64,000 bases of DNA from Methanomicrobiales archaeon (lineage in GTDB: Archaea; Halobacteriota; Methanomicrobia; Methanomicrobiales; Methanospirillaceae), in assembly GCA_012729535.1 (NCBI GenBank), contig JAAYCY010000083.1, positions 1 to 64,000 on the forward strand, given 5' to 3'. The notes beneath the pieces were generated by a model that did no database searches, was not told the origin of the DNA, and worked only from the letters and a program-made list of their open reading frames with translations. Positions 1-64,000 of the stretch are shown here, one piece after another (the stretch's first letter is position 1; the number at the start of each line of letters is the position of its first letter). The translations under genes were made by a program, and so were the position numbers.

Positions 1-1
1 A

Positions 2-74
2 AGCCTCAGCCGAGATTTGAACTCGGGACCTGTTGATTACAAGTCAACCGCTCTGCCAGCTAAGCCACTGAGGC
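2..74 (-). tRNA. tRNA-Thr (anticodon TGT)
   Basis: The reverse strand folds as a complete cloverleaf. The acceptor stem is GCCTCAG pairing with CTGAGGC, and the T arm contains GTTCAAATC. The anticodon stem GTTGA/TCAAC encloses the loop CTTGTAA, so the anticodon is TGT and reads ACA codons (Thr). The discriminator is U, no CCA is encoded, and no intron is seen. The gene sits at the window edge, so its upstream promoter on the minus strand is the segment before the Mmp10 gene. Confidence 0.95.
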
Positions 75-157
75 GCGGGATCAGGTAGATCTTTCGAGCA
101 CATAAAGATGCTGCCTGATCGGTTTCTTTTTCCACTTCTGATACAGACCAATCAGGA

Positions 158-1384
158 ATGGTACAGCTCACTGTGGATATCGGAGGCAGGCCGGGAATCG
201 ATTGCCGGGGGTTTTGCACATATTGCTATTTTAAACACGCCCGGGATGTCCCTCCTTTCGGATGCAAATATTGCCTCCCGTTTACAAAGGGCTGTGATTA
301 CTGTTCAAGGAGCGTACAGGAGAAATATTCAGGATTTTTACCACTTCGCGAAGTCGCAGACAATGTACTTTCCGATCTTCAGAGATTATCTGGCGACCTA
401 ACAAGAATCACCATATCTGGTGGTGGAGATCCCAGTTGTTACCCTGAATTTACCGACCTTATAGAACTGCTATCCACTCTCGAGGCCCCGCTCCATATCG
501 GATATACCAGTGGAAAAGGGTTTGATAACCCGGATATTGCTGACTTTCTTGTTGAAAAAGGTCTGACTGAGATATCATTCACCGTGTTTTCCAGTAACCC
601 GGATCTCAGGGAACAATACATGCATGATCCAACACCTGCCGCATCCCTGGAGGTACTTGCCCGCCTGTCCAGGATGATAGATGTGTATAGCGCGCTGGTA
701 ATATTGCCTGGAGTCAATGATGGAGATGCCCTGACTGAAACTATCAGGTGGCTGGAATCAGTAGGAGTGAAAGGGGTCATACTGATGCGATTTGCAAACA
801 CCTACAATCAGGGATTGATCCTCAATAATGCTCCAGTTATACCTGGACAGACAATTCAATCGGTTGAACAATTTGCAGATTTGGTCCGGAAAGTGAAGAG
901 TATCACATCCCTGAGAGTATCAGGAACCCCCCTCTGCGACCCGGAACTTCAGTCTCCCTTTATGCTTGCAAATGAACCTGAAATGCTGGAAACGCTCCCA
1001 ACCATCAGAAAAAATGCAGGAATAATTACCGGTAGTATAGCAGGTCCTTTCATCTCAAAAATTCTTCAGAAAAGAGGGGGAGAAAACCTGGTTATCCAGG
1101 TAAAAAAGGAGATTGCTGATCTTATCACCATTGATGATCTAAAAGGATTATCCGATTCAAATCTCCCTGATACCTTAATTATACCCGGAAGATCTTTTGT
1201 TCACATCAGGGAAGCAGAAGAACTCTTCTCTCGGGAGGGAGTGATACGAACCATCATCCGGGGACCAGACATGCTTACAGCAGATGGTGAAACCTCCATG
1301 GGGATGACCCGTGATGAAGTACTGACTCTTGAACTGGATGGATTTAGGAGCCTCATAAACCTGATTAACCAATGGGGAAACTGA
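158..1384 (+). CDS. mmp10: Methanogenesis marker protein 10 (Mmp10), radical SAM methyltransferase
   Basis: This 408-residue protein has a radical SAM motif C16-x3-C20-x2-C23. It is followed by a second cysteine group C36, C39, C46, C49 and a GGGDP SAM-binding motif near residue 88. This layout with an early extra cysteine loop is that of Mmp10, the methanogen enzyme known to C-methylate an arginine in the alpha subunit of methyl-coenzyme M reductase. The start at 158 puts the cysteine motif at the usual distance from the N terminus. It is encoded alone, ahead of the rps15 cluster, and a hairpin follows the stop. Its presence is direct evidence that the organism is a methanogen. The family call is firm; the exact substrate follows from family knowledge. 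Confidence 0.9.
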   Translation: MVQLTVDIGGRPGIDCRGFCTYCYFKHARDVPPFGCKYCLPFTKGCDYCSRSVQEKYSGFLPLREVADNVLSDLQRLSGDLTRITISGGGDPSCYPEFTDLIELLSTLEAPLHIGYTSGKGFDNPDIADFLVEKGLTEISFTVFSSNPDLREQYMHDPTPAASLEVLARLSRMIDVYSALVILPGVNDGDALTETIRWLESVGVKGVILMRFANTYNQGLILNNAPVIPGQTIQSVEQFADLVRKVKSITSLRVSGTPLCDPELQSPFMLANEPEMLETLPTIRKNAGIITGSIAGPFISKILQKRGGENLVIQVKKEIADLITIDDLKGLSDSNLPDTLIIPGRSFVHIREAEELFSREGVIRTIIRGPDMLTADGETSMGMTRDEVLTLELDGFRSLINLINQWGN

Positions 1385-1393
1385 CGGTATCCT

Positions 1394-1418
1394 TATTAGT
1401 TGAAAATTATAACTAATA
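1394..1418 (+). terminator. Inverted repeat after mmp10, probable terminator
   Basis: TATTAGTT and AACTAATA form a perfect 8-bp stem around a 9-nt loop. The stem is followed by a short T-rich stretch (ctttttac), starting ten bases after the mmp10 stop. It is AT-rich, so its strength as a terminator is uncertain. Confidence 0.45.
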
Positions 1419-1456
1419 TTCGCACTTTTTACAGTGCTGGCAGATGCAAATCCGAC

Positions 1457-1485
1457 GTGATAATTATCACTGCCCGTTTACGGGC
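1457..1485 (+). promoter_or_regulatory. Back-to-back palindromes upstream of rps15
   Basis: A perfect 14-bp palindrome GTGATAATTATCAC (1457-1470) is followed one base later by the hairpin GCCCG-TTTA-CGGGC (1472-1485) and TTT. They lie about 90 bases ahead of rps15. The palindrome could be an operator and the hairpin a terminator or attenuator-like leader element. The function is not known. Confidence 0.4.
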
Positions 1486-1571
1486 TTTGGGATTGCAGAG
1501 AGTTGGCAGGTTACTATATCTGACTCTTTTCTCTCTCAGGATTTTGCACTGTTTTTCAGGAGGATTTAGAA

Positions 1572-2030
1572 ATGGCACGAATGCATGCCCGTAGAAGAGG
1601 TATCTCACGCTCAGTAAGACCTTACCGGACAGAAGCTCCGGAATGGTCTAACCGGGATAAGGAAACCATTATCAAGCAGATAATTGACCTGCGCAGACAA
1701 GGACTTTCCACGGCAGGAATAGGTCTTATCATGCGGGATAAATACAGTGTCCCGAGTGTAAAACTCGCAACCGGGAAAAAGATCAACCAGATCCTGCGGG
1801 AAAATAGTCTTGCAACAGATATTCCTGAAGATTTGAGAAACCTTATTGAAAAGGCACTTGGTATGCGCAAACATCTCTCAGAAAATAAGAGAGACATCCA
1901 TAACAAACGCCAGTTAATGCTCACCGAATCAAAGGTGCGAAGACTGGTGAAATATTACGTGAAGAGCAAACAGCTTCCAGCAGGCTGGGTTTACAAACCA
2001 GAAACCGCAGAAATTCTTCTGTCTAGATAA
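1572..2030 (+). CDS. rps15: 30S ribosomal protein S15 (uS15)
   Basis: This 152-residue protein is longer than bacterial S15, as expected for the archaeal/eukaryotic form, which has an N-terminal extension. It opens with MARMHARRRG and a basic region. The S15 core of helices includes KHLSENKRDIHNKRQL and the C-terminal signature VRRLVKYYVKSKQLP. It binds 16S rRNA and helps organise the central domain of the small subunit. A strong GGAGG ribosome-binding site lies at 1559-1563. It heads a same-strand cluster with a RecJ-like nuclease, pcc1 and rps3ae, an arrangement familiar from other euryarchaea. Start choice is supported by the ribosome-binding site and the N-terminal consensus. Confidence 0.97.
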   Translation: MARMHARRRGISRSVRPYRTEAPEWSNRDKETIIKQIIDLRRQGLSTAGIGLIMRDKYSVPSVKLATGKKINQILRENSLATDIPEDLRNLIEKALGMRKHLSENKRDIHNKRQLMLTESKVRRLVKYYVKSKQLPAGWVYKPETAEILLSR

Positions 2031-2041
2031 TAACGGCCGAT

Positions 2042-3268
2042 ATGTCCATTGATACTGCAGCAAAAGATCTTGCATATGAGCTCTCCCGTCAGGAATACGT
2101 GGAGGTGCTCTGTCACCATGATGCAGATGGCATTGCAGCAGGTACAATCATGGCAACAGCACTGTACAGGGCCAGCATCCCATTCAGACTCCGGATAACA
2201 CACCGGTTAACCGAGGACAATATTCCCGATTCAAAACCCCTGCTTCTCTGTGATCTTGGATCAGGTCTTACCGGGCTACCAGAAGATACCATGGTAATTG
2301 ACCACCATGTTCCATTCTTTGAAGGGCCTCATCATGTAAACCCGAGGCTTGACGGTATTAACGGAGACCTTGAACTAAGTGCATCAGGGACAGCATACCT
2401 GGTAGCAAATGCCCTTGGTGATAACCGTGATCTTGCCGGACTTGTTCTTCTTGGAATTATTGGAGACGGGCAGAAAATTGCCGGAAAAAACCAGGAGATC
2501 TATTTTGAATCCCTGGCAAATGGTATTGTCACCAAGAAAAGGGGGATGATTCTCCCAGGAAGGACATATGAAGAACAGGTCATGCTTGCAACCGAACCAT
2601 TTCTCGCAGATTTATCAGGGAATGAAGAGAAGTCGCGTAACCTGATAGCAATGGCATCTGACAAAGATACAATATCCCTGGATATTCTCTGCTCACTTCT
2701 CGTCATTCATGCTTCAGAAATCTGCCGCCCGGAAGCTTTGCAGACCATTTGGGGCGATGTCTGGAACCTTGAACGGGAAGTAATTGAGAAGGCTCATGAT
2801 CTTGCATTTGTGGTCGATGCCTGTGGGAAATCTGGAAAGGGAAGTATCGCAGCTTCCCTATGTCTCCGATCCACAAAAAACATTGATAATGCCTTTGAAA
2901 CCGCTAAGAACCATCGGCTGGAACTCATCCAGGAGATGAACGGGTATCTTTCTTCACCTCGAACTGAAGATATTGCCCCGGTTATGTGCAGCAAAAAGTC
3001 ATTAGCAAGTGATATGGCCGATGTCATCTTCCGGAATATTTCAACTGAATTCCCGGTAATTGTCGCGGTTAAAAACGATGACAAAACCTGTTCATGTTCA
3101 ATCAGAACAGAATCCGGACCAGGGAAGAATTTGGGAGATATTGTGCATGAACTAGCTGAACAGTGTGATGGAGCAGGAGGAGGCCACCAGGCCAGAGCCG
3201 GGGCAACAATCGCCTGCGAACGGCTTGATACCTTTGTTAGGGGAATTGCAGAGGTTTACATCGCATGA
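2042..3268 (+). CDS. RecJ-like DHH/DHHA1 phosphoesterase (single-strand exonuclease family)
   Basis: This 408-residue protein of the DHH superfamily has the motif HHDADGIAAG near residue 25, the VIDHH motif near residue 85, and a C-terminal DHHA1 domain ending with the GGGHQARAGA motif near residue 380. These provide the metal-binding catalytic residues. Archaeal relatives in this position include RecJ-like nucleases, some of which (GAN) associate with GINS at the replisome; others act on RNA. The gene lies 11 bases after rps15, and its stop overlaps the start of pcc1 by four bases, so it belongs to the ribosomal/KEOPS transcription unit. DNA versus RNA substrate cannot be decided from the sequence. 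Confidence 0.88.
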   Translation: MSIDTAAKDLAYELSRQEYVEVLCHHDADGIAAGTIMATALYRASIPFRLRITHRLTEDNIPDSKPLLLCDLGSGLTGLPEDTMVIDHHVPFFEGPHHVNPRLDGINGDLELSASGTAYLVANALGDNRDLAGLVLLGIIGDGQKIAGKNQEIYFESLANGIVTKKRGMILPGRTYEEQVMLATEPFLADLSGNEEKSRNLIAMASDKDTISLDILCSLLVIHASEICRPEALQTIWGDVWNLEREVIEKAHDLAFVVDACGKSGKGSIAASLCLRSTKNIDNAFETAKNHRLELIQEMNGYLSSPRTEDIAPVMCSKKSLASDMADVIFRNISTEFPVIVAVKNDDKTCSCSIRTESGPGKNLGDIVHELAEQCDGAGGGHQARAGATIACERLDTFVRGIAEVYIA

Positions 3269-3516
3269 AGATCGAGGGTGTTATTCAGACTATGCACAAT
3301 AATGCAACCTGTGTTGCAGAATCTGTTGCGTCTGACAATCTTTCTGATATGAAAACCAGTGCTGAAGGCAGATTTGTTATTACGCACATTACCGGTACCA
3401 AAATACGATCGGTAATTGCATCAATGGACGATTATATTACAAATATCACCGTTGCAGAAGAACTCTGTGAAAAGATTTCAAAATCAACAGACACTCATGA
3501 AAAAAGGTGTGAATAA
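3265..3516 (+). CDS. pcc1: KEOPS complex subunit Pcc1
   Basis: This small 83-residue protein has the alpha/beta pattern of archaeal Pcc1. An internal TSAEGRFVITHITG strand is followed by the typical IRSVIASMDDYITNITVAEEL helix region. Pcc1 is the dimerisation subunit of KEOPS, which makes the universal t6A37 modification of ANN-decoding tRNAs together with Kae1, Bud32 and Cgi121. It overlaps the recJ-like stop by four bases and the rps3ae start by one base, consistent with translational coupling. The location between RecJ-like and S3Ae genes is a recurring archaeal arrangement and supports the call. Cgi121 is encoded separately at 50249-50785. Confidence 0.87.
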   Translation: MKIEGVIQTMHNNATCVAESVASDNLSDMKTSAEGRFVITHITGTKIRSVIASMDDYITNITVAEELCEKISKSTDTHEKRCE

Positions 3517-4112
3517 TGGCAGCGAAAAAACCAACAGGTAGAAGAGTTGATGGATGGAAAGCAAAATCCTGGTACAAGATATACAGCCCTGAAAATGTCG
3601 GGAAGGTATACCTGGGTGACACGGTGGCAGATGATCCGGAAAAAATTATTGGACGGGTCATGAATGTACCACTCTCTGAACTAGTAAATGATTATACCAA
3701 ACAGAACGTAAAGATGAAATTCGCCGTAACCGATGTTGCAGGAGATTCAGCATATACGTCCTTTATTGGTCATGAACTTGCGCGTGATTTCATCAGATCG
3801 CTGGTAAAGCGTCGGACCTCACGGATAGACTGTGTGGTAAACTTTGTCACAAAGGATGGATCAAAGGTCCGGGCTACTGTGACCTGTTTTACCCTGATCC
3901 GGGCAGACCAGAGTCAGCAGCATGAAATACGAAAGATCCTGACACAGGATGTTCTGGCATTTGGAACCGAAAATGAGCTTGGTGTCTTTGTCAACAACAT
4001 TATAAATGGAGATCTGGCAAAGGAACTCTTTAAAAAAGTGAAAGAACTTCACCCGGTCCGCCGTGTTGAAGTTATTAAAACCAAGGTAGAGTTTGCAAAA
4101 ACCTCCGCCTGA
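3516..4112 (+). CDS. rps3ae: 30S ribosomal protein S3Ae (eS1)
   Basis: This 198-residue archaeal/eukaryotic-specific small-subunit protein starts MAAKKPTGRRVDGWKAKSW and contains the conserved FIGHELARDFIRSLVKRR segment and the C-terminal KELHPVRRVEVIKTKVE region typical of eS1. It sits at the mRNA exit side of the 30S platform. The gene shares one base with the pcc1 stop and closes the four-gene cluster. A T-rich run (ctttttttg) immediately after the stop could terminate transcription. Confidence 0.96.
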   Translation: MAAKKPTGRRVDGWKAKSWYKIYSPENVGKVYLGDTVADDPEKIIGRVMNVPLSELVNDYTKQNVKMKFAVTDVAGDSAYTSFIGHELARDFIRSLVKRRTSRIDCVVNFVTKDGSKVRATVTCFTLIRADQSQQHEIRKILTQDVLAFGTENELGVFVNNIINGDLAKELFKKVKELHPVRRVEVIKTKVEFAKTSA

Positions 4113-4252
4113 ACTTTTTTTGTATTTAAAATTTCAATAAAAAACCCGCATCAGGTTCATATCGATATGTGGATCATGGTGATGTAGAGGTAAGACCAAA
4201 CATTAAGGGAATCCTGTCAGATATTACTGGCATGGGGATCCTGGTGTAACTT

Positions 4253-5530
4253 ATGCTTGATATTCGATTTGTCCGGGAACATCCTGATATTGTAAAGGCT
4301 GATCTGAAAAAAAGAAATGATACTGAAAAGATAACCTGGGTTGATGACCTGCTCGTACAAGATATTCGTCACCGAGAATTAATCGGAGAAACGAATGAAC
4401 TTAGAAGAAGAAGAAATTCCATCTCATATGATATAAACCGGGCAAAAAAAGCTGGAGAAGATGCCAGTCCATATATTACCGAAGCTGCTAACCTTCCAAA
4501 ACGAATTAAAGAGAATGAGGCAGAACTGGAAGATATATCGACACGAATTCATAATTACCTCATGCGGCTTCCCAATATACTCCACGATAGTGTTCCTGTT
4601 GGAATAAATGACACGGAAAATGTTGAAATAAGCAGATACAAAACTCCCAGGGCTTTTGATTTTGAACTTAAAAACCATGGCCAGCTTGCATCTGATAATG
4701 GATGGGCAGATTTTGAACGAGCAACCAAAACATCTGGAGCAGGTTTTTATTTCCTGAAAGGGAGCCTTGTTCTTCTAGATCTCGCACTCCAGCGCTTTAC
4801 ACTTGACTTCTTAATGAAAAAGGGTTACACACCGGTAATTCCTCCGTACATGATCAACCGTAAATCATACGAGGAGGTAACAGACCTTGATGATTTTGAG
4901 AAGGTTATGTATAAAATCGAAGATGATGATGCATACCTTATCGCCACAAGTGAGCACCCGATGGCGGCAATGTACCAGGACGAAATATTTGAGGAGAAAG
5001 ATCTCCCGATAAAACTTGCAGGACTATCACCCTGTTTCAGGAGAGAGATAGGATCCCACGGACTGGATACAAAAGGGTTATTCAGGGTCCATCAGTTTCA
5101 CAAGGTTGAACAGTTTGTATACTGTCATCCGGATTATTCCTGGACAATTCATGAAGAGTTGCGTAATAATGCCGAACAGATATTTCAAAAACTGGAGTTG
5201 CCATATAGAATTGTAAATATCTGTACTGGTGATATCGGAACCGTTGCTGCGAAAAAATATGATATTGAAGCATGGATGCCGAGAGAAAATGAATACCGGG
5301 AAGTGGTATCATGTTCAAATTGCACAGCATACCAGGCAGTTCGCCTGAATATTAAAGTGCGTGACAGACATGACTTTGAATCAAAACAATATGTCCATAC
5401 CCTCAATTCAACTGCAATAGCAACATCTCGTGCCATGCGTGCCATCCTGGAAAATTATCAGCAAAAGGATGGAAAGGTTATGATTCCTCATGTGCTCAGA
5501 CCCTACATGAATGACCTGGAATACCTCTGA
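4253..5530 (+). CDS. serS: Seryl-tRNA synthetase (common/bacterial type)
   Basis: This 425-residue class II synthetase charges tRNA-Ser. It has the N-terminal helical arm (about residues 25-100, rich in Glu/Lys/Arg) that recognises the long variable arm. The class II core includes motif 2 around CFRREIGS (near residue 263) and motif 3 around AIATSRAMRAIL (near residue 391). This is the widespread SerRS type, not the rare zinc-dependent form found in some methanogens. A GGTG ribosome-binding site lies about 9 bases before the ATG. The 140-base gap upstream holds a T-run and an A/T-rich TATA-like stretch near 4120-4132. It is probably transcribed alone. Confidence 0.96.
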   Translation: MLDIRFVREHPDIVKADLKKRNDTEKITWVDDLLVQDIRHRELIGETNELRRRRNSISYDINRAKKAGEDASPYITEAANLPKRIKENEAELEDISTRIHNYLMRLPNILHDSVPVGINDTENVEISRYKTPRAFDFELKNHGQLASDNGWADFERATKTSGAGFYFLKGSLVLLDLALQRFTLDFLMKKGYTPVIPPYMINRKSYEEVTDLDDFEKVMYKIEDDDAYLIATSEHPMAAMYQDEIFEEKDLPIKLAGLSPCFRREIGSHGLDTKGLFRVHQFHKVEQFVYCHPDYSWTIHEELRNNAEQIFQKLELPYRIVNICTGDIGTVAAKKYDIEAWMPRENEYREVVSCSNCTAYQAVRLNIKVRDRHDFESKQYVHTLNSTAIATSRAMRAILENYQQKDGKVMIPHVLRPYMNDLEYL

Positions 5531-5618
5531 TAAAAGATAATTTTTACCCATTTTATCTGCTTTCCTACACTTAACAAAATTGTGATGATGCAGACACGAC
5601 GGATGTTCATAAAACAGA

Positions 5619-5632
5619 TCTTTTATATAAAT
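5619..5632 (+). promoter_or_regulatory. TATA box for the methyltransferase-like gene
   Basis: TCTTTTATATAAAT is a good archaeal TATA box. Transcription about 26 bases downstream of its centre would begin at roughly 5652, only a few bases before the ATG at 5655. The transcript would therefore be essentially leaderless, which fits the lack of a ribosome-binding site there. Confidence 0.65.
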
Positions 5633-5654
5633 CTGACAGATTCTGTCCTGCACC

Positions 5655-6491
5655 ATGACCATCGCCGAGATTCTTGAAATTAAGGAAATAACCCTGCTGG
5701 AACCCACTTTCTCTGACCTTTTGTACCTGGATGCGGAGGACCTGCTCCTTCATCAAAAAATAAAGGATGGTAAAATACTTGTTGATGAAGATGAAAATCC
5801 CATCCTTTTTGCTGGATTGGACGAGAATAATACCTGGATTGGATGCTGCACATTATTTCGGGCACCCACAGTGCCCCTTATCGAGTTTTTTGAACAGGTT
5901 AACTGGGATATGTACCAGGAAAAAAAGGAAACGATACTGGATGCTCTACGCGAATATTATAGCCGTGAACTTCAAAAAACTACTGCTTCGGGCCCGAATG
6001 ATCTCAACCTGGATCGGGCAGATATTGTGGACAAACTGCTCATGAATACATGTTCACTACAAGTAGGATCAATATGCCTCGATTGCTGTTGTGGCACTGG
6101 AGTAGGTTCCATGGTACTGAGAAAGCACGGATTAAATCCTATTGCATATGACAATGACGAGTCTCTTCTGGTCAGGGGAATAGTTGAAGGAAGGCTTCTA
6201 CCGGAAAAAACCATGTGGATTGATGGCAGGTTGATCAACAATTTCCTTATAAAACCCGTATCTCTCGCCTGTGGTTTTATGATTGGAGAGATCCATTCAT
6301 TCAACGCCCATATCTGGCGTGAGATCATAACTGCTGCCTGTGCTGCATCAGAAAATATACTTTTTACTGCAGGAACCGAGCCCGAAATCATCCAAATCCG
6401 GGAATGGGTAGAAGAGTCTGGAAAAAAAGTAAGGATATTTGAATCTGATTATGACCCGATATATGACCGGTGGGTTTGTTGTTCAGGTTGA
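5655..6491 (+). CDS. SAM-dependent methyltransferase-like protein of unknown substrate
   Basis: The gene encodes 278 residues. The C-terminal half has a Rossmann-type class I methyltransferase motif I, CLDCCCGTGVGS (about residues 140-151), followed by a strand ending in the acidic IAYDND at the motif II position. The N-terminal half (1-125) is acidic, has no family I recognise, and contains a possible DNA/RNA- or protein-binding helix region. No NPPY or other substrate-defining motif is evident, so the target is not known. It is transcribed alone from a strong TATA box, convergent with glnK, with a shared hairpin between them. It resembles the conserved hypothetical methyltransferases of methanogens, but I cannot name a family. 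Confidence 0.6.
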   Translation: MTIAEILEIKEITLLEPTFSDLLYLDAEDLLLHQKIKDGKILVDEDENPILFAGLDENNTWIGCCTLFRAPTVPLIEFFEQVNWDMYQEKKETILDALREYYSRELQKTTASGPNDLNLDRADIVDKLLMNTCSLQVGSICLDCCCGTGVGSMVLRKHGLNPIAYDNDESLLVRGIVEGRLLPEKTMWIDGRLINNFLIKPVSLACGFMIGEIHSFNAHIWREIITAACAASENILFTAGTEPEIIQIREWVEESGKKVRIFESDYDPIYDRWVCCSG

Positions 6492-6537
6492 TCTGAAAAT
6501 AGTTTTAAATATTTATAATTAGCGAATAACAGGGAGT

Positions 6538-6563
6538 AAAACCAGGAAATGAAACCTGGTTTT
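6538..6563. terminator. Bidirectional hairpin between convergent genes
   Basis: AAAACCAGG and CCTGGTTTT form a perfect 9-bp stem with an 8-nt loop. It sits between the stops of the methyltransferase-like gene (+) and glnK (-). The A/T flanks give a T-run on either strand, so it could end transcription from both sides. Confidence 0.65.
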
Positions 6564-6582
6564 AGGTTTATAGAATACACTT

Positions 6583-8126
<1,544 letters not shown>

Positions 8127-8187
8127 ATTTTTCACCTGATTGGTCACTAAAAAGGCTGATACCTTGATTTTCCAGTTTCACGGCCTT

Positions 8188-8210
8188 ATTCGTGAGATTA
8201 GCCCACGAAT
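8188..8210. promoter_or_regulatory. Inverted repeat upstream of amtB-glnK (candidate operator)
   Basis: ATTCGTG and CACGAAT are separated by 9 bases, 62-84 bases upstream of the amtB ATG. A TATA-like TTTATAAAT (about 8276-8284, read on the minus strand) lies further upstream, so the repeat would fall downstream of it, near or beyond the transcription start. A nitrogen regulator is a reasonable guess, but no exact match to the GGAA-N6-TTCC type of NrpR operator was found in this gap. Confidence 0.4.
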
Positions 8211-8372
8211 ACCAATATTATCAACCTTACCCAAGGGATCTATCCACATGGATAGTAAGAAGTTATCTTCCACCATTTATAAATTTTATGTTTGTGGCAT
8301 TACGATGCAGCAATCAAATACCAAGAAAGAGAGAAAAAAAGGAATTCTAGGATAAATGAGGGAAATTCTTAA

Positions 8373-10475
8373 TTAACGACTTTTTGCTCTTCTTCCCCTT
8401 CGTTTTTTCTTTTTACCGGCATTAGTATCAGTTGATAGGTTTTTTTTCCCTTTTGCCTTTATTACCTCCTCATCGGATGCACATTCAAGATCAGCAAGAA
8501 TATCAAGAGGATCCTTCATCTCGTGAACAAGTCCCATAATCCGTGACAGACGCTCAACACCTATGAAATGCTCTGCCATAACCCGGGATAGAGGAGTGAG
8601 ATGGATGTTACCCTTAATCAGAGATATCAAATTTTTTTGAAGGAGCAGTTCCTCAACCGGTTCAGTGACTCCAACAAGAGTCTCCTCTGTCTTTTCTATG
8701 CAATCCCTTACCCCATTACAGATTACAGCATTGGCAACAAAGAGTTCAGAACTCTGCTCAAGATTATACTCAGGGGCAACTTCTCCCATTTCCCCTTTCA
8801 AGAGACCCATTGCAACTTCTTCTTCAGTTAGATGAGAACCTCTGATATAACTGCCACCAGGTTCTGCCAGGATAACGACTTTTCCAAGGTCATGGTAATC
8901 AGGTCTTCCAGCCCTACCCGACATCTGTTGAAATTCCTGAACGGTAAGCCATTCTATTCCCATCGCTAATGAATCAAAAATTACCTGTGAAGCCGGAAAA
9001 TCAACTCCGGCAGCAAGAGCTGCAGTTGTCACTACTGCACGGAGCTGGCCTTTCTCAAACTTTTCTTCAACAAGCCTTCTCTCTGCCTGTGTAAGACCGG
9101 CATGATAGGGTGCCACCCCTTCCCCAATCTTATCAGATATGATATGACAACGGGCCCTTGAATTGGTAAAAATAATGCTTTGTCCGTGGTATCCTTTCTC
9201 TGATACTTGATTATATTCTTCTGCAACAAGAGTTCGTTCCGTTGGAATCTTTTGCTCTCTTTCAGTAAAAATGAGATATCGCTCAAGTGAGACCGGACGG
9301 TCATCATATTGAACCAACCTGCAGTCAAGTTTTTTTGCCAGAAGCTTGGGATGGCCGATAGTAGCACTGAGATATAAAAACTGTGCTTTCGGAGAGAGGA
9401 ACTTCATCCTGGAAATAAGTCCGTCAACCCGGTGACCACGATCACGATCTTCAAGCATCTGAACTTCATCAATGATCACGGTACCAACGCTGGAAAGAGG
9501 TTTTCCAAGGCGCATAAGATGATCAACTCCTTCATAAGTTGCAACCAGGATCGCGGCATCAGAACTGCGGTTTGCCGTACGGCGGGTTTCCCTGATAAAA
9601 ATCCGGCTTGAACCGGTAATAATGGAGACATCAGCAAGGTGCCCGTATTTTTGAGAGAACCGTTCATATTTCTGGTAAGCCAGGGCAACAAGCGGGACAA
9701 GGAACAGAACTCTTCCTCTTTTTTCAAGGAAATTTTTCAGTCCTGCCATTTCTCCAATGAATGTTTTACCACTCGCTGTTGCAGATACTACAAGGAGATC
9801 TTTTCCATAAAGCAATCCGGATTCTACTGCCAGTTGCTGTACAGGCATCAAAAACTCCACACCACAGGCACTAACAAATTCATGAGGAAAAGGGAGTTCT
9901 TCAATCTTAAAAGTGTGAACAACGGGATGAGCTTCCAGACGATCATACATGGTGTGACCAACAGAGAGCCGATCGGGTTCTATTGTAGCAAGGACGCGGT
10001 CAACACTCCGATATTTTTCCAGGAGTTCATCAAGATGTACGAGAGCCGACCTTCCAAGACGGCCCATGTGGACAAGTTCCCTCCGAAGTTCTTTCCTTGC
10101 ACAATCCATACATATCTCTTCATTGTTTCCAAAACTCACTGCATTTTTTTTATCAAGCTCTGTTACCCTGTCATCCATGAGACAGAACCTGCAGAGAGAA
10201 ACGTAGACAAACTGAATTTGGAGATCCTGAAGGAAAGATTCGAATGGTTTATCCCGCAAAGTAAGATATACCCGGGCGCGGCGCAAATGCGTAACAAGAT
10301 CCTTGCTGGGAGTATTCCGATACCCTCCACTTTTGGTATGGCGGATCCGATATTTTACTGGTCTAATTCCTTTTGGGGTATCAACCAGTTCAAGCATCCC
10401 GGTAATCCGGATATGATGAGTATCCAGATATAAAATCCGATAATATTTCTTTGTTGGCTGGATTATTGCCTTCAT
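8373..10475 (-). CDS. Archaeal superfamily II helicase (COG1202/Ski2-like) with N-terminal zinc-finger domain
   Basis: This 700-residue protein starts with a domain (1-200, DUF5814-like) containing paired cysteines C95/C98 and C122/C125, probably a zinc site. Two RecA-like helicase domains follow: Walker A SATASGKT (231-238), DEVQ box (336-339), SAT motif, and a motif VI region ending QMSGRAGRPDYHDLGK. The C terminus is a highly basic tail rich in KKKKRRGRR. It resembles the archaea-only COG1202 helicases, relatives of Hel308; a DNA repair or RNA role is possible but unproven. Its start overlaps by four bases the stop of the upstream winged-helix regulator, so the two are translationally coupled. 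Confidence 0.82.
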   Translation of the reverse strand: MKAIIQPTKKYYRILYLDTHHIRITGMLELVDTPKGIRPVKYRIRHTKSGGYRNTPSKDLVTHLRRARVYLTLRDKPFESFLQDLQIQFVYVSLCRFCLMDDRVTELDKKNAVSFGNNEEICMDCARKELRRELVHMGRLGRSALVHLDELLEKYRSVDRVLATIEPDRLSVGHTMYDRLEAHPVVHTFKIEELPFPHEFVSACGVEFLMPVQQLAVESGLLYGKDLLVVSATASGKTFIGEMAGLKNFLEKRGRVLFLVPLVALAYQKYERFSQKYGHLADVSIITGSSRIFIRETRRTANRSSDAAILVATYEGVDHLMRLGKPLSSVGTVIIDEVQMLEDRDRGHRVDGLISRMKFLSPKAQFLYLSATIGHPKLLAKKLDCRLVQYDDRPVSLERYLIFTEREQKIPTERTLVAEEYNQVSEKGYHGQSIIFTNSRARCHIISDKIGEGVAPYHAGLTQAERRLVEEKFEKGQLRAVVTTAALAAGVDFPASQVIFDSLAMGIEWLTVQEFQQMSGRAGRPDYHDLGKVVILAEPGGSYIRGSHLTEEEVAMGLLKGEMGEVAPEYNLEQSSELFVANAVICNGVRDCIEKTEETLVGVTEPVEELLLQKNLISLIKGNIHLTPLSRVMAEHFIGVERLSRIMGLVHEMKDPLDILADLECASDEEVIKAKGKKNLSTDTNAGKKKKRRGRRAKSR

Positions 10476-11275
10476 GCAGACACCAGGTCATGGATCTCAT
10501 AACCAAGGTCTGCCTGTTCTAATTGTTTAAGGAAATCCGTAAAAAATTCATCAACGATTACAATAGCACACGGGATACCATGAAGAGCAGCCTCTACTGC
10601 TCCTTCCCGTGAACCAAAATACAAGTCAGGGACACGATCAATTTTTTTCAGGGAAACCCATGCCTCAAGTCCTACACAGGCAACAACCGTTACCCTGCTG
10701 ATTACTTCCTTAAGGACATCGTATTGTACCTTTCTTGATCCACCCCGTTCAATCCTTGGAACTTTACACACTAGAACGGTAGATTCCCGGTGAGTTATGA
10801 TACCTTCAAGGTTAGAAATTCCAACGTCCTCACCTTTCGGTGTGTCTGAAATTACAATACCATTTGCAGACTGGGGAATCTTTGAGGCGTATAAAAGACC
10901 ATTTTTCATATACACACCGGCAGTCTCACCTTTCTTTACATCCTCATATGCTATTGCTGTCCATACCGAGACCTGTTTGATGATATCATTGCGGATATGT
11001 TTTGCAAATGACTCGAGAACCTCAGCGTGGTGAAGGATCCATTCGATACCTTCCCGTGTAACTTCATATCTTCCCCGACCAGGAGCTTTGAGCATACCTT
11101 CATCGGTCAGTTCCCGAACATACTCGGAAATTGCCTGGGGTGTAACACCAAGACCTGCAGCCACCTCCTGTTGACGGATTGCCGGTTGATGAGCTGCAAT
11201 ATCTACCAGAATCTGAAACCTGGTAACGTCCCGTTTATTTTTCAGGATTGTATATCCTGGATCATCTTCATTCAT
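10472..11275 (-). CDS. Winged-helix transcriptional regulator with C-terminal ligand/effector-like domain
   Basis: The gene encodes 267 residues. Residues 15-85 form a winged helix-turn-helix: helices around FQILVDIAAH and QQEVAAGLGVTPQAISEYVRELTDEGML, then a wing ending in GRGRYEVT. The remaining 180 residues are an alpha/beta domain without a name that I recognise, containing strands such as STVLVCKVPRIE and a glycine-rich turn. It looks like an archaeal MarR/ArsR-like regulator, but the ligand is unknown. The gene overlaps the preceding small regulator by eight bases and the helicase that follows by four, so all three are probably one operon. It may regulate its own unit. Confidence 0.68.
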   Translation of the reverse strand: MNEDDPGYTILKNKRDVTRFQILVDIAAHQPAIRQQEVAAGLGVTPQAISEYVRELTDEGMLKAPGRGRYEVTREGIEWILHHAEVLESFAKHIRNDIIKQVSVWTAIAYEDVKKGETAGVYMKNGLLYASKIPQSANGIVISDTPKGEDVGISNLEGIITHRESTVLVCKVPRIERGGSRKVQYDVLKEVISRVTVVACVGLEAWVSLKKIDRVPDLYFGSREGAVEAALHGIPCAIVIVDEFFTDFLKQLEQADLGYEIHDLVSA

Positions 11276-11774
11276 CCAATACTACCAGTCCCTGTCCTTT
11301 AACATCCAGATGGGGTATCCTTTTGGCAATTCCCTTGATGAAAACCGGAGATACACCAAACTTTCTGGCAATATCACTAATTGAGGAGTTTCCCTTTAAT
11401 AGTTCTGCCTCAACACTGTCTCCCTTCATCTTAAGATCATCCCCATTTGTAAATGCTATCGTAAGCAAATCTCCGAGATCTGAAAAGTTACACTGAAAGT
11501 TCGCACGGACCTTGCTGTAATTGGCCCGGTACTCTTTCTCCGGCTTCCTTCCTGGTTCAGGCATTCTCCATTTTTCCTCAATAAGATTGCCTTTACGAAG
11601 GAGGAACAGTCCATCCCGTACAAATTCCTCTCCCACCACATCATTGAGCTCCACACAAGTCATCCAGCTCTTATTCAGGAGTTCGAGAATTTTCTTATAG
11701 TGGGTGTTATTAAACACCACAAAAAGGGGAACCAGTTCCACCGGATCATTCACAATCCGCACATGACCCGTCAA
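11268..11774 (-). CDS. Small winged-helix DNA-binding protein (ArsR-like)
   Basis: This 168-residue protein has an N-terminal winged-helix region: a helix near HYKKILELLNKSW, recognition-like residues in CVELNDVVGEEFVRDGLFLLRKGNLIEEKW, and a basic wing with PGRKPEKEYR. A second predicted HTH lies near the C terminus, SSISDIARKFGVSPVFIKGIAKR (about 130-152). It may therefore have two DNA-contacting parts. It is the first gene of a three-gene overlapping unit that ends with the COG1202 helicase. The divergent hypF starts only 57 bases away, and an AT-rich element lies between them. Target genes are unknown. Confidence 0.62.
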   Translation of the reverse strand: MTGHVRIVNDPVELVPLFVVFNNTHYKKILELLNKSWMTCVELNDVVGEEFVRDGLFLLRKGNLIEEKWRMPEPGRKPEKEYRANYSKVRANFQCNFSDLGDLLTIAFTNGDDLKMKGDSVEAELLKGNSSISDIARKFGVSPVFIKGIAKRIPHLDVKGQGLVVLDE

Positions 11775-11831
11775 TTCAAAACCCTATTATAATATCGTCG
11801 GATAAAAAATTAAAGGTTTGTTGTAATAAAA

Positions 11832-14057
11832 ATGCCAAATCAGGGCCATATAATCATAACAGGTATCGTCCAGGGAGTCGGATTCCGCCCGTTTGTCTAT
11901 GCAAAAGCAGTTCTTCATGGAATACGCGGGTCGGTATGGAATACCGGATCAGAAGTTCATATCCAGGCCTGGGGAGATAACTTTGATAATTTCTTATCCG
12001 ATATCAGGCGGGGGCCTCCTCTGTCAGTCATCGACAATGTCAAAGTCAATCCCCTCTTTGGGATTGTTCCATCTTCATTTACAATCCAGGCCAGTAATGA
12101 AGGAGCACGATCCGGCCTTATTCCCCCTGACATCGCTACTTGTTCTGACTGTGTTCGTGATATTTTCACACCGGGAGGAAGATATGAAGGATATTTTGCC
12201 ACATCCTGTGTTAACTGCGGACCCAGGTACTCCATCATTCACTCACTGCCCTATGACAGAGAACGCACTGCAATGAACACCTTCCCTCCCTGTACTGGAT
12301 GCATAGAAGAATATTCAAATCCTGCCTGCAGACGACACCATGCCCAGACCATTGCCTGTGATGCTTGTGGACCGGCTCTTTCTCTTTATTCCAACAAGGG
12401 TCAGGAACTTGCAACTGGAAGTCCGATTGATGTTGCAGCAGATCTTCTCGACAAAGGACACATTGTTGCAGTCAGAGGTATTGGTGGATTTCATATAGCC
12501 TGCATTGGTGATATGGCAGGAGAATTAAAACAAAGACTCGGAAGGACTGAGCAACCTTTTGCCATTATGGCCCGGGAGGACTGGATAAAGCAGGAGACCG
12601 TGCTTACATCTGATGAAGAAGAACTGCTCCATGGCGGGATTTCCCCCATCCTCATATTAGACAAAAAAGTTCCTGCATCATACAAATCGGTCAGTAACCT
12701 TCATACCCTCGGGTGCATGGTACCATACACTGGTCTTCACCATCTCCTTTTTGCATGCCTGAAAGCTCCATTCCTGATAATGACTAGTGCAAATGCTCCA
12801 GGTTATCCCATGCTTACAACCCTGGATGAGGCATTGAAAAAACTATCAGGAGCAGTTGATTTTTTCCTTACCCATAACCGTGAAATTGTTAACCGGTGTG
12901 ATGATTCAGTTGTCAGAAAAGGACATATCATCCGCCTGTCCAGAGGATATGCTCCTAAACGAACAAAAATCGATCTTGGTAAGAGGGGAATACTTGGCAC
13001 CGGACCTGAGCTCAATGCAACGGTAACACTCTACACACATGGATTTTGCATTACTTCCCCACACATCGGAAATGTCAGAAACCCGGGAACCTATGCATAC
13101 ATGCAGGAGACTATTGCATGTATAAGGGACCTGATGCAGCCGGATATTAACGTAATTGCCCATGATATGCATCCGCAGTTTTTGTCAACCAGGTATGCAC
13201 AAGAACTCAGTGATGAAACCGGGGCTATCTTAGCACCTGTGCAGCACCATATGGCCCATATAGCAGCCACAACAATTGATGAGTGTATTGGAATCGCAAT
13301 AGACGGAGTAGGATATGGTTCAGATGGTAATATCTGGGGTGGTGAAATATTCCATGGCATGGCCCCGGAATATTCCCGGGTCGGGCATCTCCTCCCTGTC
13401 CTCATGCCGGGGGGTGACCTGGCAACGACCTGGCCGGAGCGTATGCTCTTTGGTATCATTCCGGACGATAAGACCGCAGAGCTGCTCATTACCCGTGGCT
13501 GGACAACCCATGATCTTAACATTCTTGAAAAACAGGCAATAAATCGGATTAATACTGCAGTCACTACCAGTACCGGAAGAGTCCTTGATGCAGCTTCAGC
13601 ACTTCTGGGAATATGCAGAAAAAAGACATACGATGGAGAACCAGCGATGCGGCTTGAATCAGCTGCTCATGGAATGACTCCCGATCCCTGGGACATCCCG
13701 GTTATTAAAATGAATGGCAGTGAGGTGCTTGATACTTACACACTCCTGAAAATAGCCCGTGATTTATTCCTGAAGGACTCGCGGGATACAACCACTGCCC
13801 GGAAGATTGCTGCCTCTTTCCAATATAATCTGGCGAGGGGGATAGCCCATATCGCCTGTAATGCAGCAACTGATGCAGGAATATCCAAAATCGCATTATC
13901 GGGTGGTGTTGCATACAATGAGATGATACGGGAGACAATCCGGAATTTCGTCCATGAAGAAGAATATCATCTTGTAATAAACCATGATATGCCCCTTGGA
14001 GATGGATGCATCTCCTATGGTCAATGTGTAATTGCAGGAAAAAAAGAAACCTTATGA
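11832..14057 (+). CDS. hypF: Carbamoyltransferase HypF, [NiFe]-hydrogenase maturation
   Basis: This 741-residue protein has the full HypF architecture. An acylphosphatase domain (6-90, motif GIVQGVGFRPF) is followed by two zinc-finger-like modules with cysteine pairs C104/C107, C126/C129, C154/C157 and C176/C179. A YrdC-like domain (about 195-380) and a Kae1-like C-terminal domain (about 385-735, with the HHMAH and DGVGYG motifs) complete it. HypF uses carbamoyl phosphate and ATP to supply the CN ligands of [NiFe]-hydrogenases, with HypE as acceptor. A TATA-like TTATAATAT lies about 45 bases upstream of the ATG. The stop overlaps the convergent surface-protein gene by six bases. HypB is encoded at 35955-36602. 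Confidence 0.95.
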   Translation: MPNQGHIIITGIVQGVGFRPFVYAKAVLHGIRGSVWNTGSEVHIQAWGDNFDNFLSDIRRGPPLSVIDNVKVNPLFGIVPSSFTIQASNEGARSGLIPPDIATCSDCVRDIFTPGGRYEGYFATSCVNCGPRYSIIHSLPYDRERTAMNTFPPCTGCIEEYSNPACRRHHAQTIACDACGPALSLYSNKGQELATGSPIDVAADLLDKGHIVAVRGIGGFHIACIGDMAGELKQRLGRTEQPFAIMAREDWIKQETVLTSDEEELLHGGISPILILDKKVPASYKSVSNLHTLGCMVPYTGLHHLLFACLKAPFLIMTSANAPGYPMLTTLDEALKKLSGAVDFFLTHNREIVNRCDDSVVRKGHIIRLSRGYAPKRTKIDLGKRGILGTGPELNATVTLYTHGFCITSPHIGNVRNPGTYAYMQETIACIRDLMQPDINVIAHDMHPQFLSTRYAQELSDETGAILAPVQHHMAHIAATTIDECIGIAIDGVGYGSDGNIWGGEIFHGMAPEYSRVGHLLPVLMPGGDLATTWPERMLFGIIPDDKTAELLITRGWTTHDLNILEKQAINRINTAVTTSTGRVLDAASALLGICRKKTYDGEPAMRLESAAHGMTPDPWDIPVIKMNGSEVLDTYTLLKIARDLFLKDSRDTTTARKIAASFQYNLARGIAHIACNAATDAGISKIALSGGVAYNEMIRETIRNFVHEEEYHLVINHDMPLGDGCISYGQCVIAGKKETL

Positions 14058-15170
14058 TGCTGTTTTCAGCATTACTTTTGGAATCAGTTTCAACTCACCA
14101 GGACGGATTGTCACCGCAACCGTTTTGTTCAGGTATCCATCCATCAGATAGGTTAGTGAACGGGAACCAGCCGGAATGATAAGAGTTCCGGGAGTAGTGC
14201 CAAGGTACAAATCACCCATAGTTATTTCTGCTCCGGATGGTTGCGAGGTGACAATTGCAAATCCTGAAGGTCCTAGTGGGTAATCACCAACAGCTCTTAT
14301 GAGTTCAGGCTTTCGTGCAATTGAAGAGAAATTTCCACTCATAACTTCAAGGGTGACCGTATATCTCCCAATTCCTCCGTAAACATGGGTAGGGTTCTGA
14401 ACCGTCGACATGGTGCCATCACCAAAGTCCCATTTCCATTTTTTCGGATTGCCGGTTGAGTGATCAGTAAAGTTCACAACAAGCGGTGGAGTTCCGGTCA
14501 TGGGCATTGCAGTAAACTCTGCAAGAAGTGAATCCGAATCAGGTACCTGCGTTGGTTCAGCTGTTGGCTCCGCAGTCGGTTCGATTGTCGGAACTTCCGT
14601 AGGAATCACTGTTGTTGGAGCAGTAGTTGGTTCTACGGTTGGTTCAATCGTCGGCTCGGTTGTTGGAGTTGTCGTTGGTGTAACAGTCGGAGTCGCTGTG
14701 CCTACGGTAATATGCGGTTTAGATACCGTAGCTGATATCGGATTTCCGGAATCATCGGTGAGTTCATTAATCGTCATCTGCATTTCTGTTGAACCATCAG
14801 CCTTTGCGGTGACTTCTATTGTTGCAAGACTGATATCTGCAGCCCCTATAGTAATCACATCACTCAGATCCACAGCAACAATGGTAATAGTCGAGGCTGG
14901 AGGAACAGGATTCGTATCCTTTAAACTAAAAGCAGAAGGCCAGGTTACTCCAGATACTTCAGCGATACTCTGCGGATTGAAAGAGATAGTGATACTGTAC
15001 CCGGCTAATCCAGTTGGAGCCTCATCTAATACCAGATCTATTGTTCCAGATGAACCTGCAGAATTTAACGTAAGATCTGTTCCGGATAAGACTGCACCCT
15101 CGACTGAAAGCCCTAGAGAGAGAAGCAGACAGAAAAGGGTAATGATATAATGCATTTTTTTCATAACCAT
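14052..15170 (-). CDS. Secreted cohesin-like / PKD / PEGA protein
   Basis: The gene encodes 372 residues. A signal peptide (about 1-26) precedes a cohesin-like beta-sandwich (27-153, with GLAGYSITISF and the ELTDDSGNPIS signature). A Thr/Pro/Glu-rich low-complexity linker (about 156-208) follows, then one PKD domain (about 216-295, WKWDFGDGT) and a C-terminal PEGA domain (about 303-370). It is probably exported and surface-attached, with the linker glycosylated or extended. It is the third gene of a same-strand set with two other cohesin-bearing proteins, and a short hairpin lies in the 68-base gap upstream. Its stop overlaps hypF by six bases. ATG 15170 or ATG 15164 could be the start. The function is structural by inference only. 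Confidence 0.83.
   Translation of the reverse strand: MVMKKMHYIITLFCLLLSLGLSVEGAVLSGTDLTLNSAGSSGTIDLVLDEAPTGLAGYSITISFNPQSIAEVSGVTWPSAFSLKDTNPVPPASTITIVAVDLSDVITIGAADISLATIEVTAKADGSTEMQMTINELTDDSGNPISATVSKPHITVGTATPTVTPTTTPTTEPTIEPTVEPTTAPTTVIPTEVPTIEPTAEPTAEPTQVPDSDSLLAEFTAMPMTGTPPLVVNFTDHSTGNPKKWKWDFGDGTMSTVQNPTHVYGGIGRYTVTLEVMSGNFSSIARKPELIRAVGDYPLGPSGFAIVTSQPSGAEITMGDLYLGTTPGTLIIPAGSRSLTYLMDGYLNKTVAVTIRPGELKLIPKVMLKTAS
14549..14705 (-). repeat. Degenerate short-period repeat encoding a Thr/Pro/Glu linker
   Basis: The DNA encoding the linker of the surface protein consists of imperfect tandem units that translate as repeated EPT and EPTAEPT-type steps over roughly 50 residues. Such stretches vary in length between strains and are prone to slippage. 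Confidence 0.7.
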
Positions 15171-15181
15171 TCACTTAAATC

Positions 15182-15197
15182 CTGACCATCAGGTCAG
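15182..15197. promoter_or_regulatory. Small hairpin between two surface-protein genes
   Basis: CTGACC-ATCA-GGTCAG forms a 6-bp stem with a 4-nt loop, extended by a few flanking A/T pairs with one bulge. It lies in the 68-base gap between the 15239-16654 and 14052-15170 genes and could be a processing or partial termination site within one transcript. Confidence 0.4.
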
Positions 15198-15238
15198 ATT
15201 GCAACAGATTGTTCACCATTCCTCTGAAAGATAAATGT

Positions 15239-16654
15239 TCAGGGGTACTGAACATACTCAACCGTCCTGTTCAGAGGGAAGTACGGCTCTTCATAGTGAT
15301 ATGTCTGGATCACTGCAAGACCATTCTTTACTTCGAGCGTATCATTCCATGGTTCATAACCTTCCTTCTTTAATGTCAGGTTGTGAGTTCCAACTGCAAG
15401 GTTCATAACCATAATATCCGTCTTTCCGACAGTGGTGTTATTAATGGTAACCTCCACCAGTTCAGGATATGACACGATATACGCTGCACCGGTTTGCGGT
15501 GGATTTGCAGATACTTCTCCAATCTCTGCAAGGTGTGGCATCATTTCAAACCCGGATATGAAGGTTGGAAGCACATCATCAAGTATGGTAATTGGTGACA
15601 CCACATCGTAGTAACCATCTTTATGCAGTCTGAGCTGGTAATTACGGGTAGTCAGGTTCGTAAGTAGAACAGGAGTGATACCCTGATACGCATTATTCAG
15701 GTACACTTCAGCTCCATCAGGAACTGAAAAGATGGTAACATTATTTTTCGCACCCCGAATCGGTAGATCCATCGGGCGTACGGTGATAAAACCGGCCTTT
15801 GAAGTACTGTTGGAATATACACTATTGGACACATTCAGAGATACCGTATATACTCCTGGTATGCGGTATATATGCTGGGGATTCTGGAGTGGAGAGGTGT
15901 TGTCACTGGAACCATCTCCAAAGTCCCACAAAAACCTTGATGGATACCCAGAAGATGTATCAGTGAAAAAAACGGTCATGGGAGCCGGACCATCCCGTAC
16001 CTGTGCGTTAAAGTCTGCAACAACTGTTGGGACAGGAGTTGGCGTTGTAATTGGGATAATCTCCTGAGATGGTACCTGATTATCAGGGGACTGTTCAGGT
16101 GGTAAAGCAGGGGTTAGAATGGGAGTAACCTGCGGTGTAGAAGCTGGTTGTGGTGTTTGAACCGGCACTGGAGCACTTACAAAACTTCCAACACTTACCT
16201 CTGCCGGGGTTACTGCAACACTTAAGGAATTGCCATTATCATCAGTCATTTCAGAAATTTCAAGGTTTAAACTGGTTGTTCCCTCGGAAAGTCCCTCTAT
16301 GGTAAGGTTACATATTTCTACCGGTTCAGAACCAGCCTCTACTTTCATTTCTAAGTCTACTGCTGATACGAGAACATATTCACCGGGGGTTCCTTCAACG
16401 ACCTTAATCGAAGCCCATTCGGGCATTTTTACGGATGAAATTCTGGCTACCCCTGCAGAAGAGAATGAAGTAGTAAATTTATATCCGGAAATTCCAGATG
16501 GTGCATTGTCCAGTAGGACCGGGAGTTCTGCTTTTTGTCCTGCTGTACTTATCTTAATATCTCCTAGAGAGATGCTCTCGGCACTTACTGAACCACAAAG
16601 GAACAGGAAAACTATTCCCAGGGTCAGGATGCTTGTAATAAACTTTGTTTTCAT
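15239..16654 (-). CDS. Secreted cohesin-like / PKD / double PEGA protein
   Basis: About 471 residues are encoded from ATG 16654, preferred over ATG 16669 because AGGTG lies just ahead of it. A signal peptide (1-26, ending SVSAE) precedes a cohesin-like domain (about 30-157, with GISGYKFTTSF and EMTDDNGNSLS). A Pro/Gln/Thr linker, a PKD domain (about 217-298, FLWDFGDGS) and two PEGA-type domains (about 310-375 and 390-455) follow. It ends without a transmembrane anchor. Its gene follows the giant SBBP/PKD/dockerin gene within about 20 bases, so the two are likely co-transcribed. The cohesin-like domain is a plausible partner for the dockerin-like C terminus of that giant protein, but this is inference. 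Confidence 0.83.
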   Translation of the reverse strand: MKTKFITSILTLGIVFLFLCGSVSAESISLGDIKISTAGQKAELPVLLDNAPSGISGYKFTTSFSSAGVARISSVKMPEWASIKVVEGTPGEYVLVSAVDLEMKVEAGSEPVEICNLTIEGLSEGTTSLNLEISEMTDDNGNSLSVAVTPAEVSVGSFVSAPVPVQTPQPASTPQVTPILTPALPPEQSPDNQVPSQEIIPITTPTPVPTVVADFNAQVRDGPAPMTVFFTDTSSGYPSRFLWDFGDGSSDNTSPLQNPQHIYRIPGVYTVSLNVSNSVYSNSTSKAGFITVRPMDLPIRGAKNNVTIFSVPDGAEVYLNNAYQGITPVLLTNLTTRNYQLRLHKDGYYDVVSPITILDDVLPTFISGFEMMPHLAEIGEVSANPPQTGAAYIVSYPELVEVTINNTTVGKTDIMVMNLAVGTHNLTLKKEGYEPWNDTLEVKNGLAVIQTYHYEEPYFPLNRTVEYVQYP

Positions 16655-16672
16655 TGTATTCACCTGCATTTA

Positions 16673-19600
16673 TCACCAAAACATATCAAAGAAGCGTTGA
16701 ATGTCCTTGAAATTGATTACGTCATTATGGTGGTAATCAAAGGGCGGTACTGGGGCACTGTCAAAGTAACCTGTAGTGGAATACTCATTAAAGAACAACG
16801 TAACGTCAGCGGTATTGACATTTCCATTCCCGTCAAAATCATCAATTAACCCATCATGTATTCCAGTCGGCCTGATATCTGTTGGCCTGTTTGTCTGTCC
16901 GGGGAGAGGGCTGACATCATAAGCATGAACCTGTGCAGGTATACCAGTGAGACTGAGAGGAGTCACACCGTTCAGGGCAGATGATTTTGTTAGGTTCAGG
17001 GACATTACTGCATCACCAGCAGAGATTCCGGTAAGACTGATATTACCAAGAGAAATGTTTTTTGAACCTGGGGGAAGCATTCCACTAGATTTCATACCGG
17101 ATATGGTAATTGAATCTTTTGTCGGGCTGACCGTGTGTGTGAAATATTCACCGTCCAGCCAGGTTGGCCTGACAGCATAGTCCCTGAATTGTATATCGGT
17201 ACTGGAATCGAGATCTATCTTCATCTTATAGGATGAAAGTCCGAAATCAGCTTTATTGAGCTGGACGTTTATCACCCGGTAATTAGAGTCACCAGTGACA
17301 AGGGTGATATTTTGTGGAATAAAACTGACGACTCCATCTGTATCGGCCTCATCAATTACAACTTCTTTCGTGCCAAGCGAAGTAGCCCCATATTTATTTG
17401 TTATGGCCAGAATGACCTCATATTTAGCTGAGGTTGTGAAAATATGACTGGTGGAAGGAACTCCTGTAGTTCTCTTACCATCTCTAAAATTCCATGTCCA
17501 GTTAACAGGGAGCCCTTCCGAATGATCAGTGAAGGTAATACTCTGACCAACAATACCTGCAGGTGGATCTACTGTGAAATTTACAATTAGCGGAGGATAT
17601 ACTCCTACATAGTCTTTATACAGATTTCCAGAGAGACCGGACCGGTCATAAGTTTCATTATATACCTCCAAAACCGGTGTATAATTCCCAATGGTGGGAT
17701 ACAGGTGTGATGTGTTAAACCAGTTATTATTTGCAGGCCATCCGGAAGAACGGTTCTGAATTTGAGTTTGTTCATCTCCAAATTTCCAGATTGCTCCGTC
17801 AATGAGAGTTCCATCAAAGGTATCACCCAGGAATGTGACATTGAGCACCGGAGGACCATAAACAGGTAATGTATTGTATACTGGAGAATTATTTCCAAAC
17901 AGGATTTTGGGCGTCATGTTCGCATTCACTGTTATGTAATCTGAAAAGTTTTCAGATACAGCAGGATCAGTACATTCATTGTCCACTTCGAGATTAACAC
18001 TGTATACACCTGCTTTTGTATAGATATGATAGGGATTCTGGGTATAATTAAAAGCACTACCATCACCAAAGTCCCATCTCCATGATGTGGGAGCGCCTTC
18101 TGATTTATCAGTAAATTGTACCCGCAACGGGGCATCTCCTGCTAATGGTGAAGCAATAAACCCTGGATCAACAACACCACCAACCTTAACATAATTTTTT
18201 CGTGAATATGTGCTTGAGCCAGCAATGTTTGATGCTGTCAGAGTTACCGTGTAGGTTCCGGGATTGACATACGTATGAGTGGGGTTCTGTACCGTGGCAT
18301 TATTTGTGTTATCTCCAAAATTCCATTGCCATGCTGTTGGCTGGCCATATGTTGTACCTCCCAGAGATGTATCAGTAAATCGCACCTCCAGGGGTGCACA
18401 TCCATCTCGTGGTGTACTGGTATGATTAACAAACCGAGCCTCAGGCTTTTTAAATACCCGGATATTTTTCGAACCTTTGACATTTGTTTCAGTATCACAA
18501 CAGGTTCCTGTCGGAGCGGTCATATTTACGGTAAAAATACCTTGTCTGTCAAATACGTGATGAGCAGTCTGACCTGTTCCATTAGGCATTCCATCTCCCC
18601 ACTGCCACGAATAGGAATCTGCAGTGTAATTTAATGCATAGCCTTTGAAGGTGATATCAGTACCAAACGGAACTGGAATTGGATCAGCCGTGTTATTATA
18701 ATCCGCTACTGTGAAATTTGCGCTGATATCATCCCTACAGAAGGTGATAGTCTTTGGATCGCTTACGAGAGCCCCTGTATAGGTTTGCAATACCAGTGTT
18801 GCCTGGTACGTTCCGGGGTCTGTATAATTATGGGATACAACCATGGGAACTGATCCGGTGGTATTTAATGTTCCATCCCCAAAATTCCAAATCTTGTTCA
18901 AAATATTTCCTATCCCTGTTGAGGTATCAGTAAAGGTAACAGTCAGGTTTGGTCCCGGGTCAGCTGCACCACAGGTCGGACTTGCAGTAAATGAAGGATT
19001 TAATGTCTGTTGGCCAAATTTTAAAACGAAGGCATCAAAACTACCCTGATAGTTCCCGGTAAAATTTCCACCATTGTAATTCCAGCCCCAGTATGTATCC
19101 TGGTTAATCCATTTATACGTAGGAAATGCTTCACTTTCGCAGTCAATACCACAAATTAAATTCTGCATGGTTGGAGAACTGGTATAACCGGTTACATAAC
19201 TGGTATTACCATCAGGAGTAATGGCAACTGCGTGACTGACATCATCGCGGAATCCACCAAAGAATGTTGAGGATTCAGCCGATCTCCCATCACTTTTAAT
19301 CATAGTAAGGAAACCATCCTGGCCACCTGATGCCTGTTTAATCGTCCCAATCATGCCACCTGAACGAGGGATTTGGGTTGACCTGCTGTATCCGGTAACA
19401 TGGGCCCTGAATTTTGAATCAACCTTTATATCATACCCCCAGTCATCCTTGGTTCCACCAAGATACGTTGAATAAATCAGGCTGTCTCCTTCAGTATTGA
19501 ATTTCGTGACAAAGGCATCTTTTTCAAAGGTGTCATACGGCCATCCCTTTACCGTCTGCATTGCCTGGTTGGTTACCGGGAAATACTTTGAAGCGGTTGC

Positions 19601-21283
19601 TCCGGTAACATAGGCACTAAATGCAGAATCCACCGCAACTGCCTGACCATAATCATAGCCGGTCTCCCCACCAAGGTACGTTGCATACACCGGAGGGACT
19701 CCAGCCTGGAAATTCATTTTAAAGAGAAAGGCATCCTGACCTCCCTTTAAATTTTCCTGATAAGGTTCAACTCCAGGTGGAAGAAGATTTGAGGAACTCG
19801 TGGTTCCGACAACATATGCCATCCCCTGCCCATCGACTGCAATACCATTACCAACATCCTGTCCTGAACCGGATATATAGGTTGAATATTCCAGTGTCTG
19901 CCCACTTGGACTGATTTTAACTGCAAACGCATCACCCATAACGGCATTGGGATTGGGTGAAGTCTGGTATGCATAATCAGTAACAGGGAATATTTTTTCT
20001 AATGCTTTATAGGGGCTGTTTCCAACGGTCTGACCAGTCAGGTACACGGCATTAAGACTGTCAAGGGCAATATCATTTGCCTGATCTGCAAAGTTGCCAC
20101 CCAGTAAATCGGACCAGTAAATGCCGGTCCCGTCTTTCATCAGTTTTGTAACAAAAGCATCATTGGATCCATGGAGAAAACCGCCATAGGAAAAGGGATA
20201 CTTGACCGGAAAGTCTTCTGAAAAGGTATCACCACAAATATAGATATTTCCGATAGAATCAACAGCGATGCCGCGGCCAAAATCGGCTTTTTCTCCACCA
20301 AGGTACGTCGAGAACCTGATTGTTGCATTCCCAGTACTGCCAACACCTATCTTTGTAACAAAAACATCCCGGCTGTTATGACAGTATGTTCCATTAAATT
20401 TCGGAGAAATTGTGTTATCCTTTATTGGATTGATGAGCGGGAAATCACATGAAGATGTATATCCAGTAACATATACATCTCCAAAAGGATCCAGGGCAAT
20501 ATCCATACCGTAATCTTCCAGACTTCCACCAAGGAGCGTTGAATATTCAAGCGAGGGATCAATCACCAGAGGGTATGCAGGATCATATTCACCAATGATA
20601 TATCCTATTTCCCCGTTTTCATACAGGAAATAAGAAGAATCAATCTCAACCGTTGCTCCATCAATCTCCTGGTAGGTATATGGAGCCAGTTCGGTTAGAT
20701 CACCAAAGGATGTTGATACCTGAAGTGAACCGTCTTCTGCAACCAAAAGGCCTTCTGACCCACCATATAAAAGCCTGATTGCACCTGGATCGGCACCTTC
20801 ATGCACGAAAAATTCCCGTTTGAGGATTCCATCCTTTCCTGCATACATAAGATCAATGCCTGGTAGGATGTTTACATATCTGATACCTCCATACCATGGC
20901 ACATGTGTCTGCCATTCTGATTCATTGCTGCCAAAAAGGAAATTGGCATAACCAGGAAGCTGATCAAATGCTTCAACAGTTACATCATCCAGGGCTCCTG
21001 CAACCGTTACGACAACCGGTGAAGAGATGCTGGTATTGCACTCCTCACAATTATCAGATGGTCCACTTACAAGAAGAGAATCTTTTGTGAAATCAAAGGA
21101 AAATTCAGGTGCTTTTACCTGATAAAGAATCTCCTCATGAGCCTGTCCGGCATTTTCAATAAACTGTACCTGGGTAGCAGAAATATCAGGAGCAATCGAT
21201 TCCTGATTTTCTGCCATTCCCGGGCATATGCAGATTACACATAAGAGCGCAGCAAACACTGCACAAATAATGTTCCGGTTCAT
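16673..21283 (-). CDS. Giant secreted SBBP beta-propeller / multi-PKD / cohesin-like / dockerin-like protein
   Basis: Numbering here counts from an upstream ATG at 21334. I prefer ATG 21283 because it puts the signal peptide (MNRNIICAVFAALLCVICIC) at the N terminus, giving about 1,536 residues. Modules: a DUF7948-like domain (about 55-260, FIENAGQ); seven or eight SBBP repeats (about 262-775) with the repeating YSTYLGG and DxxGxxYVTG pattern; five or six PKD domains (about 778-1335); a cohesin-like domain (about 1342-1480); and a C-terminal dockerin-like pair of EF-hand-like loops (DFDGNGNVNTADV and a second after NDVINFKDI). It is probably exported and assembled on the cell surface. No transmembrane anchor is seen. 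Binding targets are unknown. Confidence 0.85.
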   Translation of the reverse strand: MNRNIICAVFAALLCVICICPGMAENQESIAPDISATQVQFIENAGQAHEEILYQVKAPEFSFDFTKDSLLVSGPSDNCEECNTSISSPVVVTVAGALDDVTVEAFDQLPGYANFLFGSNESEWQTHVPWYGGIRYVNILPGIDLMYAGKDGILKREFFVHEGADPGAIRLLYGGSEGLLVAEDGSLQVSTSFGDLTELAPYTYQEIDGATVEIDSSYFLYENGEIGYIIGEYDPAYPLVIDPSLEYSTLLGGSLEDYGMDIALDPFGDVYVTGYTSSCDFPLINPIKDNTISPKFNGTYCHNSRDVFVTKIGVGSTGNATIRFSTYLGGEKADFGRGIAVDSIGNIYICGDTFSEDFPVKYPFSYGGFLHGSNDAFVTKLMKDGTGIYWSDLLGGNFADQANDIALDSLNAVYLTGQTVGNSPYKALEKIFPVTDYAYQTSPNPNAVMGDAFAVKISPSGQTLEYSTYISGSGQDVGNGIAVDGQGMAYVVGTTSSSNLLPPGVEPYQENLKGGQDAFLFKMNFQAGVPPVYATYLGGETGYDYGQAVAVDSAFSAYVTGATASKYFPVTNQAMQTVKGWPYDTFEKDAFVTKFNTEGDSLIYSTYLGGTKDDWGYDIKVDSKFRAHVTGYSRSTQIPRSGGMIGTIKQASGGQDGFLTMIKSDGRSAESSTFFGGFRDDVSHAVAITPDGNTSYVTGYTSSPTMQNLICGIDCESEAFPTYKWINQDTYWGWNYNGGNFTGNYQGSFDAFVLKFGQQTLNPSFTASPTCGAADPGPNLTVTFTDTSTGIGNILNKIWNFGDGTLNTTGSVPMVVSHNYTDPGTYQATLVLQTYTGALVSDPKTITFCRDDISANFTVADYNNTADPIPVPFGTDITFKGYALNYTADSYSWQWGDGMPNGTGQTAHHVFDRQGIFTVNMTAPTGTCCDTETNVKGSKNIRVFKKPEARFVNHTSTPRDGCAPLEVRFTDTSLGGTTYGQPTAWQWNFGDNTNNATVQNPTHTYVNPGTYTVTLTASNIAGSSTYSRKNYVKVGGVVDPGFIASPLAGDAPLRVQFTDKSEGAPTSWRWDFGDGSAFNYTQNPYHIYTKAGVYSVNLEVDNECTDPAVSENFSDYITVNANMTPKILFGNNSPVYNTLPVYGPPVLNVTFLGDTFDGTLIDGAIWKFGDEQTQIQNRSSGWPANNNWFNTSHLYPTIGNYTPVLEVYNETYDRSGLSGNLYKDYVGVYPPLIVNFTVDPPAGIVGQSITFTDHSEGLPVNWTWNFRDGKRTTGVPSTSHIFTTSAKYEVILAITNKYGATSLGTKEVVIDEADTDGVVSFIPQNITLVTGDSNYRVINVQLNKADFGLSSYKMKIDLDSSTDIQFRDYAVRPTWLDGEYFTHTVSPTKDSITISGMKSSGMLPPGSKNISLGNISLTGISAGDAVMSLNLTKSSALNGVTPLSLTGIPAQVHAYDVSPLPGQTNRPTDIRPTGIHDGLIDDFDGNGNVNTADVTLFFNEYSTTGYFDSAPVPPFDYHHNDVINFKDIQRFFDMFW

Positions 21284-21597
21284 CACATCCAAACCCCCAG
21301 TCTTAGTATTGACCCCATGGTAAAACTCCCGCATCTTTTTTTGATTCTGATTTTTAGAGGGGATAACCCTTTAAATAAATACAGGCTCTGATGCAGGGTC
21401 AGTTCTCCAGAAAGACACCTGTTTTATGCCATGTACAATATGACAAGGATGTTTTTTATAGACGTATAATATTTTCTAAAAAATATTAGAAAATCAATTC
21501 GCTATCCGGAAATTAATGCGTCGAAGATGATGATGACCAAAACAAAAAGAGGTTAGATTTTGAAATGTTCAGTCAAATAAAACAAATAAAATAAAAT
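21284..21597. other. Intergenic region between lysS and the giant surface gene
   Basis: This 314-base AT-rich gap has no convincing gene. It holds a TATA-like TTTATTTAAAGG on the minus strand (about 21369-21380), well placed for the giant gene whichever start is used. A perfect inverted repeat lies at 21471-21494. The remainder is A-rich sequence after the lysS stop. Confidence 0.6.
21471..21494 (-). terminator. Inverted repeat downstream of lysS
   Basis: ATTTTCTAA and TTAGAAAAT form a perfect 9-bp stem with a 6-nt loop, about 100 bases after the lysS stop. It may be the lysS terminator or an operator for the surface-gene promoter about 90 bases further along. Confidence 0.45.
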
Positions 21598-23130
21598 TTA
21601 TACGTTCCCATCATCTAAAGGAAGTGGTTCTTTATCATTTTCCTGTACTACCTGTTCACGCCTCATCGATGGAAAGAGGATTACTTCCTTAATCGAACTA
21701 TTTCCAGTGACCAGCATGACAAGTCTGTCAATCCCGATTCCAACGCCTCCGGTTGGAGGCATGCCATACCCAAGAGCATTGACAAAATCATAATCATGCA
21801 TCTGTGCTTCTTCATCACCAAGGCGCCGCTTCTCCTCCTGTGCTTCAAACCGCTGTACCTGGTCAAGAGGATCATTCAGCTCTGAAAACCCGTTGGCAAG
21901 CTCCATTCCGGCGATAAATAATTCAAACCGCTCGACAAATCCCTCTTTCTCCCGGTGTGACTTGGCAAGCGGGGAATTTTCCACGGGAAAATCGGTGATG
22001 AACGTTGGTTGAATTAATTTATCTTCAACAAGCGTTTCAAAGAAGAGAACCAGCATCTCCCGTTGCGAACGGGCATCTAACACCCCTTCAACACCAAGTT
22101 TTTCTCCGATAATTCTCAGTGCATCAACATCATGGGCAAAAACATCAACCCCGCCTATGGTCCTGACAGCATTTTCCATGGTCATAACCTGCCAGGGAGT
22201 TTTGTATGAGATTGTATTGTCTTCAAAACTAACCTCATTACCACCCGTAATGTCAGATATGACTGTACTGACAACAGACTCAGTAAGCCTCATCATGTCA
22301 TGATAATCAGCATATGCCTGGTATATCTCAACCATGGAAAACTCAGGGTTGTGACTGGTATCAATATCCTCATTTCTAAAATTTTTTGCAACCTCAAAGA
22401 CTTTTTCAAATCCACCAACGATGAGCCTTTTAAGGTAGAGCTCGGGAGCTATCCGGAGATAGAGTTTCTGGCCGAGGAAATTATGGAATGTAGTAAAAGG
22501 CCTTGCATTAGCGCCGCCGTACAGGGGTTGCAGGGTGGGTGTCTCAAATTCAAGAAATCCATCATTTGTAAGATAATTCCGAAGGAGAGAGATAATCCTG
22601 CTCCTGGTCCTGAAAGTCTCTCTGCTGTCTTCATTAACAATAAGATCAAGGTATCGTTGCCGGTATCGTTTCTCAAGGTTTGTAAGACCATGAAATTTCT
22701 CAGGGAGAGAACACAGTGTTTTGGTAAGCAGTGTCATATCATCAACAAAAATAGAAATTTCCCCTACTTTTGTTTTGAAAACTCTTCCCTTCACACCGAT
22801 AATATCCCCGCGTTCAATACAATTTTTAAAATTTTGAAATTTTCCTTCAGGCAGGGCATCCTTTCGGATATATAACTGGATCCTACCTGTTTCATCCCTT
22901 AAATCGGCAAAAAAGGTCTTTCCGTGATCACGTACTCCATACAACCTGCCTGCTGTACTGATTATTTCCGCAGAAGGATCATGGCCTATTTCACTAAATT
23001 CTTCTCTTACTGTATCTATCGTATGGGAACGCCTGAACTCATGAGGATATAGTTCTACTCCTTCCTCAAGAAGCTGCTGGCGTTTTGCGAGTCTTTGTTC
23101 ATCAAACTGAATAGATGGATTATCCTGCAT
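21598..23130 (-). CDS. lysS: Lysyl-tRNA synthetase, class II
   Basis: This 510-residue class II synthetase has an N-terminal OB-fold anticodon-binding domain (about 55-155, with GRLYGVRDHGKTFFADLRD) and a catalytic core with motif 1 around RSRIISLLRNYL, motif 2 around FRNEDIDTSHNPEF and motif 3 near GIGIDRLVML. It charges tRNA-Lys. Many archaea use the unrelated class I LysRS, so a class II enzyme here suggests bacterial-type ancestry or ancient transfer in this lineage. It is flanked by surface-protein genes on the same strand but separated by about 140 bases on one side and 314 on the other, so it is probably a single-gene unit. Confidence 0.95.
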   Translation of the reverse strand: MQDNPSIQFDEQRLAKRQQLLEEGVELYPHEFRRSHTIDTVREEFSEIGHDPSAEIISTAGRLYGVRDHGKTFFADLRDETGRIQLYIRKDALPEGKFQNFKNCIERGDIIGVKGRVFKTKVGEISIFVDDMTLLTKTLCSLPEKFHGLTNLEKRYRQRYLDLIVNEDSRETFRTRSRIISLLRNYLTNDGFLEFETPTLQPLYGGANARPFTTFHNFLGQKLYLRIAPELYLKRLIVGGFEKVFEVAKNFRNEDIDTSHNPEFSMVEIYQAYADYHDMMRLTESVVSTVISDITGGNEVSFEDNTISYKTPWQVMTMENAVRTIGGVDVFAHDVDALRIIGEKLGVEGVLDARSQREMLVLFFETLVEDKLIQPTFITDFPVENSPLAKSHREKEGFVERFELFIAGMELANGFSELNDPLDQVQRFEAQEEKRRLGDEEAQMHDYDFVNALGYGMPPTGGVGIGIDRLVMLVTGNSSIKEVILFPSMRREQVVQENDKEPLPLDDGNV

Positions 23131-23271
23131 ACTGATCTCCCGGAAATATGGCAGAATACCCGTATTGAAAATAAATAATCGTATTCATCAGGTACCCGGC
23201 CGGTAAGCTTTAAGCTCTCTACATATTACTCTGCACGGTATATATCTGCACGGAAAGAAGGGAACTTATTA

Positions 23272-24591
23272 TTATCTCCTTCTCACGTGGCTGTAGAGGA
23301 TAACCGATGCAATGAGAGTCAGGATAAGGACCGGCACTGCTGGAAGTGATGATTTTCCAGTAGTCTGAACAACTGAGACCATGCCGGTATTTACCTGGAG
23401 AACCTGCCCGGGGATCAGTTCTACATCAGAGGAATAATCCTGGTAGCCTTCCAGAACCAGGCGATATGTATGTTTTCCAGAGCATACAGAGTCGATCGTG
23501 GCAGGAGTAACCCCAACAAATTTACTATCAATATAGATATCAGCTCCTGCGGGTTCTGTGTTCAAAATCAGTTTCCCACAATCCTGGGGCATCGGGCTTG
23601 GATTTAACCGTACAGATACAGGAATAATTTCCCCCGGGTGAACATCAATCGTTGTCGTGTTATCCTCATAGTTCCTGATACTCATGTAAACAGTATGAGT
23701 TCCGGGTTTTATTCCGGTTAATTCAAGAGGACGACCGGTTTCAGTAGTCCCCCTGAACTGACCATCAATAAATACTGATGCACCCGGTGGATCCGATATG
23801 ATGATTAAGGCTCCATCTGAACTTTTGGAGAGAGGGACCAGGTTTTTTTCAATGAATGTAACCTGCTTAATGCTGACGAGAACCCATTCTTCATAATCTT
23901 CATACCCTGCCTTGGTAATCAACACCCGGTGCTTTCCTGGAGGTATATTACCAATCGCAGTATTAGTAGTCCCTGAATACACCCCGTCAATGTATACTGA
24001 TGCTCCTCCTGGAATCGTACTGACCTGCAAAGATCCTGCTCCAGAACGAACTGTCATCTGGGCATGCAGTTTTGTTACCTGACCTGGAGGAACTTCAAGA
24101 TTGACAACATATGGTTCAAAACCTGAAAGAAAAAGTGAGATAAGATGGGTACCAGCGGTAATGTCCCGATAGGTCCATGGTGTCATCTGACCCATTCCAT
24201 TATCAATGGTCACTAACGCACCTGATGGTGATGAACTGACTTCTAATGTCCCAAATGGCGACTGAGGAACCAATACAGCTTTAATTGGTACAACCTGACC
24301 TGCCATGGGAGTTCCGGCAATGCTCTGTTGCCAGGTCTCATAATCCTGCATCATAACTTTAATAGTGGTCCCACCAGTCTGGTTTCGTGAGGGAATTAAA
24401 ACGGGTGTCTCACCTACATACTGGGAACCGATAAACACATCTGCCCCCTCCGGTACTGAAGTTACCTCAAAGTATCCTGCCTTTTCTTCTGATGCGGTAA
24501 CTGGAACTGAAATGACGAAAAAAAATGCAAGAAGCGTGACTAAAAGAACTTTTACACCGGGGAATACCTGAATCTGTATGTAAAGCCGCAT
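23272..24591 (-). CDS. Membrane-anchored protein with five PEGA domains
   Basis: About 439 residues are encoded from ATG 24591. An upstream ATG at 24738 would add 49 residues that lack a signal-like character and would overlap the divergent subtilase. A signal peptide ends near TASEE, followed by five PEGA domains (about 39-110, 113-180, 184-250, 258-327, 337-402). Each carries the SxPxGAxVxIDG pattern and a G-K/T-H turn. A C-terminal transmembrane helix (about 416-436) ends in HVRRR. The protein therefore probably sits in the membrane with the PEGA chain outside. PEGA domains are surface-associated beta modules without known catalytic activity. The divergent subtilase gene shares its 145-base upstream region. 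Confidence 0.83.
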   Translation of the reverse strand: MRLYIQIQVFPGVKVLLVTLLAFFFVISVPVTASEEKAGYFEVTSVPEGADVFIGSQYVGETPVLIPSRNQTGGTTIKVMMQDYETWQQSIAGTPMAGQVVPIKAVLVPQSPFGTLEVSSSPSGALVTIDNGMGQMTPWTYRDITAGTHLISLFLSGFEPYVVNLEVPPGQVTKLHAQMTVRSGAGSLQVSTIPGGASVYIDGVYSGTTNTAIGNIPPGKHRVLITKAGYEDYEEWVLVSIKQVTFIEKNLVPLSKSSDGALIIISDPPGASVFIDGQFRGTTETGRPLELTGIKPGTHTVYMSIRNYEDNTTTIDVHPGEIIPVSVRLNPSPMPQDCGKLILNTEPAGADIYIDSKFVGVTPATIDSVCSGKHTYRLVLEGYQDYSSDVELIPGQVLQVNTGMVSVVQTTGKSSLPAVPVLILTLIASVILYSHVRRR

Positions 24592-24673
24592 ATGATTACC
24601 GATAACTTTAGATGAGATGGTTATTATGCCTTCCAGTACATCTGTCTGACGCCAGGATATAGATGGATAGGAA

Positions 24674-24684
24674 CCTTTTATACC
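24674..24684 (+). promoter_or_regulatory. TATA box for the divergent subtilase
   Basis: CCTTTTATACC matches an archaeal TATA box. Transcription about 26 bases from its centre would start near 24706, leaving a leader of about 30 bases before ATG 24737. No equally good TATA box was found for the opposite-strand PEGA gene. Confidence 0.5.
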
Positions 24685-24736
24685 ATGGAGTCCCAGATGG
24701 AAGCTCATAGGATTCATTCTGGTGGGTGTTAATAGC

Positions 24737-26170
24737 ATGGGGCTTTTTTATGCAGCGTTCAGGATTAGCGTAAGATGTGCGTTTATCCTGGTCCTCATCT
24801 CCAGTTTATGCCAGGCTATTTCCATAACAGATGAACCTGGTTTACACCTTCATGAAGAAAAAACAATAGAAACCGGTGTTGATAATCTTCAGACCATCCA
24901 GACAGAAGGTGACCTCCTGGTAAGAAGTAATGGTATCAGGGAGGTATTTGGTGCTTCAGGAAATGGCGTGAAAATAGGAGTAATCGGAAATGGTGTGGAG
25001 TCTTTGGCCCAGTCCCAAAAATCTGGAGAACTTGGAAAGATTACCGTATTAGAAACCGGCTCTGGTGATGAAGGTACAGCCATGCTAGAAATTATTCATG
25101 ATATTGCACCGGATGCCGAGCTTTTTTTCAACGCTTATGGAGGAAACTCCTCTGAATTCAAAAAAGCGGTGACAGACCTGGCCGAATCAGGATGTCAGGT
25201 TATTTGCGACGACCTGTATTTTTTCCGCCAGCCGTTTCTGGAAGATGGCGATGTTGCGGATCATATAAGAGATGTCCTGACACGATATCCGAACCTTATT
25301 TATATTACCGTTTCTGGAAATTTTGCCTCACTCCATTATCAGAAACCATGGAAACCTGGAATTACAGCAGGACCCGGAAAAACAATTCATGATTTTGGGG
25401 ATGGAACATCGGCCATCAGAATTACTCTCCTTCCTGATGATGAAATAGTAATTACCCTTCAATGGGATGACCCTTGGGGGTATCCCACTCATGATTATGA
25501 CCTGTTTTTGACCGATCCCCGGAAGGGGGAGGTTCTGGCAACAAGCATGTACATCCAGGAAGAAAGTAAGGAGCCTTTTGAACACCTGGTATATCACTGG
25601 CAGGGAAGTGAGCCCACAACAGTCTCCCTGTCAATAATTCGTAATGGAGAAAACCTGACACCAAACATTCTTGAAATGTTTATCAGGAATATCGATGCGC
25701 GCCAGGTTGAGTCTGATATCGTTAAGGATCCCAGGGATTCAATTTTCGGACATGCTGCACTTGAGGAAGTAATCACCGTGGGATCTGTGGGAATAACAAC
25801 TCCATACGAAATCTCTCCTGATTCTTCCCGTGGACCAGTAACCATTCAGGTACCATACCAGGCAAGAAGATGGAAACCTGATATCTGTGCTCCGACTAAT
25901 GTCCAGGTGAGTGGAGCAGGAAGTTTTCCGGTCCCGTTCCCAGGCACCAGTGCAGCTGCTCCACATGTTGCAGGAGTTGTTGCCCAGCTACTTTCTGCTT
26001 TTCCAGGAATAACAAGGGCTGATCTAACAGATGCAATATATTCCAGTACATTTGACCTTGGGTATCCGGGATGGGATTTTACATACGGGTACGGGCTAAT
26101 CGATGCAGTAAAAACATTCCAAACCCTGTATGAAACCAGAAATGAACCATATCACAGTAATTTGTCATAA
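24737..26170 (+). CDS. Secreted subtilase-fold protein with non-canonical catalytic residues
   Basis: About 477 residues are encoded from ATG 24737, preferred to GTG 24722 because GGTG precedes it. After a signal peptide, the S8 fold is clear: the strand KIGVIGNGVE, the block DEGTAMLEIIHDIAPDAEL, the oxyanion region TVSGN (Asn195) and the serine motif PGTSAAAPHVAG (Ser405). The aspartate of the canonical ID-S/T-G motif is Gly84 here, and the histidine of HGTH is replaced by Glu112, preceded by Asp111. An extra beta-rich domain (about 200-340) sits between the Asn and Ser regions. Ser-only conservation suggests either a changed triad, as in sedolisins, or a pseudoprotease. It diverges from the PEGA membrane protein. 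Confidence 0.82.
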   Translation: MGLFYAAFRISVRCAFILVLISSLCQAISITDEPGLHLHEEKTIETGVDNLQTIQTEGDLLVRSNGIREVFGASGNGVKIGVIGNGVESLAQSQKSGELGKITVLETGSGDEGTAMLEIIHDIAPDAELFFNAYGGNSSEFKKAVTDLAESGCQVICDDLYFFRQPFLEDGDVADHIRDVLTRYPNLIYITVSGNFASLHYQKPWKPGITAGPGKTIHDFGDGTSAIRITLLPDDEIVITLQWDDPWGYPTHDYDLFLTDPRKGEVLATSMYIQEESKEPFEHLVYHWQGSEPTTVSLSIIRNGENLTPNILEMFIRNIDARQVESDIVKDPRDSIFGHAALEEVITVGSVGITTPYEISPDSSRGPVTIQVPYQARRWKPDICAPTNVQVSGAGSFPVPFPGTSAAAPHVAGVVAQLLSAFPGITRADLTDAIYSSTFDLGYPGWDFTYGYGLIDAVKTFQTLYETRNEPYHSNLS

Positions 26171-26173
26171 ATA

Positions 26174-28228
26174 CTACGAAATATCAAGGCTTCTGATTAT
26201 TTCTTGAAGATACGGAATCTGGAGAGTATCAGCAATCCACTGTTCCATGAGCAAGGATTCAGGGAGTATCTCTGAAATTGTATCGGACTTTGCAGGTGAA
26301 TATTGAACAAAACCTGCCAGATCTTTCCAATCACAACTTCCAATCCGGACAATACCCTGGATAAACAGGGATTTCTCAATGATCCCGGAAAAAGTAATTT
26401 TATAGATGTCTGATCCCAGATACCGGCATTGATAATTCTTCTCAAAAAAAGTTCCAATGAATTTATTCCAGTTCTTCCCGAGAAAAGTATATAGAACTGT
26501 TCTGTTGTCATCCCATCTGATAGCAAGAGAACTATCAGGCAGGTCAGGAGGAAACTGCTCTTTGAATTTTTTAACATCGTGTATGAGAGAATCAGATAAT
26601 TCAAACGGAAGGGGAACGCCTGCAACTATGCTTCTCAAACCTGAAAGAACAAGCAGACTTACCTCAGCCTGACCTCCGACCCAGTTAGGTGGAGCGGCAC
26701 AAATCCCGGAAGGTGAGACCACTATGGAATCACCTTCTATTTGTCCCGTTTTCTGCCAGACATTTCCCCCAAGAGCAAAACTGGACACATCAGATGATGA
26801 GTAAGGAATAGAGCCAATTTGAATTCCATCAGATGAGATCACCTTCGAAGATGGTTGATCCCCAATCAATGAAAATAAAAAACCAGGTTTTTTACGGATT
26901 TTTTCCATCGTTTCTCCGGGAATTATAAGATCCCCATCCCTCGATATCCATTCATTAACCATGAGATGACGCATAAGGTCCCGGAACGAGTCTTTAGAAA
27001 TATGCTCGTATGGTTTTTCTGCCAGGAGATTATCAAAAACTGTTAATGAAACCCTATACCGGGATATAACCAGCAAAAGGATTTCCCTGGCAAGCAGATC
27101 ATAGGGAAACCGAGGAGAAATAACCGGTTCCACAATCCCCAAAATTGCATTCCGGAGTGCAGATAAGGTATGGCAGGTTTCTTCAGGACTAGCAGAAAGG
27201 AAATACATCAATGGATCTTTCCCACGTCTTCCGGTCCTTCCAAGACGCTGCAGAAAAGAAGAAACAGATCTTGGGGGACCTTCCTGTACTACCAGATCCA
27301 GGTCTCCGATATCAATTCCAAGTTCAAGTGTACTTGTACATAAAACTGCAAACGGCAATCCAAGATGTGTTTTTTCTTCAGTTATCTGCCTGATTTCAGG
27401 TGATATTGAAGAATGATGAACAAAAACATCCGGAATGAATCTTCTTAAAGCTAATGCCAGAACTTCTGTATCTTTCCGGCTTTTACAAAAAACAAGTGAG
27501 CGTTTTCCTTGAAGTGTATGAGAGAGTACTTTGAAAAAATCTGATTTTTCTTTGGAATAAATGTGGAATTCAAAGTTTTTTAATTGCTTTTCACCGGTTA
27601 CCAGGACTCCGTTATTCCTGCCTTTCATCCACAAAAGGATTTCTTCGGGGTTTCCTATCGTGGCAGATAGTCCTATTCTGGTAATTTCAGTGCAATTTTC
27701 TTTTTCTAGATGGTTTAACGCTGAAAGAATCTGCAATCCTCTCAGCGATCCTGCCAGGGCATGCAGTTCATCGATAATGCAATACCTGATAGAAGATAGA
27801 ATAGAAGAGTCCCTTTTGTACAATAAAACCATTAACGATTCAGGAGTAGTGAGAAGAAATACTGGAGAATCAGGAATTTTTTTTAAGGGGGTGTCCCCAT
27901 GAATGACCAGCAGGTCGTAATGTAATGGATTCAGAATATGGGTAAACCGATCTGCAATATCATTGATCAAAGCCTTTAGCGGTGCGATATACAGGCAAAC
28001 TGGTTTTGAATCACAATCACCCTGTTTAATAATCCGATCCAAAACCGGAATAAATGCCGCCTCGCTTTTTCCCCCCGCAGTAGGTGAAATAATCAGCAGG
28101 TCCGAACCAGTCTGAAATCCCTGGTATGCTTTTACCTGAATATCCCGCAGGTCTTCCCACTTCATCCATGATGCAAGGACATACCTGAGCGAGGGATGAA
28201 GATGGGAATATATTTCTTTTTCAACCAT
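26174..28228 (-). CDS. Lhr-like superfamily II DEAD/DEAH helicase
   Basis: This 684-residue protein has Walker A SPTAGGKSEAA (near residue 48), the DELH box in CIIDELHAL, the SATIG motif, and the domain 2 signatures TSTLELGIDIGDLDLV and QRLGRTGRRG. A winged-helix and C-terminal region of about 300 residues follows, as in Lhr-core proteins, although it is shorter than bacterial Lhr. Lhr enzymes unwind DNA or RNA-DNA hybrids and are linked to repair. The gene is convergent with the subtilase (three bases between stops). Its start is about 220 bases from initiator tRNA-Met and 410 from a methyltransferase-like gene on the opposite strand, so it could be part of an accessory system. Confidence 0.85.
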   Translation of the reverse strand: MVEKEIYSHLHPSLRYVLASWMKWEDLRDIQVKAYQGFQTGSDLLIISPTAGGKSEAAFIPVLDRIIKQGDCDSKPVCLYIAPLKALINDIADRFTHILNPLHYDLLVIHGDTPLKKIPDSPVFLLTTPESLMVLLYKRDSSILSSIRYCIIDELHALAGSLRGLQILSALNHLEKENCTEITRIGLSATIGNPEEILLWMKGRNNGVLVTGEKQLKNFEFHIYSKEKSDFFKVLSHTLQGKRSLVFCKSRKDTEVLALALRRFIPDVFVHHSSISPEIRQITEEKTHLGLPFAVLCTSTLELGIDIGDLDLVVQEGPPRSVSSFLQRLGRTGRRGKDPLMYFLSASPEETCHTLSALRNAILGIVEPVISPRFPYDLLAREILLLVISRYRVSLTVFDNLLAEKPYEHISKDSFRDLMRHLMVNEWISRDGDLIIPGETMEKIRKKPGFLFSLIGDQPSSKVISSDGIQIGSIPYSSSDVSSFALGGNVWQKTGQIEGDSIVVSPSGICAAPPNWVGGQAEVSLLVLSGLRSIVAGVPLPFELSDSLIHDVKKFKEQFPPDLPDSSLAIRWDDNRTVLYTFLGKNWNKFIGTFFEKNYQCRYLGSDIYKITFSGIIEKSLFIQGIVRIGSCDWKDLAGFVQYSPAKSDTISEILPESLLMEQWIADTLQIPYLQEIIRSLDIS

Positions 28229-28404
28229 TTTTCATATTGATGAGTTAGTTCTGAATACGAAATAATATCCACACCTTACCTGAAGAAAAATGATTCTGCG
28301 CTGTTACCTATCTTTCCTCTTTTTACTCTGATCCCTTCATGTTCCTTATCCATTCCGACTGTTATGTATATGAAAGAAATTGGAAATGCCATACCGATAA
28401 CACA

Positions 28405-28416
28405 AATTATATATGC
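28405..28416 (+). promoter_or_regulatory. TATA box for initiator tRNA-Met
   Basis: AATTATATATGC lies about 35 bases upstream of the mature tRNA 5' end, as expected for a short 5' leader. Confidence 0.6.
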
Positions 28417-28445
28417 AAATCGGGCAGACATTTATATCCACTTTT

Positions 28446-28520
28446 AGCGAGGTGGGGTAGTCAGGATATCCCGACGGGCTCATAACCCGTAGACCGATGG
28501 TTCAAATCCATCCCTCGCTA
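28446..28520 (+). tRNA. Initiator tRNA-Met (anticodon CAT)
   Basis: A full cloverleaf is present with acceptor AGCGAGG/CCTCGCT and discriminator A. The anticodon stem ACGGG/CCCGT contains three consecutive G:C pairs next to the loop CTCATAA, so the anticodon is CAT. The A1:U72 pair and the GGG/CCC anticodon stem are the hallmarks of archaeal initiator tRNA-Met and exclude an elongator or Ile2 assignment. No CCA is encoded. Confidence 0.93.
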
Positions 28521-28640
28521 TACTCTTTCTGTTTTTTTATTAGTTCTGATGTTAAGATCCCATATTCTGAATTTCCTGAAACCAGACGAAACGTATAGTT
28601 ATAAAAATATTACTCCAGGAATTAATCAGGATTGTTATGT

Positions 28641-30572
28641 ATGCACATTATTACGTCATTTCCTCAAGAAGAAATTATCACAGAAGATCCAGAAATAATC
28701 CTGTCTCTTGACCAGTACCTCGATAATGTCTTTCAACAGGTATTGAGGGTTTTTTACCAGTCATATGGCGAAAGTGAGAAAAGTTCCCGTATTCAGATGA
28801 CACTCTCATCGGTTTTAGAGACGCTGCTTTGGAAGATAGCTGGAAATTATGGGATTTATAGAGAAAGAATCCCTCATAATTCACTTTTTTCCCAACTGGT
28901 TCACCTGGGAACCAGTATTCCCCATTATATGCAGGACACCAGAGTTGTTTCAGCATTTGATACAGGCGTCAGGAAGAACATGATTCATGCCGGACTTACC
29001 GCTCCATTCCCTAATAATCTTTCATGCTTTCATATTGAACCAATTACCATGGTTCGGGCGATTCATCGCCAGATAGTGCAATTAAATATAAGGGAAAGGA
29101 AAAAGCAGGGTGAATATTCTGAAAAAATCTACGATAACTCCTTCCTCACATCCCCAGTCTTTCATCTTGCCAGAAAGAATATTCTTCAAAAACTAACCGC
29201 CGATACTGCAATCATCGATCCTTTTTCAGGTAATGGAGAGTTAATCCTCTTCTTTACAAAATCAGTCTGTGACGGATGTATTGACGCCATCTCGAGGCTT
29301 AAACAAGTATCATCCCGCATTTTCTGTTTAGAACATTCTTCTACTGCTCTTATGACCACCAGGTTTGGTGTTATTTGTGCCATTATCGGACGGGATTTTT
29401 CATCTCCGGTATTATTCAATGAAAATTTTGAAAAAGAGAACTCAGTTATCTGGAATAATATCAAAGTGGGATCTCTGATTTTTACTCCTGAATTAAACCA
29501 GGAATATATATCCGAAGATGAGGGGAAAAATGCAATTAGGAGATACAAACCCCTCAATGAAACCTGGCCGGTTATTCCACAAGGTCTAAAGGGCATACTG
29601 GTAACCTGCCCATCTGAACAGAGTGATCTTACACCTCCTGAAATCCGGCAGTTTCTCTGTAAACATTTTCAGTCTTACTCTCCAGAATTTCAGCCTTCTC
29701 TCATCGCTTCTGAAAAATTGCTCACTGATTTTATCTATCCAACGTACATCTTCATCCGAAAAACCTGGCTTTCAGACATTAATTCGGAACCATTCAGGAA
29801 ATGGGTGAGGAAAACCAGAATTAAGAGTATTGTCATCGATAGCACTGGTGGAAGTTTCCAGGATGGATCATGGACCTGCTTAATTGGTGACGATAATAAA
29901 CCTGAAATACAAGTCACAAAGATAGATTTCAATGGTAAAATAACCAGATTCAGGGTTGAAAAATCCTCCTTGCCAGAGACTGGGGGCTGGAACCTTGATG
30001 ATCCGATTTCTTGTGAACTTTTGGACCTAATCAGAAAGGATTCTATACCATTGGTAGATTATTGTCTTGGAGCCCTTTATCAACCAGGTCAGATTCTCTC
30101 TTCAGGAAAAGAAGAAATCTGGATATCTTTGATAACAGAAAACGTAAAATTTATTGTAAGTTCAGGCCTGGAACCAAAACCTGATGCTGCAGTCATCATT
30201 AAAGGACCGGATATGTTCCTGCAAGCCCTGTTATCATCTTCACTGATTCAATGGTACTGGAAAAATTTTGCTTGTTCAGAGGATTTAGAGAATAATAACT
30301 ACCATATTTCTCATCTTCCAGTCAGACAACCGGACTGGTATGACGATAACGAGAGGGATATTATCTGCCAGTTAACCCGATGGATGCAGACCAGGACAAA
30401 TCTTATACAAAAACTGGAATATGCCCGGTCGCATCATGATATTTCAAGAATTCAGAAGGCTCTGGACCAGGTAGAGAAAAAACGTGATGAACTAGTCTGC
30501 ATATTATATCGTATTCCGGAAAACCTCAGAGAATGGGTACTAATAAAACAGGAGAACAATTCATTTCTTTAA
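28641..30572 (+). CDS. Eco57I/TaqI-type methyltransferase-like protein lacking catalytic motif IV
   Basis: About 643 residues are encoded from ATG 28641; TTG 28632 is the other possible start. Motif I is clear, IIDPFSGNGEL (about residues 190-200). The following segment, IFCLEHSSTALM, carries the expected motif II acidic residue. Where N6-adenine methyltransferases have NPPY, this protein reads ILVTCPSEQ, so catalysis is doubtful. The C-terminal half resembles a TaqI-type target-recognition domain (LLSSSLIQWYWKNFA and HLPVRQPDW) ending in a coiled coil. It may be a DNA-binding pseudo-methyltransferase or a degenerate type IIG restriction enzyme. It sits next to tRNA-Met and a divergent Lhr-type helicase. 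A TATA-like TTATAAAAATA lies at about 28599-28609. Confidence 0.62.
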   Translation: MHIITSFPQEEIITEDPEIILSLDQYLDNVFQQVLRVFYQSYGESEKSSRIQMTLSSVLETLLWKIAGNYGIYRERIPHNSLFSQLVHLGTSIPHYMQDTRVVSAFDTGVRKNMIHAGLTAPFPNNLSCFHIEPITMVRAIHRQIVQLNIRERKKQGEYSEKIYDNSFLTSPVFHLARKNILQKLTADTAIIDPFSGNGELILFFTKSVCDGCIDAISRLKQVSSRIFCLEHSSTALMTTRFGVICAIIGRDFSSPVLFNENFEKENSVIWNNIKVGSLIFTPELNQEYISEDEGKNAIRRYKPLNETWPVIPQGLKGILVTCPSEQSDLTPPEIRQFLCKHFQSYSPEFQPSLIASEKLLTDFIYPTYIFIRKTWLSDINSEPFRKWVRKTRIKSIVIDSTGGSFQDGSWTCLIGDDNKPEIQVTKIDFNGKITRFRVEKSSLPETGGWNLDDPISCELLDLIRKDSIPLVDYCLGALYQPGQILSSGKEEIWISLITENVKFIVSSGLEPKPDAAVIIKGPDMFLQALLSSSLIQWYWKNFACSEDLENNNYHISHLPVRQPDWYDDNERDIICQLTRWMQTRTNLIQKLEYARSHHDISRIQKALDQVEKKRDELVCILYRIPENLREWVLIKQENNSFL

Positions 30573-30594
30573 AGGTAGATCTTTCTTTAGTTAT

Positions 30595-31971
30595 ATGATA
30601 ATCCGGCAGTTTTTCATCCCTGGTATTGCTCATAATTCATACCTTCTTGGTGGGGTTTCATCCTGTTTTATCATCGATCCTGCCCGTCATCCTGAACCAT
30701 ATCTTCTTGCAGCAGAAGAAGAAGGATTTGAGATAACCGGCATTCTGATAACACACCTTCACGCAGATTTCATCTCCGGCCACCTTGAACTGCACCATCT
30801 GACAAGTGCTCCGGTTTATGCTCCCAAACAAGCAAACTGCATCTTCCCTCATGTCCCTGTTAGAGAAAACAGTGAAATTATTCTTGATAACTGTAGTATC
30901 AAGGTCATTGAGACTCCAGGTCATACTCCTGAACATGTAAGTTACCTGGTAACCCATAGAAGCAGAGGAGAAGACCCGGTAGCGCTTTTTCCCGGTGATA
31001 CTCTGTTTGTCGGGGATGTAGGAAGGCCTGACCTTTTTCCAGGTCGTGCCCATGAACTGGCATCTGCATTGTTCACATCACTTCATGAAAAAATACTACA
31101 GCTGCCAGATTATTGTGAAGTATACCCTGCGCATGGAGCAGGATCTTTTTGTGGAAGAGCGTTATCATCAAAGAGAACGACAACTATCGGGTATGAACGA
31201 AGGAATAACCCGGCACTACAAACCATAGATCGTAACACATTCATCCATGAATTAACCGAAAACATGCCACCTTCTCCTGACCATTTTAGCAGGTGTTCTG
31301 ATACGAATAGAATTGGCCCTGCACTTCTCTCGACACTCCCCAAAATTCGTCCCTTTAATTCACGGGAGTTGGAAAAGATACTGTCTGATAACTGCTGTGA
31401 GATTGTCGATATCCGAAGGTATGACGCGTTCGGCTCTGTTCATATTCCAGGTAGCTGGAATCTGGATGGGGAATTAAATTTTTCAACTTTTGCAGGCTGG
31501 GTTCTTCCACCTGATCGTGACATCATCCTTGCAGTACATAATCAGGATGACATTCCCGGTATCATAAAAAAATTCCAACGGGTAGGCCTTGACAGAATTA
31601 TTGGATTTGTATTGGGAGGAGTTCAGAAATATGCATTAGCAGGAAAGAGAACCGGGAATATTAGAACAATATCTGTTCATGAGCTTAAAGATCTCTTATC
31701 TACCGATAAAAATGTGCAAGTCCTTGATGTACGGACATGGGAAGAATATGCAGGTTCACACATCCCTGGCTCAATCAATATCCACTGGCCTGATCTACGG
31801 ATAGACTATGTGAAACTAACAAAAGATAATCCAATTGCTGTGATTTGCGGGACTGGTTCCCGCTCAGGTTTTGCATGCAGTATCCTGAAAAGAAACGGTT
31901 TTTCTGATTTATTCAATATAGCCGGAGGATTCACAGGATGGATTGCTGCAGGTTTTGGCGACGGAAATTAA
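30595..31971 (+). CDS. Metallo-beta-lactamase-fold sulfurtransferase with two rhodanese domains (ETHE1/CstB-like)
   Basis: This 458-residue protein has an N-terminal MBL domain (1-230) with the THLHADFISGH metal motif, the ETPGHTPEHVSY motif and the PGDTLFVGDVGRPDLF signature of the persulfide dioxygenase (ETHE1) family. Two rhodanese domains follow. The first (about 250-355) lacks a catalytic cysteine (AVHNQ at that position). The second (about 362-455) has the active-site loop CGTGSRSG. Such proteins oxidise or transfer persulfide sulfur in reduced-sulfur detoxification. The gene follows the methyltransferase-like gene by 22 bases with an AAAGGTAG-type ribosome-binding site, so they may be co-transcribed, although a functional link is not obvious. 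Confidence 0.88.
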   Translation: MIIRQFFIPGIAHNSYLLGGVSSCFIIDPARHPEPYLLAAEEEGFEITGILITHLHADFISGHLELHHLTSAPVYAPKQANCIFPHVPVRENSEIILDNCSIKVIETPGHTPEHVSYLVTHRSRGEDPVALFPGDTLFVGDVGRPDLFPGRAHELASALFTSLHEKILQLPDYCEVYPAHGAGSFCGRALSSKRTTTIGYERRNNPALQTIDRNTFIHELTENMPPSPDHFSRCSDTNRIGPALLSTLPKIRPFNSRELEKILSDNCCEIVDIRRYDAFGSVHIPGSWNLDGELNFSTFAGWVLPPDRDIILAVHNQDDIPGIIKKFQRVGLDRIIGFVLGGVQKYALAGKRTGNIRTISVHELKDLLSTDKNVQVLDVRTWEEYAGSHIPGSINIHWPDLRIDYVKLTKDNPIAVICGTGSRSGFACSILKRNGFSDLFNIAGGFTGWIAAGFGDGN

Positions 31972-32017
31972 CTTTAACTAATGAAAATCCTTTTTTTCAA
32001 TATCAAAAAAAGAAACA

Positions 32018-32089
32018 GGCCTGGACCGGGAATCGAACCCAGATCGAGGGAACCACAATCCCTTAGGATAACCATTACCCCACCCAGGC
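32018..32089 (-). tRNA. tRNA-His (anticodon GTG), G-1 not encoded
   Basis: The minus strand folds with acceptor GCCTGGG pairing with TCCAGGC and discriminator C73, as required for histidine tRNA. The anticodon stem AGGGA/TCCCT holds the loop TTGTGGT, giving GTG (His). The base before position 1 is T in the genome, so the essential G-1 is not templated and would have to be added afterwards by a Thg1-like enzyme. No CCA is encoded. Confidence 0.92.
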
Positions 32090-32475
32090 AGGTTGCACCA
32101 ACTATGTTATACGGTCTATGACTTGAATGTATCCACACATGGTATTCTGATCTTCATCTTCTCAGACACTTCAGATGATGTAGAATTGTAAAAATATGCA
32201 GAATATTTTTCCCGGATTATGAAATTATACAAAATAATCTCCTCATTCAGGATAACCTTTTGAATTTTAATAATTCGAAAAAATGCAAAAGGTATGCAGG
32301 CTTTGTAATATACCCTGTTACACTTGAATTATTTCAAAAATTTCAACAGTCCACTATAATTATTAGCCGTGACCACTGATGTATACCACATTATAAGATC
32401 CCCATCCCGGGTAAATATCTCCTGTTTTTTAAATATTTCCGGGACAGGATACCTGAATAGGACGGCGGTGTAAAG
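32090..32475. other. Long intergenic region upstream of infB
   Basis: This 386-base AT-rich stretch has no convincing gene on either strand. It carries a TATA-like AAATATTT close to infB, which overlaps the inverted repeat at 32405-32444, and another TATA-like CACATTATAAG about 90 bases before infB. No known small RNA was recognised by eye. Confidence 0.55.
32405..32444. promoter_or_regulatory. Imperfect inverted repeat upstream of infB
   Basis: TCCCGG-GT-AAATAT pairs with ATATTT-CCGGGA, giving a 12-bp stem with a 2-base bulge and a 14-base loop. It lies 32 bases before the infB start. It includes the likely TATA region, so it could be an operator or a hairpin in the infB leader. Confidence 0.45.
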
Positions 32476-34290
32476 GTGGGTAAAAAAACAGCAAAAAAGA
32501 AAAAAGAAGGAGGAGAGACACCTCATATCAGAACTCCTATTGTCTGCGTTCTGGGACATGTGGACCACGGGAAAACATCTCTTCTTGATTGTATCCGCGG
32601 TTCTTCAGTCGTCTCAGGAGAAGCGGGTGCTATTACCCAGCACATTGGAGCTACCATCGTCCCGATTGATTCAATCATGAATATGAGCGGGTCAATGAAG
32701 AATCTGAACATCAGTATACCTGGATTGCTTTTCATAGACACACCAGGACATCATTCTTTTACAACGCTGCGTGCAAGGGGAGGAGCACTTGCCGATATGG
32801 CAATTGTAGTTGTAGACATAATAGAAGGTTTTCAACCACAAACCATAGAGGCAATTCAAATCCTCCGTAATTGTAAAACACCCTTTGTTATTGCAGCAAC
32901 CAAGCTTGACAGAATCCCTGGCTGGAGACCAACTCAAAAATCTCCATTTCTCAAGAGTTTTTCTGGACAAAATGAACGGGTAACTCTCCTTGTTGAGACG
33001 AAGGTATATGATATCGTTGCATTGCTAGCCGAACACGGCTTTTCATCCGAAAGATTTGACAGAGTATCAGATTTTGCCAGAAACCTTGCCATTGTCCCGT
33101 TAAGTGCTCATACCGGTGAAGGAATATCGGATCTGTTAATGGTGTTGATTGGACTTGCACAACGATACATGGAGGAAGCACTGACCCTGACAGTGGATGG
33201 ACCTGGATCAGGAACAGTCCTCGAGGTAAAAGAAGAGAAGGGATTAGGCGCTACCATTGATGTTATTTTGTTTGACGGGACTATTTGCGTTGGTGACGAA
33301 ATTGCTATCGCCACAACTACAGGTGTTCAGACAACAAAAGTCAGATCTCTGATGCAACCAAGACCAATGCAGGAGATATTGATTGAAGACCGGTTCTTAC
33401 GGGTAAAAGAGGTCGCAGCTGCTGCCGGAGTTAAAGTAAGTGCTCCGGGTCTCGATCAGGTGATTGCAGGTTCTCCAGTCAAGGTTATTGGTGAAAATCC
33501 TGATGAGGTCAGGGAAAGTATTGCACGGGAGATGACTGATATCAATGTCACCCTCTCTCCTGAAGGTCTGATTATTAAAGCTGATACTATAGGTGCCCTT
33601 GAAGCACTGTGTAAGGAACTAACCGCGCACGAAATTCCAGTAATGAGAGCCGAAGTTGGTCAGGTCAGCAGACATGACGTTATTGAAGCTGAAACTATTA
33701 AAAATCCTCTTTTTCGGGCATTAATATCCTTCAACACACCAGTTCTCCCCGATGCCCAGGATCTGCTTCGTGATCCGGCTTATACTGAGATGATACAGTT
33801 TTTTTCAGGAAACGTCATCTACCATATTCTGGAGGATTACCTTGAATGGAGAAATAACCTCAAGAGAGAAATGGACCAGAAACGGTTTGAAAAGATAATT
33901 TTTCCTGCAAAAATTGTTATCCTTCCCGGATGTGTCTTCAGACAGAATAATCCTGCTGTTGTCGGAGTCAGGATATTATCAGGAACACTCCGAACTGGTG
34001 TCAACCTGGTAAGAAGGGATGGAAAAAAAGCAGGAACGATAAAGTCAATGCAGCTTAGGAAGGAAAATATCCATGAAGCGCATGCAGGGGATGAAGTTGC
34101 AATATCTATAGAAGGAGCAACCGTGGGAAGACAGTTTGATGTGGAGGATCATCTGATTGTAGGAATTCCTGAAAGGCATGTAAAAGTATTGGAAACCGAG
34201 ATGCTCTCTCATCTTACTGAAGATGCGAAAGAAGTTCTTGATGAATATACCAGACTTTTCAGGCGTGAAAATCCCTTCTGGGGGAAGTAG
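32476..34290 (+). CDS. infB: Translation initiation factor aIF5B (IF-2 homologue)
   Basis: This 604-residue GTPase lacks the long N-terminal extension of bacterial IF-2, as expected for archaeal aIF5B. G1 is GHVDHGKT (about 27-34), the switch region has DTPGHHSF, and the specificity box is ATKLDRI. Domains II-IV follow; the C-terminal domain resembles the IF-2/eIF5B family. It helps initiator Met-tRNA binding and subunit joining. The start is GTG 32476, with GGCGGTG about 8 bases upstream. The downstream gene rps6e lies 128 bases away on the same strand. Confidence 0.94.
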   Translation: MGKKTAKKKKEGGETPHIRTPIVCVLGHVDHGKTSLLDCIRGSSVVSGEAGAITQHIGATIVPIDSIMNMSGSMKNLNISIPGLLFIDTPGHHSFTTLRARGGALADMAIVVVDIIEGFQPQTIEAIQILRNCKTPFVIAATKLDRIPGWRPTQKSPFLKSFSGQNERVTLLVETKVYDIVALLAEHGFSSERFDRVSDFARNLAIVPLSAHTGEGISDLLMVLIGLAQRYMEEALTLTVDGPGSGTVLEVKEEKGLGATIDVILFDGTICVGDEIAIATTTGVQTTKVRSLMQPRPMQEILIEDRFLRVKEVAAAAGVKVSAPGLDQVIAGSPVKVIGENPDEVRESIAREMTDINVTLSPEGLIIKADTIGALEALCKELTAHEIPVMRAEVGQVSRHDVIEAETIKNPLFRALISFNTPVLPDAQDLLRDPAYTEMIQFFSGNVIYHILEDYLEWRNNLKREMDQKRFEKIIFPAKIVILPGCVFRQNNPAVVGVRILSGTLRTGVNLVRRDGKKAGTIKSMQLRKENIHEAHAGDEVAISIEGATVGRQFDVEDHLIVGIPERHVKVLETEMLSHLTEDAKEVLDEYTRLFRRENPFWGK

Positions 34291-34418
34291 CATTAATAGG
34301 GTATCCGAGCTAACAGGTGTGGAGACTTCTCAGCAAGGCCTGAGTGATGGGTTTATCAGATCTGACAATAATCAGGAACATTTAGCAGAGATCATTGAAT
34401 TTTTAATGGAGATAATAC

Positions 34419-34832
34419 ATGGTTGATTTTAAGGTTGTACTCTCTGATCCCGCAACCGGTAAGGCATATAATATCGATGCCAGCGGTGCAGGTGCAGGAG
34501 CATTTATTGGGAAGCGTATTGGTGATGAAATTGACGGATCGGGTCTTGGATTTGAGGGATACCGGATCAAGATTACCGGAGCCTCTGACCGTAACGGAAC
34601 ACCAGCAAGAAAAACACTTCAGATTGCAGGGAGACGCAAAATCCTGATGGCCGGAGGAGTTGGATTCCATCCGGTAACCGAAGGAGAGAGAAGGAGAAAA
34701 ATGGTCAGGGGATCAGAAATTACCCAGGACTTCGTCCAGATAAATGCCATTGTTTCCCAGGCAGGTTCAAAAACCCTTGCAGCCTATTTTGCACCACCAG
34801 AACCTGAACACGACGCTCCGGCGGCAGAATAA
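34419..34832 (+). CDS. rps6e: 30S ribosomal protein S6e (eS6)
   Basis: This 137-residue archaeal form begins MVDFKVVLSDPATGKAY and contains the family core GKRIGDEIDGSGLGFEGYRIKITGAS and KMVRGSEITQDFVQIN, with an acidic C terminus. It binds 16S rRNA at the foot of the small subunit. The gene follows infB and converges with the DUF2240 gene, two bases apart. GGAG lies about 8 bases before the ATG. Confidence 0.95.
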   Translation: MVDFKVVLSDPATGKAYNIDASGAGAGAFIGKRIGDEIDGSGLGFEGYRIKITGASDRNGTPARKTLQIAGRRKILMAGGVGFHPVTEGERRRKMVRGSEITQDFVQINAIVSQAGSKTLAAYFAPPEPEHDAPAAE

Positions 34833-34833
34833 C

Positions 34834-35298
34834 TTATTCTTTTTTTAGGATTACCTGTTGTAGAGGTTTTAACAGGTCAGTAACATCTATCATATGTTGT
34901 TTTGCAATTATTACCAGTGCAGCCTCTGGACAAAGGTTTCCATCAAATCTATCTTTAATCACCTCGTTCATTAGTGCAATTATCCCTTCTGGCTCTTTGT
35001 GAGTATGACTAGTAATCCTATCCAGTAACTGCTCAAACGGATCATCTGGATCAAATATGGATGAAGACGGTTTGTAACCTATGGGAATTTGTACCTCTGC
35101 AAGATCAAATAGAGGGAAATACATCTCGTCATCAATGCCAAGAAGATGTTGTTCCAATCCCCTGTGAATTATCAAATCAACTTTGTCCCGGTCCATCCAA
35201 CGCCGATCAAAGGCATAATAATATATTAATTCACTTTTTCCAAGTTTTTGAGCCCGGCTGTGATAAAACGGTGCTGCTAACGCTGTCTTCAGAGTCAT
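34834..35298 (-). CDS. DUF2240 family protein
   Basis: This 154-residue protein has the family pattern at the N terminus (KTALAAPFYHSRAQKLGKSELIYYYAFDRRWM) and a long alpha-helical C-terminal half (LLDRITSHTHKEPEGIIALMN). DUF2240 proteins are archaeal and of unknown function, with a winged-helix-like N terminus that could bind nucleic acid. It is encoded opposite rps6e and may be a single-gene unit. A 12-base palindrome (CAGG-AATA-CCTG, 35300-35311) sits just ahead of its start. Confidence 0.78.
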   Translation of the reverse strand: MTLKTALAAPFYHSRAQKLGKSELIYYYAFDRRWMDRDKVDLIIHRGLEQHLLGIDDEMYFPLFDLAEVQIPIGYKPSSSIFDPDDPFEQLLDRITSHTHKEPEGIIALMNEVIKDRFDGNLCPEAALVIIAKQHMIDVTDLLKPLQQVILKKE

Positions 35299-35479
35299 AC
35301 AGGAATACCTGAAATCAGAATATACTATTGGTTATACCGGTGCAAAGATTATCCTTCTTTTCCTGCAAACCTGAAAAGACAGATATCCCTGCACATGATA
35401 TCCAAAGATGCTTCAAATATGAGCGTATTTCCCTAAAGTATAACCAGATTCTAAAAAAGTTCCTGAAAAATAAAAAGGA

Positions 35480-35857
35480 TTATTCAATTAATATGGCATT
35501 AATAACGCCATGCTGACCTGGCCGGCTGGTTACACGTGCACGACCTGCTTCAGTCCTGATAATTGCACCACGAGTCAGAAGATTACGCCTGACATAGTTT
35601 GGGTTGGCTGAATTCTCTTCTACCTTTTCAATTTTTACTTTCTTTGTTTCTCCGGTTTTTGTATTGCTGATAACTGCAAACTCACACCGGAGCGCCCGGA
35701 CTTTAGTATTTCCACCATAGGTACGGGAAATTTTTCTCCGGTCTATTCCAATATGGGTATCAGCCGGAGCTGACCCGATTTCCCTACGTCTTTTTCCACA
35801 TGAAGGACTATACCTGCCCCCAGTGGATTTACGAACAGAACGGCCTTGCCATTGCAT
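35480..35857 (-). CDS. rps8e: 30S ribosomal protein S8e (eS8)
   Basis: This 125-residue archaeal/eukaryotic-specific small-subunit protein begins MQWQGRSVRKSTGGRYSPS and contains the family patterns KRRREIGSAPADTHIG and NLLTRGAIIRTEAGRARVTSRPGQHG. It binds the 16S rRNA body near the platform. A GAGGATGAG ribosome-binding site precedes the ATG. It is about 100 bases from hypB on the same strand and may be transcribed separately. Confidence 0.95.
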   Translation of the reverse strand: MQWQGRSVRKSTGGRYSPSCGKRRREIGSAPADTHIGIDRRKISRTYGGNTKVRALRCEFAVISNTKTGETKKVKIEKVEENSANPNYVRRNLLTRGAIIRTEAGRARVTSRPGQHGVINAILIE

Positions 35858-35954
35858 ATTATCTCATCCTCTAGTATCATTTACCTGGAGTGGGAGAACC
35901 CAGGTAACCACGGAGTCTTATACATATCCCCCGTGTCAGTATATAAGATTCCGC

Positions 35955-36602
35955 TTAGGAGAGAATCTCATCAACCAGAAGATTTACTCCTTCTCCGGTC
36001 TTCATGTTAGTCCTGAATATTTTCATGGACGGATTGTAACGAATCATATCACGCTCCATACGATTCAAATCCGCACCAACAGCATCTGCAAGGTCGGTTT
36101 TATTTAAAACTGCTATAGAACAGCCCCTAAACATCATCGGGTGTTTATTAACCACATCATCACCCTCAGTGGTAGAGACAACTACGATTCGCTTTTCCGC
36201 GCCCAGTTCAAAATCAGTTGGACAGACCATGTTACCGACATTTTCAATAAATAAAATATCGACATCATCGAGAGGAAGATGTTCCAGGGCATGTTCAATC
36301 ATATGGGCATCAAGATGGCATTCTTTTCCAGTATTGACGTTTTCAGCAGGGATACCTAATGATACTATCCGCTGAAAATCATCATCCCCATATACATCAC
36401 CTGCTATCGCAGCAGCTCTCATACCCCGGTTTTTAAGAATCGGCACTACTTTTTCAATCAGCGCAGTTTTTCCCGACCCAATCCCGCCCAGGAGATCAAA
36501 TCCCCTGACACCGTGGGAGTGAAGGTGCGCGGCATTTGCATCGGCCAGTTTTTTATTGGCCGAAAAAATATCTTTCTCAATAGAGATATCGATATGATGC
36601 AT
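35955..36602 (-). CDS. hypB: Hydrogenase nickel incorporation GTPase HypB
   Basis: About 215 residues. The P-loop is LGGIGSGKT (about 40-48), switch-like residues are GDVYGDDDF, and a base-recognition motif NKTDLAD is present. The Cys/His metal-binding residues in the middle (NTGKECHLDAHMIEHALEHL) match HypB. It delivers nickel to [NiFe]-hydrogenases with HypA as partner. I favour ATG 36602 over GTG 36617, which has no ribosome-binding site; the upstream GGTGAG is the likely site for the ATG. The N terminus lacks a long His-rich stretch. HypF is far away at 11832. Confidence 0.9.
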   Translation of the reverse strand: MHHIDISIEKDIFSANKKLADANAAHLHSHGVRGFDLLGGIGSGKTALIEKVVPILKNRGMRAAAIAGDVYGDDDFQRIVSLGIPAENVNTGKECHLDAHMIEHALEHLPLDDVDILFIENVGNMVCPTDFELGAEKRIVVVSTTEGDDVVNKHPMMFRGCSIAVLNKTDLADAVGADLNRMERDMIRYNPSMKIFRTNMKTGEGVNLLVDEILS

Positions 36603-36652
36603 ATCGTATGATCTCACCCGCTGGTACTTTATAGGTTTCAGATTCCAGATCT

Positions 36653-36931
36653 ATGAGAATGGATAAGGGACTTGTTCTATATCCCTGTTACTTTAATAGC
36701 AGTCTTAAGCGATCTGAAGGGCGCAGAGTCCCACTTTTATCAGGTGTCCAAAATCCTGAACCGGTAATCATCGAACGGATTCTCACCAGGAAACAGGTAC
36801 CTTTTCGCAGGGAAAAAAAATCGCATCCTTCTTATTGGTGGAAAGGCCAGGGACGAATTGTGGCTGATTTCAAGGGAACGAAAGGTGAGCTGATCAGACT
36901 TATCTCGAATGAACTTAAAAACTCGGAATAA
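36653..36931 (+). CDS. srp19: Signal recognition particle subunit SRP19
   Basis: This 92-residue protein starts MRMDKGLVLYPCYFNSSLKRSEGRRVPLLSGVQNP, the SRP19 signature, and has the typical basic central residues VPFRREKKSHPSYWWKGQG. It binds SRP RNA and prepares it for SRP54. It diverges from hypB and starts the srp19-PHP-gar1-tfb run. No ribosome-binding site is apparent, so it may be leaderless or start at ATG 36659. Confidence 0.9.
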   Translation: MRMDKGLVLYPCYFNSSLKRSEGRRVPLLSGVQNPEPVIIERILTRKQVPFRREKKSHPSYWWKGQGRIVADFKGTKGELIRLISNELKNSE

Positions 36932-36939
36932 ATCCTACA

Positions 36940-37590
36940 ATGTACGATTTTCACACTCATACCCTACTTTCAGACGGTGAACTGCTTCCTTCAGAATTGC
37001 TGAGAAGAATGAAAGTTCAAGGTTATTCTGTCGTCGCAATAACCGACCATGTCGATCAGAGTAATGTAACTGAGACTATAAGAGCATTGGAAAAAATGCG
37101 ATCTCCGGCAGAAAGAATGGGGATAAAACTTCTGTTAGGCGTTGAATTAACCCATGTATCACCATGTGATATTCCTTCGCTGGCTGAATGTGCCAAACGC
37201 AAAGGTGCAGACATCGTGGTTGTTCATGGAGAAACCCCCGTTGAACCCGTTGCTCCAGGAACAAACCATGCAGCGGTTACCTGCAGATATGTAGATATTC
37301 TGGCCCACCCGGGATTCATCTCTGATGAAGATGCAATCCTTGCGTCTAAAAATTGTGTCGCACTTGAAATCACTGCCCGGGGGGGACACAACAGAACGAA
37401 CGGTCATGTAGTCAGGACAGCGGAAACTGCAGAATGTCTCCTGGTTGTTGATTCTGATGCTCACTCTCCTTCAGATATTATGTCAGAACATGAAAGATCG
37501 ATTATTGCTAGAGGTGCCGGTGTATCGCATGAAAAACTTGAAACCGTTCTCTCCATTGAGGGAAACGAATTTTATCACCGGTTCACGTAA
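36940..37590 (+). CDS. PHP-domain phosphoesterase (histidinol-phosphatase-like)
   Basis: This 216-residue PHP domain keeps the metal-binding pattern: DFHTHTLLSDGE at the N terminus, ITDHVD near residue 35, and later histidines in VVVHGETP, DILAHPGFIS and VVDSDAHSPSD. It could act on histidinol phosphate or another phosphate ester. An Rpp30-like RNase P role is less likely because the full metal set is conserved. It starts eight bases after srp19. The reaction cannot be assigned from sequence alone. Confidence 0.75.
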   Translation: MYDFHTHTLLSDGELLPSELLRRMKVQGYSVVAITDHVDQSNVTETIRALEKMRSPAERMGIKLLLGVELTHVSPCDIPSLAECAKRKGADIVVVHGETPVEPVAPGTNHAAVTCRYVDILAHPGFISDEDAILASKNCVALEITARGGHNRTNGHVVRTAETAECLLVVDSDAHSPSDIMSEHERSIIARGAGVSHEKLETVLSIEGNEFYHRFT

Positions 37591-37605
37591 TACTTAAAAA
37601 TTGCC

Positions 37606-37622
37606 GTAATATTTAAATACAA
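37606..37622 (+). promoter_or_regulatory. TATA-like element upstream of gar1
   Basis: GTAATATTTAAATACAA lies in the 69-base gap after the PHP gene. Transcription would start near 37640, about 20 bases before GTG 37660 or 53 before TTG 37693. Confidence 0.45.
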
Positions 37623-37659
37623 CATATCCATACATATATAGGTTGCTTATCTTATCCCG

Positions 37660-37923
37660 GTGGGGGATTTTGGCATTTTTGGGGGCGATGCATTGGTTCG
37701 GGCAATAGGCAGGGTTAAAAGTAATTTTGGGCGCCGTATTCTGATAATAGAATGTGATGCAGCAAAACTCCCCCGATTGTATAGTAAAGTATTAGATAAA
37801 CGATGGAAACCAGTAGGGAAACTTATTGATATTTTCGGTGATGTGTCTTCGCCGTACGCAGCGGTCCTGACCAATATTGAAGAACCTTCACGGCTCATTG
37901 GCGAACGGCTTTTTATTAAATAG
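37660..37923 (+). CDS. gar1: H/ACA ribonucleoprotein component Gar1
   Basis: This protein of up to 87 residues has the Gar1 core [22 protein letters not shown]. It belongs to the H/ACA guide-RNP with Cbf5, Nop10 and L7Ae, which makes pseudouridines in rRNA. Two starts compete: GTG 37660 (87 residues, short leader) and TTG 37693 (76 residues, preceded by GGGGGCGAT as a strong ribosome-binding site). The TTG form begins close to where related Gar1 proteins start, so I favour it weakly. The tfb gene follows nine bases after the stop. Confidence 0.88.
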
Positions 37924-37931
37924 AGGATAGA

Positions 37932-38945
37932 ATGTCAGAAGAGATAGAAAAACTCCGGACCCTCCAAAAGGAACGAGAAGCCTTGAAAAACAGGCTGACC
38001 GGAAAGGTAGTTGAGAAACAGAAAAAGATTGAAAACCAGACCGAATCTCAATGTCCAGAGTGTGGCAGCAGGCAACTTGTTCATGATTATGAACGAGCAG
38101 AACTTGTTTGTCAGCAATGTGGTCTGGTAATTGATGCAGAGTTTATAGATCGCGGTCCAGAGTGGCGGGCATTTGACCATGATCAGCGGATGAAACGTTC
38201 ACGTGTGGGAGCCCCAATGACCTTTACCATTCATGATAAAGGTCTTTCGACCATGATTGACTGGAGAAACAGGGACAGTTATGGCAGGGCAATATCTTCC
38301 AAAAACCGTGCACAGCTCTACCGTCTCCGGAAATGGCAACGTCGTATCAGGGTCAGCAATGCCACCGAAAGAAACCTTGCATTCGCACTATCAGAACTTG
38401 ACCGTATGGCTTCTGCTCTTGGTCTTCCCCGTAATGTTCGTGAGACTGCTGCCGTTGTTTATCGTGATGCAGTCGATAAAAATCTCATTCGTGGCAGAAG
38501 TATTGAAGGAGTTGCAGCCGCTGCACTATATGCAGCCTGCAGGCAATGCAGTGTTCCCAGAACCCTTGATGAGATTGCAGAAGTATCCAGAGTTTCGAGA
38601 AAAGAGATCGGCAGAACATACCGGTTTATTTCACGTGAACTAGGTCTAAAACTACTTCCCACTTCTCCAATCGATTACGTACCCCGGTTCTGTTCAGGAC
38701 TGCAACTGAAAGGCGAAGTACAAAGCAGAGCCGTAGAGATTTTACGACAGGCCGGAGAGCGTGAACTGACTTCAGGGAGAGGGCCAACTGGAGTTGCAGC
38801 AGCAGCAATATACATCTCTTCTATTCTTGGTGGAGAGCGAAGAACCCAGCGGGAAGTTGCCGAAGTTGCCGGTGTAACAGAAGTAACCATAAGAAACCGG
38901 TATAAGGAACTAGCAGAAAAATTAGATATTGAGATCATTCTCTGA
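37932..38945 (+). CDS. tfb: Transcription initiation factor IIB (TFB)
   Basis: This 337-residue archaeal TFB has an N-terminal zinc ribbon with CPECG and CQQCG cysteine pairs, the B-reader/linker region ([20 protein letters not shown]), and two cyclin-fold repeats (about 140-235 and 240-335). It recruits RNA polymerase to TBP-bound promoters and contacts BRE elements. GAGGATAG precedes the ATG. It follows gar1 directly and precedes tRNA-Ala within about ten bases, so the tRNA may be co-transcribed or have its own promoter inside the end of tfb. Confidence 0.96.
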
Positions 38946-38955
38946 TCCTTTTTTA

Positions 38956-39027
38956 GGGCTCGTAGATCAGTGGGAGATCGCTGTGTTCGCAACGCAGAGG
39001 CCGCGGGTTCAAATCCCGCCGGGTCCA
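38956..39027 (+). tRNA. tRNA-Ala (anticodon CGC)
   Basis: The acceptor GGGCTCG pairs with CGGGTCC and contains the G3:U70 pair that defines alanine tRNA. The anticodon stem CTGTG/CGCAG surrounds the loop TTCGCAA, so the anticodon is CGC (codon GCG). The discriminator is A and no extra CCA is encoded. It begins ten bases after the tfb stop. Confidence 0.95.
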
Positions 39028-39060
39028 TGGGATTCTTCGCCTTTTTCTCTTATTTTTGTC

Positions 39061-40206
39061 TTAATCCCTTTTTGTTGAGAGTTTTTCAAGGCAATCCAGA
39101 TTGATTACACTCCGGAGTGTTCCGGGCAGACCGTTATTTTGCATTCCTTCAACTCCCATGAGTGAAAAGTAGAGATAACATGTCTCTTCATCCGTAATAA
39201 CCTCCGGATCCATCAACCAGACGCCAGGTTCAATGGATTCCAGAATTTGAACCGGCTGATACCCTGAAAAATCATACCCATCTTCGGAGAGAGAAAAGAA
39301 AATTCGATGTCCCTTGGATTTTGGAGTAATATCCACATATATTATTCCTGTTCTTCCATCAGGAAGGAGCATAGTAGTAGGATCTGTTCCATACCTGATA
39401 CGGATACCATCTTCAGATATCCATGAAACGCCCGTATCTTCTGAAATGGCACTTTTTATGCCGATTCCCGGGACGTAATAATACATCCTTATGATCCCGT
39501 TCGCATAAACAACTCCTGAAGGAACTGAGGGATTAACAGGAAAGCTTGCGGTCTCATTTTCAGAAAAAGTAACCATATCCTCTCCGGTAAACCGGATACC
39601 GTCTACAGAAGAAGCCGAAAAGAGAACGTGCTTATTTCCTTCTTTTTTGCTAAAAATCATCCGGTAAGTACCATCGGGTACCAGAAATACCCATGGATCT
39701 GTGCGAAACTCTCCTCCGATAACGGGAACATCGAGGCATGCATCAGCCATCCGTTCCCAAATAATACCATCAGATGATGCCATACATGAAATTCCGTCAT
39801 CCCTTCCACTAAAATATGCCATGAGAGTGTTACCGGAAATCCAGTGGAGACTATATGCAGGTCCATCAAGATTTGAAGGTTGCGGAGTCCCCACACATTC
39901 TCCTATCCGGACCATCGCAGGTATCTGGTCCTCCGAGGTGAGAAAATTAAAAGAAACTTCTGTTATATCTCCAGGATTAACAGAAACATTCAGCGTCTGA
40001 TGAAATAATCCATCTGGAGAAGCCCTCACCAGGTGATACCCAGGTTCAATATCATTAACCGATAAAGGTGTAACACCTGTAAAATCACCATCAATATACA
40101 CTGGAACTGATGTTATATCGGCAGATATTTCAACAGTACTAGTTACTGCCGTGACAGGAACCATCAGAAAAAAAATGGTAGCAACTATCAACAGCACATA
40201 TTTCAT
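39061..40206 (-). CDS. Secreted PEGA plus beta-propeller-like protein
   Basis: This 381-residue protein starts with a signal peptide (about 1-20). A PEGA domain (about 23-95, ADITSVPVYIDGDFTG) follows. The rest (about 100-380) has repeated blade-like motifs such as GRDDGISCMASSDGIIWERM, FSASSVDGIRFT, SAISEDTGVSWIS and FSLSEDGYDFSG, suggesting a sialidase/GH43-like five-bladed propeller. Catalytic residues of a glycosidase were not identified, so it may be a binding protein. It sits between tRNA-Ala and the divergent canonical subtilase. Confidence 0.72.
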   Translation of the reverse strand: MKYVLLIVATIFFLMVPVTAVTSTVEISADITSVPVYIDGDFTGVTPLSVNDIEPGYHLVRASPDGLFHQTLNVSVNPGDITEVSFNFLTSEDQIPAMVRIGECVGTPQPSNLDGPAYSLHWISGNTLMAYFSGRDDGISCMASSDGIIWERMADACLDVPVIGGEFRTDPWVFLVPDGTYRMIFSKKEGNKHVLFSASSVDGIRFTGEDMVTFSENETASFPVNPSVPSGVVYANGIIRMYYYVPGIGIKSAISEDTGVSWISEDGIRIRYGTDPTTMLLPDGRTGIIYVDITPKSKGHRIFFSLSEDGYDFSGYQPVQILESIEPGVWLMDPEVITDEETCYLYFSLMGVEGMQNNGLPGTLRSVINLDCLEKLSTKRD

Positions 40207-40373
40207 AGGTTGACATCTGACTGGTAGAGTTATCTATTTTGGGTTTGAATTAACCAATTCATATCTCATACCTGATTTCTGAACTTATTTTTTTATTCCG
40301 TGATCCTGACTTCGCATATTATAATCCAATTAATGCAAAAATACTGACTGGTAATATAATGAAACATCACTTT

Positions 40374-40382
40374 CTTATAAGG
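40374..40382 (+). promoter_or_regulatory. TATA box for the canonical subtilase
   Basis: CTTATAAGG is a good TATA box. Transcription would begin about 26 bases downstream of its centre, near 40404. The ribosome-binding site AGGTGAT (40405-40411) starts right there, and the ATG is at 40420, so the leader is very short. Confidence 0.55.
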
Positions 40383-40419
40383 CGCCGCATAATCTCCTAG
40401 TATCAGGTGATGTTTATTC

Positions 40420-42723
40420 ATGAGAGGGCACGGAAGACAGGTAATTAAAAAATCTGTAATACTCTGTATTATTGTTGCATTATTATACATCCCGGTAATG
40501 GTTCTGGCTTTGCCGGTTATTCCCGGAGGATTGCAATATACCGATTCGACTAATTATAAACCAGGATACTCCCCTGGAGTATTGTTTATCAAAACCACAA
40601 GTAACGGGGAAGATGTAAATGAATCTAATTTTGCTGCTACCCATGCATTTATTCATGCAGAAATAGCGAAAGATTATTCATCGGATGGTTTTAGAGGATT
40701 GCAACTCATCTCGATACCGGATACCATATCCGTCGAAGATGCGGTATCTTACTACCAGAATGTTTCCGGGGTTGCTTATGCTGAACCTGATTATTTTCGC
40801 TCATATTCCAGGATTCCCAATGATCCTGATTTCTGGAGGCAATGGGGCCTTTCCAATACTGGACAGGTATTCAAAGAGGATGTATCTTCGGGAAGTGCCG
40901 GGGCTGACGTAAATGCCATTCATGCATGGGATATCACTACAGATTCCGATGTCATTATCGCTGTCATTGACTCAGGAGTCGATTATTATCACCCTGACCT
41001 CAACGAAAATATCTGGACAAATCCCTCAACTGGAACCCACGGGTATGATGCCATTACCGGTACCCTGGATCCGATGGACTTAGCCTCACATGGAACCCAT
41101 TGCGCCGGAATCATTGGTGGAATTGGTAACAACAGCATTGGCATTTCGGGAGTAAACTGGGACACACGTATTCTCCCAGTCAGGTTTTTAAATAGTTTTG
41201 GTACTGGCACTGTTTCTGACGAGATTGAGGCAATATTATGGGCTGCAAGAAATGGTGCCACAATTTTCTCCTGTTCATATGGAGGATCACAACCCAGTCA
41301 GGCAGAATATGAAGTGATGGCCGGAACACAAGGTATTTTTATCTGTGCTGCTGGAAACAGCGGATTTGACAATGATATGGTGCCCTATTATCCAACTTGT
41401 TATGATCTTGAAAACATCATTTCCGTTGGAGCAACAAATGCCCATGATGAACTTGCATCTTTTTCGAATTATGGAAAGAATAGCATGGATCTGGCAGCTC
41501 CTGGTGAGGATATCTACTCGACCAAGCACAACCTCTATACTCCAACTCCCCTCTGGAATGACGGGTTTGAAACATTAAATAATTGGACCATTCATGGAGA
41601 CTGGACATTGAATTCGGAATATTATCTGTCACCTCCGACTAGCGCCCAGGGGACAGTGAATAATACAGGAATTACCTCTGACCCTCCTGCAATTCTGACG
41701 CTAAAGGCACCTTTGCAGATTGCAAACCTGACTAATCCTATCATATCATATGATGTCCAGCTTGTCGGCGCAAATTATACTTTTTACATAGAGGGTTCTA
41801 ATGACAATCTTTCCTGGACTAAACTGGAATATGATCGGAAACCGTTCATTCTTATGCCTTTCACTCATCGTGAATGTAAAATTCCAAATGATTTATCTAA
41901 AGGCCCATTGTACCTGCGATTCACTGTTGACGGGACCTTTCTTACCTGCTTCCTTGACAACCTGATGCTTTCTGAGGGTTATGGTACTCTGAGCGAAACC
42001 AGGTATGGGTACATGTCCGGGACATCAATGGCTGCTCCGTTTGTGAGTGGAATTTGCGCATTACTAAAGGCAAATGTCCCGGACGCTTCTTATACAGAGA
42101 TTAAAAATGCAATCATAAAAACCGTCGATCCTTTGTCTTCTCTTCAGAATAAAACACTGTCAGGTGGAAGGGTAAACCTGACAGCAGCCCTTCTCTATCT
42201 GAAAAAACCTAAACCTGACACCATCAGTCTCCTACCTGGCTGGAACCATGTCTCTGTTGCAAAAAGGCTGGATAGTGGAAATGATACAGCATATGCGTTA
42301 TTTGGCCAGATCAATAATACCCAGGGCCATTCTGTACTTAGGTTTGATAATTCCAGCTGGATTACCGTCCCTGCCAGTGAAAAAATTATACCACTTTCAT
42401 CATACTGGATTTGGGCAGGGGAACCAGAGACCCTAATCCCGGTACCTGATATGAACCAGAAAGGATCATACTGGAAAAATCTCTCGTATGGGTGGAACGG
42501 ATTTGGTGTATATGGGACTGGTTTGATCCCGGCTAAGGATCAGTTGCTTCAAATCAGAGACAACTGGACATATGTTATCAGTTATAATGCATCTTCCCAA
42601 CAATACGAAGAGCCTATCATTAAAAACGGTACTGCAAACCAGAGCGATAACCAAAACCTGGTACCATGGCAAGGTTACTGGTTATATGTAACAGATGATG
42701 TAACCTACCAGGTTACCATCTAA
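40420..42723 (+). CDS. Secreted subtilisin-like serine protease with an inserted domain
   Basis: This 767-residue S8 protease has a signal peptide (about 1-31), a propeptide-like region (about 46-125) and a complete triad: D184 in AVIDSGVD, H224 in SHGTHCAG and Ser536 in SGTSMAAP. Asn313 of AAGN provides the oxyanion hole. A beta-rich domain of about 145 residues (about 378-520, with NDGFETLNNWTIHGDW) is inserted between the substrate region and the serine motif, similar to MAM/immune-inhibitor-A-type jelly rolls. A C-terminal domain (about 595-767) has two-fold PGWNHVSVAK / YGWNGFGVYG-like motifs. It is probably an exported protease, and the insert may present substrate. It starts opposite the PEGA/propeller gene. 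Confidence 0.9.
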   Translation: MRGHGRQVIKKSVILCIIVALLYIPVMVLALPVIPGGLQYTDSTNYKPGYSPGVLFIKTTSNGEDVNESNFAATHAFIHAEIAKDYSSDGFRGLQLISIPDTISVEDAVSYYQNVSGVAYAEPDYFRSYSRIPNDPDFWRQWGLSNTGQVFKEDVSSGSAGADVNAIHAWDITTDSDVIIAVIDSGVDYYHPDLNENIWTNPSTGTHGYDAITGTLDPMDLASHGTHCAGIIGGIGNNSIGISGVNWDTRILPVRFLNSFGTGTVSDEIEAILWAARNGATIFSCSYGGSQPSQAEYEVMAGTQGIFICAAGNSGFDNDMVPYYPTCYDLENIISVGATNAHDELASFSNYGKNSMDLAAPGEDIYSTKHNLYTPTPLWNDGFETLNNWTIHGDWTLNSEYYLSPPTSAQGTVNNTGITSDPPAILTLKAPLQIANLTNPIISYDVQLVGANYTFYIEGSNDNLSWTKLEYDRKPFILMPFTHRECKIPNDLSKGPLYLRFTVDGTFLTCFLDNLMLSEGYGTLSETRYGYMSGTSMAAPFVSGICALLKANVPDASYTEIKNAIIKTVDPLSSLQNKTLSGGRVNLTAALLYLKKPKPDTISLLPGWNHVSVAKRLDSGNDTAYALFGQINNTQGHSVLRFDNSSWITVPASEKIIPLSSYWIWAGEPETLIPVPDMNQKGSYWKNLSYGWNGFGVYGTGLIPAKDQLLQIRDNWTYVISYNASSQQYEEPIIKNGTANQSDNQNLVPWQGYWLYVTDDVTYQVTI

Positions 42724-42736
42724 TATTTAAAAAAAA

Positions 42737-43870
42737 TTACAGGACAGAAGAGATTCTGTCTAATGCTTCTTTTAACCGCTCCATTGAAGCAGCATAACTG
42801 ATCCGTATCCAGCCAGGATGGTTAAATGCCGAACCATGGGTCACTGCGACATGAGCCTCCTTCAGCCACCGTGATGCAACTTCCTTGTCATTGCCGTTGA
42901 CCTGGACATAGGCATAAAACGCACCGTCAGCCGGAGCATAGGAAAGACCCAGTTCATCCATCCTCCTGAGCACAAATGATCTCCTTCTCTCAAACTCAGC
43001 CCGCATATCTTCAATGCACTGCTGAGGTCCCTTGAGAGCCGCAATACCCCCATACATAGAAAAAGTGGTTGGATGAGAGATAGTATGCTGTTGGACCCGG
43101 TTGATGTAATTAATAATCTCTTTTGATGAGACTGCATACCCAAGTCTCCATCCGGTCATCGCATATGCCTTTGAAAATCCGTTTATAGTTATTGTCCGAT
43201 CTTCCATTCCCGGAAATGAAGCAAGGGAATAGTGTCTCTTTCCATACACCAGCTTTTCATAAATTTCATCGGAAAGTGCAATGATATCATGGTCCTGGCA
43301 TATGTCTGCCACAAGCTGAAGGGATTCCCTGCTCAATATTGCTCCGGAAGGATTCGAAGGACTGTTGACGATAATCATCCGGGTTTTCTTCGTAATTTTT
43401 TCCAGAAGAGTGTCATTAACCTGGAAATTACCCGGGTCAAGGGGATGATGGACGGGTATCCCTCCAGCTATCTGGATACAGGGTTCATAACTCACCCATG
43501 AAGGATCAAGAATAATCGCTTCATCACCGGTACTAAGAACTGCTTCACATGTTTCGTAGATTGAGTTTTTTGCCCCACACCCGACTACAACCTGGTCAGG
43601 TGAACATGGAATACCATTTTCCTGTGCAATTTTTTCTGCTATTGCAGAGATAAGCTCAGGAATTCCTTTACCTGGAGCATAGTGAGTTTCACCCCGGCGA
43701 AGAGCATTAATACATGCCTCGGTAATATGAGCCGGTGTCTGGAAATCGGGTTCTCCGATAGAAAGACTAATGACATCAATTCCAGCTGCCTGCATTTTGC
43801 GGGCCTGATCAGTTATCTCGATTGTTGCGGAGGGAGCAATTGCGGCGATTTTTGTCGAGAGGGGTCTCAT
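42737..43870 (-). CDS. Class I pyridoxal-phosphate aminotransferase (aspartate type)
   Basis: This 377-residue enzyme has the class I pattern: [13 protein letters not shown] at the N terminus, [13 protein letters not shown], the PLP-lysine region [18 protein letters not shown] and a C-terminal [10 protein letters not shown]. It uses 2-oxoglutarate/glutamate with an unknown amino acid, possibly aspartate or an aromatic/branched one. Its start overlaps the ribH stop by four bases. It belongs to the four-gene unit with a class V aminotransferase, ribC and ribH, although a direct link to riboflavin is not obvious. Confidence 0.9.
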
Positions 43871-44295
43871 GCTAACCGCTGTACCAGTTTTATCGCTGAT
43901 TCAACTGCACGTTTCGCATAATCAATACGTTCGGTCGCTTCCAGTCGTGTCATTCCCGGTCCGGATATTCCAAGGGCAACCGGTTTTTCAAACTCAAGGG
44001 AGAGATCGATTATTTTTCTTGCCGCATGCTGGACTACAATCTCATCATGCTGGGTTGCACCTTCAATCACACAACCAATGGTGACTACTGCATCTACATT
44101 GTTCTCTCTTAGCAACTTCTTGATTGCAAGCGGCATGTCATAAGCACCAGGCACATAAAACCGCTCAGTTACTTCTGCTCCAAGGAATTTTGCATGTTCT
44201 TCAGCCTCAATCTCCATCATGTAGGTGATATCACGATTAAATTCCGAAACTACAAAACCCAGCTTTATTCCATCTTTCATTTTTTTGTCTGCCAT
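43867..44295 (-). CDS. ribH: 6,7-dimethyl-8-ribityllumazine synthase
   Basis: This enzyme of about 142 residues has the pattern [12 protein letters not shown] (ribulose-phosphate-binding region), the [13 protein letters not shown] motif and the [12 protein letters not shown] / [10 protein letters not shown] signatures of lumazine synthase. It makes the precursor of riboflavin, and in methanogens also of coenzyme F420. ATG 44295 is favoured over 44307 because GAGG lies upstream of it. It follows ribC directly and overlaps the aminotransferase gene by four bases. Confidence 0.93.
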
Positions 44296-44307
44296 GTTTA
44301 GCCTCAT

Positions 44308-45896
<1,589 letters not shown>

Positions 45897-45949
45897 AAAA
45901 TCGAGTATACTATTTACTCTTCCTGACTGATTATATGCGTGGAAAGACC

Positions 45950-46348
45950 ATGCCGCATGTTAGTATACTATCTGGTTCAGCATCCGATGAAGAAATCGCT
46001 AAAAAAGCCGGGGACATTCTGAAATTAAATAATATTACCTTTGATTACCAGGTAATATCCGCTCACCGCGATCCAGATAAACTGGATGAATTCATCCGGA
46101 AATCAGATGCAAATATCTATATCTGCATCGCCGGGCTTTCTGCAGCTCTACCCGGAGTAGTAGCATCAAAAACAAAAAAGCCGGTGATTGGTGTGCCAGT
46201 ATCGGGAAAATTATTGGGTGGTCTGGACGCCCTTCTTTCAATTGTTCAGATGCCTAAGGGTGTGCCGGTTGCCTGTGTTGGTGTTGATAATGGAGAAAAT
46301 GCTGCGCATCTTGCAATCCGTATCCTCAGTCTTGCTAACTTATTCTAA
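45950..46348 (+). CDS. purE: N5-carboxyaminoimidazole ribonucleotide mutase PurE
   Basis: This protein of about 132 residues has [17 protein letters not shown], the active-site [11 protein letters not shown] and the [23 protein letters not shown] segment typical of PurE. It carries out the carboxylation step in de novo purine synthesis. ATG 45950 is preferred to 45935 because GGAAAG lies ahead of it. It is slightly shorter than bacterial PurE but complete. No purK is present nearby. Confidence 0.92.
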
Positions 46349-46353
46349 AAAAA

Positions 46354-47577
46354 TCAGGGTAATGACCTGATAAAATCATCCATCCTTCGAATTGCTTCAG
46401 AGAGTTCCTGTCTTGATACAGCATATGAACAACGGATGTGTCCAATACCCCCTGAACCAAAGACACTCCCTGGAACTACTGCTACGCCAGCTTCTGTAAT
46501 AAGCCGCTCTGCAAACTCGTAATCGGTAAGTCCCGTCCCTTTCACTGATGGGAACGCATAGAATGCTCCTTCCGGCGTGTGACAAGTAAGACCGATACGA
46601 TTGAGACCATCAACAAAGAGATTTCTGCGGAGATGGTACTCACGGACCATATCCCTCATTGCATCTTCTCCATGTTTTAACGCTTCAAGAGCTGCATACT
46701 GGCTCATTGTCGGAGCAGAAAGCATGACGTACTGATGAATTTTTAACACCGCCGCTGTCAGTTCAGGTGGTGCGCACACGTAACCAAGTCTCCATCCGGT
46801 CATGGCAAATGCTTTTGAAAACCCGGATAATGTGATGGTCCGTTCCCATAATCCGTCAATAGATGCAGTCGCAATGTGATGTCCTTCGTACGTTAGTTCT
46901 GCATATACTTCGTCAGAAAGGATCAGAAGATCATGATCAATAGCAATATCTGCAACTGCTTCAAGATCCTCACGCCGCATAACACCTCCAGTTGGGTTGT
47001 TTGGGAAATTTAAAACCAGAACTTTTGATTGAGGTGTTATATGCTCCATCAGGACATCAGGGGTGAGGCGAAACCGGTCCTTTTCAGTGCAGGGAACAGG
47101 AACTGGAATTCCACCCGCCATGGTTACACAGGGTGAATAACTGACATATGAAGGATCAACAACAAGGACCTCATCACCCGGATTTACAACCGCACGGATA
47201 ACGATATCAAGCCCCTCGGAAACACCGGTAGTGATGATCATCTCATTTGACGGATTATAATCAAGCTGGTAATACTCCTGTAAAAACCGGTGTAATTCGT
47301 TTCGGAGTGATTCCATTCCGGTGTTTGACGTGTATGCTGTATGACCCTGTTCAATTGACGTTATCGCTGCATCACAAATATGCCAGGGAGTAGAATAATC
47401 AGGCTCTCCCACTCCAAGGGATATTACGTTCTCCATCTGGCCTGCCAGATCAAAAAAGCGTCTTATACCTGATGGTGGAATTATTTTCGCCCGTTCTGAG
47501 ACGAAATCCCGCTTCTTTTGATCAGAACGAGAATGGCAACCGTTGTCCGTCTTCACGCTCAACATAGAGCACTCCAT
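46354..47577 (-). CDS. Class I aminotransferase (second)
   Basis: This 407-residue enzyme has SLGVGEPDYSTPWHI, LNFPNNPTGGV, the PLP-lysine region [19 protein letters not shown] and C-terminal IRCSYAVS. It is related to the enzyme at 42737 but is a different paralogue with an extended N terminus. Its coding region overlaps the end of the upstream Lrp regulator by 56 bases if ATG 47577 is used. Substrate is unknown; the Lrp partner points to amino-acid metabolism. Confidence 0.86.
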   Translation of the reverse strand: MECSMLSVKTDNGCHSRSDQKKRDFVSERAKIIPPSGIRRFFDLAGQMENVISLGVGEPDYSTPWHICDAAITSIEQGHTAYTSNTGMESLRNELHRFLQEYYQLDYNPSNEMIITTGVSEGLDIVIRAVVNPGDEVLVVDPSYVSYSPCVTMAGGIPVPVPCTEKDRFRLTPDVLMEHITPQSKVLVLNFPNNPTGGVMRREDLEAVADIAIDHDLLILSDEVYAELTYEGHHIATASIDGLWERTITLSGFSKAFAMTGWRLGYVCAPPELTAAVLKIHQYVMLSAPTMSQYAALEALKHGEDAMRDMVREYHLRRNLFVDGLNRIGLTCHTPEGAFYAFPSVKGTGLTDYEFAERLITEAGVAVVPGSVFGSGGIGHIRCSYAVSRQELSEAIRRMDDFIRSLP

Positions 47578-48013
47578 TTTCTTTGTATGTTTTCATGATT
47601 ATATGCGTAGCTGTCTCTCTTATCCGCTCCATAGGAGCTACATGTTCAGAAACAAACCGTGCAATCTCCTGCATACTTTTTCCACTGACCAGGAGTTGAA
47701 GGTCATGTGTCCCTGTTCGGAGCCGTAATGAACGGACATTAGCAAAACGTGAGATACGTTCCGCAATACGGTCATATCCATGATCACGCTCTGGAGATAC
47801 CTTAAGCTCGATAATCGCATAGACTGCACCTTTGTCTACTTGTTCCCAGTTAATTACTGCTGAATAACGGCGAATAATACCTTCTTCTTCAAGTTGTTTT
47901 TTCCTTTTTGCGACCTCTTCATCGTCGCATCCAAGCATAACTGCCAACTCGTGAAGAGGGGTTGTACAGTCTTCTTCCAGAAGGGAGAGTAATGACCGGT
48001 CAATATCGTCCAT
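47522..48013 (-). CDS. Lrp/AsnC family transcriptional regulator
   Basis: This 163-residue protein has an N-terminal winged HTH (MDDIDRSLLSLLEEDCTTPLHELAVMLG and the following helix ending GIIRRYSAVINWEQV) and a C-terminal RAM-type ligand domain (about 60-150). Lrp regulators sense amino acids. It overlaps the 3'-following aminotransferase by 56 bases, so control of that gene is likely. It sits 22 bases after cdc6. Confidence 0.88.
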   Translation of the reverse strand: MDDIDRSLLSLLEEDCTTPLHELAVMLGCDDEEVAKRKKQLEEEGIIRRYSAVINWEQVDKGAVYAIIELKVSPERDHGYDRIAERISRFANVRSLRLRTGTHDLQLLVSGKSMQEIARFVSEHVAPMERIRETATHIIMKTYKENGVLYVEREDGQRLPFSF

Positions 48014-48035
48014 GAAATTTTAGTCCTGTAATAAA

Positions 48036-49310
48036 TTATCGTAGTATCTGGATTACTATCTGTTCATCTACCTGTGCCAGCCGACCATCTGACTCTTCCA
48101 TAATAACTTCCCAGATTTTATCGGTATTGGTATCAAACCACATCTCTTTTGTTCTTCCATGTCTTCCACGGTTGACTAGCCGTGTATTGATAACTCCAAG
48201 CATGTTAAGTTCAGAGATAAGGTCGGAAATTCGCCGAGATGTTAGAACATCTATTTCAAGAAAAGGGGTAAGTTCTTTGTAAATCCTTGTAACATCTCCT
48301 GATATAAAGATTTTCTGTTCGGCACGGTGTAAAAGAAGCATGCAATAAAGAACAACTTTACTCTGAGTAGGTAATGTGCGAATACATTCAACCATACTGT
48401 CAGTTTCGATCTTTGCCTGTGCCTTTTTCACGTGACTGACCGTAACAGATACGTTATTTTCTCGGTCAGCAAGTTCACCTGAAATTCTAAGAAGATCCAA
48501 TGCCCTTCGTGCATCGCCATGTTCCTGTGCTGCAAGTGCGGAGCACAAAGGGATAACTTCGTCTTCCAAGGCATTTTCAGCAAAACCGATTACAGCCCGC
48601 TGTTGAAGGATGTCACATAGCTGAGGAGCATTATAGGGGGGAAAAACCAGTTCCTCTTCAGACAAAGATGATAACACCCGGGGGTCTAAGAATGTTTTAA
48701 ACCCGAGATCATTAGAAATCCCGATTATGGAAACCTTTGACCGGTGTAGATCAGTATTGATCCGGGTCAGGTTGTATAGGGTGTCATCTCCACTTTTTTT
48801 GACAAGTTTATCAATTTCATCAAGAATTATAATAAATACACCAGGACTGACATCTATCTGATTTTTTAATTCACTATAAACCTGATCAGTAGGCCATCCG
48901 GTCATCGGTATATGAATCCTGGTTTTATCACTGGAAGTATCATCCTCTCCAAGAATGAGTTTGGATATTTGAGCAAGAACCCTGTATTGGGTATCAATAA
49001 CTTCACAATTTAAGTGAATAACCCGGCAACTTGTTCCTCTTCGTGCACTTACTGATTCAAGTTCAGATCCTACATACCTGACTGAAGCAGTTTTTCCAGT
49101 TCCTGTTTTCCCATATATTAAAATATTTGAGGGAGTCTCCATCTGGAGGGCAGGAGCGAGTATTGCTGCAATCTGATCTATTTGGGGTTTTCTATGAGGA
49201 AGTATGTGTGGCCGGTATGAATGTCTGAGTACCTCTCGGTCCCGGAATATTCGATTTTCTGAAAGAAATTTATCAAAAAGACCGGTACCTTCATGTGTAT
49301 CATCAGTCAT
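48036..49310 (-). CDS. cdc6: Origin recognition protein Orc1/Cdc6
   Basis: About 424 residues. The AAA+ domain has Walker A YGKTGTGKTASV, Walker B IIILDEIDKL and sensor 1 GISNDLG. A C-terminal winged helix follows (about 330-424). It binds origin recognition boxes and loads MCM. ATG 49310 is chosen over TTG 49349 because the predicted transcription start from the TATA box CTTATATAG at about 49366-49374 lies near 49343, downstream of the TTG. Two inverted ORB-like elements are found directly upstream, so this is the likely origin-adjacent copy. It may be followed by the Lrp gene. Confidence 0.95.
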   Translation of the reverse strand: MTDDTHEGTGLFDKFLSENRIFRDREVLRHSYRPHILPHRKPQIDQIAAILAPALQMETPSNILIYGKTGTGKTASVRYVGSELESVSARRGTSCRVIHLNCEVIDTQYRVLAQISKLILGEDDTSSDKTRIHIPMTGWPTDQVYSELKNQIDVSPGVFIIILDEIDKLVKKSGDDTLYNLTRINTDLHRSKVSIIGISNDLGFKTFLDPRVLSSLSEEELVFPPYNAPQLCDILQQRAVIGFAENALEDEVIPLCSALAAQEHGDARRALDLLRISGELADRENNVSVTVSHVKKAQAKIETDSMVECIRTLPTQSKVVLYCMLLLHRAEQKIFISGDVTRIYKELTPFLEIDVLTSRRISDLISELNMLGVINTRLVNRGRHGRTKEMWFDTNTDKIWEVIMEESDGRLAQVDEQIVIQILR

Positions 49311-49365
49311 GAAATTTGTAATCTCATAAAGGTAGGGTGGGAATTCCAATAATACTACTGGAGTT

Positions 49366-49374
49366 ACTATATAA
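49366..49374 (-). promoter_or_regulatory. TATA box of cdc6
   Basis: CTTATATAG on the minus strand gives a transcription start near 49343, about 33 bases ahead of ATG 49310. It lies beside the inner ORB-like element, so Cdc6 binding could regulate its own promoter. Confidence 0.6.
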
Positions 49375-49392
49375 GATCAACTATTACCCCCA

Positions 49393-49412
49393 CCCCTTTA
49401 TTTCCATTGGAA
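49393..49412 (-). promoter_or_regulatory. Origin recognition box, left
   Basis: TTCCAATGGAAATAAAGGGG on the minus strand resembles the archaeal ORB core (TTCCANTGGAAA followed by a G string). It continues with TGGGGG. Confidence 0.75.
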
Positions 49413-49599
49413 GTTGAAAATAATTGTCTTATATATTTTTTTTAATAAAATCTAAAATTGTCTGTTGTACGGTTTGTTGTTAATACATATAAAAATGTTG
49501 TTTTGTACCACATTGTGTTATGCATACCAATAAAAAATTAAAAAGAAAAATTTTGATTAGATGAATCAGAAAAAAATGAAGAAAGGTAAAAAATAATTT

Positions 49600-49619
49600 T
49601 TCCAGTGGAAACAAAGGGG
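49600..49619 (+). promoter_or_regulatory. Origin recognition box, right
   Basis: TTCCAGTGGAAACAAAGGGG is 18/20 identical to the left element and followed by TGGGGC. An upstream GTG for moaB at 49619 would fall within it, a further argument against that start. Confidence 0.78.
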
Positions 49620-49635
49620 TGGGGCAGATCAATAA

Positions 49636-49650
49636 AAGAATTATATTATT
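49636..49650 (+). promoter_or_regulatory. TATA-like element of moaB
   Basis: AAGAATTATATTATT predicts a transcription start close to 49670, which is the ATG itself. The mRNA may therefore be leaderless. Confidence 0.5.
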
Positions 49651-49669
49651 CCTAAATGTAACTCTTGTT

Positions 49670-50158
49670 ATGGATCCATCACATATCCAGAATGTACCTG
49701 TTATTGTTTCGATTCTTGTAATTTCATCCTCTCGATCAAAAAAAGAGGATACTGCCGGTAAAAAGATAAAATCACTTTGTGAAGAGGCTGATATTCCAGT
49801 GCATCATGTAGAGATAATTCCAGATGACATTCAAAAAATACGTGATGGATTACAACGATCCTTACATATCGCAAGCTGTGTAATTATCACTGGAGGAACA
49901 GGAATAACTCATGATGACTGCACCATAGAAGCAGTAGAACCCCTCTTTCAAAAGCGTCTTGATGGATTTGGAGAACTCTTCAGAATGAAAAGTTTTGCAG
50001 AAATTGGAACCAGAACAGTTCTTAGCCGGACTTCTGCAGGAATAATTAATGGGAAAGCAGTTTTTTGTATTCCTGGATCAGAAAATGCAGCAGACCTGGC
50101 AACTCGAGAAATTATTCTTCCTGAAATTCATCATATTCTAACCCATGCAAATAAATAA
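49670..50158 (+). CDS. moaB: Molybdenum cofactor biosynthesis protein MoaB/MogA family
   Basis: About 162 residues are encoded from ATG 49670. The family motifs ITGGTGITHDDCTIEAVEPL and LDGFGELFR, SRTSAGIINGKAVFCIPGSENA are clear. It binds molybdopterin and helps insert or adenylylate it, needed for formylmethanofuran dehydrogenase or other Mo/W enzymes. The GTG at 49619 would lie inside an ORB element and is rejected. It starts next to the origin and is transcribed away from cdc6. Confidence 0.92.
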   Translation: MDPSHIQNVPVIVSILVISSSRSKKEDTAGKKIKSLCEEADIPVHHVEIIPDDIQKIRDGLQRSLHIASCVIITGGTGITHDDCTIEAVEPLFQKRLDGFGELFRMKSFAEIGTRTVLSRTSAGIINGKAVFCIPGSENAADLATREIILPEIHHILTHANK

Positions 50159-50248
50159 CCCTATTTTGATGTGAGTCTTCTCCATTATTATCCGATATTC
50201 ATATCATACCCGGTAAGCGGGGATGAAAATTCAACCCTCTTAAAAAAT

Positions 50249-50785
50249 TCATCGGTTTACTGTAAGAAGAACAGTCCGTTCACAAACAAGATCGGATAGT
50301 TTTGAATCACCTGTAATTTCTATTTCTTCAGGAGTAATTTCAAAAAAAGATATCAGTCTTTTTTTCTTATCAGCAGATATAATATCCCAGTTTTCATTCG
50401 TTACCTCTATCATTCTGGCTGATAAGTTCTCATAATATTCCTGGCTGGGAGGAAGAATACAAAGGTAGCATGAATTCTCTCCTATATCTGGTCCAAATGG
50501 TCCGATTTGCCCGGTTTGTCTTTTTCCTGCAGCATACAACAAAACCTCCATCTCCAAGCTTCTTGCAATTGGTTTTTCAGACCGCCATGAACGGAGAGCG
50601 TGAATAAGGGCAGTTTTTACATGACTAATACCTGCCATCATGTTCTTGTTCAGGCAGACAAGGGTTACATTATATTTTTCTCCTGATGTACGAAGAAATG
50701 AGAGAAATTCCTCTTTATCCTCAATTGAAAAATGTACGGGAATTATGCAATAATCATCGCAAAAAAATCTTCCCTGTTTCAACAT
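50249..50785 (-). CDS. cgi121: KEOPS complex subunit Cgi121
   Basis: About 178 residues are encoded from ATG 50785. The core ISHVKTALIHALRSW and ARSLEMEVLLYAAGKRQTGQI, with the following FGPDIGENSCYLCIL strand, matches the Cgi121/TPRKB family, which contacts tRNA and Bud32 in KEOPS. Its start overlaps the hel308 stop by seven bases, and GGAGG sits eight bases ahead within the end of hel308. So the two are translationally coupled. Pcc1 is at 3265-3516. Confidence 0.86.
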   Translation of the reverse strand: MLKQGRFFCDDYCIIPVHFSIEDKEEFLSFLRTSGEKYNVTLVCLNKNMMAGISHVKTALIHALRSWRSEKPIARSLEMEVLLYAAGKRQTGQIGPFGPDIGENSCYLCILPPSQEYYENLSARMIEVTNENWDIISADKKKRLISFFEITPEEIEITGDSKLSDLVCERTVLLTVNR

Positions 50786-53193
50786 CCAAAATCCTCCCAT
50801 GAAGACTGTCCAATTACCTTAGGTTTCTTCACCAGGTTATCATCTTTCACAGTTTCTGCCAGTTTTTCATTGGATTTATCTGAAAGTGCCGCAAAAATTT
50901 TTTCTGTTCTCTGGGATCCCAGGATCGCGGATATTTGAGTTTTGTCAGTATTCAAAAGATCTGAAATGGAATTAATACCGGCATCTCGCAGTTTATGTGC
51001 CATCTTGTTTCCGATCCCGGGAATGTCAGTAAGTTCTTCAATCTTCCTTTTTGGTTCATTTTTGTCAGGGGATAGGTTAATTCCCGTTTTTTTCCTTCCG
51101 GAAATATCAGTAATAACCTGTCGAGCTATTCCTTCGCCAATGATTCGTGCAATTCGTGATACTCCAGCTTCAACCAGTGACTGTGGTTCAGGATAACCTG
51201 CATTGAATAGAGTTCTAGCCCTGACCCGGCCAATATTGCGAAGTGCAACAAGAGGCAGAAGTTCAGGTTTCACCCCATGATGAACTCGGGAAGCAAGAAT
51301 CGAAATAACATGGTTCATTTCGGGTATCTGGTATGATACAAGTCTTTCAGTGGCATGGAGCAGCCATTTTCCAGAATCCACGATATTATACAGATCGCCA
51401 GCACCGATACCATACCGCTCTTCTATTAGTTTTTCAGAGACCTCTTCAGACCAGTCATGTAAGACAAGTGCAGTTTTGAGCCCGGATAACCATAATTGTT
51501 CTTCTTCCTCTTCAAAAGGCAGTGGAAGGATGAGATCATCACTATGTTTGAACAAAAATGTCCTTAATAGTTGGTTATCTTTTGATTTTAGGTACAGGCG
51601 CTGCATATCTGGTGATACGCAGATAATATGTAAGAGACCGGTAAGGGTCGGATTTTCACAGACTTTGAGGCTTTGTAATATCAGAGTTGCAGTACATGGA
51701 TTAAGATACAACCTGGAGACCAATCCTCCCAGAGGTGTTGATAAAAGGGTGTTTTCTGATGCAGACACCATTTCATTCTGAATCAGAAATTCTATTGCTT
51801 CTGATACAAAGCGGGGAAGTGAGCGTGATTTTGGGTGCTGATGGACATAAAAGGTGCGTTCCATGAATGCCGTAAGTGCATCCTGGTTGTTTGCATATCC
51901 TGATGCTATGAGGGAGAGAACATGTGCACATAAGGAATTATCATCCAGGCATTGTGAATCAATACGTTCCGGTTCGGCATCGATGAATGTTTCAAAAAGT
52001 TTCTCAACTGTTGATGCATCTTTTGCCAGTAGGACTGATTCTCCATATGGATCAAGGTGTGGTCTTCCGGCCCTTCCTGCCATTTGGTGATATTCACCAA
52101 CCGGTATGGGAACCATTCCAAGACCTGAAGAAAACCGGGAATAGTCCCTGATTATTACCCGTCTGGCCGGAAGGTTAAGCCCGGCTGCCAGGGTAGGAGT
52201 TGCTGATATCACCTCGATAAAGCCGTTTCTAAAGCCTTCTTCGATTAATGTTCTTTCCTGTCGCAAGAGACCGGCGTGGTGGAAGGCAGATCCTCTTTCA
52301 ACGCATTCTGCAAGGACATTTTCCTCGTCCCGGTCCCTTAGAGAACGAATTTGCTTAGCCAGTTCCCTGGAATCCGGAGTGCCGGTTTTGAGAGCACTAG
52401 CTGCTTTTTTTGCAAATCCTTCTGCATTTCTTCTGGATGAGACAAAGACCAGACATTGTCCTCCTTCTTCGATAGTATCAAGACAGAGATTTAAATCATC
52501 ATGTTTCGTCTTTGCCTGAACCATTCTTTCAGAATCGGAAAATCTGATCTTTCCATTATAATACACTCCCTGCTTCAGATCGACCGGTCTCCATGAACTG
52601 GTAACGAGAATTGCATCAAGCCATTCTGCAAGTTGCCGTGGATTTCCAATTGTTGCTGAAAGACCAATAATCTGCATATCAGGATTAGAATACCTGAGTT
52701 TTGTAATCACCATTTCAAGAGTGGCGCCCCGGTTTTCAGATCCGATCAGATGAACTTCATCCAGGATAATGCAGGTGATACGAGACAACCAGGGAGAACG
52801 GTTCCGAAGAAGAGAGTCTGTTTTTTCACTGGTTGCAACAATAATATCGTTTTCACCAAGGTATGAGTCTGTTCGGTCATAATCTCCGGTTGCAATACCT
52901 ACACGAATTACTCCTTTTTTAGAAAATTCATCGTATTTTTCCGAAGCAAGTGCACGGAGTGGGACTATATACAGACATTTTCCACCGCTGCCTATTCGGG
53001 CCCACATGGCCATTTCTGCAAGAAGAGTCTTTCCGCTAGCGGTCGGAATAGATATGAGGAGATTTTTTCCTTCTAATAATCCCTGGTGAACACATTCCGC
53101 TTGTGGCGGATAAAGGGATGTGATACCCTTTGTTATACATGCACGGATAAATGGTTCAGGAAGGGGAAGAGACTGGATTTCCACCGGGATCAC
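50779..53193 (-). CDS. hel308: DNA helicase Hel308
   Basis: This 804-residue superfamily II helicase has the N-terminal LYPPQAECV Q-motif, Walker A IPTASGKT (about 49-56), DEVH box, SATIGNPRQLAEWL, and the motif VI region QMAGRAGRP. Winged-helix, ratchet and helix-hairpin-helix domains follow. An extra Lys-rich segment and a second HhH region (about 710-770, with IEELTDIPGIGNKMAHKLRDAG) extend the C terminus beyond usual. Hel308 unwinds stalled replication forks. It is coupled to cgi121. Confidence 0.94.
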   Translation of the reverse strand: MIPVEIQSLPLPEPFIRACITKGITSLYPPQAECVHQGLLEGKNLLISIPTASGKTLLAEMAMWARIGSGGKCLYIVPLRALASEKYDEFSKKGVIRVGIATGDYDRTDSYLGENDIIVATSEKTDSLLRNRSPWLSRITCIILDEVHLIGSENRGATLEMVITKLRYSNPDMQIIGLSATIGNPRQLAEWLDAILVTSSWRPVDLKQGVYYNGKIRFSDSERMVQAKTKHDDLNLCLDTIEEGGQCLVFVSSRRNAEGFAKKAASALKTGTPDSRELAKQIRSLRDRDEENVLAECVERGSAFHHAGLLRQERTLIEEGFRNGFIEVISATPTLAAGLNLPARRVIIRDYSRFSSGLGMVPIPVGEYHQMAGRAGRPHLDPYGESVLLAKDASTVEKLFETFIDAEPERIDSQCLDDNSLCAHVLSLIASGYANNQDALTAFMERTFYVHQHPKSRSLPRFVSEAIEFLIQNEMVSASENTLLSTPLGGLVSRLYLNPCTATLILQSLKVCENPTLTGLLHIICVSPDMQRLYLKSKDNQLLRTFLFKHSDDLILPLPFEEEEEQLWLSGLKTALVLHDWSEEVSEKLIEERYGIGAGDLYNIVDSGKWLLHATERLVSYQIPEMNHVISILASRVHHGVKPELLPLVALRNIGRVRARTLFNAGYPEPQSLVEAGVSRIARIIGEGIARQVITDISGRKKTGINLSPDKNEPKRKIEELTDIPGIGNKMAHKLRDAGINSISDLLNTDKTQISAILGSQRTEKIFAALSDKSNEKLAETVKDDNLVKKPKVIGQSSWEDFGC

Positions 53194-53234
53194 CAGTCTT
53201 CAGGGATGAGAAGAGGTATCATGGTGACATCCGG

Positions 53235-53774
53235 TTAATAGTAATAACTAATCATGTCCTGTTTTAATTCACGTTTCTTCTTTTCAAGGAATGAAAAAAC
53301 TGATTCATGAGATACTCCCTTAATGAGCATCTCAACAGCTTCTCGTGCTATTTTTGTCTGTTCAACGGTCCCGATAATTCCGATGGTTTTTCCATATACT
53401 GAGATTTCCGTTGCGGTCATGTCTTCTATCTGCGAGCGTGATTTTCCATTCCGTCCGATTATTCTTCCTCTTATCCGCTGGATTTTAGAGTCACTTCCAG
53501 CAAAATCGGTAAGTTCAATGATCTCAAGGTATAGATCAGGATCTTCAAGAAGAACTGCTGCCCTTTCTGGAGAAAAACCGCGTGCAATTGCTTTTACAAC
53601 TTCGACAGCCTGGAGAAATCCGTCAGCATCCTCGCCTTCGATTAAAACCAGGCCTTCTTCACTGTCAACCTGGATCCTGGTTTTGGTTTTTTCTTCAAAA
53701 TTTCGCTTTGTTTGCCCCTTTTTCCCAATAAGAACCCCGATGCGTTCCTGGGTAATTCGTGTTTCCTGTTGCAT
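53235..53774 (-). CDS. KH-domain protein, archaeal Dim2/Pno1-like
   Basis: About 179 residues are encoded from ATG 53774, which has GAGAGG ahead of it; the longer ATG/alternative start at 53861 would overlap rio1. Two KH domains are present: the first with IGVLIGKKGQTKRNFEEKTK and the second with GRIIGRNGKSRSQIEDMT. Archaeal Dim2 helps small-subunit rRNA maturation and recruits Nob1. It follows rio1 with 16 bases, a common archaeal pair linked to pre-40S-type processing. Its stop is 41 bases from hel308's start. Confidence 0.89.
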   Translation of the reverse strand: MQQETRITQERIGVLIGKKGQTKRNFEEKTKTRIQVDSEEGLVLIEGEDADGFLQAVEVVKAIARGFSPERAAVLLEDPDLYLEIIELTDFAGSDSKIQRIRGRIIGRNGKSRSQIEDMTATEISVYGKTIGIIGTVEQTKIAREAVEMLIKGVSHESVFSFLEKKKRELKQDMISYYY

Positions 53775-53790
53775 TATGATACCTCTCTCG

Positions 53791-54570
53791 TTATTGTGGT
53801 GATACTTCGCATAGTTCTTCAAGAATTCCTGACACTTCTCTGGTACTGCATCTCTCCTCAAAAAAACGGTTCAGCTGTTCCAGGTCTCGCTTGAGAAATC
53901 CAGGGGCATTAGGGTGGTCCAGAGTGACAGCCTGACCCATATCAATGAGGTAAGGATGACCATTTCCATACAGGATATTATATTCAGACAGGTCACCATG
54001 GACGAGTTTTGCAGATTTCCATAGCGCCTTTACTGCTTCAATCAGTTCATCATATATTCTCTGAAAACTGTCAGGTTTAGCAAGCCTGAGCTGGGGAAAC
54101 GCACTGTTCTCATCTCCCAGGTATTCCATGACCAGAACATTTCTATCAAATACCAGAGGTTTTGGAACCAGAATCCCAGCTTCCTTTGCACGGTTCAGAT
54201 TTGAAAATTCTTTTCTGGTCCAGGCGAAAACAATGTCTCTCCTGCTTTTACCGATATTAATAAATCTTCTGTCACCTGCAATATAGTCCTGCATTTTTTT
54301 GAAATTTGCAGTTCTTGTAAGATAAATCTTGACTGCGACCTGTATCTCATCCTGGTTTGCAAGATAAACATTTGCTTCCTTTCCGGCAGATATCGGACCA
54401 CCCATGGCACTGATCCAACCCTTTGAAAGAAGTTTATACAGCCCTAGGAGGGTGTATTCATCAAATACATCATCCCTGACCTTAAGCTGATCAAGCCCTT
54501 TAATTTTGGTCCTGAGTTCGTCGACCTGTTTGTCAAATTTGTCTGTTTGTCGATCTCTCAAGGACTCCAC
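53791..54570 (-). CDS. rio1: Serine/threonine protein kinase RIO1
   Basis: This 259-residue RIO kinase has the nucleotide loop GGPISAGKEANVYLA, the VAVKIYLTRTANFKKM lysine region, catalytic loop LVHGDLSEYNILY (with the Asp) and DFG-like IDMGQAVT. Rio1 acts in small-subunit biogenesis. The start is GTG 54570 with GGTGG nearby, seven bases after tyrS. With the Dim2-like gene it forms a rRNA-maturation pair downstream of tyrS. Confidence 0.93.
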   Translation of the reverse strand: MESLRDRQTDKFDKQVDELRTKIKGLDQLKVRDDVFDEYTLLGLYKLLSKGWISAMGGPISAGKEANVYLANQDEIQVAVKIYLTRTANFKKMQDYIAGDRRFINIGKSRRDIVFAWTRKEFSNLNRAKEAGILVPKPLVFDRNVLVMEYLGDENSAFPQLRLAKPDSFQRIYDELIEAVKALWKSAKLVHGDLSEYNILYGNGHPYLIDMGQAVTLDHPNAPGFLKRDLEQLNRFFEERCSTREVSGILEELCEVSPQ

Positions 54571-54576
54571 CAGGTT

Positions 54577-55518
54577 TTATTTCAGGTATTCACGAACCGG
54601 TGCAAGAATGTTTACAAGTGCTTCAGCAACTGCTGCTTTCAGATCAGCAGGATGGAGTTCTTCCTTTGCATAAGCCTGTTCCATCTCCTTGTAGGATCCA
54701 AACGTCCGGTTTCCACCGAATTTTTCCGGACGCTCAATAGTAACAGTATCAAGTCTGGAAAAGATGTGGTGCTGCAGAACCTGAAGTACTGGATTATCTT
54801 CAATTTCAGGTGGGCAAAATGCCTTTTTCATCTTTTTCCTGATACTATCTTCAGACTCTGCTACTGAAATATAATTCCCCTGTGAGGATGACATCTTTTT
54901 ACCGTCAAGTCCGTGGAGAATAGGTACGTGAATACAGACTGGTGATGGATAATTTTTAGCCGGAAGGTATTCTCGTGCCAGCATGTGGATCTTACGCTGG
55001 TCAATTCCTCCAAGTGCCGCATCAACTCCAAGAAGAGCAATATCTGCCATCTGCATAATGGGGTACACCATCTGTGACACGGTCGGATTATCCATCTGTC
55101 TGCCGACTTCATCCATACTTCGCCTGGCCCGGTTCAGGGTTATTGCCTGTGATAGTTCATGAACTAGAATCTGGTATTCAGGAGAGAGCTGGAAGCTTGA
55201 TCCAAGAACATACCTGACATCAGTCAGTCCTAGTCCTTCAAAACACCGGCGGTTATATTCAGCAAGTTTTTTAACCTCATCCATTGTTCCTTTTCGGTTT
55301 AGAAAAGCGTGGAGGTCAGCAAGAAGCACGATAACTTCAAAACCCGCTTCTTTCAGATCGATTAGTTTGTTGATGGTAACAAGGTGTCCAAGGTGGATCT
55401 CCCCACTTGGTTCATAGCCTGCGTATACCTTTTTGACCGGACGGTCAAGGAGGGAACGCAGTTCCTCGTCAGTAACGACCTCGACCGTGTTCCGTATTAC
55501 ACGGACGTATGTATCCAT
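54577..55518 (-). CDS. tyrS: Tyrosyl-tRNA synthetase
   Basis: This 313-residue class I synthetase of the archaeal/eukaryotic size has the HIGH-type motif PSGEIHLGH, the tyrosine pocket QMADIALLGVDAALGG and the KMSSS motif (GKKMSSSQGN). It lacks the bacterial S4 C-terminal domain. It precedes rio1 and dim2-like, and gap follows on the other side, about 40 bases upstream. Confidence 0.96.
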   Translation of the reverse strand: MDTYVRVIRNTVEVVTDEELRSLLDRPVKKVYAGYEPSGEIHLGHLVTINKLIDLKEAGFEVIVLLADLHAFLNRKGTMDEVKKLAEYNRRCFEGLGLTDVRYVLGSSFQLSPEYQILVHELSQAITLNRARRSMDEVGRQMDNPTVSQMVYPIMQMADIALLGVDAALGGIDQRKIHMLAREYLPAKNYPSPVCIHVPILHGLDGKKMSSSQGNYISVAESEDSIRKKMKKAFCPPEIEDNPVLQVLQHHIFSRLDTVTIERPEKFGGNRTFGSYKEMEQAYAKEELHPADLKAAVAEALVNILAPVREYLK

Positions 55519-55560
55519 TCTAAAGAGGTTTGAGTTATACCGTGATAATAGGATGAGTGA

Positions 55561-56583
55561 TTAGAGGGCAGCAAACTGCATGGCCTCATTGGTCATCCTG
55601 ATAGATGTTTCAGCATCCGTAACCTCACCCATCATCGCGCGGATTGCATCAACATTTTCAATTACAACATCAGCTTCCTGGTGAATTGCCTGGAAGAAAA
55701 ACAATTCGTTTCCGACCATGTTAACCGAAGCCTCAAAAATTCCGTTCTCCCATAAGTCGGACCGGGGTCTTCCCATATCCATGACATATTCTTTTAGTTC
55801 TGCAGTACTTTTGATGGCAGTATGTGGCTTGACAAGCCCGATTCGGTTGTGTTTTCTCATGACATCCAGCACTTCATCACGGGAGACCGCTTTTTTAAGT
55901 TCGATGGTAATTGCATGCATGTGCATCTGAGTTGTTGGGACAATCATTGCCAGTGTCACAATATCGATATGGGGAAGAACAGTGTTGACATCCGGCCCAT
56001 GATGACTTGGGATAGTTGGGGGGTCTAGAACAACGGCATCAATTGGTCCTTTTTTGACGACATGCGGATCTGCGCCACGCCGGACCATAACTGCCCTTAC
56101 CTTCACGACACCGAATGCATCGTCTACCGCCTGAATCACCCGGCACAGACCGGTTGTATTGCATGAAACAACCCTGACAAATTGCCTTCCGATTGCCTCT
56201 TTATAATTAGCATGGGCATTAAAGGAAAATCCGGCAATTTCGTGTTTTTCTCCTCCCTGCCAGATTGCCTTAACCCCTGCTTTTTCATACATTTTTTTAT
56301 TTGATTCGCCCACTCCACCCGGAGTTCCGTCTACCACGACATCGGCTTTCTTTACCATATCCTCAATTGATCCGGCCACGGAAATTCCTGCTTTTTCGAA
56401 TGCATCCTTTTTACTGATATCTGCAATATAAATCGGGTATCCTCTCTGGACTGCAATCAGGGCTTCAGATGAGGGTTTGGTTTTAGAGACACCAATAATT
56501 TCCATGTCCTTTTGAGCTGCCACAGCATCTGCAACCCGCTTTCCAATAGTTCCAAATCCGTTCACTGCAACTTTAATCATCAT
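55561..56583 (-). CDS. gap: Type II glyceraldehyde-3-phosphate dehydrogenase
   Basis: This 340-residue archaeal GAPDH has MIKVAVNGFGTIGKRVADAV and the active-site SCNTTGL (Cys141). The large C-terminal substrate domain contains MVRRGADPHVVKKGPIDAV. It converts glyceraldehyde 3-phosphate to 1,3-bisphosphoglycerate with NAD(P); in methanogens it serves gluconeogenesis. A GAGGTCC ribosome-binding site precedes the start (ATG 56583 or the next ATG). Confidence 0.96.
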   Translation of the reverse strand: MMIKVAVNGFGTIGKRVADAVAAQKDMEIIGVSKTKPSSEALIAVQRGYPIYIADISKKDAFEKAGISVAGSIEDMVKKADVVVDGTPGGVGESNKKMYEKAGVKAIWQGGEKHEIAGFSFNAHANYKEAIGRQFVRVVSCNTTGLCRVIQAVDDAFGVVKVRAVMVRRGADPHVVKKGPIDAVVLDPPTIPSHHGPDVNTVLPHIDIVTLAMIVPTTQMHMHAITIELKKAVSRDEVLDVMRKHNRIGLVKPHTAIKSTAELKEYVMDMGRPRSDLWENGIFEASVNMVGNELFFFQAIHQEADVVIENVDAIRAMMGEVTDAETSIRMTNEAMQFAAL

Positions 56584-56633
56584 AGGACCTCTGTTTAAAA
56601 GTGGCTGTGTGGAGGTATCTGATCCCTGTATTA

Positions 56634-57113
56634 TTATACTATTCCCTTAAATCTCCGGATACTCTTACCCGTGTAAAAGATCCATGGTTTTGTGTCCGGA
56701 TTTTCCTTTTCAGATAATTCTTGTGTTAATTTAAGGAACGAGGAATGGGGATTTTTTGGATAGTAAAAAAGATGACTTATACAATTGCAATCAGAAGAGC
56801 CAAAATTCTGAACAGGGGCTCCCTGCATCTTCCCAGCAAGCAGGCATTCAATTTTGTTGCTGGTAGGAATACAATAGACACTTTGTAATTTAAATACCTG
56901 GCAGAGGAGAAGATAATCAATGTGCCATCTTGGTTTTTTGTTCTTTTCCTGGTGCAGGAGAAGATGTCTTTTCACCCGGGCAAATCCCCCCGGACCCAGG
57001 GCTGAGCCGACATAGGCATGCCATCCTTTCTGAAAAATAATCCTGCCCAGAGATCCAATCTGAAGGATGATTTCTTCATTTTCCAGGAGAAGGATGTAAA
57101 CCCCTTTATCCAT
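56634..57113 (-). CDS. DUF123/GIY-YIG-like protein
   Basis: This 159-residue protein resembles the DUF123 family (MDKGVYILLLENEE, GWHAYVGSALGPGGFARVKRHLLLH, PRWHIDYLL). The fold is GIY-YIG-like, and it occurs alone or fused to endonuclease III in archaea. Whether it cuts DNA is unknown. It overlaps the end of the MBL gene by eight bases and lies downstream of it on the same strand. Confidence 0.78.
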   Translation of the reverse strand: MDKGVYILLLENEEIILQIGSLGRIIFQKGWHAYVGSALGPGGFARVKRHLLLHQEKNKKPRWHIDYLLLCQVFKLQSVYCIPTSNKIECLLAGKMQGAPVQNFGSSDCNCISHLFYYPKNPHSSFLKLTQELSEKENPDTKPWIFYTGKSIRRFKGIV

Positions 57114-57711
57114 ATCCGGATTGAATCAATGTGAGAGCAGCCCTGATATGCCGGTCTCCCATTTCACGTGCAGGAATGCCATGGCCAGGATAAAGTGCAG
57201 TAACCTTCAGAGCAGCTAGTTTTTCAAGAGATTTTGTCAGGGTAATTTTGCTGCCACCAGGAAAGTCATACCTGCCAAAGGCACCGTCTGAAAAAACTGT
57301 GTCACCAGATATGAGGTCGCCGGAATCAGCATCATACAGGCAGATACTTCCGGGTGTATGGCCAGGGGTATGAATTATTTCATATCCTTCTATAAATTCA
57401 CCTTCTTTAAGAATTATATCCGGTATTATTCCTGGTGAGTGAGCGCCGAAATGCATGGAAAGACTCAGGTTGTCATTCGTCAGTCCTTTTGCGTCTGCTT
57501 CATGGATACATATCTTTGCACCGGTTATCTTCTGGAGGGCCTGCAGATAGGCAATATGATCATAATGACAATGGGTCAGGACGATATGGGTGATAGTATT
57601 TCGGTGCGCTTCGATTTCCATGGGTGTTACCCCGGCGTCTATGAGGAGTGTTCCCCGTGCCACATAGGCGTTGGCATACATTCCCCTTCCGGGAATAAAT
57701 TTCACTACCAT
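57106..57711 (-). CDS. MBL-fold metallo-hydrolase (glyoxalase II-like)
   Basis: About 201 residues are encoded from ATG 57711. The zinc motif THCHYDH is followed by HTPGHTPGSICLYDADSG, an SGDTVFSDGAFGR strand and a final YPGHGIP. These give a hydrolase of the glyoxalase II/MBL group; substrate unknown. The ATG at 57741 would leave only seven bases to thiC. A TATA-like GGTATATACCATATC read on the minus strand lies within the start of thiC. Confidence 0.8.
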   Translation of the reverse strand: MVVKFIPGRGMYANAYVARGTLLIDAGVTPMEIEAHRNTITHIVLTHCHYDHIAYLQALQKITGAKICIHEADAKGLTNDNLSLSMHFGAHSPGIIPDIILKEGEFIEGYEIIHTPGHTPGSICLYDADSGDLISGDTVFSDGAFGRYDFPGGSKITLTKSLEKLAALKVTALYPGHGIPAREMGDRHIRAALTLIQSGYG

Positions 57712-57748
57712 GTGACTATCATATTCCCCCGCATACAACATGTAAGAT

Positions 57749-59029
57749 ATGGTATATACCAGGGATTACCTTCCTGACTCTTCGGTACTTAACATAATAT
57801 CCAAAAACGAATCAATCGAAAAAGAAAAATTATCACGATTGATCCTGGATGGAAGGGTGGTAATTCCCCATAATGCCGTCAGGGACCATCCGCCTCTTGC
57901 AATCGGAGAGGGCACCAGAGTAAAGGTAAATGTTAATGTCGGGACCTCACAGGATTTGTGTGATCCTGCTTTGGAACATGAGAAAGCAGAATCCGCAGTC
58001 ACCAATGGTGCTCATACACTCATGGATCTCTCAACCGGTGGTGACCTGCCGGCAATTCGTCGTATGGTTCTGTCGTTTACGGTCCCGGTAGGAACAGTGC
58101 CTATTTATGAAGCAGTGCGACGTGCAGGGAATGCAATAGATGTTGATGCAGATACCCTGTTTCAGGTAATCAGGGACCATTGTAAGGAAGGGGTTGATTT
58201 TCTGACCCTTCACTGCGGAGTGAACCATGAGGTTCTCCAGTCATTGCATCTGGATCCCCGTCGTATGGGTGTGGTTTCCAGGGGCGGAGCCTTTCATGTG
58301 GCGATGATGGCAGCAAGAGAGGAAGAAAATCCCCTGTGGAGCGAGTTTGATTATCTCTGTGAGATATTATCAGAATATGGAGTAGTTGCAAGCCTTGGGG
58401 ACGGAATGCGTCCGGGATGCTATGAAGACGCTGTACGTGAGGCAAAGACTGTGGAATACCTGAACCTTGGCAGGCTAGCAAGATCTGCTCATGAAAAAGG
58501 GATACCACGGATGATAGAAGGTCCTGGCCATATGCCATTAGACCAGATCGGCTATAATGTACGGATGATTAAGGAACTGACCAGAAATGCCCCTTTATAC
58601 CTACTCGGACCCCTGGTTACTGACATTGCTGCAGGATATGATCATATTGCCGGTGCAATAGGGGGTGCCATTGCCTGCCGGAATGGGGCTAACTTCCTTT
58701 GCATGGTCTCACCAAGTGAACATCTTGCCCTTCCGAGAGTCAATGATATTATCGAAGGGACACGAGCTGCCATCCTTGCTGCTCATATAGGTGACCTTCT
58801 GGCGAAAAGACCTGATGCAATCGGGCGTGAGATACTCATGGGAAAAGCACGGCATGATTTGGATTGGGAAAAACAGTTTAATCTGGCTTTGTTTCCGGAA
58901 ACTGCCAGGGCGATTCATGGGAGAGATCCTGGTGACGAGACCTGTTCCATGTGTGGAGACTTGTGTGCGGTAAAAATGGTACGGGATCTTTTTGATTCTC
59001 CTGATGAAAAGAAGGGTGAGAAATCCTGA
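57749..59029 (+). CDS. thiC: Phosphomethylpyrimidine synthase ThiC
   Basis: This 426-residue radical SAM enzyme converts aminoimidazole ribotide to HMP-P for thiamin. It has LILDGRVVIPHN, GTVPIYEAVRRAG, VDFLTLHCGVNH and the EGPGHMPLDQI motif. The C-terminal Fe-S motif CSMCGDLC has the expected C-x2-C-x4-C spacing. It lacks the long N-terminal extension of some bacterial versions. It diverges from an MBL gene within 40 bases. No TPP riboswitch was seen in the small space upstream. Confidence 0.94.
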   Translation: MVYTRDYLPDSSVLNIISKNESIEKEKLSRLILDGRVVIPHNAVRDHPPLAIGEGTRVKVNVNVGTSQDLCDPALEHEKAESAVTNGAHTLMDLSTGGDLPAIRRMVLSFTVPVGTVPIYEAVRRAGNAIDVDADTLFQVIRDHCKEGVDFLTLHCGVNHEVLQSLHLDPRRMGVVSRGGAFHVAMMAAREEENPLWSEFDYLCEILSEYGVVASLGDGMRPGCYEDAVREAKTVEYLNLGRLARSAHEKGIPRMIEGPGHMPLDQIGYNVRMIKELTRNAPLYLLGPLVTDIAAGYDHIAGAIGGAIACRNGANFLCMVSPSEHLALPRVNDIIEGTRAAILAAHIGDLLAKRPDAIGREILMGKARHDLDWEKQFNLALFPETARAIHGRDPGDETCSMCGDLCAVKMVRDLFDSPDEKKGEKS

Positions 59030-59193
59030 TAAATAAAGGGTACCCATTCTAACATTGCAGACGCAGGATAGTCCTGAATAGTTACGCTTCCTACTGGTGG
59101 CAGGTTAACATAGTTACTATATCCGGCATCAAGGCACTCAAACCATCAGGTATGTTGTTGCTATCTGCGTTATGCATCAGTACCGTGAGATAC

Positions 59194-59508
59194 ATGGAAG
59201 GAAAGAGACTTTACGTCGGCAATCTGACGTACTCCATTAAAGAAGACCAGCTAAGGGATTTATTCTCTGCGTATGGTGAAGTAGTCAGCGTAAAAATCAT
59301 TGAGCAGAAAGGGTTTGGATTTGTGGAAATGGCCACCAGCGAAGAAGCACAAGCAGCAATGGATGCACTAAACCAGACCGTCTTTGAAGGAAGAACAATG
59401 AGAATTGATGAAGCCAGGCCTATGCAGCCCCGAAGGGAATATGACCGGGGTTCCGGAGGTGGCGGGTACAACCGTGGTGGCGGATACGGTGGAGGCCGTA
59501 GATATTAA
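59194..59508 (+). CDS. RRM-domain RNA-binding protein with Gly/Arg-rich tail
   Basis: About 104 residues are encoded from ATG 59194, which begins MEGKRLYVGNLTYS; the upstream ATG at 59152 is less likely. A single RRM (1-75) carries RNP2 LYVGNL and RNP1 KGFGFVEM. A glycine-rich, arginine-containing tail (about 80-104, GGGGYNRGGGYGGGRRY) follows. It probably binds single-stranded RNA. Similar proteins occur in bacteria, notably cyanobacteria, and RRMs are uncommon in archaea. The upstream 164-base gap carries a TATA-like TACTATATC near 59113-59121. Confidence 0.85.
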   Translation: MEGKRLYVGNLTYSIKEDQLRDLFSAYGEVVSVKIIEQKGFGFVEMATSEEAQAAMDALNQTVFEGRTMRIDEARPMQPRREYDRGSGGGGYNRGGGYGGGRRY

Positions 59509-59524
59509 TTCTTATTTTCTGTTT

Positions 59525-60928
59525 TTATTTTACGATTACCACTTTTTTATATGGTCTTCCAAAAGTAATTGATACTCCTTGTCCGCTCCGAATCGCCTGG
59601 TAGATTAGTTCATATGTCCCGGGCTTTTTTGGTGTATGTATTGTAAATGTGAATGAAAAGGGCTTTTTCGAAGGAATAACCGATGTTACAGGCATCCATT
59701 CAGATCCCCAGGCAGCTGCTTCTCCGGATGCACGGACTCCTACAGCATGCATAAGGAGCCAGTCATCAGATCCATCATTAAGAATTGTTAGTTCAACCTC
59801 GTATTTCGTGTCTGTTTCCATCTCATCCGGAATAGTATCTCCTACAATAGCGGCATGAATTCCGGTAATTATAGAAAAGGGAGTGGGTATTGGTGTCGGA
59901 TTGATGACAGATGGCTGATGCATGATTTCCGGCTCTGCGATGGAAAAAGCACTCCCTTTTGGAATAAGAGGATAATGATCCATCAGACTAGCTACAGAAA
60001 TATACGGAGTATCACCAATCCCATCATTGTCTTCATCAGTTATTTTATTGAATATATAAACCGGAGTTCCCCCTTGTGACCAGAGGTTGCCTCCGGTTAC
60101 AGGTCCGTTTATGATATTTGTTGCATTTTTCAGGGTGGTATTCAGTGTTGCACTGGTATCTCCTATTAACTGAATATTCCTGTAATTATCAAGGATATTA
60201 TTCCATATTCTGGTTCCCTGTGCGTTTTCAAGGATTATTCCTGCATCGGTATTTCCTTCAATCCTGGAACCTGAAATTTCACCCCCGAGGGTATTTTTCA
60301 GTGTTATTCCTGACTTTCCATTATTTGAGATGACAAGATCATGGATTTCAGGAGTGCCCCCATCAAACAAGAGTCCTTTTTCATTGTCTCTGAATTCAGA
60401 TTTTGTTATTGATGGCTTTTCTACCTCATACGTGGCAAGTCCGATACTGCATCCGGTAACCTGCATGGTTGATAATTTTACTTCTCTGGTTATCGGATTT
60501 GTAAAATTTGTTGTTTCATCTGATCTGCTTCCCCAGGGAAATTCAGATGAATCAAAACCCTCTACATAAATACCGGTCACTTCATCTGCGATGTTACAGT
60601 TATCAATTTTTATCCCGGTAAGAGGATTTCCTTCCTTATCATGGTATGCAATCCATATTCCAACTGACGGATCACCTTCTGCAACTGGATTGATATATCT
60701 GCCCTGTCCGTCAAGGATTACTGATGATGATGTAATGATGATTCCAACCGGGTAAGAATGGGAAATATTTTCTTCTAAAGTATATCGCCCAGGCTCATCA
60801 ATCAGGACATAATCTCCTGTGTACGGACCCTGTTCAGGGGGAAATGGCATTTGTGCAGCAGAGCATGGAAATATCAGTATAAGCAGCAGAATAAGAAATA
60901 TATCCATCATGATGATACCAGGTTTCAT
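59525..60928 (-). CDS. Secreted NosD-like beta-helix protein with C-terminal Ig-like domain
   Basis: This 467-residue protein has a signal peptide (about 1-24) and a right-handed beta-helix of the NosD/PbH1 type (about 40-330) containing repeats such as SGITLKNTLGGEISGSRIEGN and DAGIILENAQGTRIWNNIL. A linker of Pro/Thr (about 345-360) leads to a C-terminal Ig-like fold (about 365-465, with WMPVTSVIPSKKPFSFTFTI) resembling the NBR1-type domain. It is probably a surface carbohydrate-binding or assembly protein. It converges with the RRM gene. Confidence 0.76.
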   Translation of the reverse strand: MKPGIIMMDIFLILLLILIFPCSAAQMPFPPEQGPYTGDYVLIDEPGRYTLEENISHSYPVGIIITSSSVILDGQGRYINPVAEGDPSVGIWIAYHDKEGNPLTGIKIDNCNIADEVTGIYVEGFDSSEFPWGSRSDETTNFTNPITREVKLSTMQVTGCSIGLATYEVEKPSITKSEFRDNEKGLLFDGGTPEIHDLVISNNGKSGITLKNTLGGEISGSRIEGNTDAGIILENAQGTRIWNNILDNYRNIQLIGDTSATLNTTLKNATNIINGPVTGGNLWSQGGTPVYIFNKITDEDNDGIGDTPYISVASLMDHYPLIPKGSAFSIAEPEIMHQPSVINPTPIPTPFSIITGIHAAIVGDTIPDEMETDTKYEVELTILNDGSDDWLLMHAVGVRASGEAAAWGSEWMPVTSVIPSKKPFSFTFTIHTPKKPGTYELIYQAIRSGQGVSITFGRPYKKVVIVK

Positions 60929-61010
60929 CGTTTTCTCCCCGACTGAATTATCTCATGAAAGATGGGTGGCCAATGTTTAATGACTTCTGCATTATATCAA
61001 CATTATGTAA

Positions 61011-61694
61011 TTATTCTGTATCGTCAATTACAGTCTGAATTCCATCCTGCACGAGGAGAATGTCAATGAAAGAACCCTCAGGCCGCGCATGATGTTTGAT
61101 CACCCGGATCCGGCGTATGTTATCATGCCGCTCTATCTGCAATATCACCTTGCACAAGTGATTCAGACTGGTTCCGCCCAGAGGAGCAAATGCTCCACGG
61201 TTCAAATCCATATACACCTGATTTGAGATTAGAACAGGGATATCATACCGTTTTGCATATCCAAGCAGAACAACCATCTGACGGTTAAAACGCTGTAGAG
61301 CTTCCTGAATATTATCAAGTTCAGTTCTATAAAGTCCGGTTGCTGAATCGAGGATAATTAATCCGGGTTTTATCTCCTGAATAATCTTTTCAGCCTCATG
61401 GATCATCAAAGCCTGTTGATCAAGGTCAGCAGGTTCAAAAAGGTACAGATTATCAGCAAGTGTTTCTGCGTTATCTCCTGCAATCTGGCTGAATCTCTCT
61501 ACAGAGAAACTCTCCGTATCGATAAAAATGACCGGCTCTCCCTTTTTGAGTACCGATACTGCTGCAAGAAGACAGATAGTGGATTTACCTGATCCTGGTT
61601 CACCATATATCTGGGTAATCATCTTACTGGGATAGCCCTCACCTATCAGATCATCAAGTGATTCATTTCCAGACAATACTGCGTTGCGTTTCAA
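61011..61694 (-). CDS. radB: DNA repair and recombination protein RadB
   Basis: This 227-residue RecA-like protein has Walker A GEPGSGKS (about 31-38), Walker B GLIILDSA and the LISNQVY motif. It lacks the RadA N-terminal domain. RadB helps regulate RadA in recombination. The start is TTG 61694, with GAGGTGA about eight bases ahead, and it overlaps the larC stop by four bases, so translation is coupled. An ATG alternative is not present nearby. Confidence 0.93.
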   Translation of the reverse strand: MKRNAVLSGNESLDDLIGEGYPSKMITQIYGEPGSGKSTICLLAAVSVLKKGEPVIFIDTESFSVERFSQIAGDNAETLADNLYLFEPADLDQQALMIHEAEKIIQEIKPGLIILDSATGLYRTELDNIQEALQRFNRQMVVLLGYAKRYDIPVLISNQVYMDLNRGAFAPLGGTSLNHLCKVILQIERHDNIRRIRVIKHHARPEGSFIDILLVQDGIQTVIDDTE

Positions 61695-62878
61695 AAATCT
61701 TCACCTCTTTCCATGTATTGTTTTCCAGCCTCGTGTGCATAGTGCAGAATCCTACGAACCGGGATGTCATGTTTTTTAGCAATTATTTCTGCAAAATCAA
61801 ACTCAGGTTTCACAAGATAACAGGAATCACCTATGTATCCGAATTTTATAGGAAAGAGGATCGTTTCACCATTGATGGTAACCGGGATCTTGCGAATAGA
61901 GCGCTTTGCAATAAACCGGTGGACTGCGGGAGTAATCCTGATGCCAAGTGTTCCCAGTTCTCTCGCCATTTTTTCAGCAAGGACTGCAGAAATGGATGGA
62001 GGGGCGATAACCCGTATGAGAAAGCCCGGTCTCCCCTTTTTCATCAGAATCGGGATAGCAGATGCATCTCGTGCCCCTTCATCTATTGCCTGTGCGAGAA
62101 ATGAACCGATTATCTCCCCTGATATGTCATCAACATTTGTCTCCAGAATATCAATGACATCCTTGGAAAAATCATTAGTTTCCATGAGGAAGGTTACCAG
62201 GATATTTGGTGACTGTGTGTCATCACGACTTCCTGCTCCATTTCCGATCTTGAGGATTTTTCCGGTAGGAAGCCCTGTTAATCCTTCATCACATAGCTCA
62301 GCGAGTATTGCTGCGCCGGTAGGAGTGAGTTGTTCACCTGCATGGTTCCCGGACATAACAAGGATGGGTGTCCCGGTAAGAATCGCTGTTGTGGCAGGAG
62401 CAGGAACTGGTAATGTTCCATGGCTACAGGTAAATGTGCCATAACCTGTTGCAACCGGCAGAGAAATGACCCGGTCAGGATTTATCAGGTGATAAGCCAT
62501 GCATGATCCAATGATATCTGCAATGGCATCATCAGCGCCAACCTCATGAAAATGCACATGATGATTTCCATGAACTGATTCCTCTGCCTTTGCTATTCTT
62601 AAAAAAATTTTTTCAGCACGCTCAATTACCCGGGTGGGAGCATCTGCTCTCCGGATTATTTCAAAGACCTCGTCTAGTGTCCTGCAGGCAGGCCCGGCAA
62701 GTGTATGAATTTTAACTGCTGAAATCCCGCATCTGCTAACCTGTTCAATTCGTGGTGTTCTGACAACCGAGCCCATCGCTTTCATGACTGGTTCAGGGGG
62801 TGCACCAAGGCTGAGGAGAGCTCCACAGATCATATCTCCTGCCGCTCCGTGAAAAGGGTCAAATGCGAGAAGACGCAT
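61691..62878 (-). CDS. larC: Nickel pincer cofactor biosynthesis protein LarC
   Basis: This 395-residue DUF111 protein starts MRLLAFDPFHGAAGDMICGALL and has the NHHVHFHEVGADDAIADIIG metal-rich motif. LarC inserts nickel into the pyridinium-based pincer cofactor of lactate racemase in bacteria. In methanogens it may serve other nickel enzymes. It is coupled to radB by a four-base overlap and starts 43 bases from the divergent CDC48-type gene. Confidence 0.9.
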   Translation of the reverse strand: MRLLAFDPFHGAAGDMICGALLSLGAPPEPVMKAMGSVVRTPRIEQVSRCGISAVKIHTLAGPACRTLDEVFEIIRRADAPTRVIERAEKIFLRIAKAEESVHGNHHVHFHEVGADDAIADIIGSCMAYHLINPDRVISLPVATGYGTFTCSHGTLPVPAPATTAILTGTPILVMSGNHAGEQLTPTGAAILAELCDEGLTGLPTGKILKIGNGAGSRDDTQSPNILVTFLMETNDFSKDVIDILETNVDDISGEIIGSFLAQAIDEGARDASAIPILMKKGRPGFLIRVIAPPSISAVLAEKMARELGTLGIRITPAVHRFIAKRSIRKIPVTINGETILFPIKFGYIGDSCYLVKPEFDFAEIIAKKHDIPVRRILHYAHEAGKQYMERGEDF

Positions 62879-62921
62879 GGTTCCTATACTTTTAAGTCCC
62901 GGCGTATATGATGGTTAGGTA

Positions 62922-64000
62922 ATGGAATTGTATCTCAGGGTTGACAGTGCTTATCCTGGTGACCAGGGCGGAGGGAAAGCCCGTCTTGATCCGGAAACTA
63001 TGCTCCAGCTCCGGCTTTCGCCAGGTGACATCATCCGTATATCCGGAAGAGAAACAACAGTAGCAAAAGTCTGGCGTGCACAACTCTCTGACTGGAATCA
63101 GCAGAAAATACGGGTTGATAATTTCACCAGAATGAACGCAAATGTTTCCATCGGAGACACAGTCAAGGTGACCAAGGTAGAAGAGATTGAACCAGCCGGT
63201 ACCGTAGTCCTCGCCCCCCCCGAGGATCTCCCAAAAAATATTCCGATGGCTGACTCTTCAATTATTCTTCAGAACCTGATTGACTTTCCTGTTTCTATCG
63301 GGGATTCAGTGCCTATTCCTATCGGAATGCCCTTTGTACAGCCACAGATGGTGGCATACAGGGTTATTGAACTGGATCCTCCTGAAGCGGTCATCATCAA
63401 TCAGCATACCGAGATTATCATATCAGACAAACCCATAAGCGGATTTGAAGGAATCAGCCAGATAACCTACGAGGATATTGGGGGACTCCGGGATGAACTT
63501 CAGAGACTTCGAGAGACCATAGAGCTCCCCATGCGTCATCCTGAACTTTTCAGGCGGCTGGGGATAGAACCTCCAAAAGGAGTTCTCCTCTTTGGCCCTC
63601 CCGGCACTGGAAAGACTCTCATTGCCAAGGCCGTTGCAAATGAATCAGGTGCCCATTTTATCCCCATCGCAGGTCCGGAGGTTATTTCCAAATACTATGG
63701 GGAGAGTGAGCAGCGTCTCAGGGAAGTTTTTGAAGAAGCAGCGGAAAATGCCCCTTCCATCATCTTTATAGATGAACTGGATTCTATTACACCGAAACGT
63801 GAAGAAGTGACTGGTGAAGTAGAAAGAAGGGTTGTTGCCCAGCTTCTGACAATGATGGACGGTCTGGAAGAACGTGGACAGGTTGTTGTTATCGGTGCTA
63901 CCAACCGGCTTGATGCCATTGATCCTGCACTCAGGCGTCCAGGCAGGTTTGACAGGGAAATCGAAATTGGTGTTCCATCAAATTCTGACCGGGTGGAAAT
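62922..64000 (+). CDS. CDC48/VCP-type AAA+ ATPase, 5' part (continues past window)
   Basis: The window holds about 359 codons. The start is ATG 62922 with AGGT just upstream. The N-terminal double-psi domain begins [20 protein letters not shown], with an N-domain ending near [10 protein letters not shown]. The first AAA domain follows, with Walker A GPPGTGKT, Walker [10 protein letters not shown] and the arginine-finger region [12 protein letters not shown]. The D2 domain lies beyond the window. Archaeal CDC48/VAT unfolds proteins for degradation. Confidence 0.95.

What the first reader, a model, noticed from the sequence alone, without database searches (positions are those of the whole stretch)
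26174..30572. Lhr-type helicase and a catalytically altered DNA-methyltransferase-like protein around tRNA-Met
A divergently transcribed Lhr-like helicase and a 643-residue protein with SAM motif I (DPFSGNGEL) and a TaqI/Eco57I-like recognition domain, but no NPPY motif IV, flank initiator tRNA-Met. tRNA genes are common integration sites. If catalysis is lost, the protein may mark or read DNA without methylating it, so the pair could be an undescribed defence or repair module.
Basis: partly seen in the sequence, partly recalled or inferred. Interest (0 to 1): 0.66.

Follow-up and report, generated by a model that had tools for sequence, protein, structure and literature searches.

The report
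Dead restriction-modification enzyme kept by Methanospirillum
Beside the initiator tRNA gene of a Methanospirillum archaeon sits a gene descended from a DNA cutting-and-methylating enzyme that has lost its catalytic parts yet is still kept intact by selection, with its cofactor-binding pocket preserved; the neighbouring helicase gene is an unrelated long-standing neighbour, not its partner.

Summary
The 643-aa protein folds as a gamma-class N6-adenine methyltransferase (CamA Z 17.6; also PglX, MmeI, DrdV). Motif IV is altered in all 10 Methanospirillum homologues read and in one other genus. SAM motif I and the motif II acid are kept in every one. The target-recognition domain has shrunk to about 56 residues from 109-181 in NPPY enzymes. 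Full-length relatives keep a nuclease-fold N-terminal domain without catalytic residues; the window copy has lost it. The gene is under purifying selection (omega 0.21-0.37) and sits in fixed synteny. Best reading: a domesticated, dead Type IIG restriction-modification protein that probably still binds SAM and acts as a scaffold or regulator. Its function is inferred, not shown.

The helicase pairing fails: of 121 genomes searched, 73 carry this helicase without the protein, and three Methanospirillum genomes keep the protein without the helicase. Helicase-thioredoxin-tRNA-Met is older synteny; no integrase or defence neighbourhood was found.

In passing: in other Methanomicrobiales, 28 of 28 related ~800-aa nuclease-less proteins also have altered motif IV, while ~1050-aa relatives keep NPPY, pointing to a wider family of catalytically altered methyltransferases.

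The parts
28641..30572 (+). Pseudo-methyltransferase gene, 643 aa (P0001): domesticated dead Type IIG-like protein
   Evidence: purifying selection
28689..29105 (+). N-terminal helical domain (residues 17-155), like the HsdM/PglX N-terminal bundle
   Evidence: AF2 model; alignments to HsdM and PglX from residue ~16
29217..29240 (+). SAM motif I, DPFSGNGE (residues 193-200); D193, P194, G197, G199 invariant
29331..29333 (+). Motif II acid E231 (D/E in every homologue), expected SAM-ribose ligand
29604..29621 (+). Altered motif IV, TCPSEQ (residues 322-327) in place of NPPY
30048..30215 (+). Shrunken target-recognition region, ~56 residues instead of 109-181
30345..30506 (+). C-terminal long helices (residues 569-622) with lineage-specific HDxxRI (H599, D600, R603, I604)
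28599..28611 (+). TATA-box-like TTATAAAAATATT upstream of the gene's ATG
   Evidence: sequence; inference
28445..28521 (+). Initiator tRNA-Met (CAU); ancient neighbour, not an integration site on present evidence
26174..28228 (-). BrxHI/Lhr-like SF2 helicase without detectable Lhr Domain 4; widespread neighbour, not a partner
30595..31971 (+). Metallo-beta-lactamase/rhodanese gene, conserved downstream neighbour

Best explanation
The protein is a domesticated, catalytically dead descendant of a single-chain Type IIG-like restriction-modification enzyme (gamma-class N6-adenine methyltransferase core). Shown by sequence: motif IV is gone, the recognition domain is mostly deleted, and the N-terminal domain of full-length relatives (PD-(D/E)XK-like topology in the model) has no conserved catalytic residues; the window copy has lost that domain. 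Also shown: SAM motif I and the motif II acid are kept in all, the gene is inherited vertically in Methanospirillum and one related genus, and it is under protein-level purifying selection. Inferred: it still binds SAM (or SAH) and works as a non-enzymatic scaffold or SAM-responsive regulator through its helical N-terminal and C-terminal surfaces, in a housekeeping rather than a defence role. The helicase is a neighbour by old synteny, not a partner.
For: Fold: the AF2 model (pLDDT 74.9) matches CamA Z 17.6, PacII M, MmeI, DrdV, BrxX/PglX and M.TaqI. Motifs: 10 of 10 genus copies and G017 lack NPPY, while D193, P194, G197, G199 and a D/E at 231 are kept in all. Recognition region 54-57 aa in genus copies, 65 in G017, 109-181 in NPPY enzymes. 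The M. hungatei MAG copy model has an N-terminal alpha-beta-beta-beta-alpha-beta-beta domain (residues 5-95), and the whole chain aligns to Type IIG DrdV from model residue 3 to 726; no conserved D or ExK in its alignment. Selection: omega 0.21-0.37; in the closest pair 110 amino-acid differences against 149+-6 expected without selection, with no stops against 7.5 expected. Synteny lysS-PEGA-S8-(helicase)-thioredoxin-tRNA-Met-gene-MBL-IF2 in the genus. The gene tree joins the 10 genus copies (100/99) and G017 with them (100/100).
Against: SAM binding and absence of activity were not measured. The gene evolves faster than all neighbours compared, which could also fit slow decay. Some copies carry a Pro-Cys at the old motif IV (APCR, CPCG), so another chemistry is not fully excluded, though the Cys is not conserved. 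Models have moderate confidence from only 7 aligned sequences. The nuclease-fold reading of the N-terminal domain rests on topology and one long alignment; profile comparison with IIG nuclease domains gave nothing.
Confidence: 0.6

Rival explanations
1. It is still a methyltransferase, with a changed motif IV and a different substrate (RNA, protein or another base).
For: The SAM pocket motifs are fully conserved; the first proline of NPPY is invariant; five of ten genus copies have Pro-Cys there, as m5C enzymes do.
Against: The residues around the invariant proline vary (TCPSEQ, TAPCRQ, TAPSGH, SCPEGK, SCPDGK), so no nucleophile or base-flipping side chain is conserved. The recognition domain is mostly gone.
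Confidence: 0.15
2. It forms a defence or repair module with the divergent helicase.
For: The genes sit close in the window and in G001, G002, G004, G008 and G017. The helicase's best profiles are defence helicases, BrxHI and SngC.
Against: Helicase without the protein in 73 genomes; protein without a detected helicase in G003, G009 and G006. The helicase stands by thioredoxin and tRNA-Met in genomes that lack the protein. PglZ does not track the helicase. The neighbourhood is housekeeping.
Confidence: 0.05
3. It is a functionless relic in slow decay.
For: Fastest-evolving gene of the neighbourhood; domain loss in the window copy; catalytic motifs gone.
Against: Open frames without stops in the genus genomes, omega 0.21-0.37, far fewer amino-acid changes and no stops against neutral expectation; conserved SAM motifs.
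Confidence: 0.08
4. It is a non-catalytic subunit or regulator of the cell's own active methyltransferases, for example by dimerising with them or competing for their partners.
For: The N-terminal bundle matches the HsdM/PglX N-terminal domain. NPPY-bearing IIG relatives occur in the same genome (G000 C15 and C42). METTL14-type pseudo-methyltransferases are a precedent (general knowledge).
Against: NPPY-bearing IIG relatives are scattered, whereas this gene is fixed in the genus; at E<=1e-60 only G000 and G006 of the genus match the related profile. No co-location.
Confidence: 0.12

Closest known systems
Type IIG / IIL restriction-modification enzymes (DrdV, MmeI, BpuSI; Eco57I family)
   Same: Single-chain layout and order of domains; gamma-class methyltransferase fold; the full-length genus copy aligns to DrdV over model residues 3-726.
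   Different: No catalytic residues in the N-terminal domain (absent in the window copy), no NPPY, recognition region ~56 aa instead of 109-181.
BREX methyltransferase PglX/BrxX
   Same: N-terminal helical bundle, methyltransferase core and C-terminal helices; model aligns 18-643 to BrxX 1-922.
   Different: No PglZ, BrxC or other BREX genes nearby; no NPPY; about half the length.
CamA / M.TaqI / M.BseCI gamma-class N6-adenine methyltransferases
   Same: Best fold match (CamA Z 17.6); motif I and motif II acid kept.
   Different: Catalytic motif IV altered in all members; recognition domain mostly lost.
METTL14-type pseudo-methyltransferases (from general knowledge)
   Same: Methyltransferase fold kept without catalysis.
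   Different: METTL14 has lost SAM binding and has a known catalytic partner; here SAM motifs are kept and no partner is known.
BrxHI / Lhr-like helicases (for the neighbour gene)
   Same: SF2 core; strong match to PADLOC BrxHI (2e-115) and SngC (5e-99).
   Different: Not in a BREX or Shango locus; nearly universal in three families of the order beside housekeeping genes.

Membership tests
Type IIG restriction-modification enzyme | PD-(D/E)XK nuclease active site at the N terminus | tested here: not met
   Domain absent in the window copy; in relatives no conserved D or ExK; nuclease-like topology only
Type IIG restriction-modification enzyme | NPPY-type motif IV | tested here: not met
   Altered in 10/10 genus copies and G017
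Type IIG restriction-modification enzyme | Full C-terminal target-recognition domain | tested here: not met
   ~56 aa against 109-181 aa in NPPY relatives; no TaqI_C hit
Gamma-class N6-adenine DNA methyltransferase | Overall fold with N-terminal helices, Rossmann core and C-terminal scaffold | tested here: met
   CamA Z 17.6, 408 residues; MmeI, PglX, TaqI
Gamma-class N6-adenine DNA methyltransferase | SAM motif I and motif II acid | tested here: met
   Motif I D, P, G, G and a motif II D/E present in all genus copies and G017
Gamma-class N6-adenine DNA methyltransferase | Catalytic (N/D/S)PP(Y/F/W) | tested here: not met
   TCPSEQ here; none canonical in the family
Gamma-class N6-adenine DNA methyltransferase | SAM binding and methyl transfer measured | not testable with these tools
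   Needs purified protein
BREX system | PglX plus PglZ/BrxC in one locus | tested here: not met
   Window genes are housekeeping; PglZ lies elsewhere and does not track the helicase: G003 has PglZ without helicase, G004, G008 and G014 the reverse
Lhr-core helicase (aLhr1/aLhr2) | SF2 core motifs | tested here: met
   DEAD and Helicase_C domains; motifs PTAGGKSE, DELH, SATI, QRLGRTGR
Lhr-core helicase (aLhr1/aLhr2) | Domain 4 (PF08494) | tested here: not met
   No hit at E<=1; fits the 'Lhr-like' group of PMC8301817
Helicase-methyltransferase two-gene module | Obligate co-occurrence | tested here: not met
   73 helicase-only genomes; 3 protein-only genomes
Mobile island at tRNA-Met | Integrase, direct repeat of the tRNA end or patchy presence | tested here: inconclusive
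   No integrase recognised among the neighbours read and presence is not patchy in the genus; attachment repeats were not searched

The most novel reading that the evidence does not exclude
Methanomicrobiales repeatedly turned single-chain restriction-modification enzymes into vertically inherited, non-catalytic SAM-binding proteins: a ~640-780 aa form in Methanospirillum and a ~800 aa nuclease-less form in other genera (28 of 28 without NPPY). They may act as SAM-dependent sensors or DNA-associated regulators, a non-defence class of pseudo-restriction proteins.
Probability: 0.3. Interest if true: 0.7.

Novelty: new variant of a known kind. Interest (0 to 1): 0.5.

Why it matters
Orphan DNA methyltransferases that persist by vertical descent are known in archaea, and a survey of archaeal restriction-modification genes lists persistent orphan methyltransferases for this order without mentioning inactive forms (PMC10609329). 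Here a restriction-modification scaffold persists without its catalytic site but with its cofactor pocket. That makes a clean question testable: what does a SAM-binding methyltransferase fold do when it cannot methylate? It also warns that genes annotated as restriction-modification methylases in these methanogens may not methylate anything.

Tried and rejected
Helicase-methyltransferase module: rejected by distribution. BREX or Shango system: rejected, no partners nearby. Mobile or viral origin: no relatives in viral contigs or phages, no island signs; attachment repeats not searched. m5C-type catalysis through a motif IV Pro-Cys: rejected as family-wide because the Cys is not conserved. I first took the motif II acid for lost; checking the alignment column by column showed a D/E in all, which reversed that view. 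Profile comparison of the N-terminal ~130 aa with IIG nuclease domains gave no significant match; the nuclease-fold reading rests on the model. Pfam, PHROGs, NCBIfam and PDB sequence searches gave no firm family for the protein. Paper searches found no description of this family, but only open-licence papers are held.
Full report
What is there. The window holds a minus-strand 684-aa SF2 helicase (26174-28228), tRNA-Met(cat) at 28445-28521 and a plus-strand 643-aa ORF at 28641-30572 with DPFSGNGEL and no NPPY. Pfam finds nothing in the ORF; NCBIfam and PADLOC give only weak methyltransferase hits. The surroundings are housekeeping genes (lysS, IF2 and others), with no integrase or defence locus recognised; one weak PADLOC subtilase hit falls on the S8 peptidase. 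Related contigs are named Methanospirillum stamsii and M. hungatei, so the genus is Methanospirillum.

Distribution. Relatives of the ORF occur in 10 of the 11 other genomes of the genus and, beyond it, clearly in one genome of another genus, G017; the only genus genome without a hit is 75% complete. In 393 genomes drawn across the phylum only this genus and G017 match at 1e-15. The gene has a fixed place: lysS, PEGA, S8 peptidase, helicase, thioredoxin, tRNA-Met, gene, MBL-rhodanese, IF2. The window genome has lost the thioredoxin and the first ~100 residues of the gene.

The helicase is not a partner. The short helicase is in 80 of the 121 genomes searched (matches at 1e-65 or better, my count), 73 of them without the gene. 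G003 (single contig), G009 and G006 have the gene and thioredoxin but no short helicase in that slot or elsewhere in the search. In G014, G018 and G022, which lack the gene, the helicase still stands by thioredoxin and tRNA-Met. PglZ does not track it. Its best profiles are BrxHI and SngC, and no Lhr Domain 4 was found; it fits the 'Lhr-like' group of PMC8301817.

What the ORF is. The AF2 model (mean pLDDT 74.9) matches CamA (Z 17.6, rmsd 5.2, 408 residues), PacII M, HsdM, MmeI, DrdV, BrxX/PglX and M.TaqI. In sequence, motif I residues D193, P194, G197 and G199 are invariant, and the motif II position is D or E in every homologue with residues there. Motif IV, aligned to NPPY of full IIG enzymes, reads TCPSEQ, TAPSGH, TAPCRQ, TAPCRK, SCPCGQ, SCPEGK or SCPDGK; only one proline is invariant. 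The recognition region measures 54-57 residues in the genus, 65 in G017 and 109-181 in NPPY enzymes. A full-length relative (M. hungatei MAG, mean pLDDT 73.8) has an extra N-terminal domain, helix 5-15, strands 22-31, 37-45, 50-55, helix 64-77, strands 81-86, 89-95, the order of a PD-(D/E)XK core, and the whole chain aligns to Type IIG DrdV from residue 3 to 726. No catalytic residues are conserved there, profile comparison gave no support, and that part of the model is only moderately confident (pLDDT about 53-68). So the protein looks like a IIG enzyme whose methyltransferase, recognition and nuclease parts have all lost their working residues.

It is kept by selection. Omega is 0.21-0.37 in the closer pairs, higher than for any neighbour compared. 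In the closest pair there are 110 amino-acid differences against 149+-6 expected without selection, and no stops against 7.5 expected. The tree puts the 10 genus copies together (100/99) with G017 as sister (100/100), apart from the five NPPY IIG enzymes.

Expression (inferred). In G010, G001, G009 and G003 the ATG lies about 19-24 bases after the tRNA with no TATA box between, so tRNA and gene may share a transcript; in the window a TATA-like TTATAAAAATATT at 28599-28611 lies about 30 bases before the ATG.

Mechanism. Shown: kept SAM motifs, lost catalytic motifs, selection, synteny; the fold is predicted. Inferred: SAM or SAH binding, and a scaffold or SAM-responsive regulatory role. Invariant residues specific to the lineage, such as HDxxRI in the C-terminal helices, suggest a conserved interaction surface there.

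Wider family. A profile of ~800-aa relatives finds many more in the order. Of the 30 best, 28 have frames of 780-888 aa and none has NPP(Y/F/W); the two with frames of 1044 and 1077 aa have NPPY. Recognition regions in the members measured are mostly full length (about 150-165 aa; L053 is short), so they may still read DNA.

Novelty. No paper in the held library describes this; coverage is limited to open licences. I rate it a new variant of a known kind.

Noticed in passing
L150-L178 (other Methanomicrobiales genera): 28 of 28 ~800-aa nuclease-less methyltransferase-like proteins have altered motif IV (NPPEG/NPPDG, NLPDG, APPPY, CPPER and similar), mostly with full-length recognition regions in those measured; ~1050-aa relatives keep NPPY.
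   Followed up: partly
28522-28640; L079 722-742; L073 10525-10549; L078 3816-3840: In relatives the gene's ATG lies about 19-24 bases after initiator tRNA-Met, suggesting a joint tRNA-mRNA transcript; the window copy has its own TATA-like box instead.
   Followed up: partly
28229-28640: The window genome has lost both the thioredoxin gene and the N-terminal domain of the protein, on the two sides of the kept tRNA-Met.
   Followed up: partly
G000:C15:881-3412 (partly in L062): A Type IIG restriction-modification gene of the same genome is interrupted by one in-frame TAG.
   Followed up: no
L077, L078, L060: The M. hungatei-like group (G003, G009, G006) lacks the BrxHI-like helicase from an otherwise unchanged locus.
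   Followed up: partly
L147, L148 (G005:C29 and C312): One MAG carries a second, partial copy of the gene at a contig end; a true duplicate or contamination.
   Followed up: no
1421-1496: S15-Methanomicrobia ribosomal protein leader (Rfam RF03137) upstream of the gene at 1572.
   Followed up: no
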